Origin: Colwellia sp.
Lineage (GTDB): Bacteria; Pseudomonadota; Gammaproteobacteria; Enterobacterales; Alteromonadaceae
Length of the DNA: 46,528 bases
Assembly (NCBI GenBank): GCA_022969215.1
Contig: JALJPA010000009.1
Coordinates: forward strand, 1 to 46,528
Direction: 5' to 3'
Below the pieces are notes generated by a model that was not told where the DNA came from, searched no databases, and saw only the letters and a program-made list of their open reading frames with translations. Every line of letters starts with the position of its first letter. Positions within the stretch are counted from its first letter, which is position 1. The translations under genes and the position numbers were made by a program. This document shows, one piece after another, positions 1 through 46,528 of the stretch.

Positions 1-3
1 ATT

Positions 4-1761
4 ATGGCTGGACGCATTTCCCGACAATTTATAGATGATTTATTAAGCCGAGCAGATATTGTTGACCTGGTAGATAGTCGAGTGCCGTTAAAAAAAGCCG
101 GCAAAAATTACCAAGCTTGTTGTCCATTTCATAATGAAAAGTCCCCTTCTTTTACGGTAAGCCAAGATAAGCAATTTTATCATTGCTTTGGTTGTGGCGA
201 ACACGGTAATGCCATCTCTTTTTTAATGGAGTTCGATCGCCTTGATTTTGTCGATGCGGTAGAAGAACTTGCTTCTTATTGTGGTATGGAAGTGATCCGA
301 GAGGAAAATACAGCTAGCCCAGAAGAGCAACGCCGACAGCAGCAAGTTTATCAGCAAAAACAAGATGACTATGAGCTAATGGCGAAAATTAGTAGTTTCT
401 TTCAGCAGCAATTAAAAGTGGCTAGCGACAAAGAAACGGCTATTGATTACTTGAAAGGCCGTGGTTTAAGTGGCGAAGTTGTTAAACGCTTTGGCATTGG
501 CTACATCAGTGATGCTTGGGACGGTATGATGAATTCCTTCTCACGCAATGGCCAAGCTAATCAGCAATTGATTGATTTAGGTATGGCGATTGCGGGGGAT
601 AAAAAGCGACCTTATGATCGCTTTCGTGGTCGTATTATGTTTCCTATTAGCGATAAGCGCGGCCGAGTAATAGGGTTTGGCGGCCGTGTATTAGGAGATG
701 CAAAACCCAAATACTTAAACTCACCTGAAACGCGTATTTATCATAAAGGCCAAGAGCTTTATGGCTTACATGAAGCCAAACAAGCCAATAAACAACTTAA
801 GCGACTGGTTGTGGTTGAAGGCTATATGGATGTAGTCGCTTTAGCTCAACATGGCGTCGACTATGCCGTTGCTTCATTAGGTACCGCGACGACATTTGAG
901 CAGTTACAAACATTATTTCGCACTGTTCCTAATGTGGTTTGTTGCTACGATGGTGATAGAGCAGGGCGCGATGCTGCATGGCGGGCTATGGAAAATGCCT
1001 TGCCACTTATTCGCGATGGTTTTTCGTTAAAATTTGTTTTTCTACCCGATGGTGAGGACCCTGATTCATTGATTAGGGCACAAGGGCAGCAAGCTTTTGA
1101 AGATATTCTTGATAGCGCAATGCCGTTATCAAAATTCTTATTTGAACAATTAATGCAGCAAGTTGATATGAGCTCTCTTGAAGGGCGTGCAGCTTTAGTT
1201 GAATCATTTCAACCCTTTTTAGCTAAGCTACCAGAAAGCATTTTAAAAGATGCCATGCTTAATGAAATAGCGAACAACTTTGGTACAGGTAGTGAGCAAT
1301 TTCTAGCAAAGTTCACTAAAAATATAAAAGGTGAGGTGGCAAGGCCTGCGCTTAAAGCCAGAACAAAAGTCACCCCTGTGAGGTTAGCACTTGCTTTATT
1401 GTTAGAGCATCCCCATATAGCAAGTAGCTTAGGTGAAATAAGTGTATTGCAGCCTTTAACTGCTCCAGGAATACCGTTGTTAATGCAAGTGTTAGGCGTA
1501 TGTCAGCAAAACCCTGATATTAAGTCAGCACAATTACTTGAATATTTTCGTGGTAGCGAGCAAGGAACACAGTTAGCTAAGTTGATGTGTTGGCAACATC
1601 ACGTTGAAGCTAATGCAGCGACCGATGTTTTTCTTGATAATATTGAGGCGCTATTGAATAACTTTGTTGAGCAGCGGAGAGAAGTATTATTACAAAAAGC
1701 CCGTGCTGGACAAATAACTGCTGAGGAAAAACAAGAGTTACAAGCAATACTTAACTCTTAG
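4..1761 (+). CDS. dnaG: DNA primase DnaG
   Basis: Makes the RNA primers for chromosome replication together with DnaB helicase. The 585-aa product is full length for the family (E. coli is 581 aa). The N-terminal zinc finger is visible as C40/H43 in CCPFH and C61/C64 in CFGCG. The TOPRIM catalytic core follows, with VVVEGYMDV around residue 268 and the metal-binding CYDGDRAGRDA around residue 315. The C-terminal third matches the helicase-binding region in position but is weakly conserved, as is usual. The ATG at base 4 begins the typical MAGRI sequence, so the gene is complete although it touches the window edge. It lies upstream of rpoD, as in the rpsU-dnaG-rpoD macromolecular-synthesis operon of gammaproteobacteria. 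Confidence 0.98.
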   Translation: MAGRISRQFIDDLLSRADIVDLVDSRVPLKKAGKNYQACCPFHNEKSPSFTVSQDKQFYHCFGCGEHGNAISFLMEFDRLDFVDAVEELASYCGMEVIREENTASPEEQRRQQQVYQQKQDDYELMAKISSFFQQQLKVASDKETAIDYLKGRGLSGEVVKRFGIGYISDAWDGMMNSFSRNGQANQQLIDLGMAIAGDKKRPYDRFRGRIMFPISDKRGRVIGFGGRVLGDAKPKYLNSPETRIYHKGQELYGLHEAKQANKQLKRLVVVEGYMDVVALAQHGVDYAVASLGTATTFEQLQTLFRTVPNVVCCYDGDRAGRDAAWRAMENALPLIRDGFSLKFVFLPDGEDPDSLIRAQGQQAFEDILDSAMPLSKFLFEQLMQQVDMSSLEGRAALVESFQPFLAKLPESILKDAMLNEIANNFGTGSEQFLAKFTKNIKGEVARPALKARTKVTPVRLALALLLEHPHIASSLGEISVLQPLTAPGIPLLMQVLGVCQQNPDIKSAQLLEYFRGSEQGTQLAKLMCWQHHVEANAATDVFLDNIEALLNNFVEQRREVLLQKARAGQITAEEKQELQAILNS

Positions 1762-1971
1762 TTTTGACTATACTTAGCAAGCAATAATGAGATTAGAGCC
1801 ACAATATTGGCTTGAAATTTCACCAAGCGATTAAGACAGGATATTCGCTGGTAACTGTCTGAAAAATTCGTTATAATTTCCGGCTTTATTGCGCCTTTTA
1901 TTAGCATTTGCTAATGTTTTATGCGCATATTTTACATCCCATATTTATATAATACAGGTGGACACTCGTCA

Positions 1972-3810
1972 ATGGAACAAGCCCCTAAATCTAGACTTAA
2001 AGAGCTGATAACCAAAGGTAAAGAACAAGGTTATTTAACGTTTGCGCAAGTTAATGATCATCTTCCACAAGACATTATCGATTCTGATCAAGTTGAAGAT
2101 ATCGTTAGTATGATTAATGATATGGGCATTCAAGTGTTTGAAAATGCACCAGATCAAGATACCTTGATGATGAGTGAAGGCAACACTGATGAAGATGCAG
2201 CCGAAGCTGCAGCTCAAGCACTGGCTACCGTTGAAAGTGAAATTGGTCGTACAACAGACCCTGTCCGTATGTATATGCGTGAAATGGGTACCGTTGAACT
2301 TCTTACCCGTAAAGGCGAAATCGTTATCGCTAAGCGTATAGAAGAAGGCATCCGAGAAGTTCAGCGTAGTGTTTCAGAATATCCACCTGCGATAAACTTC
2401 TTATTAGACATGTGGGATAACTTTGAAGCGGAAGAACTTCGCTTAACTGATATCATCACTGGCTTTTTAGACCCAGATGCGGAAGAAGAAGTTGCTCCTG
2501 CAGCTACACACGTGGGTAGTGAACTGTCAAAAGCAGATCTTGCTGATGAAGATAAGTCAAAACAGGAAGAAGAGGATGAGGAAGAAGAAGATACTGGTCC
2601 TTGCCCTGAATTAGCTCGTGAGAAATTTACAGCTTTACGCGAAGCGTATGAGAAAGCAAATAAAATAATAGAGACCAAAGGTCGTGGTCATAACGATGCT
2701 CAAGAAGCTATCGATGCCGTAGCTGAAGTCTTTAAAGAATTCCGTTTGATCCCTAAGTTATTTGATAAGTTAGTTAAAAACATGCGCAGCATGATGGACA
2801 GATTACGTGTTCAAGAACGTTTGATCATGAAACACTGTGTTGTTGGTGCTAGTATGCCTAAAACAACCTTTATCAAATTATTCCCAGGTAATGAAACCTC
2901 AAAAGAATGGTTTGAAGCAGAAAAATTAACGGGTAAGCCATACTCAAGTAAGCTTGTTGATGTTGATCTTGATGTTGAACGTTGTATCTACAAACTAAAC
3001 CTAATTGAAGAAGAAACGCACCTAAATATTCATGGCATTAAAGACATTAACCGTCGTATGTCAATTGGTGAAGCAAAAGCACGTCGTGCCAAGAAAGAAA
3101 TGGTTGAGGCAAACTTACGTTTAGTTATCTCAATTGCTAAAAAATACACCAACCGTGGTTTACAATTTCTTGATTTAATTCAAGAAGGTAATATCGGCTT
3201 GATGAAAGCGGTTGATAAATTTGAATACCGTCGTGGTTATAAGTTCTCAACTTATGCAACGTGGTGGATTCGTCAAGCAATTACCCGTTCTATTGCTGAC
3301 CAAGCGCGCACCATTCGTATTCCTGTGCATATGATTGAAACGATTAACAAGCTAAACCGTGTTTCTCGTCAAATGCTACAAGAAATGGGACGTGAGCCTA
3401 CGCCAGAAGAATTAGCTGAACGTATGGTAATGCCAGAAGACAAAATTCGTAAAGTATTGAAAATAGCTAAAGAGCCTATTTCAATGGAAACTCCTATTGG
3501 TGATGATGAAGATTCACACTTAGGTGACTTTATTGAAGATGGTAGTGGTGAACTTCCTGTTGACTCAGCTACCTCAGAAAATCTAAAAGGTGCTACTCAT
3601 GAAGTACTTGCTGGCTTAACTGCCCGTGAAGCTAAAGTACTTAGAATGCGCTTTGGTATTGATATGAATACTGATCATACTTTGGAAGAAGTTGGTAAGC
3701 AATTTGATGTAACACGTGAACGTATTCGTCAAATTGAAGCGAAAGCTTTACGCAAGTTACGTCACCCATCTCGTTCAGAGCAGCTGAAAAGCTTCTTAGA
3801 TGGTGAGTAA
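1972..3810 (+). CDS. rpoD: RNA polymerase primary sigma factor RpoD (sigma-70)
   Basis: Housekeeping sigma factor that directs RNA polymerase to -35/-10 promoters. From the ATG at 1972 the product is 612 aa (E. coli 613) and begins [13 protein letters not shown], the canonical start; the ORF-track start at 1921 adds 17 unconserved residues. An AGGTGG sequence about 10 nt upstream supports 1972. Region 1.1 and the acidic linker (EEEDEEEED) are present. Region 2.3/2.4 ([18 protein letters not shown]) and region 4.2 ([19 protein letters not shown]) are intact. The 210-bp gap from dnaG could hold an internal promoter, but I did not find a clear one. A strong hairpin terminator follows. Confidence 0.98.
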
Positions 3811-3847
3811 ATAGTAAATAGCTAAAATTCTATTTTAAATAGACATA

Positions 3848-3897
3848 AAAAAGAGTAAGTTAGTAATACCTGTAGGTATTGATAGCTTACTCTTTTT
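3848..3897 (+). terminator. Rho-independent terminator after rpoD
   Basis: AAAAAGAGTAAG pairs perfectly with CTTACTCTTTTT across 26 nt, and the loop itself contains the palindrome AATACCTGTAGGTATT. The right arm ends in a T-run, so it should stop the dnaG-rpoD transcript before the next gene. Confidence 0.9.
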
Positions 3898-3920
3898 ACT
3901 TTCTAATATAAGGAACTTTT

Positions 3921-4538
3921 ATGCGCGTTATTGTTGTACTCGCTTGTGCACTTGCCTTCACCACTTTGCCTTCAATGGCAAAACAAGCACTAAACGTTGA
4001 GATAACCCCATTGATTGGCTATCGCTTTGGTGGTGATTTTGATACCAGTAAAGATAAGGTGCATAATCGTATCGAGCTAAATGAAGCAACCAGTTATGGT
4101 TTGTTAACGGCTTGGTCTTTTGACTCTAAGCGCCAAGGTGAGCTATTAATAAGCCATTACAGTACTAATTTTTCCCATTCGGATGACTTTTCAGCTAGTA
4201 ACAGCGGCCTTGGCATTACCTATGCTCACATAGGCGGCAATGTCCCTATTTCAGAGGGCCCAATTCCTTTTTATGTCACCGGTGGTTTTGGTTTAACTCA
4301 TCTAGATCCTAAAGATGCGAAACTCAGTAGTGAAACACGCTTTTCGATTAATGTTGGTTTAGCCAGTAAAATTGAATTAAGTGAGCGTCTTAGTTTAAGG
4401 TTAGATAGTCGTGTATACGGTACATTTTTTAATTCGGATAGTGCGGTATTTTGTGATGAAGTAAATTGTGCAATATACATTTCTAGCGATATTTGGTTTC
4501 AAACTGAGGTGAGTGTCGGCTTAACCTATCGTTTTTAG
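3921..4538 (+). CDS. Outer-membrane beta-barrel protein, OmpA/OmpW-like size
   Basis: A 205-aa protein with a clear Sec signal peptide (basic start, then VIVVLACALAFTTLP, cleavage likely after SMA). The rest is alternating amphipathic strands with glycine and aromatic residues, ending in GLTYRF with the terminal Phe recognised by the BAM machinery. It is therefore most likely an 8-stranded outer-membrane barrel. No specific substrate can be read from the sequence. AAGGA lies about 8 nt before the ATG. It sits alone between the rpoD terminator and the tRNA promoter. Confidence 0.8.
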   Translation: MRVIVVLACALAFTTLPSMAKQALNVEITPLIGYRFGGDFDTSKDKVHNRIELNEATSYGLLTAWSFDSKRQGELLISHYSTNFSHSDDFSASNSGLGITYAHIGGNVPISEGPIPFYVTGGFGLTHLDPKDAKLSSETRFSINVGLASKIELSERLSLRLDSRVYGTFFNSDSAVFCDEVNCAIYISSDIWFQTEVSVGLTYRF

Positions 4539-4609
4539 CGCTAAATCTTACTTTTTCGCCTAAGAAATAAGCGGTCAGTAAAAAAACGTGACTTTTTAAA
4601 GTTCATTAG

Positions 4610-4638
4610 GTGACAACAAAATAAAAAATGCTTATACT
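4610..4638 (+). promoter_or_regulatory. Sigma-70 promoter for tRNA-Ile2
   Basis: GTGACA (4610-4615), a 17-bp spacer and TATACT (4633-4638), followed by the GC-rich stretch GCACGCGC. A GC-rich discriminator is typical of stringently controlled stable-RNA promoters. Start of transcription would be near 4645, giving a leader of about 70 nt before the tRNA. Confidence 0.65.
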
Positions 4639-4715
4639 GCACGCGCTTTACTGGTTTACTCATTTGATTAAACTAATAAACGCGTTAGAAAATATCAGGC
4701 CAAATATGTGAAAAT

Positions 4716-4792
4716 GGGCCTTTAGCTCAGTTGGTTAGAGCATCCGACTCATAATCGGCAGGTCCCCAGTTCAAGTCTGGGAAGGCCCACCA
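4716..4792 (+). tRNA. ileX: tRNA-Ile2 (anticodon CAT), ileX-type
   Basis: A 77-nt cloverleaf with acceptor GGGCCTT/AAGGCCC, discriminator A and encoded CCA. The D-arm is GCTCAGTTGGTTAGAGC, the anticodon stem CCGAC/ATCGG surrounds CAT, and the T-arm is CCCAG-TTCAAGT-CTGGG. CAT could mean Met, but the acceptor and the position right after dnaG-rpoD match E. coli ileX, whose C34 is modified to lysidine to read AUA. The 3' half is the integration target of the element that follows; the left junction keeps the whole gene intact. Confidence 0.93.
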
Positions 4793-4799
4793 TTTTCAT
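4745..4799 (+). repeat. attL: 55-bp direct repeat within tRNA-Ile2
   Basis: Identical over 55 bp to 30991-31045. It runs from the anticodon stem of tRNA-Ile2 through the CCA end and seven bases beyond (TTTTCAT). This copy belongs to the complete tRNA gene. Confidence 0.95.
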
Positions 4800-5336
4800 T
4801 GATATACAGCCAATCAGCAGTAACCACACAAAAGTCAGTTACCATCTGGTAACCATCTCAAATAATAAATCTCTGTTAAAAACTCCTTAATTAAAACCTT
4901 TTGCATTAATCCATGTTAAATAGTTCGTGTTGTATGTGCATGACATTTGATTGAAACAGATTAATTGTCACAAAACTATATTTCATAAAACGTAAGGCAT
5001 GGCACGTTAGCTACTTAGCGTAGAAAAATGTCGGTCGGTTAGTTACGTTAACCCCTCTTTGTAAAAATAACGTTAGGTTAATCACGTTAGCAGCCTTTGG
5101 CGCACGAACTTCTTCACAGCTTTGTTTCACGTTCTTGTCTCTAATCACTAGTCTTTAGCCGTGTAGGTAGTATTTATTTCACGGACTTCGCTTCCCGCTA
5201 TAACGAGAGTATACAAACACCTATAAACGGTAGCGCTTAGTGAACTACAAACAGTCACTTCTTCGATCAACAATGATCGGTTTCTACAGGTAAATTGATT
5301 TATATTGTGCGCCCCAAATAAGTAGGAACCAACCAA
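4800..5336. other. Non-coding left end of the element
   Basis: No credible gene; the minus-strand ORF 5148-5336 has no family features. Besides the arm-type site it holds four copies of ACGTTA (5004-5009, 5045-5050, 5070-5075, 5084-5089), which may be further protein-binding sites. Confidence 0.6.
4837..4855 (+). promoter_or_regulatory. Putative integrase or RDF arm-type site, left end
   Basis: AGTTACCATCTGGTAACCA matches the copy at 30856-30874 in 18 of 19 positions and in the same orientation. Each copy contains two GTAACCA-like units 11 bp apart, that is one helical turn. A third unit lies at about 4820. Location just inside both att repeats suggests binding by the integrase arm domain or by the AlpA-like protein. 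Function is inferred. Confidence 0.5.
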
Positions 5337-5822
5337 ATGAACAAGTTAATCCCATCGTTATTAGCAGTAGCTCTTATATCAACATCAGCCAACGCCACCG
5401 AATCAGAGGGCAGTGTTTACGTCAAAGCTGACATGCAAAAACTTGAGTTCAATGGTTACTCGCTTGACGTGCAAGGTATCACTGGCGGCTATCAGTTCAA
5501 CGAGAACATAGCATTACAGGCCTCATACCTTATCGGTGACGAGTACGGCGTGGATTACACGGCAATGAAGCTTGACCTTGTTGGCATAGCACCATTAAAC
5601 GAGAACGTTGCACTTGTTGGTGAGATTGGTTTATCGACCTATGAAGAAGATTACAACAACAAATATTACAAGAACTACACTGACACCGCTATCCATACGG
5701 GTGTTGGTATCATGTTTCACACTGAGCAAGTGTCGTTAACCTTTGCCTACCATTCATACGCGCTTAATGATGCCGAGATAGCAGGTACTGGTTTCGGCGT
5801 ATCACTAGGCTTTAAATTCTAA
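5337..5822 (+). CDS. Small outer-membrane beta-barrel protein
   Basis: A 161-aa protein beginning with a signal peptide (MNKLIPSLLAVALISTSANA, cleavage likely after ANA). The mature part is alternating strands and ends in LGFKF, the aromatic C-terminus of outer-membrane barrels. Phrases such as GGYQFNENIALQASYLIGDEY resemble OmpA-like/opacity barrels that have only the barrel and no periplasmic domain. AGGA sits 9 nt before the ATG. It is the first gene inside the left end of the island and may alter the cell surface of the host, for example as a phage-receptor mask, but that is speculation. Confidence 0.75.
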   Translation: MNKLIPSLLAVALISTSANATESEGSVYVKADMQKLEFNGYSLDVQGITGGYQFNENIALQASYLIGDEYGVDYTAMKLDLVGIAPLNENVALVGEIGLSTYEEDYNNKYYKNYTDTAIHTGVGIMFHTEQVSLTFAYHSYALNDAEIAGTGFGVSLGFKF

Positions 5823-5847
5823 CGAAGTACCAAACCCGAAGGAATGT

Positions 5848-5884
5848 GTTACCTGTCAATTGACCTTATTAGTCAGGAGGTAAC
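5848..5884 (+). other. Intergenic inverted repeat
   Basis: GTTACCT (5848-5854) pairs with AGGTAAC (5878-5884), with CCTG/CAGG continuing the stem inward. No T-run follows, so it could be an RNA hairpin, an operator or an inefficient terminator after the barrel gene. Confidence 0.35.
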
Positions 5885-5973
5885 TATCGACGGATACCAA
5901 GAAACCCAAGTTAATCACTTCGAAAACCTATATAAATTTCACCGTGGCAGGTACAAATATTAGGAAGTTTCTA

Positions 5974-6327
5974 ATGAATAAACTATCAACAGTATTACCC
6001 ATAGCTTTACTTTTAGGTGCATGTACGTCTTCAAACTTCACTCCTCCTGGTCAAGCGACAGCAAGTAAATATGCCCCAGTACAAGCGTCGGCTGCTCAAC
6101 AGCTAGGACGAGTAACATATATGACTTCTGGTGCTGACTTCGTGGTCGAGGCAAGGCGTGAAGATGCTTACAAGAAGATGTATAAGGCCTGTAATGAGCG
6201 TTATGTGATTGTTAAAGAAGGCACATCATCATCAGCAGGTCAGATTTACCAGACAACCAGTAGCGGCTTAACCTTTGGTGGGGGTTTTGATTACCGCACC
6301 ATTTATTTTGACTGTGTTGAAGATTAG
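5974..6327 (+). CDS. Small lipoprotein of unknown function
   Basis: Read from the ATG at 5974 (AGGA about 10 nt upstream) the 117-aa product starts MNKLSTVLPIALLLGAC, a type II signal peptide with lipobox LGAC, so it should be lipid-anchored. The ORF-track GTG at 5944 would add 10 residues ahead of the signal peptide and is unlikely. The mature part has paired cysteines near the C-terminus (KACNERY and FDCVED) that may form a disulphide, and a QTTSSGLTFGGGFDYR segment. I do not recognise the family. It is followed two bases later by the next ORF, suggesting co-translation. Confidence 0.7.
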   Translation: MNKLSTVLPIALLLGACTSSNFTPPGQATASKYAPVQASAAQQLGRVTYMTSGADFVVEARREDAYKKMYKACNERYVIVKEGTSSSAGQIYQTTSSGLTFGGGFDYRTIYFDCVED

Positions 6328-6329
6328 TC

Positions 6330-6635
6330 ATGAAGCACATCGACAATTATTACACTGGTCAAATGGATGGGCTCAACGATAAGCAGGCACCAAACGACTT
6401 ACACACTTACAAGCACCAGTTTGACCTGCACCTAGAGGAGCACCAACGTTCTTATGGTCAAGTGGCATTAAGAACCCACTTGTTGAGTGATGTAGATATT
6501 GTGATTGAGCCTAAAGTAGAGCAGGAGCAACTGGAATATGAGTGGATAGAAGAACCTTACAAACATCGTATCAGCGTTGGAGAATGGATTATGTGGGGGG
6601 CGGTGACAGTTTTCCTTTATTTTTCTATGTCCTAA
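6330..6635 (+). CDS. Small C-terminally membrane-anchored hypothetical protein
   Basis: A 101-aa ORF starting 2 bp after the stop of the lipoprotein gene. The N-terminal 75 residues are hydrophilic and rich in charged and aromatic residues. The last 20 residues (WIMWGAVTVFLYFSMS) form a single membrane segment, a tail-anchored topology. I do not recognise the family. The close spacing to the upstream lipoprotein suggests they form a pair. Confidence 0.55.
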   Translation: MKHIDNYYTGQMDGLNDKQAPNDLHTYKHQFDLHLEEHQRSYGQVALRTHLLSDVDIVIEPKVEQEQLEYEWIEEPYKHRISVGEWIMWGAVTVFLYFSMS

Positions 6636-6873
6636 GAGGCTTAGTAACTGAAGTTACTCAAGGCCCCCTCGTTAATAAGTGTCCTGTAATAAATAATCGT
6701 CTTCGACGTTGTGCGTAGCACCACCCCTAAAAAATTGGTAACTACTATTATTAGAGCATACTTGCCTGCCAACCAACACCAAACCAAATCTATCCGAGGC
6801 AACTAGCGTGGTTTACGCACTATCAAATGTAGAATTTATGACAGTGACTCAGTACTAATCCACGTGGACTTGG

Positions 6874-6994
6874 ACACACTGACAGAGTGTGGGGGTCTTG
6901 AGAGCGCTACTGAGGCGAGTGAGGACTGGAAGCGAGTGGCCGGAGGACACGAGGCACTTGTAACAGTAGTGCGCTTACCACTCTGTTGGTGTGT
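6874..6994 (+). ncRNA. Candidate structured RNA or folded DNA element
   Basis: A 16-nt left arm (6874-6889, ACACACTGACAGAGTG) pairs with 6979-6994 (CACTCTGTTGGTGTGT) with two G-U wobbles if transcribed. A second nested helix pairs GCGCTACTG (6904-6912) with CAGTAGTGCGC (6964-6974), leaving a 2-nt bulge. The apical part is purine-rich (GAGGCGAGTGAGGACTGG). The GC content is far above the surroundings. It resembles a compact ncRNA, though a recombination site that folds as a single strand cannot be excluded. Confidence 0.45.
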
Positions 6995-7088
6995 ACAAAT
7001 GCTACGCGGGGATTCGTACTGAATGAACCAGCGCAGAAATTGCTATGTTTTATTGGGGGTAAAGTAGCGACCATCCCCGAACCTCACT

Positions 7089-7147
7089 CTCACATCACTC
7101 TTTTCTCACACAATGAGTCTGCTCACATCACTCTTTCCTCACACAAT
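7089..7147 (+). repeat. Two-copy 26-bp direct repeat, period 33 bp
   Basis: 7089-7114 and 7122-7147 share 25 of 26 bases (unit begins CTCACATCACTCTTT). Short tandem duplication with no evident function. Confidence 0.7.
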
Positions 7148-7413
7148 AATATTATTCACCGTGTTGAGTCACCTCTATTGCAGCCGACACCGTTCTTCCC
7201 GCGTGAAGTAATACCAGAACTCCGCGCCATAGGTGGGAGTTTCTCAATTAAAGGGAGAGAGCCTTATCCAATTTTTGTGAGGCTACCTTACGGCAGGCTT
7301 ATTGTTTTACGTGAGATTGATACTGCGTTAGCATCATGCAGTTAAATGTTAATGACAGCCAAGTTCTATGTAGTGGAGAACCTTAATACTTACTTGGCAG
7401 TGAGTTACCCTAA

Positions 7414-8142
7414 CTAATGCACTGGTTGCAAAGCGTTTTGCGTGAAGTCGTTGAACGTGATGTTCATTACTTTCTTACGATGTACCCTCGTTAGATAACG
7501 GCCATAGCGCGCGACACTTTCTTCTGAGATATGTCCGCTCCCTGCACATCTACCACATGGTTGCCATTGACTCGCGTTCCTGTGATACCAATGCCCTTTT
7601 CGCATCTCACCTGATGGGGAGAAGTTACTAGCGTTTTTGGTGTCAGAACATTTACTACATATCTTTAACACTTTAGCTGATGTATCAACTGGCGGGGTTA
7701 GGTGTCGGATTTGATGCGTTGCTGCACGTTGTCTAGCCAGAGCTTCATGGTCAAGTCTTGCTGTTCTGGCCTTTGGCTTTTGTGGAGCTACTAACTTTGC
7801 TACACTCTTGATAACCTCCTTGGAGACTTCTTTTACTATGCTCGATAACATCTCCTTGCTTAGTGGGTTTATCCCCATCCATCGCCAGTACTTGGCAACC
7901 TGTTTAGCCGTGTAATGCGGCTTTTCTTGCGTTGGCAGGGCTGAATATTGGTTAAACATATGTTCTTCCTCTCTTAGTTGGGTTAGGTGTTCTATGACAC
8001 TGGGTGCGCTGAAATCGCCAGGGTCTATTCCCTTAAACGACTGCAAATATGTAAGCCATTTGGCTTTCTGTTCCTCAGTGAAAGTCAGGGACTCAAAGGC
8101 CATAATTAACGCCTTAGCCTGCTGTTCTAATGTTGCTGCCAT
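7414..8142 (-). CDS. Hypothetical protein with zinc-knuckle-like cysteines
   Basis: A 242-aa soluble protein. The N-terminal half is helical and charged. Toward the C-terminus two CxxC pairs occur (CSKC and CGRC, about 36 residues apart), separated by a His-rich GHWYHRN stretch, which suggests a structural zinc site and perhaps nucleic-acid binding. It ends with a basic segment (RYLTRVHRKKV). I do not recognise the family. It starts 5 bp after the stop of the upstream KilA-C-like gene, so the two are almost certainly one operon. Confidence 0.65.
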   Translation of the reverse strand: MAATLEQQAKALIMAFESLTFTEEQKAKWLTYLQSFKGIDPGDFSAPSVIEHLTQLREEEHMFNQYSALPTQEKPHYTAKQVAKYWRWMGINPLSKEMLSSIVKEVSKEVIKSVAKLVAPQKPKARTARLDHEALARQRAATHQIRHLTPPVDTSAKVLKICSKCSDTKNASNFSPSGEMRKGHWYHRNASQWQPCGRCAGSGHISEESVARYGRYLTRVHRKKVMNITFNDFTQNALQPVH

Positions 8143-8147
8143 ATCTT

Positions 8148-8984
8148 TTACTCTTCTTTATCTATGCTGAACTCTTCTGCAATCTCGGAGTTAAACTCCC
8201 ATAACAACGCGGCTATTGAAGCTCGACTTTCAGGGCCTTGGATATTATTTCTTATATAGTCGAGGGCTAGGTGTTTTAAGGAATGTATGCTTACTTCGTT
8301 TAACTGTGTTGAACGTTCGTCGGTACATGCCCCTGTCATTTCGAGCAGTTCAGGATCTCCGTAAGACATAGCCAATGAATGCAGTATGTAATCCTCCTTA
8401 GTATCTTCAAAATCTTCCGTATCTAAGTCCTCTAAGCCTAGTTTTGATTCATCCTCTGTTGAGGCTAGTGTTACTTCTTCTGAGGTTTTGGCTGTCGTTT
8501 TCTGTGTTTCTTTGACAGGGGTATGGACTGCCACTTCATTCGATTTAGCGTCTTGGATTGCTGGTCGAGGCAAGTGCCCGAGTAACATCTTGATGATGTC
8601 AGGAGACCATTTTATTCGACCTTTATTAGCGCCCTCGGCTTGGTTGTATTGGTACTCTTGAGAGTAAGGCATTCCAATTTTTGATGGCCTCCAAGCCTTT
8701 TCCCCTGTACGTTCTTGCAAGCCCCTTTCTAGCAGCCATGTGTTAACGTCTGCACCTGACTTTTTGAACAACTTGCCAATGTCGGAGGGTTTGTACCACT
8801 TATCAGGAGTGCTCTCGAGGATGTTGTATATGCCAATGGCTCTTGCGGCATTCGTAAGCTTGTTAGCGTTTTCTTTTGTTGGAAGTATTACAGCCATTGG
8901 CGCCCCACCTTCGTCAACTAGGACTGTTGTGTGGCCATCTTGCCTGATGGTGACCTTTGGTAAATCTACATATTTGGTGTTCAT
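8148..8984 (-). CDS. KilA-C/antirepressor-like DNA-binding protein
   Basis: A 278-aa protein. Residues about 55-110 read as a winged-helix segment: YKPSDIGKLF, then NTWLLERGLQ, then W-PSKIGMPY. This spacing (N..L...GLQ....W.P...G) is characteristic of phage antirepressor and KilA-C domains. The following part is low complexity and acidic (EDLDTEDFEDTKED), then a helical C-terminus. It may regulate element genes; exact family not proven. The start is supported by AAAGGAA 6 nt before the ATG. A terminator-type hairpin lies immediately upstream, leaving very little room for a promoter. Confidence 0.6.
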   Translation of the reverse strand: MNTKYVDLPKVTIRQDGHTTVLVDEGGAPMAVILPTKENANKLTNAARAIGIYNILESTPDKWYKPSDIGKLFKKSGADVNTWLLERGLQERTGEKAWRPSKIGMPYSQEYQYNQAEGANKGRIKWSPDIIKMLLGHLPRPAIQDAKSNEVAVHTPVKETQKTTAKTSEEVTLASTEDESKLGLEDLDTEDFEDTKEDYILHSLAMSYGDPELLEMTGACTDERSTQLNEVSIHSLKHLALDYIRNNIQGPESRASIAALLWEFNSEIAEEFSIDKEE

Positions 8985-9006
8985 TTTTATTTCCTTTGGG
9001 GTACAA

Positions 9007-9033
9007 AAAAGCCCAACGAGATGTTGGGCTTTT
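9007..9033 (-). terminator. Strong terminator hairpin between minus-strand genes
   Basis: A perfect 11-bp stem (AAAAGCCCAAC / GTTGGGCTTTT) with a 5-nt loop, and a T-run on both strands because both flanks are A/T. On the minus strand it ends the 9830-9062 unit, only 23 nt before the start codon of the next gene (8984). It may work in both directions. Confidence 0.85.
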
Positions 9034-9061
9034 GATTGGTGTTAGTTTCTAAATTTGGGCT

Positions 9062-9322
9062 TTAGATAATGGTCAATCTGACCTCTGAGTTGTAGTTATC
9101 ATGCTCAGTGTCTTTGAACGTGTGATATCCACGAGCTACAAAGTTATCGAACTCTGGTCCTTTATCTAGTTGGAATACCAAGTAATCCTCCATAGCGGCG
9201 GGGTCAGTTTTACCGTTGCTACCGGCCGCATCAATTGGGAATAGGATCTTAACTTTGTCACCATGGTCATGCTCGCGGGCCTCAAGTAGTATGTATCTCT
9301 TCGTTTGAGCTATCCATGCATA
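9062..9322 (-). CDS. Open frame without start codon, possible frameshifted C-terminus or gene remnant
   Basis: After a TGA at 9323-9325 the frame stays open for 86 codons and reads like a real protein: RYILLEAREHDHGDKVKILF, then DYLVFQLDKGPEFDNFV and ending in VRLTII. No ATG, GTG or TTG occurs before the internal Met of the AAMEDY segment. It overlaps the 3' end of the next entry by 41 bp in a +1 frame. It is too short or unstarted for the ORF track. Either it is a C-terminal domain joined to 9282-9830 by a frameshift, or the 3' remnant of a lost gene. Confidence 0.5.
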   Translation of the reverse strand, partial: YAWIAQTKRYILLEAREHDHGDKVKILFPIDAAGSNGKTDPAAMEDYLVFQLDKGPEFDNFVARGYHTFKDTEHDNYNSEVRLTII

Positions 9323-9830
9323 TCAACTTTCCGGGCATTCTGAGTACACTAGATGTATCTGCAACTAATTCTAGGTCAAAGTCACTTTCTTCAACTTCTA
9401 ACTTACACATCTTGACTGAAGGATTATCATCAACAAAGGCGATTACCCTTATCTCGTTGTCCTGATCATGTATATGTTTCAGAACAAGTGGCAAATTGTC
9501 TTTGGCAATGTTACCTACTTGTTTTCCTTTAATTTCTACCCTAACTGCATACTCTCCCTTATAGGTCGTTTCTATAAGCTTTGCATCATGGAACGATCGA
9601 TGTTGAAAGCCGACTATGTTTTCCTTGTAAAACTGGCACCCCACTATAGAAAATTTAACGTAGGAATCATCTAGGTCAGCGTTACTGACTACAGGTTTTG
9701 TTTTAACTTTAGTCGGTGCCATTGGCTTAGTTGCTGCCTGTGACTCCTGATTTGGCTTTGGTCTTTCTTGTTTGTTACGGAAAATAGCCCAAAGTATTAA
9801 TAGAGCTACTATTATTGCGATTGTTGTCAA
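9282..9830 (-). CDS. Membrane-anchored hypothetical protein
   Basis: A 182-aa protein with one N-terminal membrane segment (MTTIAIIVALLILWAIF) followed by a basic/proline linker and a soluble domain of about 115 residues, presumably cytoplasmic since Arg/Asn/Lys follow the helix. The soluble part looks beta-rich (VKFSIVGCQFYKENIVGF, then YAVRVEIKGKQVGNI), resembling small HIRAN-like or OB-type folds in rhythm, but I do not assign it. The 3' end overlaps a further open frame (see 9062-9322), so the present stop may be due to a frameshift. Transcribed from near the cassette array toward the left end. Confidence 0.6.
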   Translation of the reverse strand: MTTIAIIVALLILWAIFRNKQERPKPNQESQAATKPMAPTKVKTKPVVSNADLDDSYVKFSIVGCQFYKENIVGFQHRSFHDAKLIETTYKGEYAVRVEIKGKQVGNIAKDNLPLVLKHIHDQDNEIRVIAFVDDNPSVKMCKLEVEESDFDLELVADTSSVLRMPGKLICMDSSNEEIHTT

Positions 9831-10478
9831 TGTCCAGTGTCCTTAGCTTGCGTTCAATCCAGTAATTATACAGGTGTTAGTTGCTCGCTTTAGTTACAGG
9901 TTGTTCTCTTAGATGAAACACTTGAACCTCGGAACAAGGCAAGATTCTCTAGTAAAGTGCTAAGTAATTGATATGGAACGCTACCTAGTAACCAGAAAAC
10001 GGTTATTGTGTGATTATTACCCTTGTATTGTTGCAAATTGTATTTACCTTGTTTTTGATTGTGTAGAATTTCCTGTATGTCACTTTCTGTTACTTCACTA
10101 AGGATTGGGCCAAAGTAGGTTCATCGACCTAAAAACGAAAACGGCTATAGGAAAGATGAATCCGGTCGCGCCCCCCGTTTCATATACGAGTCATACATTA
10201 CGAATGAGAGGCAATTGGCCGAATACTGAGGACTTTAGTTTTATATTTTTTATTTTCCGTTAGGCACAGTTCAACGCACAATCAGGGCTGTAAATTGAGA
10301 GGGTCTTGTTCTGTATTTTTTATTTTTTTGTGGGGAAAGTGTGAGTTTTTTTATAGGTTAGGCGCAGCATTTAAGCATAGTTCACTTATCTTTTAAGTGA
10401 TCATAAACCAACTATCCCAAGCAGTTTAAGTTTTGGTACTAACCTAGTGCCAATGTTCCCTTAGTGCGCTTAACGGAC
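9831..10478. other. Non-coding region leading into the cassette array
   Basis: No gene seen. It contains T-rich tracts (around 10240-10256 and 10306-10330) and two GTTAGGC sequences (10259-10265, 10357-10363) that match the integron core GTTRRRY. A hairpin TCACTTA/TAAGTGA is centred near 10389. The sequence GTGCGCTTAACGGACGTTAG at its right end resembles the right half of an attC. The left limit of the cassette array is therefore somewhere here but cannot be fixed. Confidence 0.5.
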
Positions 10479-10735
10479 GTTAGCCTTAGGTTTTTTGCCA
10501 TATATTTTCTCATGAATGTTTATTTTATTGTTAGTGCGTTCCTATACAGTAGGCTGTGATACTTGCTTTCTACAAGAAAGAGCGGATATTTCCTCCTTTC
10601 ACACATCGAACAGTTGCTTTGTTATTTTTAACTCATTGATCTACAGATAATAATCAAGTAATCTTGCCTTATTATAAATTATTGACGATTAACTCCATCT
10701 TGTAGAAAGAAGGCATTTTTCCTCATAATAAAGCT
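10479..10735 (+). repeat. ORF-less integron cassette, copy A (257 bp)
   Basis: Lies between two core-like GTTAG sites (10479 and 10736). From 10494 to 10740 it aligns without gaps to 12208-12454 with about 16 substitutions in 247 bp (about 93-94 % identity). No ORF over 60 codons. It contains the inverted repeat CTTTCTACAAG (10566-10576) / CTTGTAGAAAG (10699-10709) and an imperfect direct repeat around each arm (AGAAAGAnnGnATnTTTCCTC). It sits directly upstream of a cassette gene. Confidence 0.8.
10700..10729 (+). promoter_or_regulatory. Putative promoter at the end of ORF-less cassette A
   Basis: TTGTAG, an 18-bp spacer and CATAAT. The expected start near 10737 would give a leader of about 30 nt carrying the AAGGAG ribosome site of the next gene. 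Both boxes are unchanged in copy B (12414-12443). Match to consensus is only moderate. Confidence 0.4.
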
Positions 10736-10767
10736 GTTAGGCATTTAATCACATAAGGAGATGCATT

Positions 10768-11205
10768 TTGAGTTTCGATTATATTAATGGTGAAAAAGTA
10801 CCCCAAACTTTTATCCATGAAGATTATGAATTAGTTGGCACGCATAATGGAACTGTAAATGTAGAGAGCGGTAAATTTATTCTGCATGGGAAGTTACAAG
10901 GTACATTATGTCTTAATTCTAATGAACCTACTGAAATTTATGGTGAACAACAAGGTACCGTCAGTCTTTCTGGTAATAGTCATGTTTTCGTCAATGGTAC
11001 TATCCAAGGTACAACTACTATCCCATATGGAGCAACCTTAATTATTGAATCTACTGGTAAGTTACAAGGTACTCTTTCGAATGACGGCACTGTAATCTTA
11101 CGAGGTGTATTTGGTGGGGTAACTAGCGGAACAGGCCAAATAATTACTGAAGGAAATGGCTACATAAAAGAGCCTGTTGTAAGAAATGGTATTAATTATT
11201 ATTAG
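10768..11205 (+). CDS. Bactofilin-like beta-helix protein (cassette gene)
   Basis: A 145-aa protein read from a TTG start with AAGGAG 7 nt upstream; the nearby ATG at 10761 is out of frame. It is built of short repeats around the motif LQGT or similar (GKLQGTLCL, EQQGTVSL, TIQGTTTI, GKLQGTLSN, VFGGVTS), spaced about 20 residues. This pattern is that of a right-handed beta-helix as in bactofilins or the YDF-type polymer-forming proteins. No signal peptide. First gene of the cassette array, followed by attC at 11216-11307. Confidence 0.65.
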   Translation: MSFDYINGEKVPQTFIHEDYELVGTHNGTVNVESGKFILHGKLQGTLCLNSNEPTEIYGEQQGTVSLSGNSHVFVNGTIQGTTTIPYGATLIIESTGKLQGTLSNDGTVILRGVFGGVTSGTGQIITEGNGYIKEPVVRNGINYY

Positions 11206-11215
11206 TGGTGAAAAT

Positions 11216-11307
11216 GCCTAAAAAGTTGCTTAAACGGAAAAATAACAGTTGGCCATCGCTTCGCGATTATAGCCAACCATTATTTTCCGCTTAGCAAGGC
11301 GTTATGT
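11216..11307 (+). other. attC recombination site 1 (92 bp)
   Basis: The left arm GCTTAAACGGAAAAATAACAGTTGGC pairs with GCCAACCATTATTTTCCGCTTAGC across a short loop, with a few extrahelical bases as is normal for attC. The right core is GCGTTATG. The left core is degenerate (GCCTAAA). Placed 10 bp after the stop of the gene, as expected. Confidence 0.85.
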
Positions 11308-11334
11308 TTTTTAAATTTAGTCCTGGGAACGAAA

Positions 11335-11964
11335 ATGAAAGTCGATATAAAGTGGTGCGATTTAAAAAAAATTGGTGATACTAAGTTTGTAAATTCAATG
11401 TATATGTGGATCTTCGTTGTGCCATTATTAGTAAAAGCTTTTGAATATGTCGAAGATGAAAAACTTATATTTCAAATTTTTCAGCAACAACTTCCAATAA
11501 GTACTTCATTACCTTTCTCATGGAGCATGTTTTATTTCAGTGCTTTTTTCTTGGCTTTAGGTAATTTAATCTATTTGTTTAAATGCCCCAAAATAATTAA
11601 AGAACATCCCACTTATCAAAGTTATGTTAACGAAGGCAAAAAACTCAAGCAGTTAGGTCCGTATTGTGACGATATTTCATTTAATTGGCAGACGTTAGCT
11701 GAACAAATAAACCATAAAAAAGAAAGACTACAACTGAATAAAATGAATTCAATAGCAATTAGTTCTGTACGGAAAAATGAACCTGACTTCGATGTAGAAG
11801 ACCCTATACACTACTTTTGGCCAATACATAAATTTGGGGATGTAAAATTTCCATTTTATAGACGTATATGCACAACACTTTTTATTGTTGGATTCTCTTT
11901 ATTTGGAATTGTTGCACTTCAAAATTTATGGACTGTAGTTTCATTTTTAATGGCCAAAACATAA
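11335..11964 (+). CDS. Membrane hypothetical protein (cassette gene)
   Basis: A 209-aa protein with membrane segments at about residues 22-38 (MYMWIFVVPLLVKAF), 62-82 (SMFYFSAFFLALGNLIYLF) and 180-205 (CTTLFIVGFSLFGIVALQNLW). A hydrophilic charged loop of about 95 residues lies between the second and third. Proteins of this sort are common in marine integron cassettes but I do not recognise a function. The TAA stop lies inside the left end of the following attC. Confidence 0.65.
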   Translation: MKVDIKWCDLKKIGDTKFVNSMYMWIFVVPLLVKAFEYVEDEKLIFQIFQQQLPISTSLPFSWSMFYFSAFFLALGNLIYLFKCPKIIKEHPTYQSYVNEGKKLKQLGPYCDDISFNWQTLAEQINHKKERLQLNKMNSIAISSVRKNEPDFDVEDPIHYFWPIHKFGDVKFPFYRRICTTLFIVGFSLFGIVALQNLWTVVSFLMAKT

Positions 11965-12054
11965 CAAGTTGCTTAAACGGACACAAACAGCTGGCTGTGC
12001 TCGTTCCTCGCTATTATAGCCAGCCATTTTTAGCCGCTTAGCAAAGCGTTATCA
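11959..12054 (+). other. attC recombination site 2 (96 bp)
   Basis: TAACAAGTTGCTTAAACGG opens the site, the inner arm CAGCTGGCT pairs with AGCCAGCC, and it closes with CCGCTTAGCAAAGCGTTATC. Very similar to attC site 1 outside the loop. Confidence 0.87.
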
Positions 12055-12092
12055 ATACAAAATATAATCCGAAGCATTGATTGACGCTTATT

Positions 12093-12199
12093 AGCTAATG
12101 ACCGCAATGTGGTAAAAGTGAGCCTTAGCTTTTAACCAATGGGCTATTCAAAATAGTTCACCGCTAATGACTTCTTGGTGCGCATTCCGGACGTTAGTA
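12093..12199 (+). other. attC-like site of a gene-less cassette
   Basis: The left arm AGCTAATGACCGCAATGTGG is roughly complementary to the right arm GTGCGCATTCCGGACGTTAG. Since the preceding core is at 12048, the cassette between would be about 145 bp and consist of little besides this site. A related left half (AGCTAACGTC...TGTGGTAAAAGTGA) recurs at 14811-14839. Confidence 0.55.
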
Positions 12200-12449
12200 A
12201 TAAAAATTTTGCCATATATTTTCTCATGAATGTTTATTTTATTGTTAGTGTGTTCCTATACAGTAGGCTGTGATTCCTGCTTTCTACAAGAAAGAGTGGA
12301 TACTTCCTCCTTTCACACATCGAACAGTTGATTTGTTGTTTTTAACTCATTGATCTACTGACAACAATCAAGTAATCTCGCATTATTATATATTATTGAC
12401 GATTAACTCCATCTTGTAGAAAGAAGGGATTTTTCCTCATAATAAAATT
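12193..12449 (+). repeat. ORF-less integron cassette, copy B (257 bp)
   Basis: Same length and layout as copy A (offset exactly 1714 bp, no indels), including the inverted repeat and the TTGTAG/CATAAT boxes at 12414-12443. Again ends at a GTTAG core (12450) and lies 23 bp upstream of a cassette gene. Confidence 0.8.
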
Positions 12450-12472
12450 GTTAGCTGTGTCATGGAGTATCG

Positions 12473-13339
12473 ATGAGTTTTCAAAGTAGGGAATGGTTTT
12501 ATTCATTCAGAGAATTAGAAGACCTAGCAACGAAGCAAGAACTAGATAAAATCTCCAGCCGAATAATAAAACAATATGCAGCAATAACTAAAAATTGGAA
12601 TAAAGAACTTAATTCAGAGTGGACTTGTAGAACTTACTTTGCAACTAACATGATTTTAAATGCTACTGTTTTATTAAAGAATGCAGAGTACGCAGAAGAA
12701 AAAAACTTAAGAATTGTTAAGCCTTATATTGAGTATTATGCGGTTTTATCCCTACTACGATGTGTAGTTTATACACTTCCAAGCCAGCAGTGGGATAATG
12801 GAAAGTTAATTGAAATATCTCATAGTAAAGCAATTAACTTAGCTAGTGATTGGTTAGCACTTTTCAATAAATCAGAGGCTCAGGAACTAAAAGGTTTCTG
12901 TAAGCTTCTTAAAGCGCAAAGAGAATTAATTTCCTATAGAGCACCTGCTAGCGGGGATGCAAATCTAGACAATAGCTATGATGTTATAAAAATATGCACA
13001 ATATTAGCTGAGCTTGCTCAATTTAATTCGGTTTTATTGGAAGCATCTGTTAAGAAAAATACCGATCCGAAAGACTTTGTCGTTCATAGTGATGATATTA
13101 GCAAAATCGTTAATGTTACTATTGAAGGTATTGAGTTCTATGATCGCTATGACGCCATTCGTCTTGATTACATCAGAAGAAAAGGCCCTTATCCTTCAAA
13201 CTTACTATGCACTATGACTGAAGGGCAAACGGAAGATTATATTGGCGCTTGGGACAATGACGAAAGTTTTGAAACCGATGACAGTATTTATCATGGTGGT
13301 AGTCCTTGTGAATGGCAAACCATCTTTGACATCCCGTGA
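12473..13339 (+). CDS. Hypothetical helical protein (cassette gene)
   Basis: A 288-aa soluble, mostly helical protein with no signal or membrane segment. A conserved-looking motif AQRELISYRAPASGD is near residue 150, and the C-terminus is acidic and aromatic (EDYIGAWDNDESFETDD). I do not recognise it. TGGAG about 7 nt before the ATG. It lies behind ORF-less cassette B and is closed by attC site 3, so it is a single-gene cassette. Confidence 0.65.
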   Translation: MSFQSREWFYSFRELEDLATKQELDKISSRIIKQYAAITKNWNKELNSEWTCRTYFATNMILNATVLLKNAEYAEEKNLRIVKPYIEYYAVLSLLRCVVYTLPSQQWDNGKLIEISHSKAINLASDWLALFNKSEAQELKGFCKLLKAQRELISYRAPASGDANLDNSYDVIKICTILAELAQFNSVLLEASVKKNTDPKDFVVHSDDISKIVNVTIEGIEFYDRYDAIRLDYIRRKGPYPSNLLCTMTEGQTEDYIGAWDNDESFETDDSIYHGGSPCEWQTIFDIP

Positions 13340-13345
13340 AAACAC

Positions 13346-13444
13346 AGCTAACAAGCAATTCAACAAGGACAAAAAACAGTTGGTTTTTGCTCCTTCGTGC
13401 TTATTTTAACCAACTATTTTTTGCCTGTTAATTGGGCGTTAGAA
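13346..13444 (+). other. attC recombination site 3 (99 bp)
   Basis: Begins GCTAACAAGCAATTCAAC and ends ATTGGGCGTTAGAA. The inner arms AAAAAACAGTTGGTT and AACCAACTATTTTTT are complementary. A different lineage of arms from sites 1 and 2, as expected for cassettes gathered from different sources. Confidence 0.85.
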
Positions 13445-13470
13445 TTTCAATCAACTATGGATATTAATTA

Positions 13471-14007
13471 ATGAGTGAAGCAGGGAAATCTTTTGAGTGC
13501 TCTATAAAAGATGCTGAAGAATTACTTATCAGATTTGATAAGGAAAATAACACCACATCACAACCTAACTCTGAGACATTAAAGAGAGCAGGTATGGTTA
13601 TCGCTATGGCTGCTTGGGAAACTTACGTTAAAGATCGCTTTAGAGAAGAAATCGATTTTTGGTTAGCCTCCGTTAACGGGAGTCTTCTTGGTAATTTTGT
13701 ACAGAGAAAAGCAAATGAAGATTTAAAACGCTTTTTCAATCCAAACACTGATCGTATTAAGCAACTATTTAAGAGTTACTTTGAAATTGATATAACATCT
13801 GGTTGGGTTTGGGATAACTACCAAGCACCACAGGCGAAAAAAGTGTTAAATGAACTTATTGCCAAGCGTGGAGAAGCCGCTCATATTGCCAATACAGATC
13901 CATGTGGTGCACATATTATAAAGAGAGATGACCTTGATAAAGCTATTAGGTTCTTAAAAGGCTTAGTTAAAGCCACTGAAAATGTTGTGGTCGTAAAAAA
14001 ATTCTAA
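13471..14007 (+). CDS. HEPN-domain protein, RiboL-PSP-HEPN type (cassette gene)
   Basis: A 178-aa helical protein. An N-terminal helix with AGMVIAMAAWETYVKDRF around residues 42-58 and the C-terminal KRGEAAH motif (R-x4-H, about residue 131-136) are the signature of HEPN domains of the RiboL-PSP type. In active HEPN proteins the R-x4-6-H motif is the RNase site, so a growth-arresting RNase is possible; other HEPN proteins are inactive partners. No antitoxin gene is apparent beside it. Closed by a shrunken attC. Confidence 0.7.
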   Translation: MSEAGKSFECSIKDAEELLIRFDKENNTTSQPNSETLKRAGMVIAMAAWETYVKDRFREEIDFWLASVNGSLLGNFVQRKANEDLKRFFNPNTDRIKQLFKSYFEIDITSGWVWDNYQAPQAKKVLNELIAKRGEAAHIANTDPCGAHIIKRDDLDKAIRFLKGLVKATENVVVVKKF

Positions 14008-14059
14008 CAAGGCGTTTAAACGGACAAAAAGCAGTTGGCTGTTTAATGTGGCGTTATAT
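14002..14059 (+). other. Shrunken attC site 4 (58 bp)
   Basis: The left half is canonical (CTAACAAGGCGTTTAAACGG through CAGTTGGCTG), but the expected right arm is missing and the site passes within about 15 bp to TGGCGTTATAT. It looks like an internal deletion. Confidence 0.6.
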
Positions 14060-14090
14060 TTCAGTGTTCCAAAGGTTAGAGTTAATAAAT

Positions 14091-14744
14091 ATGACTGATA
14101 AAATATTTAAAGAAATCTTCAATGTTACTTTTCTAATTGCAATTTTTACTGGGATTTTATATATAGCAGGTTATTCATATCACGGAAGCTATGTAACAGA
14201 ACTAACTTTGCCACATGATCTATTCAATGTTTCTTTCAATGAAGCGTTAATAACGGGTTATTATATGATGTTCTTAGGTGGTTTTTTTACTGTTATTCCT
14301 GCTGTCATAGTTACTTTTTTGATTTTTATGTGTTTACATTTAACAGGAGAGCTATCAGAACTGAAGCTGGTAAGAAAAATAGTTACCTTTTTCTTTGTTA
14401 ACAAAAAGAAAGAACATCAGCTTGAAAAACCTCCATTTTTAAAGAAGTTAATTAAATTATCATTATCCGTATTTTGTTTTTTCGCTGCGCTTCTTTTTAT
14501 ATGGTTTAGTCTTCATTCGATAAATACTTTCTCTAGTGAACAAGCAGTTGATAGTGCTAAAAAAAGTTTAAATAAAGCTAAAAAGGAAACAGTGGGAGTA
14601 ACAATTTCTGTTAATAACTCAAAATTTGAAGGTGTTATTTTAAGGTGCTCAGCAAGTCATTGTGCAATTTTAAATAAAGAAAGTAATAGCTTGTTAATTT
14701 ACCCAGTTTCCTCAATTAAGAATATTGAGATTGCACAAACTTAA
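14091..14744 (+). CDS. Membrane hypothetical protein (cassette gene)
   Basis: A 217-aa protein from the ATG at 14091 with AAAGGTTAGAG upstream. The ORF-track start at 14046 lies inside the attC and is improbable. Three membrane segments: about residues 8-27 (FNVTFLIAIFTGILYIAGY), 55-85 (YYMMFLGGFFTVIPAVIVTFLIFMC) and 125-150 (LIKLSLSVFCFFAALLFIWF). The last 60 residues form a small beta-rich soluble part. Family not recognised. Followed by a minimal attC. Confidence 0.6.
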   Translation: MTDKIFKEIFNVTFLIAIFTGILYIAGYSYHGSYVTELTLPHDLFNVSFNEALITGYYMMFLGGFFTVIPAVIVTFLIFMCLHLTGELSELKLVRKIVTFFFVNKKKEHQLEKPPFLKKLIKLSLSVFCFFAALLFIWFSLHSINTFSSEQAVDSAKKSLNKAKKETVGVTISVNNSKFEGVILRCSASHCAILNKESNSLLIYPVSSIKNIEIAQT

Positions 14745-14773
14745 ACATACAAGCGCTTAAGCGGGCGTTATCG
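14744..14773 (+). other. Minimal attC-like site 5 (30 bp)
   Basis: ACATACAAGCGCTTAAGCGGGCGTTATCG has the outer arms of an attC (CGCTTAAGCG) with no central stem or loop. Followed at 14811 by a stretch resembling the attC-like site at 12093, so another gene-less cassette remnant is likely there. Confidence 0.5.
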
Positions 14774-14920
14774 ATACTAAAGCTAATCCAACCTATCCAA
14801 TAGCAGTAATAGCTAACGTCTTCTTTGTGGTAAAAGTGACCACAACCTAGACTGTTATATAGTTAATACCCTTGGTAGAAATTTGAGTGGCTGGGAAAAT
14901 AACTAATAAGAGAAAATTAA

Positions 14921-15637
14921 ATGAAGCGCTGCGTAAAAAGCATCATCGTCATAATAAGCCTATCCCTTATTTCAACAGTAAGCATCGCCACTACTAACAA
15001 GGTTGTGAGCTTCAGCACAGCTAAGAAAAAGATGTACACTATAGTGTTCAATAACACAGGTGATACGCTGTATTGCGGTTGTGACTGGTCAGCTAAAAAA
15101 GTAGACCTGATCAGTTGCGGCCTACAAAGTTTCTTCCCTAAAAAACAAAGAAAACGTGCTCTAAGAACCGAAGCCGAGCATATTATCCCTGCATCTTGGA
15201 TGCATAAAGTTAACAACAAAACTAGGCAATGTGTTATTGATTCTAAAGCTGTAACAGATAGTGCGCGTGAATATTGTCAAAAACATGATTTAGATTATAA
15301 GAAAGCCCATAACGACTTAGTAAACCTTTACCCTGCTGTTGGGCAAGTCAACGCTGACCGCTCTAACAAGCCATTTGTAGATGTTGCTAAGAACAAAGTT
15401 AAAAGTTACGGGAAGTGTGACATTGAAATAGGTTCGAGAGGGATAGTGCCCCCTGCGGATAAGAAAGGTGATATTGCTAGAGTCGCATTTTATATGACAA
15501 AAACTTATGGAGTTACTTACTCAACAAGGCAGCTTGGACTGTTCAAACAATGGGATAAGCAAGACCCTATCTCAACACAAGAAAGGGCTCATAATCGGCG
15601 AATAATTAAAGTTCAGGGCTATGGTTTAGAGCAATAA
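14921..15637 (+). CDS. Secreted endonuclease I family nuclease
   Basis: Endonuclease I (EndA/Vvn/Dns family) proteins are periplasmic or secreted non-specific DNases with a beta-beta-alpha-metal site. The 238-aa product has a signal peptide (VKSIIVIISLSLISTVSIA). It carries the family motifs EAEHIIPASW (catalytic His about residue 88) and DLVNLYPAVGQVNADRSN with the conserved Asn and Arg, and paired cysteines. Length is normal (about 230-250). It lies right after the cassette array without its own attC, so whether it entered as a cassette is unclear. A role in degrading incoming DNA is possible, since the homologues Dns/Vvn limit transformation in Vibrio. Confidence 0.9.
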   Translation: MKRCVKSIIVIISLSLISTVSIATTNKVVSFSTAKKKMYTIVFNNTGDTLYCGCDWSAKKVDLISCGLQSFFPKKQRKRALRTEAEHIIPASWMHKVNNKTRQCVIDSKAVTDSAREYCQKHDLDYKKAHNDLVNLYPAVGQVNADRSNKPFVDVAKNKVKSYGKCDIEIGSRGIVPPADKKGDIARVAFYMTKTYGVTYSTRQLGLFKQWDKQDPISTQERAHNRRIIKVQGYGLEQ

Positions 15638-16058
15638 ACTCGTAGGAGGAAATAGGCAGAGCATATAAATCAAGCATCTGGTATGTTATTTTTATGACCG
15701 TTTTGTGCGCTAAGCTGAAGTCACGGGCAATTGACAATGAGCGTGTAGGTTGGAAAGCCTACGATGCCAACTTAAATATTCTGATTACTCAACTATTATT
15801 CTACTCTCTAAACTAACAGGGCTGTTCATTATGTGGCGGTGTTACTAAATTAGAAAAATATAGTCGTTTGTGATGTCGTTGAGTCTGAATAAAAATGTGG
15901 AGAACTTTTAGATGTTTTGGTTTATCATGTTGTTTTTGCTTTAAGTTTATCGGAAATGTAAGAGATAAGGCTGAACATAGGCTTAAGTATTACGACGTGT
16001 ATTCGATTGTGAAAATTAATGATTATGTAACTCAATTTAACAAAATATAAGGGAATGT
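15638..16058. other. Non-coding, upstream of the defence pair
   Basis: Contains no gene I can support. A short hairpin (GTAGG...CCTAC) lies near 15748-15765. It presumably holds the promoter of the Lamassu-like operon; AT content rises over the last 200 bp but no box is clear enough to name. Confidence 0.5.
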
Positions 16059-17147
16059 ATGGGTTTAGCTGAGGCTTTGATTAATCTTCCACAGTCTGAA
16101 AGAGGCGGTGAGATCGCTCAACGAGGGTTTGACTATCAGACCTGCTGGGCACTATCTCAAATGCTGGAATATGAACTGGATGGAAAAAACTATGTTTTTA
16201 TTTTTGAGTACCATGATGATGTTCTAATTTTAGATGATGAAGATTCTCCGAAAGATCTCACTTTTGCTCAAGTAAAAACCAGCGAATCCCATTGGACCGC
16301 TTATGATTTACGCAAGAGTACAAAGGCCAAACCAACCTCAATAATTGGTAAGCTATTCATTCATCATAAGAACTTCTTTGAATATTCACCTAAACTATTA
16401 TTTGTTACGAATGCTTCCTTCAACTTATGTGAAAATAATGGCGGCAAGTCTTCTTTTAGTGCAACTGAAGTGAAAATTGAGCATCAGGTTGGATTCAAAC
16501 AAGCAATTAAAGAACAAGTAATGCTTGAGGATGCGAGCATTGATCTTTCTTTTTTAAGGTTTGTTCAATCTTCACTAAGCCTAGACGATCACATCACACA
16601 TATAAAAGGTAAGTTGTGTGACTTTCTTTCTAAGAAATACGGTGATCAAACTACACTAAGTGTGCATGTACTAGCAGCTTTGCTAGAAAAAGAATGCAGA
16701 AATAAATCTAAGATAAAATCAGCTGACATCATCGATTTTAAAGATCTGATTTCTCGTAAAGGATTCTCTACTCAAGCATTTAATGGGGTCCTCGATTCAC
16801 TAAATACAAGCAATAGTTTTAAGCCTGACTGGGAAATGGCAAAAACAGTTTTTAATGATTTGAGTAAAACCCCATTTCAGCTCATCCCCCTACAAGCGAC
16901 TTTCTCACGAGTTTGTATTGATTTAAACCAAAGCACAAAGAATCCGTCGAATGTATATTTAGAGCATGCTATTAGCCTTCATGATATATCGGGTATTAAC
17001 TTGGATTTAAAACTCTATGTAACTGAGGTTATGATCAAAATTGATGCACTGTGCCCAGATTATACGATGGCTCTAACGTCAAGGAAGAAAGAATGTATTG
17101 TTGTTTACTCAATAGTTCAGAAGTTACTAGAGGAAGGTGAGAAATGA
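16059..17147 (+). CDS. lmuA: Lamassu-type DUF4297 (Cap4-like) nuclease subunit
   Basis: A 362-aa protein whose N-terminal 120 residues match DUF4297, the PD-(D/E)xK nuclease domain of Cap4 and LmuA: ERGGEIAQRGFDYQTCWAL, then EYHDDVLILDD with the catalytic Asp, then FAQVKTS with the QxK motif. The remaining 240 residues are helical and would bind the partner or DNA. In Lamassu defence LmuA is the effector DNase held inactive until the SMC-like LmuB senses foreign DNA ends or replication forks. Its stop overlaps the next start (ATGA), the expected two-gene operon. The closest alternative is another ABC-three-component system. GGGA precedes the start by 5 nt. Confidence 0.75.
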   Translation: MGLAEALINLPQSERGGEIAQRGFDYQTCWALSQMLEYELDGKNYVFIFEYHDDVLILDDEDSPKDLTFAQVKTSESHWTAYDLRKSTKAKPTSIIGKLFIHHKNFFEYSPKLLFVTNASFNLCENNGGKSSFSATEVKIEHQVGFKQAIKEQVMLEDASIDLSFLRFVQSSLSLDDHITHIKGKLCDFLSKKYGDQTTLSVHVLAALLEKECRNKSKIKSADIIDFKDLISRKGFSTQAFNGVLDSLNTSNSFKPDWEMAKTVFNDLSKTPFQLIPLQATFSRVCIDLNQSTKNPSNVYLEHAISLHDISGINLDLKLYVTEVMIKIDALCPDYTMALTSRKKECIVVYSIVQKLLEEGEK

Positions 17148-18793
17148 AAAATATCTATTTCAAAAGTGCTCACATATTATCCCTTAGTGATAAAAAAGGG
17201 TTCTTTTACGAGTTTTCTCCAGACATTAATATAATTACTGGTGAAAATGATACTGGAAAATCCAGTTTTATCAAAAGCTTGTATCACACATTAGGTGCTG
17301 ATGTTCGCCTCGATAAAAGGTGGAAAAGTGACGACTTCATTTCAAAAGTAATAATTCACGTTAAAAAACGTGATTATGCTTTTATTCGTTACAATATGCG
17401 TATTTCTATTTTTGATATCACTGAAGGACAGGATCACATTGTTACTTCTAACTCTCGAACAGAAATTGCTCGAGTTGTAGGAGATATCTTTGATTTCAAC
17501 TTAGAGTTAGTTGTAAAGAACACTTTAGTTCAAGCTCAAGCCCAACCCGCTAGTCTGTATTTGCCTTTTTATATCGACCAAGATAGTGGTTGGGGTAAAA
17601 TTTTGGATTCGTTCAGCAGCTTAGCTATGTACAAAGATTGGCAAAAGAACATCCTTAACTTCCATGCTGGTGTTAAACCGAAAGAATTCTACCAACTTCA
17701 AGGGGAAATTAACTTAATTGACTTTGAACTTGATGAAGTTAGAGCAACATTAAAAGCTCTCGAGGCGGCTAAAAAACGCTTTGAAGATTCATTCGGTAGA
17801 GTATTATTTGATGTTGATGTTGGATATTATGAAGAGCTGTTAGAGCGCTTTCTCCGTCGGTGCCAGGACTTACATCAGAAAGAAACAAAATACAGAATCA
17901 AGTTAATAGAAGCCTTGTCCCTTCGAGACGAAATTATATCTGAAATAGAAGAGTCTAAAGGACAACTTGATGAAAATAACATTGACTCCTTATCTCCATC
18001 AGCAAGTATAGATGCCAAATATACAGTGCTTGAAAATAGAGATAAATTGTTGCTGATCATTCCTGCATTGTATGAACAAAAATCTGTGTATGATGAAAAA
18101 ATAGCTAGAATCAAAGAAGAATTGAAAAGCGCTAAAAAGTTAAGTTCTGAACTGAAAGAAATGCTTCAGGAAGTTAAAGGTAAATTAACTCTTCAAGATA
18201 TTATTAAAGCTCAAGCAAGCAAGCAGGTTGAGTTTACTTTCGGCGAACAAATTAGTGAGTTGCTTGAAGAAATAGGTCGATTAGATGTTGCTAGAACAAA
18301 ACTAACAGAAAAAATAACTGAGTTTGATGATAAAAAGCGTACAAAAAAAATTAACGATAAGTTCAAAGAGTCATTGAAGTTTGCACAAACTGAATTAGGT
18401 ATTCAAGATCCTAAACCGGGTACGATTCTTCAGTATGGGGCTATATCAAAGAGTGAAACTGGAAGCCGTGCGCCAAGGGCGATACTTGCGTACCACTATG
18501 CTCTTCTAAAAACGATTGAAGATAAGTCTACAATCCCAATGCTACCAGTCGTAATTGATTCGCCTAAACAACAAGACCCTGACAGGAATACAACGAAGAA
18601 AGTCTTCGATTTGTGTATTAATGGCTTGTCTGAAAATAATCAACTTATTATCGGTTCAGTTTCCTTTGAAAGAGAAACTGATGAGTTCAAAACATTGATT
18701 ATGACGGATAAATATAGCCTGTTAAAACCTGGTCTATATGAAAAGGTTTATCAACAAATAATGCCCCTATACCAAAAATCTGTATTGTTATAG
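17144..18793 (+). CDS. lmuB: Lamassu/ABC-3C-type SMC-like ATPase
   Basis: A 549-aa ATPase with Walker A GENDTGKSS near residue 34 and a Q-loop region before residue 150 (LYLPFYIDQDSGWG). A coiled-coil arm and return run from about 185 to 425 (ELDEVRATLKALEAAKKRFE and SAKKLSSELKEMLQE). A signature-like SETGSRAPRAILAYHYALL precedes Walker B LPVVIDSPKQQDPDR near residue 470. This is the Rad50/SMC layout of LmuB and related ABC-3C sensors. It is at the short end for the family, with a short arm. No lmuC follows, so this is the two-gene form. The next gene is 380 bp away. Confidence 0.75.
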   Translation: MKNIYFKSAHILSLSDKKGFFYEFSPDINIITGENDTGKSSFIKSLYHTLGADVRLDKRWKSDDFISKVIIHVKKRDYAFIRYNMRISIFDITEGQDHIVTSNSRTEIARVVGDIFDFNLELVVKNTLVQAQAQPASLYLPFYIDQDSGWGKILDSFSSLAMYKDWQKNILNFHAGVKPKEFYQLQGEINLIDFELDEVRATLKALEAAKKRFEDSFGRVLFDVDVGYYEELLERFLRRCQDLHQKETKYRIKLIEALSLRDEIISEIEESKGQLDENNIDSLSPSASIDAKYTVLENRDKLLLIIPALYEQKSVYDEKIARIKEELKSAKKLSSELKEMLQEVKGKLTLQDIIKAQASKQVEFTFGEQISELLEEIGRLDVARTKLTEKITEFDDKKRTKKINDKFKESLKFAQTELGIQDPKPGTILQYGAISKSETGSRAPRAILAYHYALLKTIEDKSTIPMLPVVIDSPKQQDPDRNTTKKVFDLCINGLSENNQLIIGSVSFERETDEFKTLIMTDKYSLLKPGLYEKVYQQIMPLYQKSVLL

Positions 18794-18801
18794 TGGGTTA
18801 G

Positions 18802-18829
18802 CTCCCCACTAAATAATAGTAGTGGGGAG
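18802..18829 (+). terminator. Stem-loop after the Lamassu-like operon
   Basis: CTCCCCACTA pairs perfectly with TAGTGGGGAG across an 8-nt loop, 9 bp after the stop. No good T-run follows (AATCTATCTTT), so termination may be partial. From 18830 to 19175 I see no gene. Confidence 0.6.
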
Positions 18830-19175
18830 AATCTATCTTTGAAGCGAAATTATTGCTCTGCCTAAGCTTTGAATTATATTAATTTACCTGAACTTATCTG
18901 TAGGTCCAAGTTTATATACTCTCAGGGCTAAAGTACCTCGTTAATTGAAAAGTACAATACCTCAGTGTACTAACGCATTTTTAATGGCATACATTTGAAC
19001 AACTTAGCTTATGAATTTTCTCTATTCGTAGTAAAGATGGCGACTTTGATGTGGATATTTATTTATAACAAGCTGTATAATATATGAAAAATATAGTTAG
19101 TTGCTTTCCTTTCCTAACATTTTAGCCCGCCAAAATTTGCCCATTAACAAGGGCATTAGAATATTGAGAATAAGT

Positions 19176-20459
19176 ATGAAGTTTATATGTGAAGACTGTA
19201 TTAATAACGAGGTGTTGAAACAGCATCTGATCAAAAAAGAACTCATTAACGAATGTTCTTATTGCGAGAGTAAACTAGTTCGAATAATTAGTTCCGAAGA
19301 ATTGATTAAGTTTGGTGGCGACAGGTTGGTAAATTCTTTGTATTCCATCGATGAAGCAACTTCTTATGAAGCAGCTATGTTCTTCGAAAGTTGTGATAAA
19401 ATATCATTTAAAGAAATTGCCTATATCATTGAGGATCTAGAAGTTGGAGACAGCAATTTTGAAGATGAGCTTGCCGAGTACATCTGGGTTAACTCTAGTA
19501 GTGACACAGATCTATTCGTCCTCGATTATGGCGACCATGATAACAATTCGTACAAAATTGAATGGTCAAAATTTATTAAATCTATAGCTCATAAACATCG
19601 GTTTTTTAATAAGGATGCGAAGGTTTTCTTAGATTCATTATTTGAAGTTTTACTTAATAAAGGTGAAGTTAGAGATAGAGTAATTACAACGATAAATAGT
19701 ACTACAGAGCTATTTAGAGCTAGGGTGGCAAACGATGAGTCTACGAGGAAGGAAATTGTTTCTGACCCCGCCACTCAGTTAGGTCCCGTTCCAGAGTGGT
19801 TAGCAGGTGAACAAAGAATGACACCAACAGGAATTTCAGCATTATATTGCTCACTGGAGAGAGATACATGCTTTAGCGAGGTCCGCGCAATTACTGGTGA
19901 TGTGGTACTTTCGGGGATATTTAAACCAACCGAAGAATTACATCTATTAGATCTTACTAAAATACATAAGCTCAGCCAATTAACAATAGACCCTTTTGAT
20001 AATTGCTTCTCCGACTTTTCAAATAGAAGTGAATTTATCAGAGATTTAATGTTTTTGATGTCAAGACCAGCATCGAAAAATAATTCGTCAAATTATCTAT
20101 CAACGCAGATAATATTTGAATATCTATCGGTTAAATTTGGAAATAAGCTTTCAGGTTTAATGTTTAATTCTGTTCAAACCGATGGTAAAGGCAAAAATGT
20201 AGTATTGTTCCCAGAAAAATCTACCGTTAATTCTTCTCCAAATTGCTTTAAAAACATTAAATCTATTTCGGAGCATCACACAGGTTTTGGTGATTTTCAG
20301 TATTATTTTTACTCAATTGAAAAGTCACCTGACAAATATAATTTAAGTTCTTCCTCTAAGGCGAAACTAGATTTCGTTGATGGAAGCTTGATGGTTTCAA
20401 AAGTTAAAGCTGTAGTTACTAAAACAGAAGATATTCCAATCGAAATCTCCGTGACATAA
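19176..20459 (+). CDS. Zinc-ribbon / HEPN-RES N-terminal / RES-domain protein (putative NAD-degrading toxin)
   Basis: Read from the ATG at 19176 (MKFICEDC), because the 25 residues before it in the ORF track look unconserved. The 427-aa product starts with a zinc ribbon (CEDC...CSYC). A helical region of about 170 residues follows, matching the N-terminal module usually annotated HEPN/RES NTD. The C-terminal RES domain has ELFRAR, then RMTPTGISALYCSLERDTCFSEVR, which carries the Arg, Tyr and Glu of the active site. RES toxins (MbcT, Res) break down NAD+ and stop growth. The usual Xre antitoxin is absent; the following gene encodes another HTH protein, with an inverted repeat between them. Likely an abortive-infection effector, by inference. 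Confidence 0.7.
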   Translation: MKFICEDCINNEVLKQHLIKKELINECSYCESKLVRIISSEELIKFGGDRLVNSLYSIDEATSYEAAMFFESCDKISFKEIAYIIEDLEVGDSNFEDELAEYIWVNSSSDTDLFVLDYGDHDNNSYKIEWSKFIKSIAHKHRFFNKDAKVFLDSLFEVLLNKGEVRDRVITTINSTTELFRARVANDESTRKEIVSDPATQLGPVPEWLAGEQRMTPTGISALYCSLERDTCFSEVRAITGDVVLSGIFKPTEELHLLDLTKIHKLSQLTIDPFDNCFSDFSNRSEFIRDLMFLMSRPASKNNSSNYLSTQIIFEYLSVKFGNKLSGLMFNSVQTDGKGKNVVLFPEKSTVNSSPNCFKNIKSISEHHTGFGDFQYYFYSIEKSPDKYNLSSSSKAKLDFVDGSLMVSKVKAVVTKTEDIPIEISVT

Positions 20460-20477
20460 TATGTCACAAGTCAGTAT

Positions 20478-20510
20478 TTAGTGGTAAAATAACGCGTGAC
20501 TTACCACTAA
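20478..20510 (+). promoter_or_regulatory. Operator-like inverted repeat
   Basis: TTAGTGGTAA (20478-20487) and TTACCACTAA (20501-20510) form a perfect 10-bp inverted repeat with a 13-bp spacer, centre to centre about two helical turns. It lies between the RES gene and the start of the HTH protein gene, where a dimeric regulator could bind. It could also act as a hairpin. Confidence 0.5.
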
Positions 20511-20535
20511 CTTACTACTAATAAAGGTGACTATT

Positions 20536-20997
20536 ATGGGGCAAGCGTTAGAGATCCATGAGCGATCAGCAGAGGTAATTGAGTTCCCCTTGAGGGCAAT
20601 GGGTCGACCTGCACATAAAGCGGCTAGAATGGCTACTTTGATGCTAGTGAATGAGGGCATGAGCCAAGGACAAGCAGCAGAGGCTGCTGGTTACTCAATG
20701 GGGATGCAAAACTCTAGTCACATAGTTAAGTCAGTTGGCTTTCAACGAGCGTATACTGCTTTGCAGTCTAAATTACAGGTTGAATTGCCTTTCGAAGTGG
20801 TGAATGCCCGTGACCTTTACCTTGAGGCACATGCCAGTGCAACAACAACAATGGAAAAACTGCGTGCGATAGATAGTCTCGTCAAGCTTTATGGATTATT
20901 GCCAAATAAAGTTGTTGAAATAATAGAACCAACTAGCCGTGAGCAGATGGACACAATGTCTGATGCAGAACTAAAGCGGATTGTTGATGGAAATTAG
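20536..20997 (+). CDS. Small-terminase-like HTH protein
   Basis: A 153-aa protein from the ATG at 20536, with AAAGGTGA 6 nt upstream; the GTG at 20527 would lie within that site. Residues 30-62 (MATLMLVNEGMSQGQAAEAA, followed by GYS) read as the helix-turn-helix of phage terminase small subunits. The C-terminal part is helical (TTTMEKLRAIDSLVKLYGLL). No large terminase lies nearby. In phage satellites such as PICIs a lone TerS redirects packaging to the satellite genome. Alternatively it is a regulator, even an antitoxin, for the RES protein upstream. The operator-like repeat favours a DNA-binding role. Confidence 0.55.
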   Translation: MGQALEIHERSAEVIEFPLRAMGRPAHKAARMATLMLVNEGMSQGQAAEAAGYSMGMQNSSHIVKSVGFQRAYTALQSKLQVELPFEVVNARDLYLEAHASATTTMEKLRAIDSLVKLYGLLPNKVVEIIEPTSREQMDTMSDAELKRIVDGN

Positions 20998-21023
20998 GTG
21001 ATGGATATTAGGTGATGGATATT
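20996..21023 (+). repeat. 14-bp tandem repeat at the gene end
   Basis: AGGTGATGGATATT occurs twice in a row, and a degenerate third unit (GTTGATGGAAATT) lies just before, within the last codons of the gene. Probably a recent slippage duplication. The 236 bp from 21024 to 21259 hold no gene. Confidence 0.75.
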
Positions 21024-21259
21024 AAGCGACAAGCAGGGGAGTCCCGTTAAAAACTAAACTGTTAAGTTGACCTAACAAAATGAAAATATTAATGTCTTCT
21101 TAGCGCAAGGAGCTGAGGGTTAAACTAACGCATATTAATCCCTTTGTAAGTTAGCGGTATTTTCACCACTAATTTGTATGTCATTTCCAACCAACTCAAA
21201 GCTCAATTTATCAACACATTTGCGTCTACTGATGCGATTATTAAACAGGTACTCTAAAC

Positions 21260-23014
21260 ATGCAATTGGCTACACTATTAAAAAATATGTTTGTAGATGA
21301 TGATTATAAAGGCACTGCCATAGATTTTGCGAAATTAAAGAATCCATCAGAAATAACTGATTTTAATTTAAACATAGATGATGACAATAATCAGTTGTTG
21401 AAATACTTGATATGGCCGATGAATACATTTCATTTAATAGCTTGGATATTTGATACATATGACGTGTACCAGAAAATTGTATCTTTAGAGAATGACAACA
21501 ACGGCCTAAGGCAGCTGAGCACGGGCAACCACGCAAGAAATTGGTCTAATGCATTGCGCAGTGCTACAACGCATAATGAAATTAATGTAAGTTCAAGGTT
21601 TTATAAACTATTGTTTAAATTGTTTAGTGCAAGTAAAGCAAGAGTTCAGATTGAAGAGTTACTTGAAGATCCTGAATATCTGGATTTACTTTTGGAACTT
21701 TATGTTGAGAGTGATAAATGTGCAGACAGTATAAGAAATGAATTACATCAAAAGACTAATGCTCTGATTCATCGATATGTGGGGGTATTGAGTGCTATAA
21801 ACGACCGCTCAATTATTTCTAGCTTATCTCAATGTAATAAAAGTAATGGGGTAATTCAGTTTAAGAGTCTTGTTCCGCAATCTGGCATTTCACTCAATAG
21901 CTTAAGCCATAATTTAGCATACATTAAGCCAGGGATTAAAGTAGCAGCTATTGTTGGAAAATCACCTCACCAAATAAAACCTAATGAATACCATATATTG
22001 GTGCTTCCTTGGCCTCTAGAGGTTAATGATGAGTTTTTTAAGCCGGATAATACACCAAGCTTACAGATGAATGAGGAGTTTGGTTTTTTTGCATATGAGA
22101 ACCGCCAAAAAATTACGCATCAGATGATTGAATATGCGATTGAATCCTCAGGAGAGACAAATTTACTAGACCTTATAGTTATTCCTGAATGTGCAGTGCA
22201 TTCTAATGATAAAACTGAACTAATAAAGGGTCTAAAATACTACTTTTCAAAAAGAGACATCCAACCTCCAGTCATAATTTTTGGTGTTTTTGGCAACGGT
22301 GATGGAAAAGGAAGCTACGGTGAAAACAGCTTGGAGCTTTTATATCAGAACCGATTTTCTGAACTTTATGATAGTGAGAATCAGAAGAAACATCACAGAT
22401 GGGCCCTCGATAAAACCCAGCTACAGACTTATGGATTAAGCCATTTACTTAGTGAGGAAAAAGTTAAGTTGTGGGAGAACTGCTCTACTGGAGGTCGAAA
22501 GTTGATTTCCTATCGGAATGACCACATTCATTTATGCCCTCTAATCTGTGAAGATTTAGCAAGACAAGAGCCAATCGCTCCTGTAGTTCGAGCATTAGGT
22601 CCCGATCTAGTAATAGCTTTGCTTCTTGATGGACCTCAAATCAAACAACGATGGCCAGGGACATATGCAAAAATGCTGACAGAAGAGCCCGGAAGTAGTG
22701 TTTTATCAATTACGTCATTTGGCATGACCCAACGCTCTACAGGTGCTATTAACCCCGAAACTAAAGAGAACTATTCACCAAGCTTTGATGTGGCGCTTTG
22801 GAGTGATGCCACTGGTAATCAAAGGTCTATTGAATTAGATGAAGGAAAAATCGGCGTTTTACTGCAACTCAAGTTTATAGAGGCAGAGCAATGGACAGCT
22901 GATGGTCGAAGAGAAGATAAAAATAGATTAGTTTACTCAATGCACAAATCTATAGGTGATGATGTTGAACTAGGTAAATTATCTCAAAAGGAAAGATTTA
23001 CAGTGAGTGCGTAA
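21260..23014 (+). CDS. Nitrilase-superfamily domain protein with N-terminal helical domain
   Basis: A 584-aa protein. Residues 1-220 are helical and unrecognised; no reverse-transcriptase YxDD motif is present. From about 225 onward the pattern is that of a carbon-nitrogen hydrolase: IVIPE with E310, WALDKTQL with K385 and CPLICED with C430. These give the Glu-Lys-Cys triad, followed by DLVIALLLDG and a WPGTYAKML segment equivalent to the helix after the nucleophile. The enzyme should cleave a non-peptide C-N bond; the substrate is unknown. Nitrilase domains are known in defence fused to reverse transcriptases (DRT type 1). Here one stands without an RT, next to RES and Lamassu genes. No membrane segments or signal peptide. 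Confidence 0.7.
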   Translation: MQLATLLKNMFVDDDYKGTAIDFAKLKNPSEITDFNLNIDDDNNQLLKYLIWPMNTFHLIAWIFDTYDVYQKIVSLENDNNGLRQLSTGNHARNWSNALRSATTHNEINVSSRFYKLLFKLFSASKARVQIEELLEDPEYLDLLLELYVESDKCADSIRNELHQKTNALIHRYVGVLSAINDRSIISSLSQCNKSNGVIQFKSLVPQSGISLNSLSHNLAYIKPGIKVAAIVGKSPHQIKPNEYHILVLPWPLEVNDEFFKPDNTPSLQMNEEFGFFAYENRQKITHQMIEYAIESSGETNLLDLIVIPECAVHSNDKTELIKGLKYYFSKRDIQPPVIIFGVFGNGDGKGSYGENSLELLYQNRFSELYDSENQKKHHRWALDKTQLQTYGLSHLLSEEKVKLWENCSTGGRKLISYRNDHIHLCPLICEDLARQEPIAPVVRALGPDLVIALLLDGPQIKQRWPGTYAKMLTEEPGSSVLSITSFGMTQRSTGAINPETKENYSPSFDVALWSDATGNQRSIELDEGKIGVLLQLKFIEAEQWTADGRREDKNRLVYSMHKSIGDDVELGKLSQKERFTVSA

Positions 23015-23254
23015 TCGACAGTATTAAGGAGTGACGGGGTTCTAGCCTGATAGTTGCAGGATTAAGGAGTATTGTCGCCTATATTCCCTGTGGATCTGCA
23101 TGCACACTACGCAATCAACTTAGCCGACCATTTAGTTTCCTCAAGATATCCACTAATACATTACCCTTAGGGTTCATGTTTTTAGTGGATAGCACTATAG
23201 CCATATCATATAGCACCTAGATAGACTTTAGCTCTAGAATGTTGCCAATTAGTA

Positions 23255-23818
23255 TTACAGTAAGCGGTCGTGGTCCATTTCACCCTCGAACCTATCAATG
23301 TTCTCGGTAAACAAATGGACTAGGTGGTCACGCATATTGGCCTCAGCTGGGTCGTCAAACTTTGTAGCCTCAAGGGCAGCTATCATAAGCGATGGTGCTT
23401 TTGCAGTGCGCGTCATGGACAGTGGGTCTTTCTGGCGGTATAGACGGTGAATCTGCATGCACATGATAAATGCGAATATGGCAGTGAAGTCCTCGTTAGT
23501 CTCTCTGTTCTGGTATAGCTCCAACAACACAGTCACCACGGCTTTATTTATCAAGGCCAAAGGTTCAGGCATGTATTCCATGCACTTGTTACACACTAGT
23601 CCCTTACGGCAGCAGTAGATAACACTAATACCCATTGGTGACCTAGGCGTCTCTACGCCTTTTGTCCTCCAGTCAAATATAAGTGGAGTGATTTTATCAG
23701 CTAGCTGCATCAGCACTTCTTCATACGCATCGTATGGATTATCCGTCAGTCTCATGTGTGGGTTTTCAGTAAGTTCCACGGTGTCATTCTTCTTGTTATC
23801 ACAAATTAGGTCGCGCAT
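23255..23818 (-). CDS. Hypothetical element protein with cysteine cluster
   Basis: A 187-aa soluble protein. It has a cysteine-rich stretch YCCRKGLVCNKC near residue 70 that could bind zinc or a cluster, and a helical C-terminal half. I do not recognise the family. A decayed relative lies just upstream (23929-24138), sharing APSLMI and MRDHL.LF..NI..FE. It is the last minus-strand gene of the backbone and faces the plus-strand cargo; the 240-bp gap to the nitrilase gene holds nothing recognisable. Confidence 0.6.
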   Translation of the reverse strand: MRDLICDNKKNDTVELTENPHMRLTDNPYDAYEEVLMQLADKITPLIFDWRTKGVETPRSPMGISVIYCCRKGLVCNKCMEYMPEPLALINKAVVTVLLELYQNRETNEDFTAIFAFIMCMQIHRLYRQKDPLSMTRTAKAPSLMIAALEATKFDDPAEANMRDHLVHLFTENIDRFEGEMDHDRLL

Positions 23819-23928
23819 CTTACATCAAGGATCTTGTTGTCGATATAGCAAATCACACCTAAGTCCAAAACAGCAGTGGCACTGCTATAGCTCACTATTA
23901 GCCGCACTCATGGCATTTTGTATTAGGC

Positions 23929-24138
23929 TTAGTTCTCAAAGTGAACGATGTTATCCTGGAACAGATCGATTAGATGATCGCGCATCTTAACCTCGACTGG
24001 GTCAGCCAGTACTAGTTGACCAAGAACTATGATCATTAGTGATGGGGCAGGGGCAAAGCGTATGGCAGGGCGGGGCTTCACCTTGAATCCAATCAAGGGA
24101 GCTGTGTTCCCGTGGTTCTCGATATATGTTTCATTTAA
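23929..24138 (-). pseudogene. Truncated paralogue of the 23255-23818 gene
   Basis: An open frame of 69 codons ending FAPAPSLMIIVLGQLV, then ADPVEVKMRDHLIDLF and QDNIVHFEN. It aligns with the C-terminal 40 residues of the neighbour (APSLMIAALEAT..., ANMRDHLVHLFTENIDRFE). There is no start codon and the N-terminal two thirds are missing, so this is the tail of a duplicated gene. Not in the ORF track. Confidence 0.75.
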
Positions 24139-24142
24139 TTAT

Positions 24143-24511
24143 GAGAACACAAATCGGTAACACATCTGTACCCCTTTCTCCATAAGGGTATTATCTGAGA
24201 TATATATATTGTGTTCTAGGTGTTCTCTATACTTGGATAGTTCCTACAGGGAAATTTCTTAATATCGTTATATTTTATTTAATGCAGAAAGTAGAAGATA
24301 AAATACATTATGCAAAAAGTAAAAGCAGTAAAACACTCTCAAAATATTCTCCTATAGAGGAGCTGACCCCGATTTATTGAGACCACCGAGAACGCACAAA
24401 ACAAAAACACTCCACAGTCCTTGTTTTCGCAAGGTTTTGTTGAGTTACCGATAGCGCGTTCTCTATAGTTTTCAATCAGAACACACAGCCCACTTTCAGG
24501 AACACACAGCC
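24143..24511. repeat. Iteron-like cluster of GAACAC(A) motifs, possible replication origin
   Basis: Copies of GAGAACAC or its complement at 24143-24150, 24211-24217 and 24220-24227 (GTGTTCT and GTGTTCTC), 24388-24396 (GAGAACGCA) and 24456-24463 (GCGTTCTC). GAACACACAGCC occurs twice exactly 21 bp apart (24479-24490, 24500-24511). AT-rich DNA (TATATATATT) lies between. It is just beyond the 3' end of the primase-helicase unit, where P4-like satellites and plasmids may keep an origin. The minus ORF 24339-24614 covering it is probably not real. Confidence 0.45.
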
Positions 24512-24655
24512 TTAATCGATCGTTTACCGACCTGTTTAGTGTGTCGCTTATCATTTCCCTAAAATTATCTAACGAGTACGCCTTAGCTTTTAGACACAAA
24601 AAGACCCCAAACATGGAGCCTTTTGCGTTTTCGATTACAAAACTATAGATAACCG

Positions 24656-26140
24656 CTAGTGAGCTTTGGCCTCACTTTCTATCATTTTTCCAAATAATGT
24701 CTTTAAATTACTTGCGGCATCTTTCGATTGGCGCACAACTATCCCTTTGGTTATTGTATTTTTGGTTATTGTATTTTTGGTTATGCTTGGAGGAAGTACG
24801 GCTAGTATCGTTGTTTTCTTGACCGCTGAAATCTTCATATCGTCAAAGTTAACAACTTCAATATTGCGAGTAACTAAATCTTTTGCGACGTACTGGATTG
24901 CTCTGGTTTCAAGGTTATGTAAGTCATATGATGGGTGCGCTTCCAAAAATGAAACCTTAGCACTGGTCATTACACTATCAACGCTTTCGTCTGGGGTACG
25001 GATGTTAACGTACCATGTATGTGGCGTTGTAGTGCGCTCTGATTTGAGGCGCATCTTCTTAACTTTTCGGTATCCCAACGTCTGCATAGTAGCCGCAATA
25101 ACCCGACCATGTGGCCACTTATGCTCACTATTCGGTAGGTCGGCTTTTAGTTTAAGGTAAGTAAGGTCTACTACTTGAGCATTAACTATTTCACAAGCAA
25201 AGTCTTCGATACGTTCACGCATAATCCCTTCTTCACTACCATCAGCGGCAGCATTTGCCATGTCGGCAAGCTCTTTGGTTTTTGGGGCTGTGTTGGCCTT
25301 GGAAAACTCGTCATTTATCACGTATTCGTGGGTAAAGAAGTACGCAATTTCGGGCAAGTAGTTCTCGCGGATTGTTGCAATCTCAGCAAAGTATTCATTG
25401 TAAGCATCGGCTCCGCCAAGTGACTCCCGAACTTCTTCCGTTGTTTCATGGGCTGAACGAGTAAGTAAGTATCGGCGCATATCTTCGGTGACAGGTAGGG
25501 CATCAGCATAGTTAGAAAACAGAACCCACGCAGCGGTTCGGTTAACAATTGAGGTACCTACATTTCGTTTGTTGATCACAAATGATTTATTAGATATGAA
25601 AGGCTTCACTGAGTTAATCGCGTTGTAGCGTTCTTTACCTTGTAACTTAACTTCTTCGACAACTTTAATCATGTTTCCCTCAGCCCATTCAGTCCATTCT
25701 TTTTCAAATAGACGAGGCTCGATAAGACCAAACGCCCCCTGACCTAAAGCCTGTCCAGCTATCTCTGCCATCAGCGTTTTACCATTCCCCTCAGGACCAG
25801 TTAACACTAAGGCGAACGGCTTAGGATTGTTTGGGTTCTGGTATGGCCATGCCAAGTAATCTAAAGTTAGTTGCGCACCGCGACTCCCCTTTACTAAGAA
25901 TTGAACGTGTTTAACAAATCGTTCTACGGCTTTGCGGCTTTCTCCTGAGGGAACTCGTAGCAATGGCGGGATGTACATATTCAGCGTTAGCTCTTGAGAA
26001 ACATCACGGTAAACTTCTGGCGCTCCAGGTTTATAACCTTTACCAAAAACGGTAGGTATCCAGCCTGCGGCAATGCCACAATCGAGGGCCATGGCATGTT
26101 CTGAATTTTTAGTATCATCTGCCGCTGCTTCGATGTTCAT
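24656..26140 (-). CDS. SF3-type replicative helicase part of a primase-helicase (DUF5906-like)
   Basis: A 494-aa ATPase with Walker A LTGPEGNGKT near residue 112, Walker B MIKVVEEV near 157, and the sensor region WVLFSNYADALP near 205. These are typical of superfamily 3 helicases of phage satellites and plasmids. The frame stays open upstream to 26339 without any ATG, GTG or TTG, and that stretch encodes AWAQNRVYIGTEDKVYN, which looks like the conserved N-terminus of this domain. The ATG at 26140 is therefore probably not the original start; see the frameshift finding. Near the C-terminus the peptide TITKN occurs twice, from a 15-bp tandem repeat. Confidence 0.8.
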   Translation of the reverse strand: MNIEAAADDTKNSEHAMALDCGIAAGWIPTVFGKGYKPGAPEVYRDVSQELTLNMYIPPLLRVPSGESRKAVERFVKHVQFLVKGSRGAQLTLDYLAWPYQNPNNPKPFALVLTGPEGNGKTLMAEIAGQALGQGAFGLIEPRLFEKEWTEWAEGNMIKVVEEVKLQGKERYNAINSVKPFISNKSFVINKRNVGTSIVNRTAAWVLFSNYADALPVTEDMRRYLLTRSAHETTEEVRESLGGADAYNEYFAEIATIRENYLPEIAYFFTHEYVINDEFSKANTAPKTKELADMANAAADGSEEGIMRERIEDFACEIVNAQVVDLTYLKLKADLPNSEHKWPHGRVIAATMQTLGYRKVKKMRLKSERTTTPHTWYVNIRTPDESVDSVMTSAKVSFLEAHPSYDLHNLETRAIQYVAKDLVTRNIEVVNFDDMKISAVKKTTILAVLPPSITKNTITKNTITKGIVVRQSKDAASNLKTLFGKMIESEAKAH

Positions 26141-26274
26141 GGTGTTGAATGGTTTTGGCGCAATAGATGTCTTGGTTTTAGAGTTATATACTTTATCTTC
26201 GGTGCCAATATAAACGCGATTCTGCGCCCATGCTGGTGCTTCTGATTCACTTAGTAAATGTGGGTCTTCATCTT

Positions 26275-28023
26275 TTAGGGCTTGGATACACTGAGTAATT
26301 GTCGCCTTGAGATAGTTATTCTCAATCGGTTGTAGGCTTCAAGCATTGAGTCCCCTACTTGGGCGCGGTCTTTCTTACAAAGTTTACGTTGGCTATTACG
26401 GGACACTTCTACTTGAATTTTTTCAAGCTGTTCTTCGTCTGTAGCTACTGCGATACGAGCGACTAAACCTTTGCGGGTATTCTTTGAGACGGCTGCGAGG
26501 TATTCGTCACCTGCTTTGTGAAATAAGCTTTTGATCGTTAGTTTTTTACCTGAGGTGCCCTCTCTCATGGACTCCCACTTTTGGTCACAAGCATCCGCTT
26601 CGTAATCGTCACCGTCAGAGGACCAAGTGTCCCAGATTTCTAATCCTTGAGCCGAAGCGTTACTGTGATTGTTTAGTATGAATCCGACACTTAGCCATTC
26701 ATCATAACCATTAGGGCTTATGTATGAGAGTGCAAATCGAACTTCGTCCATTTCGTTTAGGGACATTTCGCCTTTAGCACGAACGCTTACTTGCTTATTC
26801 GGAAGTTTGGGCAGGGCTTCATCTAGTTCTTGAATAGTTACCGTTTTTCCATGCCACTCAACTTTGTTTTCCCAGAACGAACCGTCTTCATTTTTTCGGT
26901 CAGGTTTAACATTAATTCCGATAGGTAGGCGCATCCAGCGGATAATATTATTACCCGATACATCACCTACAATACCAGCACGTTTAACAATAGAGGTGGC
27001 GAAGTCGACACTGTTGATTGGTAGTGCAAGTACATAACCATCTTGGAACGACCCAGGACTTGTTTCGATTGAGTAGGTTGGTTTTAGTTTGTCACGAATT
27101 CCTTTAGCTGTGTATGCTGCACGGGTTACTTTACCGTTTGAGTCAGTCTTGGCTTCTTTATGTTCACCAATGTCATCTATCATGAGAACAAACATCGCAT
27201 GGAAGTCCTCTTTTTTACGAGAAGTACCTGTGAATGTTGAACCACTGAAATACCGACCAGCACTACCTTTGTCCATTAGCTCTTTGGCGGTTAGGAACTG
27301 TCGGGTGTTGAAGCCGACTTTCCTATCTTCACCAGTGTTCCATACGGCAACGGTTGTTGAGGCTACGTGGTCACCAAAAATGTTGGTCATGAACTCTGCA
27401 TTAGTTTTAGGTTCTAGGATGGATTCCTTCTGTTGTACGGATAGGAAAGTTACGCCGTGGATGCCCGTATCACTATTATCTTCAACCATACTTTTAGCAT
27501 TGGTGTTATCAAAAATTGATGGTTGGTGCGCTTTGACCTCGTATTCTTTGGCCAGTTCTTCGGCCTTGGTTTGGGCTAATTCTTTCGCTTCTTTTTCTGT
27601 TTGATCACTCGACAGTTTCGCTATACGAGTTGCTTCTTGTTCCTCTGTTTTGGCTTTTTTTACACGGTCACGTTCTGCTTTATTTTCACGGGAAATGTCA
27701 TGATTTAATTGCTTGAGATCGGTCGTTGCTTTAGCTTTCTTGGTATTAAGGACACGTGATTGCGCTCGCAATGATTTCAGCGCTTCGCGGAACTTTTTGG
27801 CTACCGTGGCTAAAACCGTGTACTGAGTTTTCTCGTCTGTACTAAAGTGTTGGCGCTGACCATGTTCATCCAAGAATCCTTTAAGGTCTGTACTCGCGTT
27901 ATCTACCTCATCCTTGGCTTCCATGAGGTCTGGGGCTAGTCCATCAAGAGCCAACTCTAGTTCTTTAATAGATTTTTCAAGCGTAATGATTGTGGCGTTG
28001 CGTTCTTTATTCTTATTAGACAT
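26275..28023 (-). CDS. Primase part of a primase-helicase, with PriCT domain
   Basis: A 582-aa protein. Residues 1-160 are a long charged coiled coil (KNKERNATIITLEKSIKELE onward). Residues about 195-390 carry an archaeo-eukaryotic primase-like core: MFVLMIDDIG with the metal-binding aspartates, YSIETSPGSFQDG, and NNIIRWMRLPIGINVK. Residues about 425-505 match PriCT-2 (VRFALSYISPNGYDEWLSVG, then LTIKSLFHKAG), which joins primase to helicase in such proteins. The last 20 residues (NRLRITISRRQLLSVSKP) read as out-of-frame; the natural continuation is in the -1 frame. Would initiate element replication if intact. Confidence 0.75.
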   Translation of the reverse strand: MSNKNKERNATIITLEKSIKELELALDGLAPDLMEAKDEVDNASTDLKGFLDEHGQRQHFSTDEKTQYTVLATVAKKFREALKSLRAQSRVLNTKKAKATTDLKQLNHDISRENKAERDRVKKAKTEEQEATRIAKLSSDQTEKEAKELAQTKAEELAKEYEVKAHQPSIFDNTNAKSMVEDNSDTGIHGVTFLSVQQKESILEPKTNAEFMTNIFGDHVASTTVAVWNTGEDRKVGFNTRQFLTAKELMDKGSAGRYFSGSTFTGTSRKKEDFHAMFVLMIDDIGEHKEAKTDSNGKVTRAAYTAKGIRDKLKPTYSIETSPGSFQDGYVLALPINSVDFATSIVKRAGIVGDVSGNNIIRWMRLPIGINVKPDRKNEDGSFWENKVEWHGKTVTIQELDEALPKLPNKQVSVRAKGEMSLNEMDEVRFALSYISPNGYDEWLSVGFILNNHSNASAQGLEIWDTWSSDGDDYEADACDQKWESMREGTSGKKLTIKSLFHKAGDEYLAAVSKNTRKGLVARIAVATDEEQLEKIQVEVSRNSQRKLCKKDRAQVGDSMLEAYNRLRITISRRQLLSVSKP

Positions 28024-28208
28024 AATAGACTTAGTTATCGAATCGACTGATTAACCCGTGCCGAGTGAGTTCAGTCTTTTTATTTCTACGAGTTCTATGT
28101 AATGCGTACCGGTCCTCAATAACCACGGCTATGGTTATCGTCGACTCAGCCATGATGCTTTCGCATAGGTCAGCCGTTACATAGTATTCGTCATTTATTT
28201 TATATTGG

Positions 28209-28240
28209 GCGGAGTTGGTTTTTTACCTTCTCCGCTTTTT
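28209..28240 (+). terminator. Terminator-like hairpin, plus strand
   Basis: GCGGAG pairs with CTCCGC, extended by GGT/ACC across a 2x2 mismatch, then TTTTTG. It points along the plus strand, where no gene ends nearby, so it may shield the minus-strand replication operon. The rest of 28024-28390 has no gene; a small hairpin ATAACCA/TGGTTAT lies at about 28118-28137. Confidence 0.5.
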
Positions 28241-28333
28241 GTTTTCTTGCTTTCTTGTTTCCCGAAAAACTTGCTGAATATACCCACCCCAGAAGGTTAT
28301 ATCTATTGGTATTTTTTCGCCGATTACGGAGCT

Positions 28334-28353
28334 AATATACATAGGTATACTCG
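28334..28353 (+). promoter_or_regulatory. Two-unit 10-bp tandem repeat, possible operator
   Basis: GGTATACTCG and GGTATACTCA lie head to tail, followed by GGTGCACAG as a weaker third unit. One helical turn spacing in the intergenic region ahead of the primase gene suggests a regulator-binding site, perhaps for the AlpA-like protein. Confidence 0.35.
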
Positions 28354-28390
28354 GGTATACTCAGGTGCACAGAAACTTGTAAATTAATTT

Positions 28391-28987
28391 TCAATCATCA
28401 TGTGGGCCACAGTATTCTTGTGCTCTAAACTCTGCCCACTCTTGTGCTTTTCGAGTATCGACTTCGACTTTTGCATCGAACTTTTGTTGGATTGGGTATT
28501 CAGCGTCGAATATGCCTTTGAATGGTCTTCCGACCCTGATTTTTATCCCGTGCTGTTGTTCGTAGATAAGCGTAGCCAGTTTGGTGTCGTTGTCTGTTGA
28601 TTTAATAAGGGCTAAGTGTGCAGCTACTACATCGAGTAGTTCAGGGTTGACGATATGTAGTGACGCTAAAATGCTCTGCTTTAATGCGGTTGTAGTTATC
28701 TCGTGGAGGGCATTAATTATGATGGCAGCCCTGCTATGTTCTGAGGGAGATTCCTCATGATTGTCATTGCGTAATGCGGCTTTCATTTGTTCTGGTGACA
28801 TTGACAGAATAGGTACTATTGAGTCTAGGGGCTCTGCCGTAAAGCCAGCAACGGCTGTCGCAAAGAGTACGCTATGGCGGTGCCTTAAGTGGTCAAGTAA
28901 TTCTCGTTCGGCCTCGATACTGTATGGCTTACCACTTATTAGTTTTACGTTTGAATTATGCTCAGGCGTTGGGGTTGGTTTTGTCAT
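28391..28987 (-). CDS. Hypothetical element protein
   Basis: A 198-aa soluble protein read from the ATG at 28987; GGGGGAT lies 8 nt upstream, so the TTG at 29002 given by the ORF track is not the likely start. Mostly helical (AERELLDHLRHRHSVLFATA and EITTTALKQSILASLHI), ending with a more polar tail (RVGRPFKGIFDAEYP). No domain recognised. It sits between alpA-like and primase genes on the same strand, the place where satellites keep small replication or regulatory proteins. Confidence 0.6.
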   Translation of the reverse strand: MTKPTPTPEHNSNVKLISGKPYSIEAERELLDHLRHRHSVLFATAVAGFTAEPLDSIVPILSMSPEQMKAALRNDNHEESPSEHSRAAIIINALHEITTTALKQSILASLHIVNPELLDVVAAHLALIKSTDNDTKLATLIYEQQHGIKIRVGRPFKGIFDAEYPIQQKFDAKVEVDTRKAQEWAEFRAQEYCGPHDD

Positions 28988-29002
28988 TATAATATCCCCC
29001 AA

Positions 29003-29239
29003 TTAATGTGTTTTTGCGGGAGAAACTAAGCCTGACTCAATCCAAGCATCGAGGTCAGTTATTCGATAATAAATGGTTCGGCCTTTACGGTAATAAATTG
29101 GGTGTGAGTCTGCTTGGGTGCTGCGATGGACGGCTAGTGAGTTTGGAGTTGTTCCAAGATACTTTGAGGCTTCGGTGCTTGAAAACCAAACTTTGAATTC
29201 TTTTGCGTTTGACGATTTGGATGATTGTACTGTTGGCAT
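29003..29239 (-). CDS. AlpA-family/excisionase-like HTH regulator
   Basis: A 78-aa protein with the winged-helix of AlpA/MerR-like excisionases: WFSSTEASKYLGTTPNSLAVHR, then YYRKGRTIYYRITDLDAWIES. In P4-like satellites and PICIs such proteins activate excision or act as recombination directionality factor. Its location between integrase and replication genes fits. Likely binding sites are the repeats near the att ends and at 28334-28353, by inference only. Confidence 0.85.
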   Translation of the reverse strand: MPTVQSSKSSNAKEFKVWFSSTEASKYLGTTPNSLAVHRSTQADSHPIYYRKGRTIYYRITDLDAWIESGLVSPAKTH

Positions 29240-29455
29240 AATGCTCTCAATAAACTATCACCCCGTACCAAAGTTTACGGGGTTCATTTTAAAAATGATT
29301 AGTTGTATTGATAATCCAGTGCCAATGGGCTGAGGTATCTTATCAAGGGGTAGTGCAGGTGTTCTACCGAACTCACTATGTACTTTGGAGTGAGTCTTTA
29401 TATGCTATCAGCACGAGGCTGACCAATAATTACTATTAGTCTATCTTAATTATCC

Positions 29456-30826
29456 TTAGCCTGTCTTTGCTACTTTGTTACTACTTAGTAACTCAAACAT
29501 CATCTGGCGCTTTTCGTCATCACTTAGACTACCTAACAAATTCATTAGTTTATTATCCATGTTTGATGAGGATTCAATACGGCCCGCAGATTCTAGCACC
29601 TCACGCTCAACCTTGGCCGCCGGTATTATAAGTTCATCAGCCGACTGTACTACGTAGCCCGCAGTTACATCGTCACGGTTGGTTTTGTGATTAAGCAATC
29701 GTTTGATCGTGTATGATCCAATACCTGATGCTTCAGCATTTGAGGCAAAAGTTCGACGGCAATCATGAAAACCAAACGACAAGCCTATCGCTTTGGTTAT
29801 GGATCGCATAGCTTTTCGTGGGTCATCTATGATTACGTCTTTCGGACTAAATACATAGTCACCAACCTTTGCTTTATGACGACGGGTTAATATTTGTTTG
29901 ACGGTATCGGTGATCGGTAATTCTAATGGCGAGCCATTTTTGGTTTTGTCTATCCAAAAATATCCAGCGGATAAGTTAACTCTATTCCAAGATAAACCCA
30001 TTATTTCACCACGACGTAAACCCGTGAATATGGCAAACTCTAAGGCATCTATGCACACTATACCCATTGGGTAATCACTACGGCTAGCACGATACGAATC
30101 AAAACCATCAAGGACTTGGGCTAATTGGCTCTTTCTAATATGTGACTGTTTACGAGGAACATGATTCCATTGTCTATTATGACTTAAGCTACCAGTAATT
30201 CCCTGAAACAATTGCTCGCCACTTAGTCCTCGGTATTCTCTAATGGCAAAGTTAATAACCGCTCGTAGAACACGTGCCCATAAATCTGCTTGTGCCGGAG
30301 ATGATTTTCTTTGGCCTAATATTTTACCTTCAGTTATTTGCTGATGTCTGTCAGCCACATCTTGCTCACTGATGTTGAGTAGGCTTCGTTTTACAAAATC
30401 ACTAGAGTACAAGCGCAATAGGTCACGGTATTGTGTCTCTGTTTTTGGCTTTAAAGGTTTAGGGGATTTATGTCTATGATTAAGGTAATCATCAAGTGCT
30501 CGGCCTAAGGTGATCTCGCCGTTTACTTGTGCCTGTTCAGCTTCATTTAGGTCAGTACCACTATCAACATCGAACAATACTTTCTTTGCTTCCAGCCTCG
30601 CTTCTTCGAGTGTCATAACTGGCCATTGCCCTAAAACCTTTTGCTGTCTTTTACCATCAACTTGTCGTCTAATAGCAAAGGACTTATTACCAGTGGCTGT
30701 GATTCGTAAAGAAAGACCTGGCATGTTTGTGTCACCTATCTCTACTCTGCCTTTAGCTGGTAGGGCATTTTTCTTCTCGTAGTTCTTAATGAAGCTTTCA
30801 GTCAGCTTGAGTTTTTTGTGTGGCAT
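29456..30826 (-). CDS. int: P4-type tyrosine integrase (DUF4102)
   Basis: A 456-aa site-specific recombinase that would integrate the element at tRNA-Ile2. The N-terminal DUF4102 arm-binding domain is seen in MPGLSLRITATGNKSFAIRR and the GQWPVMTLEEAR segment; a SAM-like core-binding domain spans about 105-215. The catalytic domain keeps R271 (GLRRGE), the hairpin lysine K296, H354 and R357 (HDCRR), H380 (LLNH) and nucleophile Y391. All six residues are present, so the enzyme may be active. Its 5' end is 165 bp from attR, and it is transcribed into the element. Confidence 0.95.
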   Translation of the reverse strand: MPHKKLKLTESFIKNYEKKNALPAKGRVEIGDTNMPGLSLRITATGNKSFAIRRQVDGKRQQKVLGQWPVMTLEEARLEAKKVLFDVDSGTDLNEAEQAQVNGEITLGRALDDYLNHRHKSPKPLKPKTETQYRDLLRLYSSDFVKRSLLNISEQDVADRHQQITEGKILGQRKSSPAQADLWARVLRAVINFAIREYRGLSGEQLFQGITGSLSHNRQWNHVPRKQSHIRKSQLAQVLDGFDSYRASRSDYPMGIVCIDALEFAIFTGLRRGEIMGLSWNRVNLSAGYFWIDKTKNGSPLELPITDTVKQILTRRHKAKVGDYVFSPKDVIIDDPRKAMRSITKAIGLSFGFHDCRRTFASNAEASGIGSYTIKRLLNHKTNRDDVTAGYVVQSADELIIPAAKVEREVLESAGRIESSSNMDNKLMNLLGSLSDDEKRQMMFELLSSNKVAKTG

Positions 30827-30855
30827 TCAGTACTCTTATAATATGACATGATGGC

Positions 30856-30874
30856 AGTAACCATCTGGTAACCA
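30856..30874 (+). promoter_or_regulatory. Putative integrase or RDF arm-type site, right end
   Basis: AGTAACCATCTGGTAACCA, 18/19 identical to the left-end copy at 4837-4855. It lies 30 bp upstream of the int start, so binding here could also autoregulate int. Confidence 0.5.
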
Positions 30875-30990
30875 CTTCGGGCCATTAGTCTACATTAATC
30901 AAGGTTAGAATTTATAAGGGTAAATTGTTACAGAGTAGTAAATACGGGTGATCACCATGAAGGGCTGGGTGGTAGGAAACGTATAGTATA

Positions 30991-31045
30991 CGACTCATAA
31001 TCGGCAGGTCCCCAGTTCAAGTCTGGGAAGGCCCACCATTTTCAT
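30991..31045 (+). repeat. attR: 55-bp direct repeat of the tRNA-Ile2 3' half
   Basis: Identical to 4745-4799. It begins at the anticodon stem, so it cannot encode a complete tRNA. Marks the right end of the island. Confidence 0.95.
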
Positions 31046-31193
31046 CATGTAGTACAACCTTTCTAGGCCGTTTTAGAAAAAGCTTACTTACCCTATTTCA
31101 AACTTTCGGTCCATGGCTGGTATCAAATTATCTACTGCTGTCCTAATCTCGACGACGGCGACAACGAACTTGAAAAAATAATTTGTTAATTAC

Positions 31194-31442
31194 CTAACAT
31201 TTAGAAATGCTTTGATTTTGATAAACGATTATCCGTTCGCCTTTTTTTTTGCTGATAACCTGGTATCGTCGAGTGACTTTGCCGTTCTTTGAGGTGTTAT
31301 CCCAAAGACAAGCGCCATGTCTTAAAGCTTCTAATGTCGATTTTCCACTTATTTTACCTACCTGTTTCCAGCCACCAAGGGCATATGACGTGATAGGGAA
31401 ACTTAACAAGAGCAAGGGCAAAATCATCCTGACAATTTTCAT
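31194..31442 (-). CDS. Small secreted hypothetical protein
   Basis: An 82-aa product from the ATG at 31442, which has GGAGAGAG 5 nt upstream; the ORF-track start at 31454 lies before that site. The signal peptide is KIVRMILPLLLLSFPITSYA, cleaved after SYA. The 60-residue mature part has two cysteines (GACLWD and a C-terminal SKC) that could form a disulphide. Family not recognised. It is the first gene beyond attR, so it belongs to the host chromosome or to an older element. Confidence 0.6.
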   Translation of the reverse strand: MKIVRMILPLLLLSFPITSYALGGWKQVGKISGKSTLEALRHGACLWDNTSKNGKVTRRYQVISKKKGERIIVYQNQSISKC

Positions 31443-31727
31443 AACTCTCTCCATGTATTATTAAGATGGCTATATTTTACTGAACTTCACCTTTAACAAT
31501 ATTAGACCATTTTCATATAAACATACTACGACATTAAGATGACAATTCAGCTAGCTACTTATCATTGACTTTGCAGTAACTCAGGAAAGAAAAAATAAGC
31601 ATCAAAGCAATATCAAGGCTTATTAATATGGAGTTTTAGACGGCAGTGGGAATATAAAATATGAGAAAGTGCTGGCCCACTTTAGGCTAATATCCAATAA
31701 TTATACTCCCCATGATTTAAAACGTAG

Positions 31728-31913
31728 TATATCTCAGAGTTACTGAACCAAGACGTTGGCCTTTTAACAGTTAGCAAAATGGCAGGACATGCTAGGGTTA
31801 CCACCACTCAGATTGATGATAAATGCGAAGCTCAATTTATGCAACAGGCTATCAACCAACTCAAAGACTACCGACAATCAATTAAGTCAAACCACATCCC
31901 ACTCTCTATCTAG
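31728..31913 (+). pseudogene. C-terminal remnant of another tyrosine recombinase
   Basis: The frame reads ELLNQDVGLLTVSKMAGHAR, then VTTTQIDDKCEAQF. This is the end of an integrase: the (A)GHARVTTTQ motif carries the second active-site His, and the expected Tyr (Q.YD.R pattern) is changed to Asp (QIDDK). A stop just upstream removes the rest. It is in another frame than the ORF-track entry 31789-31977. Probably a fossil of an earlier element at the same tRNA locus. Confidence 0.7.
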
Positions 31914-32070
31914 TCTGTTTCTTCTTACTTTGACAAGCGCCAGCTATCTAATATTAAAATTGAACGATTACCTTTAATGATTAGCCAACTTTAATTTGCC
32001 ACATTTCTGCCATATTCTTGTCATGTTCTCGCTCTAAGCTACTGCTAACTTTTATCGTTAATAAGAGATT

Positions 32071-33744
32071 ATGATGAGCAACAAAACAATTTTAGCACTT
32101 GCTGTGGCAGCAGTACTTTTGGGTGGCTGTAGCGAAGATACCGTTGAAGTAATCAAAGAAGTCGAGGTGATTAAAGAAGTGCCACCTGTGGTGGTTACTC
32201 AGGTTAAAAACGTGATTTTAATGATTGGTGATGGCATGGGTGCACAGCAAGTTGGTTTGCTTGAAGAATATGCGCGCCGCGCCCCAAATTCAATATATAA
32301 CAGTATGGGTAATCAAACTGCTTTGTCAAAATTTGCTAATGCTGGTTTGATGGGGTTATCGCTCAACGCACCTCATGGTGATAGCGGCAGCCTAGTGGTT
32401 GATTCTGCCTGTTCAGCTACTCAACTCGCCACCGGTGTGGCTGCTGGTTCAGAAATGATTGGGCTTGATATCAACGGTAATATCGTCGAAACCATCCTCG
32501 AAATGGCTAAAGCCAAAGGTAAGGCAACCGGATTAGTTTCTGATACCCGTATTACCCATGCGACTCCCGCAGCATTCGCAGCCCACCAGCCGCATCGATC
32601 ATTAGAAACTTCGATTGCTGAGCAATTGATTGAGTCAGGTAATGTCGATGTTCTACTCTCTGGCGGCGCGCGAGTATTTTTACCTTCCGATATTAAAACA
32701 GACCTCGCCGACCAAGCATTAATGAAAGACCTAGGAATGCCGACCACCAGTTTTGGTAAATCTAAGCGTAAGGATGATCGCAACCTAATCCTAGAAGCCA
32801 AAGCCGATCATGGTTACGATTTAGCTTTTACCAAACAACAACTCGCCGCCCTCGACAGTAATAAAATATTAGGCTTATTTGCTAACTCAGGTATGGCTGA
32901 TGGCATTTCGTATACCGCCTGTAGCAAAGACAACAGCTGTGTAGAACCCTCACTACGTGACATGACTGTGAAAGCACTAGATGTCTTGAGCCAAGATCCC
33001 GATGGTTTTTTCCTCATGATTGAAGGTGGTCAAATTGACTGGGCGGGACATTCTAATGACGCCGGCACCATGCTGCATGAGTTAATCAAATTCGATCAAG
33101 CGGTGCAAGCAGTTTACGACTGGGTTAAAGACCGTGAAGATACCTTGGTTATTGTTACTGCCGATCATGAAACTGGCAGTTTTGGCTTAAGTTACTCCCG
33201 CAAAAATTTACCTGAAGGCAAGTTCCTTGATGGTGATGGTATGCAAGGTCGAGAATATAAACCTAACTTTAACTTTGGTCCACTGGCGACGCTCGATAAA
33301 CTGTATGCCCAGAGCGGCACTTTTTATAACATGATGAGTGCTGTTGATTCAAATTGGGACTTTAACGGCACCACAGGTCAGGAGTGGGCCGATGTCATTA
33401 ATCAATATAGCGCGATTAAGGTCACCGCAGAGCAAGCGGAGCAAATACCTCAGCGCGAAGTTAATGAATATCAGGTACCAGGTCACAAATACCTAAATGC
33501 CAGCGAGTTCCCGAAAATCGTCGATTTTAAAGAATTCTACGTTTATGGCGATGAGCTTCATGGCAACTTAATTGGCCGCACCCTAGCCGCTGATCAAAAT
33601 GTAGTTTGGGGGACGGGCACTCATACTGCTGCTCCTGTTCCAGTTTATGCCTTTGGACCAATGGGGGTGATTAAGCAATTCTCGACTATGCAACATCACG
33701 TCGACCTGGCTAACAAAATGATCGCAGCGCTAATCGAACCATAA
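32071..33744 (+). CDS. Alkaline phosphatase, PhoA family, lipoprotein
   Basis: Hydrolyses phosphate monoesters outside the cytoplasm to recover phosphate. The 557-aa protein starts with a type II signal peptide (LAVAAVLLGGC, lipid-anchored Cys20). A low-complexity VEVIKEVEVIKEV linker follows, and the catalytic domain opens with MIGDGMG (metal Asp). The nucleophile is Ser112 in DSACSATQLATG, a further metal site is in TADHETG near residue 366, and WGTGTHTAAPVP near the end carries the last metal-binding His. Membrane anchoring keeps the enzyme on the cell, unlike soluble PhoA. No Pho box was identified. A terminator follows. Confidence 0.93.
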   Translation: MMSNKTILALAVAAVLLGGCSEDTVEVIKEVEVIKEVPPVVVTQVKNVILMIGDGMGAQQVGLLEEYARRAPNSIYNSMGNQTALSKFANAGLMGLSLNAPHGDSGSLVVDSACSATQLATGVAAGSEMIGLDINGNIVETILEMAKAKGKATGLVSDTRITHATPAAFAAHQPHRSLETSIAEQLIESGNVDVLLSGGARVFLPSDIKTDLADQALMKDLGMPTTSFGKSKRKDDRNLILEAKADHGYDLAFTKQQLAALDSNKILGLFANSGMADGISYTACSKDNSCVEPSLRDMTVKALDVLSQDPDGFFLMIEGGQIDWAGHSNDAGTMLHELIKFDQAVQAVYDWVKDREDTLVIVTADHETGSFGLSYSRKNLPEGKFLDGDGMQGREYKPNFNFGPLATLDKLYAQSGTFYNMMSAVDSNWDFNGTTGQEWADVINQYSAIKVTAEQAEQIPQREVNEYQVPGHKYLNASEFPKIVDFKEFYVYGDELHGNLIGRTLAADQNVVWGTGTHTAAPVPVYAFGPMGVIKQFSTMQHHVDLANKMIAALIEP

Positions 33745-33802
33745 TTTATAGCTCTGTTAAAAAATTAACAAGGACACTCACTGTTAATTACTAAATCAGA
33801 AC

Positions 33803-33842
33803 CTCTCAACTAAGGTGAAATAATCTTAATTGAGAGATTTTT
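33803..33842 (+). terminator. Terminator after the phosphatase gene
   Basis: CTCTCAA pairs with TTGAGAG around an AT-rich inner part, followed by ATTTTTATT. Confidence 0.7.
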
Positions 33843-33845
33843 ATT

Positions 33846-33995
33846 ATGACAGTGGTAAGAAAACGACAAGTCAGCTTGCTAGATACTCAGTATTATCATT
33901 GTATTTCCAGTTGTGTATGCAGTGCCTTTTTATGTGGTGAAGATAATCATACAGGAAAAAACTTTGAACATAGGCGGGCATGTGTTGAATATTAA
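33846..33995 (+). pseudogene. N-terminal remnant of an IS200-like/REP-associated (Y1) transposase
   Basis: 49 codons: VRKRQVSLLDTQYYHCISSC, then SAFLCGEDNHTGKNFEHRRA. The pattern RKRQ.SL.DT.YYHC.SRCVRRAFLCGED..TGK..EHRR is the start of the RAYT/Y1 transposases common in Alteromonadales. Here two or three of the conserved Arg are replaced and the frame stops at 33993-33995, so about 80 % of the gene is missing. The 150 bp that follow hold no further match. Confidence 0.8.
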
Positions 33996-34152
33996 TTACT
34001 GAAATTAAGTGCTCTTTCCCATTCTAATTACCTCTTCTAGCAAGTGACAAAAATTACCTTAGCCTCTATTAGCAATAATAAAGCCTAAAGATAATTTAGC
34101 TTAAGCCGAGCGCCTTAAATTATATCCCTGCTCGGCGGTCTTATTAACAGCC

Positions 34153-35820
34153 TTATTGTTTCCATTCATTGCTGGTGTCAGGTTTACTGCCTTTGGTCCA
34201 CCATTTAGCGGTATAAACGATATTGTTATAGCTTGCTTGGTCACCACCATAATATACGGTAGTTACATCCCATTGCGCTATGCCTGTTGGTGGAACTGGT
34301 TCAGTTGGCGGCTCAATAGGTGGCACTGGCTCAGTCGGTGGAATAGTTGGCGGAACAGGTTCAGTCGGTGGAACCGTTGGTGGAGTATCAGAAACTAGCG
34401 ACCATGGACCGCCCTCTGAAGGTGTGTCACCTTGAGTCCACCACTTAGCTTTATATTGCTGCTCTAAATAAGTAACTAACGTGTTTGCTACATATACTTT
34501 GTTAGCAGTCCATTCAGTGTCATTTGTTGGTGGCTCAACTGGATCAGTTATTTGATCAACTATGCGCACAGTTGGCCAGTTAACATGTGACTGATAGAAA
34601 TTCGTCACACACTTTTCATAGTCACCTGTAACAAGTGCTGAATATGCCGTTTGATAACCCACTAATTTACATTCAAATGAGAAACCACCCGGTCGATCAG
34701 CGTAATATTGCCAGTCACCTTCCCAATTGGTGTAAAGTACATCTTCGGCATTGCTTAAATTCAGGCTACCGAAAGGGGTTTGTTGCCAACAGGTATTCTC
34801 TTCATCCGCTTGTTTAATTATTTGATAGTGATCAGATAATCCTTGCCAATAACTAATGCGGTTAACCGGTTGTCCCTTGTCTTGATTCTGCGCGCCACAT
34901 TCTATGCCACCATTAATAATATTAATCGTGGTACCAAAGCCATAACCAATACCGGCTGCTAATTCGGTTGCTGATGGTTGCCAAGTTCGGTCAATAACGT
35001 GCAGCATTGCTGGCTTTGGTGCTTGTGGTGTTAAGAAAAACCATACAGCGGATGCTAAGTTTAACCAAGAGTCAGCAACCTGTGCTGGGTCGTTAAGTAA
35101 AACGGTGGCGTCGCCATCAAACATGACTTCTGAAAAGGCGCCATAGTTGAAGTGATAAGATAACTGCTTTGCTCCTCGGCCAAAGTAGCCTTGATTTGCC
35201 GCACATGGCCAGCGTCTATTTTGCCAATCGTCTTGTCCACAACCTGTGGTATAACCTTTTTCGCCTTCAGACCAGCCCATTTCACGAACATGTACTAGGG
35301 CTTGCTGCCATTCTTCTAACTGTGTTGGATTATCTGAAGTATTATCCGGTGAAATATGGCCGCCAGTTTCTTGAGCAAAGTGAGCAAAAGCGGTAACAAT
35401 CGATTTTTGACAGATAGCATCGGCATCGCGGTTATCAGTGTAGTCGCCACAAAAAGCAGGGAATTTTCCTATGGCCTTGATAAATCGAGTATAAGTGTAT
35501 TCTGGTGCAGCCATTGCTGTTAAAAAATTCCATTCATGCTGACCAAATACTCTTTCTGCTCGCTTTACATTCTCAGGGTTAGTATCTGAGTTTGGTGAAA
35601 TAACATCAACGATAGTATTACTTCGTGTCCTTAGTGCTTTAGACCATATCTCATACATAGGGTTTAGTGTTTTTGCTTTTTCTGTCGCTAAAATATCGGT
35701 CTTAGTTAGTATATAACCATTTAGATTATCGGGATCTGGCTGTGCCTCTGTCGCATTGAGCGATAAAGAGGTACATAGTGCCGCGAGTATTGTTGGTTTT
35801 AACAAATTTCTAGTATTCAT
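34153..35820 (-). CDS. Secreted GH19 chitinase with two CBM5/12-type chitin-binding modules
   Basis: Cleaves chitin by the inverting GH19 mechanism. The 555-aa protein has a signal peptide (PTILAALCTSLSLNATEA). The GH19 domain spans about residues 85-360 with AHFAQETGGH (catalytic Glu151), GYFGRGAKQLSYHFNYG and the NIINGGIECG region near the C-terminal end of the fold. Two WxxxxxY-W modules follow: one with TEWTANKVYVANTLVTY and KAKWWTQGD at about 435-480, one with AQWDVTTVYYGGDQASY and AKWWTKGSKP at the end. A Pro/Thr/Glu repeat linker (PPTEPVPP) separates them. Typical of marine chitin degraders. Flanked upstream by 388 bp without a gene. Confidence 0.93.
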   Translation of the reverse strand: MNTRNLLKPTILAALCTSLSLNATEAQPDPDNLNGYILTKTDILATEKAKTLNPMYEIWSKALRTRSNTIVDVISPNSDTNPENVKRAERVFGQHEWNFLTAMAAPEYTYTRFIKAIGKFPAFCGDYTDNRDADAICQKSIVTAFAHFAQETGGHISPDNTSDNPTQLEEWQQALVHVREMGWSEGEKGYTTGCGQDDWQNRRWPCAANQGYFGRGAKQLSYHFNYGAFSEVMFDGDATVLLNDPAQVADSWLNLASAVWFFLTPQAPKPAMLHVIDRTWQPSATELAAGIGYGFGTTINIINGGIECGAQNQDKGQPVNRISYWQGLSDHYQIIKQADEENTCWQQTPFGSLNLSNAEDVLYTNWEGDWQYYADRPGGFSFECKLVGYQTAYSALVTGDYEKCVTNFYQSHVNWPTVRIVDQITDPVEPPTNDTEWTANKVYVANTLVTYLEQQYKAKWWTQGDTPSEGGPWSLVSDTPPTVPPTEPVPPTIPPTEPVPPIEPPTEPVPPTGIAQWDVTTVYYGGDQASYNNIVYTAKWWTKGSKPDTSNEWKQ

Positions 35821-36208
35821 CAGTTAGCCTATTATTATGGATGTTGTTTTTTTAACTGTTTGTTAACTTTTTTGTAATAATTAAGCTTAATATTTATACT
35901 AAATGACAGCGTTGTCAATAGAGGGAAGATTAATAAGTAGTGGTCAGACCGGTTTGACGAGTAAGGGCAAGGAAATATTTTACACTTAATAAATAACCTT
36001 GTTAGATTTGTAATTTGAACTTAATCTATAGCTTTAGGCATTTTAGTATCCAAATCGATTTGAAGAAACTTAAGCCAGTATTGCTTTTTTAGCAGTAGCA
36101 ATAAAACACAACGATACCTAAATAGTTATAGCGCTTGTTTACTATCCAAAGCCAGAAAAATAATTTACAGTGCTTATATAAATTTTAATAATAATAATTT
36201 TATAAGCC
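35821..36208. other. Divergent intergenic region
   Basis: Separates the minus-strand chitinase from the plus-strand membrane protein gene and so should hold both promoters. AT-rich; I see no clear box or ncRNA. Confidence 0.5.
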
Positions 36209-36871
36209 ATGCCCTCATCAAATAAATCCATTAATTATAACAATCTTTTTATCTACCTTCTTGCCTTTACTAGTGGTTGCTCCATCATGTGTATTGAGCT
36301 GTTAGCAGGCCGGATTCTCGCGCCATTCTTTGGCAGTAGTGTCCATATCTGGGGCAGTATCATCACTGTTTTTATGCTCAGTTTATCTTTTGGATATCTA
36401 CTTGGTGGTAAGCTTTCCACGCATTCTGCTTCACTTAACCGTTATGGTATTATTTTTATTATTGCCGGCATCAGCTTGTTGCCTATAGTCACATCAAGTA
36501 CTTGGTTAATGGAAAGCATTTTTGTCGCAATAGAAGACTCCCGTTATGGCTCTTTGTTAGCATCAACAGCACTATTTTTTATTCCTACGGTTATTTTAGG
36601 TATGTTATCGCCTTACTCGGTAAGGCTATTGGTGAAGAACTCTAATGAAAGTGGCCAGGTAGCCGGAAAATTATATTTTGTTTCTACCCTAGGTAGTGCC
36701 TTAGGTACCATTATTACTTCTTTCTACCTGGTATTGTGGTTTGATATAAACACCATTGTGATCAGTGTTAGTTTATTGTTAAGCCTATTAGGAATAACAA
36801 CGATCGCATTTGCAAAAGCTAATGCAAGTTTCGATAAAATGAACGCACAAAGAGATATCAGCCATGCCTAA
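36209..36871 (+). CDS. Polytopic membrane protein, spermidine-synthase-associated (MFS-like) module
   Basis: A 220-aa protein with about seven membrane segments, beginning IYLLAFTSGCSIMCIELLAG and RILAPFFGSSVHIWGSII. The ELLAGR..AP.FG.S...WG motif is the signature of the N-terminal membrane domain in fused transporter/spermidine-synthase proteins. Here it is a separate gene whose last 8 bp overlap the start of the soluble PABS partner, so the two likely work together. Export or modification of a polyamine-like compound is a guess. Confidence 0.75.
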   Translation: MPSSNKSINYNNLFIYLLAFTSGCSIMCIELLAGRILAPFFGSSVHIWGSIITVFMLSLSFGYLLGGKLSTHSASLNRYGIIFIIAGISLLPIVTSSTWLMESIFVAIEDSRYGSLLASTALFFIPTVILGMLSPYSVRLLVKNSNESGQVAGKLYFVSTLGSALGTIITSFYLVLWFDINTIVISVSLLLSLLGITTIAFAKANASFDKMNAQRDISHA

Positions 36872-37802
36872 TTCAACAAGTAAGCTAGCACTCTGCATCT
36901 GTTTTTTAATGAGTTTTTTTATTGCAAACGATGCAATGGCTAAGGTTATTCACAGCGAACGCTCTTTATATCGGAATATTCTCGTGGAGGATAAAGGCGA
37001 TTTACGTTGCTTAAAATTTAATGTTAAAAGTAACAAAACTCGACAAAGCTGCCTCTATAAAAGCAAACCAGAGCAATTAGTTTTTAATTACACCAAACTA
37101 TTACTAACAGGATTATTAGTTAAACCTGAGCCCTCGCGTATTTTGATCATTGGTCTTGGTGGTGGCACTATGTCAAATACCTTGCATCAATTATTGCCTG
37201 ATAGTTTTATTGATAACGTAGAGATAGACCAAAGTGTTATTAAAGTGGCTCGACAATACTTTGGCTTTTTGGAAAATGAGCAAATCAAAACCTATAGTCA
37301 AGACGGTAGAGTTTTTGTCAAAAGAGCACTTTTAAAGCAGCAAGAATACGACTGGATTATACTGGATGCTTTTAATGGCGATTATATTCCCGAGCACTTA
37401 ATGACCAAAGAGTTTCTAGAAGAAATCAAAAGTTTACTCTCAAAAAATGGCATATTAACAGCCAATACATTTTCATCAAGCAAACTGTATGGCTATGAAT
37501 CAGCCACTTACAAATCAGTTTTTGGTGATTTTTATCAAGTTACTAATCAAGACTATAGTAATCGAATAATATTAGCCGGAAAAAGTGGACTAGGAAAAAA
37601 AGACCATAGCGAGCATGAAACAGTAAATCAAAGTGAAGATATCAGTAAGTTAGCTACTGAGCTACTAGCCATTGGTGTTGATGTCAGAAAACTTTATCAA
37701 AAGATGAAATCAACCGCTATTCATCAAGACTGGCCCGATGACAGTCCAATACTCACGGATCAATTTTCGCCGGCAAATTTACTTAATATTGATACTGAGT
37801 AA
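36864..37802 (+). CDS. Spermidine synthase-like (PABS) protein
   Basis: A 312-aa protein with a signal-like or anchor N-terminus (LALCICFLMSFFIANDAMA) and a Rossmann methyltransferase-type PABS fold. ILIIGLGGGTMSNTL binds the nucleoside, VEIDQSVIKVARQYFG holds the acidic ribose-binding residue, QDGRVFV and YDWIILDAFNGDYIP follow. The presence of a signal sequence is odd for an aminopropyltransferase, and real spermidine synthases use YxDDD-like catalytic Asp, here DAFNGD. The substrate is therefore uncertain. Overlaps the preceding membrane gene by 8 bp. Confidence 0.8.
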   Translation: MPNSTSKLALCICFLMSFFIANDAMAKVIHSERSLYRNILVEDKGDLRCLKFNVKSNKTRQSCLYKSKPEQLVFNYTKLLLTGLLVKPEPSRILIIGLGGGTMSNTLHQLLPDSFIDNVEIDQSVIKVARQYFGFLENEQIKTYSQDGRVFVKRALLKQQEYDWIILDAFNGDYIPEHLMTKEFLEEIKSLLSKNGILTANTFSSSKLYGYESATYKSVFGDFYQVTNQDYSNRIILAGKSGLGKKDHSEHETVNQSEDISKLATELLAIGVDVRKLYQKMKSTAIHQDWPDDSPILTDQFSPANLLNIDTE

Positions 37803-37985
37803 ATGATAAGTAATTAGGATATTTGACTAGTGCTTTGTTAGCTAATCCTTTTCCTCGAGCATAGCTACAGTGAATAGGCTATTACTTGATCTTGCCAGCT
37901 TAGTTGAGAAATATAGTTAAAACACCTCTAAAATCCTGACAATATATGTGAGAATAGGGTAACTCTCTTCATTGGATTACCAAGC

Positions 37986-38612
37986 ATGTCAGTATTTGAA
38001 ATCAAACACCCACTAGTACAGCACAAAATTAGTTTAATGCGTGCCAAGGATATGAGCACACGGGACTTTCGTCAATTGTCTGCTGAAGTAGGTAGCTTAT
38101 TAACTTATGAAGCGACTAAAGATCTTGAGCTGGAAGACTTTCAAATGGAAGGCTGGGATGGTGAGTTAACTGGTCAGCGTCTCGTTGGTAAAAAGGCCAC
38201 GGTAGTCCCTATCCTACGTGCCGGTATTGGTATGTTAGATGGTGTTCTAGAGCTAATGCCAAGTGCAAAAATTAGTGTTGTTGGTCTTTACCGCGATGAA
38301 GAAACCCTAGAGCCAGTTACCTACTTCGAAAAATTAACTAGTGATATCGATCAGCGCATGGCGTTGATCATCGATCCAATGCTGGCTACTGGCGGTTCTA
38401 TGAATGCGACCATAGATATATTAAAAAAAGCCGGCTGTACTGATATTCGAGCCTTGATATTAGTGGCTGCGCCAGAAGGTATTGCCAAAGTACAAAGTGC
38501 TCATCCTGATGTTGATATCTATACCGCCTCAATTGATGATCACTTAAACGAGAATGGTTATATTATCCCTGGACTTGGCGATGCTGGCGATAAGATATTT
38601 GGTACCAAGTAA
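37986..38612 (+). CDS. upp: Uracil phosphoribosyltransferase
   Basis: Salvages uracil: uracil + PRPP gives UMP. The 208-aa length equals the E. coli enzyme. It begins with the typical [20 protein letters not shown]. The PRPP loop is [15 protein letters not shown] near residue 130, and the C-terminal uracil-binding part is [17 protein letters not shown]. Stands alone, without the uraA permease that follows upp in enterics. Confidence 0.97.
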
Positions 38613-38792
38613 TTAGGGCTAAAGTAAAGCGAAGAAGGTTAGTTAAGCATACCTGGCTTTAAATCTTCATAGTGGTTTAATCATATTTCACATAGTGAAA
38701 TTGTATTTCATTGGATTAATTTATTGAGCTAGTGATTATTGGTGTACCATTGTGCTATATAAAGTTGTAAGTCTGAAATAGAGAGCATTGTT

Positions 38793-39233
38793 ATGAAATT
38801 AGAAGTTTATCTTTCCGGTGAAATTCATACTGATTGGCGCGATAAAATTATTCAAGGTTGCCAAGAGAGTGATTTAGATATCAGCTTTACTTCTGCGGTC
38901 ACCCATCATGAAACCAGTGACAGTGCTGGTGATCATCTTGGTGCTGAAGCACAACAGTTTTGGCGCGATCATAAATCAGCTAAAGTGAATGCTATGAAAA
39001 CCAAAACCTTGATTGAGCGATGTGATATTGCGGTTATTCGTTTTGGTGATAAGTACAAGCAATGGAATGCTGCTTTTGATGCGGGTTATTGTGCAGCCCT
39101 CAATAAGCCTTATATCACTTTACATAGTGAAGATATTATTCACCCATTAAAGGAAGTTGATGCCACGGCCCAAGCTTGGGCGACCAACGTTGAACAAGTG
39201 ATAGAAACGTTAAAGTACATTAGTAGCAAGTAA
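38793..39233 (+). CDS. YtoQ family protein
   Basis: A 146-aa protein matching the YtoQ family from start to end: MKLEVYLSGEIHTDWRD, then DLDISFTSAVTHHETSD, then RCDIAVIRFGDKYKQWNAAFD. The fold resembles nucleoside 2-deoxyribosyltransferases; the biochemical role is unknown. A 30-bp palindrome lies just after the stop. Confidence 0.88.
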   Translation: MKLEVYLSGEIHTDWRDKIIQGCQESDLDISFTSAVTHHETSDSAGDHLGAEAQQFWRDHKSAKVNAMKTKTLIERCDIAVIRFGDKYKQWNAAFDAGYCAALNKPYITLHSEDIIHPLKEVDATAQAWATNVEQVIETLKYISSK

Positions 39234-39239
39234 CAAAAG

Positions 39240-39269
39240 TATTAGCCACTAATGCATTAGTGGCTAATA
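39240..39269 (+). terminator. 13-bp-stem palindrome after ytoQ-like gene
   Basis: TATTAGCCACTAA pairs perfectly with TTAGTGGCTAATA with TGCA as loop. No T-run follows, so it is a terminator-like hairpin rather than a standard one. Confidence 0.55.
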
Positions 39270-39359
39270 AATTCATAGACCTGTACTCCAACCAAGCCTA
39301 CCGATTTCCCTGCTAATCACTGCTTCATTTATAGTAGCGAATAAGACAAAATAATATTA

Positions 39360-40283
39360 ATGATATTCCCTTTTGAGCATTTTTATAAAAGCTTTTTGCG
39401 CAGCTATGGCCAAGTTATGTTGCAAGGAAACGCTATCACTGGCTTGTTATTCTTGCTTGGTATTGCTTTAAACTCTCTTACTATGTTGTTGGGCAGCATA
39501 TTGGCAATAATATCAGCTTTCGCTGTGGCAAAATTATGTCGATATGATGTCAACGCTGTGCAGCAAGGCCTATATGCTTTTAATGCGGCACTTGTGGGTG
39601 TAGCAGTCTTTTATTTTCTACCAGTTAGTCTTATCTCTCTATTTTTTGTTATTGTTGGCGGCGCTTTTTCAACGGCGTTAATGCACTTTATGATGACCAG
39701 AATGGCAAATATTCCTGCTTTTACCACGCCATTTATTCTGTCTACCTGGTTGATATTGTTATTCATTAATTATGCTGAATTGAACACTGTAGTTGGCAGT
39801 GTAGTTAGTAGTACTCTTGATATGGGCGATGACGTAGGCATTAATACCGCGACAGTTGCAGGTTATTTTCAGGCGAGTATGCGCGGTGTCGGTCAAGTTA
39901 TGCTGCAAGAATACTGGTTATCAGGTGTGTTTTTTCTCTGTGCATTATTTGTTAATTCTCGAAAGTCGGCCGCTTGGGCGTTTATTGGTTCGACAGTAGG
40001 CATGTTGATTGCTATCGGCTTTAGCTTTCCTCAAGATAAAGTCATTATGGGGCTTTATGGCTTTAATAGCTGCCTAGTCGCTATCGCACTGGCCGGTCGC
40101 TATCCAAATAAACCATGGTTGACCATGCTTGCTATTGTGCTTGCTGTTTTACTTACCCGGGCATTCGAATTGATAAACATACCAGCACTAACCGCGCCTT
40201 TTGTTATAACCACTTTACTGGTTATAACCTTAGTAAAAATACAAACTTGTTATGTTAAGAAATTAAATACCAAACCCGCTTAG
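39360..40283 (+). CDS. Urea transporter (UT family)
   Basis: A 307-aa membrane protein with two repeated halves, as in bacterial UT channels (about 330 aa): GQVMLQGNAITGLLFLLGI with GLYAFNAALVGVAV, and GQVMLQEYWLSGVFFL with GLYGFNSCLVAIAL. Each half also has a PAFTTPFIL / PALTAPFVIT segment. These line a passive urea pore in the inner membrane. No urease or other urea gene is in the window. Confidence 0.92.
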   Translation: MIFPFEHFYKSFLRSYGQVMLQGNAITGLLFLLGIALNSLTMLLGSILAIISAFAVAKLCRYDVNAVQQGLYAFNAALVGVAVFYFLPVSLISLFFVIVGGAFSTALMHFMMTRMANIPAFTTPFILSTWLILLFINYAELNTVVGSVVSSTLDMGDDVGINTATVAGYFQASMRGVGQVMLQEYWLSGVFFLCALFVNSRKSAAWAFIGSTVGMLIAIGFSFPQDKVIMGLYGFNSCLVAIALAGRYPNKPWLTMLAIVLAVLLTRAFELINIPALTAPFVITTLLVITLVKIQTCYVKKLNTKPA

Positions 40284-40495
40284 GCTAAGTCTTTTCCTTA
40301 CAGCGTATCTTTACTAACTACTCACTTTAACGCCAGCCATGCTAGCTTTAAGGTTAATTCTACCGAGCTTGCCAGACCTTTTACATCATTAGCTGTTAAT
40401 AGAGTAAAAAACGATATAAACAGGGATTAGCACACTTCAAATTGATACCTTGATTCCGTATGGTCTAGCCATGCATTATTAAAGGTTTCAAATTA

Positions 40496-41248
40496 ATGAT
40501 ACTTTCCCAAGCCAGTGCTAACGAGATTGACGATTATTACCTTATCTCTGCCGATAATAAAAATGGTGATATCTCATTAGACAATATCAGCGTTACCACG
40601 ACTCAATCGTCGGCTGTGGAGAAGACTTGACCAGCAAGTTGATGAAATTATTTTTACTGAGCAGGATACTGTTGAGTTAGAGGTGTTGGTTTATTCACAA
40701 ATATTTGTTATTTCTGGAATTAATGCTTAAATAGAATTGAGTATATAAAATGGCGAGTATGCTATTGCTTGCCAAGAGGATAACTATATCAACGAGAGAT
40801 TAAAGTAAATTCAGGTGATAGCTTATGTGTACGTCATATCAGTGCTAGTGGTTAGCAAGAGCAAGTGACGACAGTGGTTACTTTAGCTGAGCAAAATTTT
40901 TCTTTTTTCAGCATGACTAAAACTGAGCCAGTAGTCTCAGCAGAGCTAGTTATTACACCTGAGGCTGTTTCTCCTCCAGAGCCGGTGACAGAGTCGGTTA
41001 CAGAGCCAGTTTCAACACTCGAAGCCGTTTCTCCTCAAGAGTCGGTTACAGAGCCAATTACAACACCCGAAGCTCCTATTGCACCTGTGGCTGTAGAAGA
41101 GGAGATTAACACCGTAGATGAGCAGAAAATGAGTGCTGGCTCGATGATGTGGTTATTGTTCTTTGGCTTAGTCTTGCGGGGAAAAGTACTAAAACCGTAC
41201 TGCGGGAAGGATAGCCGCGCGATTACTGTGGTAAGTAAAGTCAGCTAA
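40496..41248 (+). pseudogene. Decayed surface/secreted protein gene with GlyGly-CTERM-like tail
   Basis: Pieces of one protein are found in different frames and separated by stops: a 44-codon start (SQASANEIDDYYLISADNKN), then VKVNSGDSLCVRHISASG followed by an in-frame TAG. After it comes QEQVTTVVTLAEQNFSFFS, a Thr/Pro/Glu repeat region (SPPEPVTESVTEPVST), and SAGSMMWLLFFGLVLRG. The DSLCVRH.SA motif occurs in repeat domains of secreted alteromonad proteins, and the tail resembles a GlyGly-CTERM sorting signal. The GTG-started ORF 40865-41248 is only its last part. Confidence 0.6.
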
Positions 41249-41262
41249 ATCCGCAATACAGC

Positions 41263-41294
41263 TTAGTTAAGCTAGCTAGAATCAGCTTAACTAA
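41263..41294. terminator. Inverted repeat between convergent genes
   Basis: TTAGTTAAGCT and AGCTTAACTAA form a perfect 11-bp stem with a 10-nt loop. Related AGCT-rich units follow up to the panC stop. Lies where the plus-strand pseudogene and the minus-strand panC meet. Confidence 0.6.
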
Positions 41295-41315
41295 ATAAAA
41301 TTAAGCTGAGCTAAT

Positions 41316-42182
41316 TTAAGCTAAGTTCAGTTGCAAGTTATCAATCAAACGCGCTTTACCGCAATGTGCTGCCGCTAAAATCACTAACTCAGTGTCATCT
41401 TCACTGGCTGGTTGCAATGTTTTTGCGTGGCAAATATGCAAGTAGTCAGTATGTAAACCGGCGTGATTTATTGCCTTGGCAGCTTGTTTTGCTAAGCCGA
41501 TAAAATCGATACTTTCTTGTTGAGCAAAGCCTGAACTAATTTGTTCGGCTAACCATGTTAAATTTTTATGTAGGGCCGGCGCGATCGCTATTTCTTCTGG
41601 CGTTAAATAACCATTACGAGAACTTAACGCTAAGCCACTTTCTTCTCTGCTAGTTACTACAGGCACTATGGTGATTGGCATCGATAAGTCTTCAACCATG
41701 GTTTGAATCACTTGTACTTGCTGGTAATCTTTTAAGCCAAAACAAGCGACATCAGGTTGAACTAGGTTGAATAGTTTACATACTACTGTGGCAACACCGC
41801 GAAAATGGCCAGGACGACTTTCGCCACAATATCCTTCCGAAACGTTTGGCACTTCAACAAAGCTTTGTTTAGACAGTCCTTTGGGGTAAATGATGTCAGG
41901 TGTTGGTGTAAATAATAAATCGGTACCTGCGTCAGTTAATTTTTGTTGATCATCATCCATAGTGCGCGGGTAACTAGCAATATCTTCATTGGCGCCAAAC
42001 TGCATTGGGTTGACAAAAATACTGGCGACAATTTTATCAGCATGTTTATGGGCTTCAGCCACTAACGAAATATGACCCGCATGCAAGTTACCCATAGTAG
42101 GAACAAAAGCTATGGTTAAACCTTGTTGACGCCATGCTTTTACTTGCGCACGTAATTCACTTATTTGACTGACTGTTTTCAT
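41316..42182 (-). CDS. panC: Pantothenate synthetase (pantoate-beta-alanine ligase)
   Basis: Joins pantoate and beta-alanine with ATP to make pantothenate. 288 aa, full length. It shows [16 protein letters not shown] with the HxGH nucleotide-binding motif and [40 protein letters not shown] and [11 protein letters not shown] complete the signature. It follows panB with a 108-bp gap, as in the panBC operon of gammaproteobacteria. Confidence 0.97.
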
Positions 42183-42290
42183 AAATTTATCTTGTCGTTA
42201 TTTATTAATAGTTATTTATTATTAGTAGTTTATTGATAGAACTTTATTGCACAGTTATTTAATCACTGGCTATCACTTTACCGGTAAGTG

Positions 42291-43085
42291 TTACTTAAAA
42301 ATATGCTCATCACCAGGGAAGTTACCTTGACTGACTTCACTGATATAAAGCTCAATTGCTTGTTTAATGTCACCGGTGTCTTTCAAGAAATTACGCGAAA
42401 ACTTCGGCATATAATTACAGGCAATGCCTAAGGCATCGTGCATTACTAAAATTTGTCCATCAGTATCTTTACCAGCGCCTATACCAATGGTTGGGATAGT
42501 AAGCGCTTTAGTGATGGCTTCACCTAAGCTCGCTGGAATACATTCAAGTACTAACAATTGCGCGCCAGCGGCTTCTAATGCTTTGGCATCAGCAATCATT
42601 TGCTCTGCTTTATCATTTTCACGGCCTTGAACTTTAAAGCCACCAAAAATATTAACGGATTGTGGTGTTAAACCTAAATGAGCGCAAACCGGAATACCGC
42701 GTTCAACTAAAGCTGAAATAGTGTCATTAAGCCAAGCACCACCTTCCATCTTAACCATGCTAGCACCGGCTTGCATTAATACTGCAGCATTGGTCAGTGC
42801 TTGCTCTTGCGTGGCATAACTCATAAAAGGCATATCGGCAATAACTAGTGCCTCTTCAACCCCACGTTTTACACAACGGGTATGATAGGCCATGTCTTCA
42901 ATGGAGACAGGTAGTGTGCTGTCTTCCCCTTGTAAAACCATGCCAAGCGAGTCACCAATTAAAATGGCGTGTATGCCTGCTTGATCAAATAGTTTGGCAA
43001 AACTGGCATCATAGGCGGTGATTGTTGATATCTTTTCACCTTGTTGTTTCATTTTTAGCAAGCTTGCGGTGGATATTTTAGCCAT
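42291..43085 (-). CDS. panB: 3-methyl-2-oxobutanoate hydroxymethyltransferase
   Basis: First step of pantothenate synthesis: ketoisovalerate plus methylene-tetrahydrofolate gives ketopantoate. 264 aa, the E. coli length. The motifs are [26 protein letters not shown] (metal Asp), [17 protein letters not shown] and the [20 protein letters not shown] loop. Placed upstream of panC on the same strand. Confidence 0.97.
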
Positions 43086-43222
43086 GATATTTCCGAATTT
43101 GTTAATTAGCTTATTAAGCTATTTGCTATAAGCGGTTAGTTCTAATTATTATAGTGCTAAGGATTGTATTGCTAATATCTAAGATTCCACTATTTATTAT
43201 TTAAATAGTTATTATTGCAATA

Positions 43223-43711
43223 TTATAATTTTACCATGCCATTGCTATTGATCTCATTGGCAAGAGCGTTGACTGAGGTGCCGTCTGGTAAATACAAATT
43301 AGTCGCAATCTCTGCAAGCGGTAACAAGACAAATTCACGTAGCTTCATACCGTAGTGAGGCACAGTTAAACGGGCATTGTCGATAGATTGATTACCATAT
43401 AATAAAATATCACAATCGAGAATGCGTGCGCCCCAGCGATTATCTTTTCGCACTCGACCGGCAGCATTCTCTATTGCTTGTAAGGCGTCTAACAATGCCA
43501 GTGCTGATAAGCTAGTTTCTATGGAAATTACCGCGTTGATATAGTCATCTTGATCTTGAGGACCCATAGGTTTACTCAAATATAGTGAAGATAATGCACA
43601 GACTCTACTGTTTTCAATATTGGCTATTGCTTTAGCTGCATTGCTTACCTGTAGCCTTGGCTTTGATAAATTGCTACCTAGTCCTATATAAACAATAGTG
43701 GTGGTTGGCAT
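43223..43711 (-). CDS. folK: 2-amino-4-hydroxy-6-hydroxymethyldihydropteridine pyrophosphokinase
   Basis: Transfers pyrophosphate from ATP to the pterin in folate synthesis. The true start is the Met at 43711 (MPTTTIVYIGLGSNLS), giving 162 aa; the ORF-track start at 43801 lies inside pcnB and adds 30 foreign residues. It shows GLGSNLSKPR, the YLSKPMGPQDQDDYINAV loop, KDNRWGARILDCDILLYG and LTVPHYGMKLREFVLLPLAEIA. The start is 13 bp after the pcnB stop, so translational coupling is likely. Confidence 0.96.
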   Translation of the reverse strand: MPTTTIVYIGLGSNLSKPRLQVSNAAKAIANIENSRVCALSSLYLSKPMGPQDQDDYINAVISIETSLSALALLDALQAIENAAGRVRKDNRWGARILDCDILLYGNQSIDNARLTVPHYGMKLREFVLLPLAEIATNLYLPDGTSVNALANEINSNGMVKL

Positions 43712-43724
43712 CAGCTTGTTATCA

Positions 43725-45197
43725 CTATTCAGTCGGTTTGCTGTTGGGCTTACGGCGTCTTCTTGGCGCTTTACGTTTAGTACCTTGAGGTGATTGAACA
43801 CCCTTAATCATCTGAATACGGGCGTCATTTGTTACTTCTTGAAAGTCTGTCCACCACTGTGCTAATTCATTAAGTTCAGTTGTGCCTTCAATTTGTGCGC
43901 GTAATAACAAGAAGTCGTAACCGGCTCTAAATTTAAGGTGTTCGAATGTCTTAAAAGCTCGCTTACCTTCGCGTCGAGCTAATTTTTCTTGCAGGATCCA
44001 AATATCCTTAATAACCGCTTGAAAACGTTTAGGAATGGCAATACTGCGTTGCTGCTCTGGCATTATTTCATTCAAGGCGGCAAAGAATACATCTTGCGGA
44101 GTAAGTTGCGTGGTTACTTTAATTCGCTGAATATGCTTTTGTAATGGGTACCAAAGCAAGGCAGCAAATAAAAATGCTGGTGTGACCCTTTGATCGTTAT
44201 TGATGCGTTTGTCAGTATTTTCCATCGCCAATCTAATAAAAGGCAGCAAAAAATCTTGTTCTTCGGGTGCTTGGTTAAGTGCTTGCTCAACGGCTGGGAA
44301 GAAATAACCAAACAAGTTATAACTACGCAATTGTTCAAAGTTAGCCACCGCTTTACCGGCAATAAACATTTTCAAGAATTCTTCAAACAAACGAGCGGCA
44401 GGAATATTGGCCATTAACGAAGAAAGCTCTTTAATAGGTGCTTTAGTGTCATCACATATTTGCATATCGAGTTTAGTGGCAAAGCGAATCGCACGTAACA
44501 TACGTACCGGATCTTCACGGTAACGAGTTTCAGGATCGCCAATTAAGCGGATAACTTTATCATTTACATCTTGCACGCCATTGGCAAAATCATAAACTTT
44601 GAAGTCTTTGGTAGAGTAATAAAGCGCATTGATAGTGAAATCTCTACGCTCAGCATCTTCTTCAATGCTACCGTAGATGTTGTCACGCAACAACATGCCA
44701 TCTTCACTTTGCTTAGAGGTTTTCTTACAACTTTTATCTTGTTCAGAAGCATTGTCATGGTGGCCCCTAAAAGTAGCAACCTCAATTATTTCTCGACCAA
44801 AAACAATATGAGCTAAACGAAAGCGTCGGCCAATTAAGCGACAATTTCTAAACAATTCTTTAATTTCATCAGGTGTTGCGTTAGTAGCAATATCAAAATC
44901 TTTTGGCTCTAAGCCTAATAAAATATCACGAACACCACCACCAACAAGATAGGCATCAAAGCCACTTTTATTTAAGCGGTATAAAACTTTCAGTGCACTT
45001 GGGCTTAATAATTGACGGGAAACAGGGTGCTGATCTCGGGAGAAAACCAAGGGATTATCAAAGGATGCGGTAGCAATATTAGTTTTGTTACTGGCGCTTT
45101 TTTTTGCGTTCTTTTTAGGGGTCGTTTTTGCGATAGTTTTACTCTTTTTTCGAGAGAAAACTCTTTTGCATAAATTAATAACGCTTTTGATAGTCAC
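43725..45197 (-). CDS. pcnB: Poly(A) polymerase I
   Basis: Adds poly(A) tails that mark RNAs for decay. The 490-aa product has a basic Lys/Ser-rich N-terminus and the class II nucleotidyltransferase core: YLVGGGVRDILLGLEPKDFD with the catalytic Asp pair, RRFRLAHIVFGREIIEVATF, and RRDFTINALYY. RYREDPVRMLRAIRFA follows. The Arg/Lys-rich C-terminal tail (RKAPRRRRKPNSK) is typical of PcnB rather than CCA-adding enzymes. gluQ-pcnB-folK-panB-panC is a familiar gammaproteobacterial order, here interrupted by a dehydrogenase gene. Confidence 0.95.
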   Translation of the reverse strand: MTIKSVINLCKRVFSRKKSKTIAKTTPKKNAKKSASNKTNIATASFDNPLVFSRDQHPVSRQLLSPSALKVLYRLNKSGFDAYLVGGGVRDILLGLEPKDFDIATNATPDEIKELFRNCRLIGRRFRLAHIVFGREIIEVATFRGHHDNASEQDKSCKKTSKQSEDGMLLRDNIYGSIEEDAERRDFTINALYYSTKDFKVYDFANGVQDVNDKVIRLIGDPETRYREDPVRMLRAIRFATKLDMQICDDTKAPIKELSSLMANIPAARLFEEFLKMFIAGKAVANFEQLRSYNLFGYFFPAVEQALNQAPEEQDFLLPFIRLAMENTDKRINNDQRVTPAFLFAALLWYPLQKHIQRIKVTTQLTPQDVFFAALNEIMPEQQRSIAIPKRFQAVIKDIWILQEKLARREGKRAFKTFEHLKFRAGYDFLLLRAQIEGTTELNELAQWWTDFQEVTNDARIQMIKGVQSPQGTKRKAPRRRRKPNSKPTE

Positions 45198-45386
45198 AGG
45201 CCTTTAAGACAGACATAAAATAGTGGCGCAATGATATAACAGTGCAGGGCAAAAGAGAATAACAGAGAGGGTAAATAGCATGAAAAAGCAGCTAAAGTGT
45301 GGTGAAGAAAGAAATGCGACAATGACTGCACGCTTTTCTTTCTCTAATCTTATCTAAAATAGGTATTAAGCGCTCAGATAATTTTG

Positions 45387-45410
45387 TACCTTGGTAGTGC
45401 TACCAAGGTA
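45387..45410. terminator. Palindrome at the end of the dehydrogenase gene
   Basis: TACCTTGGTAG and CTACCAAGGTA are perfect arms 2 nt apart, and the TAG stop of the gene lies within the right arm. No T-run follows on the minus strand, so termination by it is only probable. Confidence 0.5.
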
Positions 45411-46092
45411 ATGTTTCACCATTAGAGTGCTTAAATACCCCAGAATCAGCCATGGTTAAGTTATCCATTAAAGCTATTAATCGCTCTGCCGCGACATCGG
45501 CGCTGATATCACCATTGCTTAAAATGCCATCGTTATTGACCATCTCAGTTTGCACATAACCCGGATGATAAATACCAACAGCGATATTATCTGCACTAAG
45601 GTCTCTTGCTAATGAAACTGCGGCAATATTTAGTGCTGCTTTTGACATTCGGTAGCCGTATCTGCCACCAGAAGTATTGTCAGTGATGGAGCCCATTCTT
45701 GAGGTGATTAAGCCTATCTTGCTACCAGCAGATAAATTACCGAGTAAAGCGTGGCTCAAGCATAGTGGTGCCAGAGCATTAACATTAAATTGCTCGATTA
45801 TGGTCTGTTGATTTAAGTCGCTTAGTTGTTCATCTCGTAAAATACCGGCATTGTTGATCAATAAATCAATGTTAATACCACTAAGGGCAGAGACAGCATT
45901 ATCGATACCTGCTTGTGTGGCAATATCAACCTGCGCTACCACATTGACGCTAAGGGCATCTAATTGCGCAGAGCTGTGACGACACAGTGCATAAACGCTA
46001 TCGCCACGTTGTTGAAAAATTTTAGCCATGGCATAACCGATACCACGATTAGCGCCTGTAATTACAATAGTCTTTGCTGTGTTGGTAAACAT
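45400..46092 (-). CDS. Short-chain dehydrogenase/reductase (SDR)
   Basis: A 230-aa classical SDR. The NAD(P)-binding motif is TGANRGIGYAMA near residue 13, NNAG is near 80, and the catalytic Ser/Tyr/Lys set is ITSRMGS and GYRMSKAALN with PGYVQTEM after it. It resembles the C-factor/YbbO-like SDRs whose substrates are not known. It lies between gluQ and pcnB, where most relatives have nothing; the 202-bp gap to pcnB suggests separate transcription. Confidence 0.85.
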   Translation of the reverse strand: MFTNTAKTIVITGANRGIGYAMAKIFQQRGDSVYALCRHSSAQLDALSVNVVAQVDIATQAGIDNAVSALSGINIDLLINNAGILRDEQLSDLNQQTIIEQFNVNALAPLCLSHALLGNLSAGSKIGLITSRMGSITDNTSGGRYGYRMSKAALNIAAVSLARDLSADNIAVGIYHPGYVQTEMVNNDGILSNGDISADVAAERLIALMDNLTMADSGVFKHSNGETLPW

Positions 46093-46200
46093 AATATTTC
46101 CTTTTATTTATGAATTTAGTTTTCAGTAGCTTAGTGCCAGTAGTGCAAAAACGCTTAGTTTTCAGTAACTTTTGTTAAGTAGTTATAGAGGTCAGATAGT

Positions 46201-46528
46201 TAATCAATGTTTATTTCAACCTTATTGGGTACACGGCTTCGTTGCCAATTTTTAATTGCCCATTGAATTATTTCTGCAACGCTCGCACCCGCTAACTCAG
46301 GCTCAGGTGATTGTCCCAAGAATGCTAGTGCGGCAATAAGTGCAGGTTGTGGCTTTTTATTATTAATGGCCGGTGCTTTATTTTGTTTACTCAGTTTATA
46401 TCCTTGGCGGGTTATTGCTAAGGGGATATGACCGTATTGCGGCGTGGTACAGGGTAAAAAACTAGCGTTTAAGGTTTGATAAAGTGTTAGTTGTCTGGCC
46501 GTGGGTTCAAGTAAGTCACAGCCTCGGA
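46201..46528 (-). CDS. gluQ: Glutamyl-Q tRNA(Asp) synthetase, C-terminal part (truncated by the window)
   Basis: Not in the ORF track because its start lies beyond the window. The 108 visible codons begin RGCDLLEPTARQLTLYQTLN and continue TTPQYGHIPLAITRQGYKLS with the KLSKQN motif equivalent to KMSKS. Then PALIAALAFLGQ and a C-terminus ending VPNKVEINID. This is the 3' third of gluQ, which glutamylates queuosine in tRNA-Asp. Its location next to pcnB agrees with the usual dksA-gluQ-pcnB-folK order. Confidence 0.9.

What the first reader, a model, noticed from the sequence alone, without database searches (positions are those of the whole stretch)
10479..12454. Two ORF-less 257-bp cassettes, 93-94 % identical, each just upstream of a gene
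Copies A and B have the same length with no indels, 16 or so substitutions in 247 bp, a conserved long-range inverted repeat (CTTTCTACAAG/CTTGTAGAAAG) and conserved TTGTAG/CATAAT boxes. No protein is encoded, yet both precede a cassette gene by 23-32 bp. They may be mobile promoters, or may encode a small RNA. Duplication of a gene-less unit suggests that it is used.
Basis: partly seen in the sequence, partly recalled or inferred. Interest (0 to 1): 0.75.

Follow-up and report, generated by a model that had tools for sequence, protein, structure and literature searches.

The report
Integron capture sites without their integrase
The two repeated gene-less stretches are copies of the docking site where an integron captures new genes, standing without the enzyme gene that normally lies beside it; Colwellia bacteria carry several such docking sites around the chromosome, each followed by its own captured genes, which suggests that one enzyme may serve many sites.

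Summary
Copies A (10493-10740) and B (12207-12454) are real: 248 nt, 16 mismatches, no indels, no gene. They are not free-standing promoter or sRNA cassettes. Their core (10532-10740, 12246-12454) is the attI/promoter region of the Colwellia chromosomal integron: the same ~208 nt lie between a divergent integrase gene intI (TIGR02249, E 1.5e-140), with a LexA box, and the first cassette in 12 places. Most copies (56 of 68) have no intI beside them: 10 sit behind serS, 46 at other loci, several per genome. Cassettes really were inserted at these sites: the four bases after the attI GTT complement the first attC R'' box in 24 of 37 intI-less sites, against 2.7 expected and at most 10 in 10,000 permutations. 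Orthologous sites in different species differ in first cassette in 104 of 105 pairs. A and B belong to a sub-clade, mostly fused to a second dispersed module ("X"), at unrelated loci in five genomes. Likely work: attI plus cassette promoter, served in trans by an IntI elsewhere. In-trans action, promoter activity and mobility of X-attI are inferred, not shown.

The parts
10532..10740 (+). attI_A: integrase-less attI/Pc-like region, copy A (crossover after G10736)
   Evidence: nhmmer match to the attI profile, E 4.9e-57; GTTAGGC at 10736
12246..12454 (+). attI_B: integrase-less attI/Pc-like region, copy B (crossover after G12450)
   Evidence: nhmmer E 3.3e-58; GTTAGCT complementary to AGCTAAC at 13346
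10449..10531 (+). tail of dispersed module X fused to attI_A (GTGCGC..GGACGTTAG..TTTTTTGCCATATATTTTC)
12049..12245 (+). START-X module (TTATCAATACAAAATATAATCC ... TTTTGCCATATATTTTC) directly after the attC crossover G12048, fused to attI_B
10636..10664 (+). candidate cassette promoter in A: TTGATC-17-TAATCT
   Evidence: position conserved in 56 aligned copies; activity not tested
12350..12378 (+). candidate cassette promoter in B: TTGATC-17-TAATCT
10566..10709 (.). inverted-repeat arms CTTTCTACAAG (10566-10576) / CTTGTAGAAAG (10699-10709) of A; possible IntI sites (inference)
12280..12423 (.). inverted-repeat arms of B (12280-12290 / 12413-12423)
10737..11301 (+). cassette A1: 145-aa gene (weak bactofilin match below cut-off) and attC (R'' GCCTAAA, R' GTTATGT)
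   Evidence: sequence
11302..12048 (+). cassette A2: 209-aa gene and attC (R'' ACATAAC)
   Evidence: sequence
12451..13438 (+). cassette B1: 288-aa gene and attC (R'' AGCTAAC)
13439..14053 (+). cassette B2: HEPN_RiboL-PSP 178-aa gene and short attC (R'' TTCTAAC)
14054..14767 (+). cassette B3: 232-aa gene with degenerate attC; followed by another START sequence (TTATCGATAC..)

Best explanation
A and B are integrase-less copies of the integron platform's recombination and expression region (attI with a promoter-like stretch). Each heads its own short cassette array: A has two cassettes, B three. Shown from sequence: identity with the intI-adjacent attI region; a sharp right end at GTTRRRY; cassettes joined at exactly that point with R''/R' complementarity; many such sites per genome, at conserved and at unrelated loci. 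Inferred: an IntI encoded elsewhere acts on them in trans (attI x attC), and the conserved TTGATC-17-TAATCT serves as Pc. Likely origin of many orphan sites: the integron was copied to several loci and intI was lost at all but one. The serS locus shows the stages (intI behind serS in G012 and G024; serS - LexA box - attI without intI in ten genomes). A and B belong to a lineage in which attI is fused to a dispersed module X that follows attC ends of arrays; this fused unit lies at unrelated loci in five genomes, so it has spread.
For: The core lies between intI/LexA box and first cassette; IntI identity; intI in 34 of 39 genus genomes. Sixty-eight copies: 12 intI-linked, 10 serS-linked, 46 elsewhere, including single-contig chromosomes (G011: 353, 734, 2412 and 4133 kb). 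R''/attI complementarity 24/37 vs 2.7 expected; both window copies fit (A GTTAGGC/GCCTAAa, B GTTAGCT/AGCTAAC). First cassettes differ in 104 of 105 same-locus pairs. LexA box CTG-N10-CAG at intI 11/12, serS 9/10, other 14/35, background 83/8801 windows. Cores cluster by genome (32 changes vs 46.5 shuffled, 0/200); two G011 orphans are 97-98% identical to its own intI-linked attI, against 78-82% between genomes. A divergent IntI lineage (G036, one contig) has its own attI at 744,616 and a 94%-identical orphan at 256,983, with matching first cassette. intI next to serS in G012 and G024.
Against: No intact lineage-A intI was found in the window's own assembly: only N-terminal pieces (aa 1-149 on C74, 3-84 at the edge of C293) and a lineage-B fragment with stops; the assembly is 87% complete. 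The near relative G035 has an intact one. A general promoter scan found no excess of promoter-like sites (6 vs 8.3 expected), and the -10 hexamer matches TATAAT in only about 3 of 6. Cassettes at orphan sites could have been inserted before a local intI was lost. Contigs break often near these sites in draft genomes. The 1.46-kb identical block in two G011 arrays is an IS110-family insertion, not cassette exchange.
Confidence: 0.85

Rival explanations
1. Gene-less promoter cassettes like those of Vibrio superintegrons: ordinary attC-bounded ORF-less cassettes that only bring a promoter.
For: No ORF, precedes genes, promoter-like hexamers conserved; such cassettes are documented (PMC11014356).
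Against: The right boundary is the attI sequence, not an attC; the same sequence abuts intI with a LexA box elsewhere; most copies are not inside an array.
Confidence: 0.08
2. Mobile attI cassette (an addition to the best explanation, not its opposite): the START-X-attI unit is itself excised and inserted by IntI as a gene-less cassette whose own recombination site is attI.
For: B lies exactly between an attC crossover (G12048) and an attI crossover (G12450); G035:C1 has a homologous unit between unrelated cassettes; START follows attC ends; the eight copies form a starred clade with no shared upstream gene; an array in G033 has X modules in tandem, two of them running into an attI-like core.
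Against: START-X also marks array ends, so tandem integrase-less integrons give the same picture; copies A, C23, C73 and C63 lack START; no excised circle was observed.
Confidence: 0.4
3. Decaying relics: integron copies that lost intI and whose attI sites no longer work.
For: LexA box broken in most non-serS orphans including A and B; no intact lineage-A intI found in the own genome.
Against: Cores stay conserved (mean column identity 81%, many invariant columns), resemble the resident intI-linked attI in several genomes, and carry different cassettes in each species.
Confidence: 0.15
4. Small RNA or structured 5' leader.
For: Conserved long-range inverted repeat and a partly covarying palindrome at columns 49-71 of the alignment.
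Against: No Rfam hit; consensus fold weak, covariation term -0.17; conservation is explained by recombination-site function.
Confidence: 0.03

Closest known systems
attI/Pc region of sedentary chromosomal integrons (Vibrio cholerae, PMC3948777)
   Same: Divergent intI promoter with LexA box, cassette promoter in the attI region (V. cholerae start 65 bp upstream of attI; candidate -10 here ends 72 nt before the crossover), GTTRRRY crossover
   Different: Here most copies lack intI and there are several per genome
CALIN with its own attI in Shewanella prophage M16-3 (PMC9892861)
   Same: Integrase-less array headed by the same attI type as an intI-bearing integron in the same prophage
   Different: One prophage case with a 28-nt attI; here a genus-wide, multi-locus pattern with a ~208-nt region and a fused module X
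Xanthomonas CALINs at conserved loci (PMC12444791)
   Same: Integrase-less arrays at several conserved chromosomal positions in genomes whose intI lies elsewhere
   Different: No attI reported at those loci in the passages read
DeltaattI-type gene cassettes of class 1/2 integrons (PMC12901181)
   Same: A cassette whose 3' recombination site is attI-derived; shown functional with IntI1
   Different: Those carry a gene and mostly 14-18 nt of attI; here a gene-less unit with the full attI/promoter region
Promoter-bearing gene-less cassettes of Vibrionaceae (PMC11014356)
   Same: No gene, lies upstream of cassette genes, may drive them
   Different: Those are attC-bounded cassettes; not copies of attI

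Membership tests
Integron attI site | Lies next to intI, between it and the first cassette | tested here: inconclusive
   Met for 12 homologous copies in Colwellia; not met for A and B themselves, which have no intI nearby
Integron attI site | Ends in GTTRRRY where the first cassette is joined | tested here: met
   GTTAGGC (10736), GTTAGCT (12450); R'' complementarity at 24/37 orphan sites vs 2.7 by permutation
Integron attI site | Recombines with attC by IntI | not testable with these tools
   needs an in vivo assay
CALIN (attC cluster lacking integrase) | At least two attC sites without intI nearby | tested here: met
   attC sites after A (2) and B (2 clear, 1 degenerate); no intI among the window proteins tested
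Promoter-type gene-less cassette | Bounded by attC sites on both sides, no ORF | tested here: not met
   Right boundary is attI-type; only B has an attC boundary on its left
Promoter-type gene-less cassette | Promoter activity towards the next gene | not testable with these tools
   only sequence-level promoter likeness
DeltaattI-type cassette | Cassette with attI-derived 3' site inserted after an attC | tested here: inconclusive
   True of B by position (G12048 to G12450); mobility not shown; no gene inside
Known structured RNA | Match to an Rfam family or covarying structure | tested here: not met

The most novel reading that the evidence does not exclude
Colwellia runs a distributed integron: one SOS-controlled integrase serves several attI sites spread over the chromosome, which are kept similar to the resident IntI's attI, and a gene-less X-attI unit moves as a cassette that plants new capture-and-expression sites.
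Probability: 0.4. Interest if true: 0.8.

Novelty: new variant of a known kind. Interest (0 to 1): 0.62.

Why it matters
Integrons are described as one integrase, one attI, one array. If several attI sites share one integrase, the rule that position relative to a single Pc sets expression no longer holds, and integrase-less arrays (CALINs) need not be dead: some may be working arrays headed by an unrecognised attI. IntegronFinder does not detect attI outside class 1 (PMC9024848), so such sites may have been missed widely. It also makes a direct experiment possible: which attI does one IntI choose, and do attI copies evolve in concert?

Tried and rejected
sRNA: Rfam and consensus folding gave nothing. 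Phage or plasmid origin: no match in either collection; the one viral-contig hit was not explored. Recent cassette exchange between G011 arrays: the 1.46-kb 100% block turned out to be an IS110-family transposase element beside an attC, so it is not used as evidence. A home-made attC stem finder did not separate attC sites from shuffled sequence and was replaced by an arm pattern; the pattern misses degenerate attC sites such as that of cassette A1. Synteny of A/B with the G035 copy: the window's rpoD neighbour lies on another contig there, so the X-attI copies do not look like one inherited locus. The shared downstream sequence at one serS pair (G037, G038) is a tyrosine-recombinase element, not an ordinary cassette.

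Full report
OBSERVATION. The two copies are as described: 248 nt without gaps, 16 mismatches, at 10493-10740 and 12207-12454, with 89% similarity continuing left to 10449/12163. No gene lies inside. Both end a short way before a gene.

WHAT IT IS. The sequence is repeated in the own genome and in 32 of 99 relatives, nearly all in one genus, on well separated parts of single-contig chromosomes. Record titles identify the genus as Colwellia. Aligning the copies shows a sharp right end at ..AATAAA-CTG|TTRRRY, the integron crossover motif, and in many copies a CTG-N10-CAG LexA box at the left. In several loci a divergent gene begins right there; it is an integron integrase (TIGR02249, 468 bits, cut-off 265). 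Across the intI loci of the genus the order intI - LexA box - about 200 nt - AATAAnCTGTTA - cassette is general, even where the sequence has diverged. The finding is therefore the attI/promoter region of the Colwellia integron.

INTEGRASE-LESS COPIES. A profile search of the fetched loci gave 69 matches, one of them a weak match on the other strand. Of the 68 copies, 12 lie beside intI, 10 behind serS and 46 elsewhere. Some non-serS loci recur in several species (for example one group of seven and one of five), others are unique.

DO THEY CARRY CASSETTES? When a cassette integrates, the bases after the attI G come from the cassette and are complementary to the R'' box of that cassette's own attC. 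I tested the four variable bases after GTT against the four before AAC in the first downstream attC. Among intI-less sites 24 of 37 matched exactly; permuting partners gave a mean of 2.7 and never more than 10 in 10,000. A and B both fit. So cassettes sit at these points as after integron recombination. Between species, sites with the same upstream gene shared the start of the downstream sequence in 1 of 105 pairs, and that one is a tyrosine-recombinase element.

ORIGIN. At serS, G012 has intI directly behind serS and G024 has intI at a similar place, while ten genomes have serS - attI without intI. This fits loss of intI at a former complete integron, and explains the retained LexA box (9 of 10 at serS). 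The cores cluster by genome more than shuffled labels do; in G011 two orphans are 97-98% identical to its intI-linked attI, while intI-linked attI of different genomes are 78-82% identical. The divergent attI of G036 has a 94%-identical orphan in the same chromosome. Either the copies spread recently within each lineage or they are homogenised.

THE WINDOW'S SUB-LINEAGE. A and B fall in a starred clade of eight (100/100) from five genomes, with a broken LexA box. Seven of the eight have on the left a module I call X, itself dispersed (16 matches in the own genome). X often starts with TTATCGATACAAAATCTAATCC directly after an attC crossover, as in B (G12048); the same start follows array B (G14767). 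Several X copies not fused to this attI carry a tail that resembles the attI of a second IntI lineage about 45% identical. The eight have no upstream gene in common, and rpoD, near A and B, is on another contig in G035. So X-attI has moved; whether as a cassette through its attI is open.

HOW IT PROBABLY WORKS. Shown: attI-type sequence and cassettes joined at its crossover. Inferred: IntI made elsewhere recombines attC sites into it; transcription from TTGATC-17-TAATCT (10636-10664, 12350-12378; position conserved in 56 copies) runs into the cassettes. The -10 ends 72 nt before the crossover, comparable with the V. cholerae cassette start 65 bp upstream of attI (PMC3948777).

LIMITS. The own assembly shows no intact lineage-A intI. 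No expression or recombination data exist here. The attC pattern misses degenerate sites. Related sequences share ancestry, so the permutation results are strong but not independent draws.

KNOWN OR NEW. Parts are known: CALINs, one Shewanella CALIN with its own attI (PMC9892861), Xanthomonas CALINs at conserved loci (PMC12444791), DeltaattI cassettes (PMC12901181), promoter-bearing gene-less cassettes (PMC11014356). I found no paper in the held library on Colwellia integrons or on multiple attI sites per genome; that library covers open-licence papers only. I rate it a new variant of a known kind.

Noticed in passing
L228, L229, L231, L235 and window 12049-12231, 14768 onward: Dispersed module START-X: TTATCGATACAAAATCTAATCC follows attC ends, then an imperfect palindrome and TTTTTGCCATATATTTTCTAATG; several copies continue into an attI-like end of a second IntI lineage.
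   Followed up: partly
L252, L254, L255: A second IntI lineage (about 45% identical) in Colwellia, with attI regions containing TTACTGAG..CTCAGTAA hairpins and its own LexA box.
   Followed up: partly
L174 and L175 (G011 arrays, about 3.6-5.1 kb and 4.1-5.6 kb after attI): Identical IS110-family transposase elements beside attC sites of two arrays on one chromosome.
   Followed up: yes
L016, L017, L141, L150, L193, L203: At several sites attI is followed by GTTGAACTAAACCGCTTCGCGGGG; in at least two (L016, L017) a 283-aa tyrosine recombinase gene follows: perhaps an element that targets the attI crossover.
   Followed up: no
window 16059-18793: Lamassu-type defence gene pair LmuA/LmuB (PADLOC E 4e-176 and 4e-289) soon after array B.
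   Followed up: no
window 13471-14007: Cassette B2 encodes a HEPN_RiboL-PSP protein (possible RNase-type defence or toxin).
   Followed up: no
alignment A1 columns 49-71: Conserved palindrome GAAAGnnGGnAnnnTnCCnnCTTTC next to the left inverted-repeat arm, partly covarying; possible protein-binding site.
   Followed up: partly
L099: A Colwellia-like X-attI unit on a contig binned as a Saprospiraceae MAG; mis-binning or transfer.
   Followed up: no
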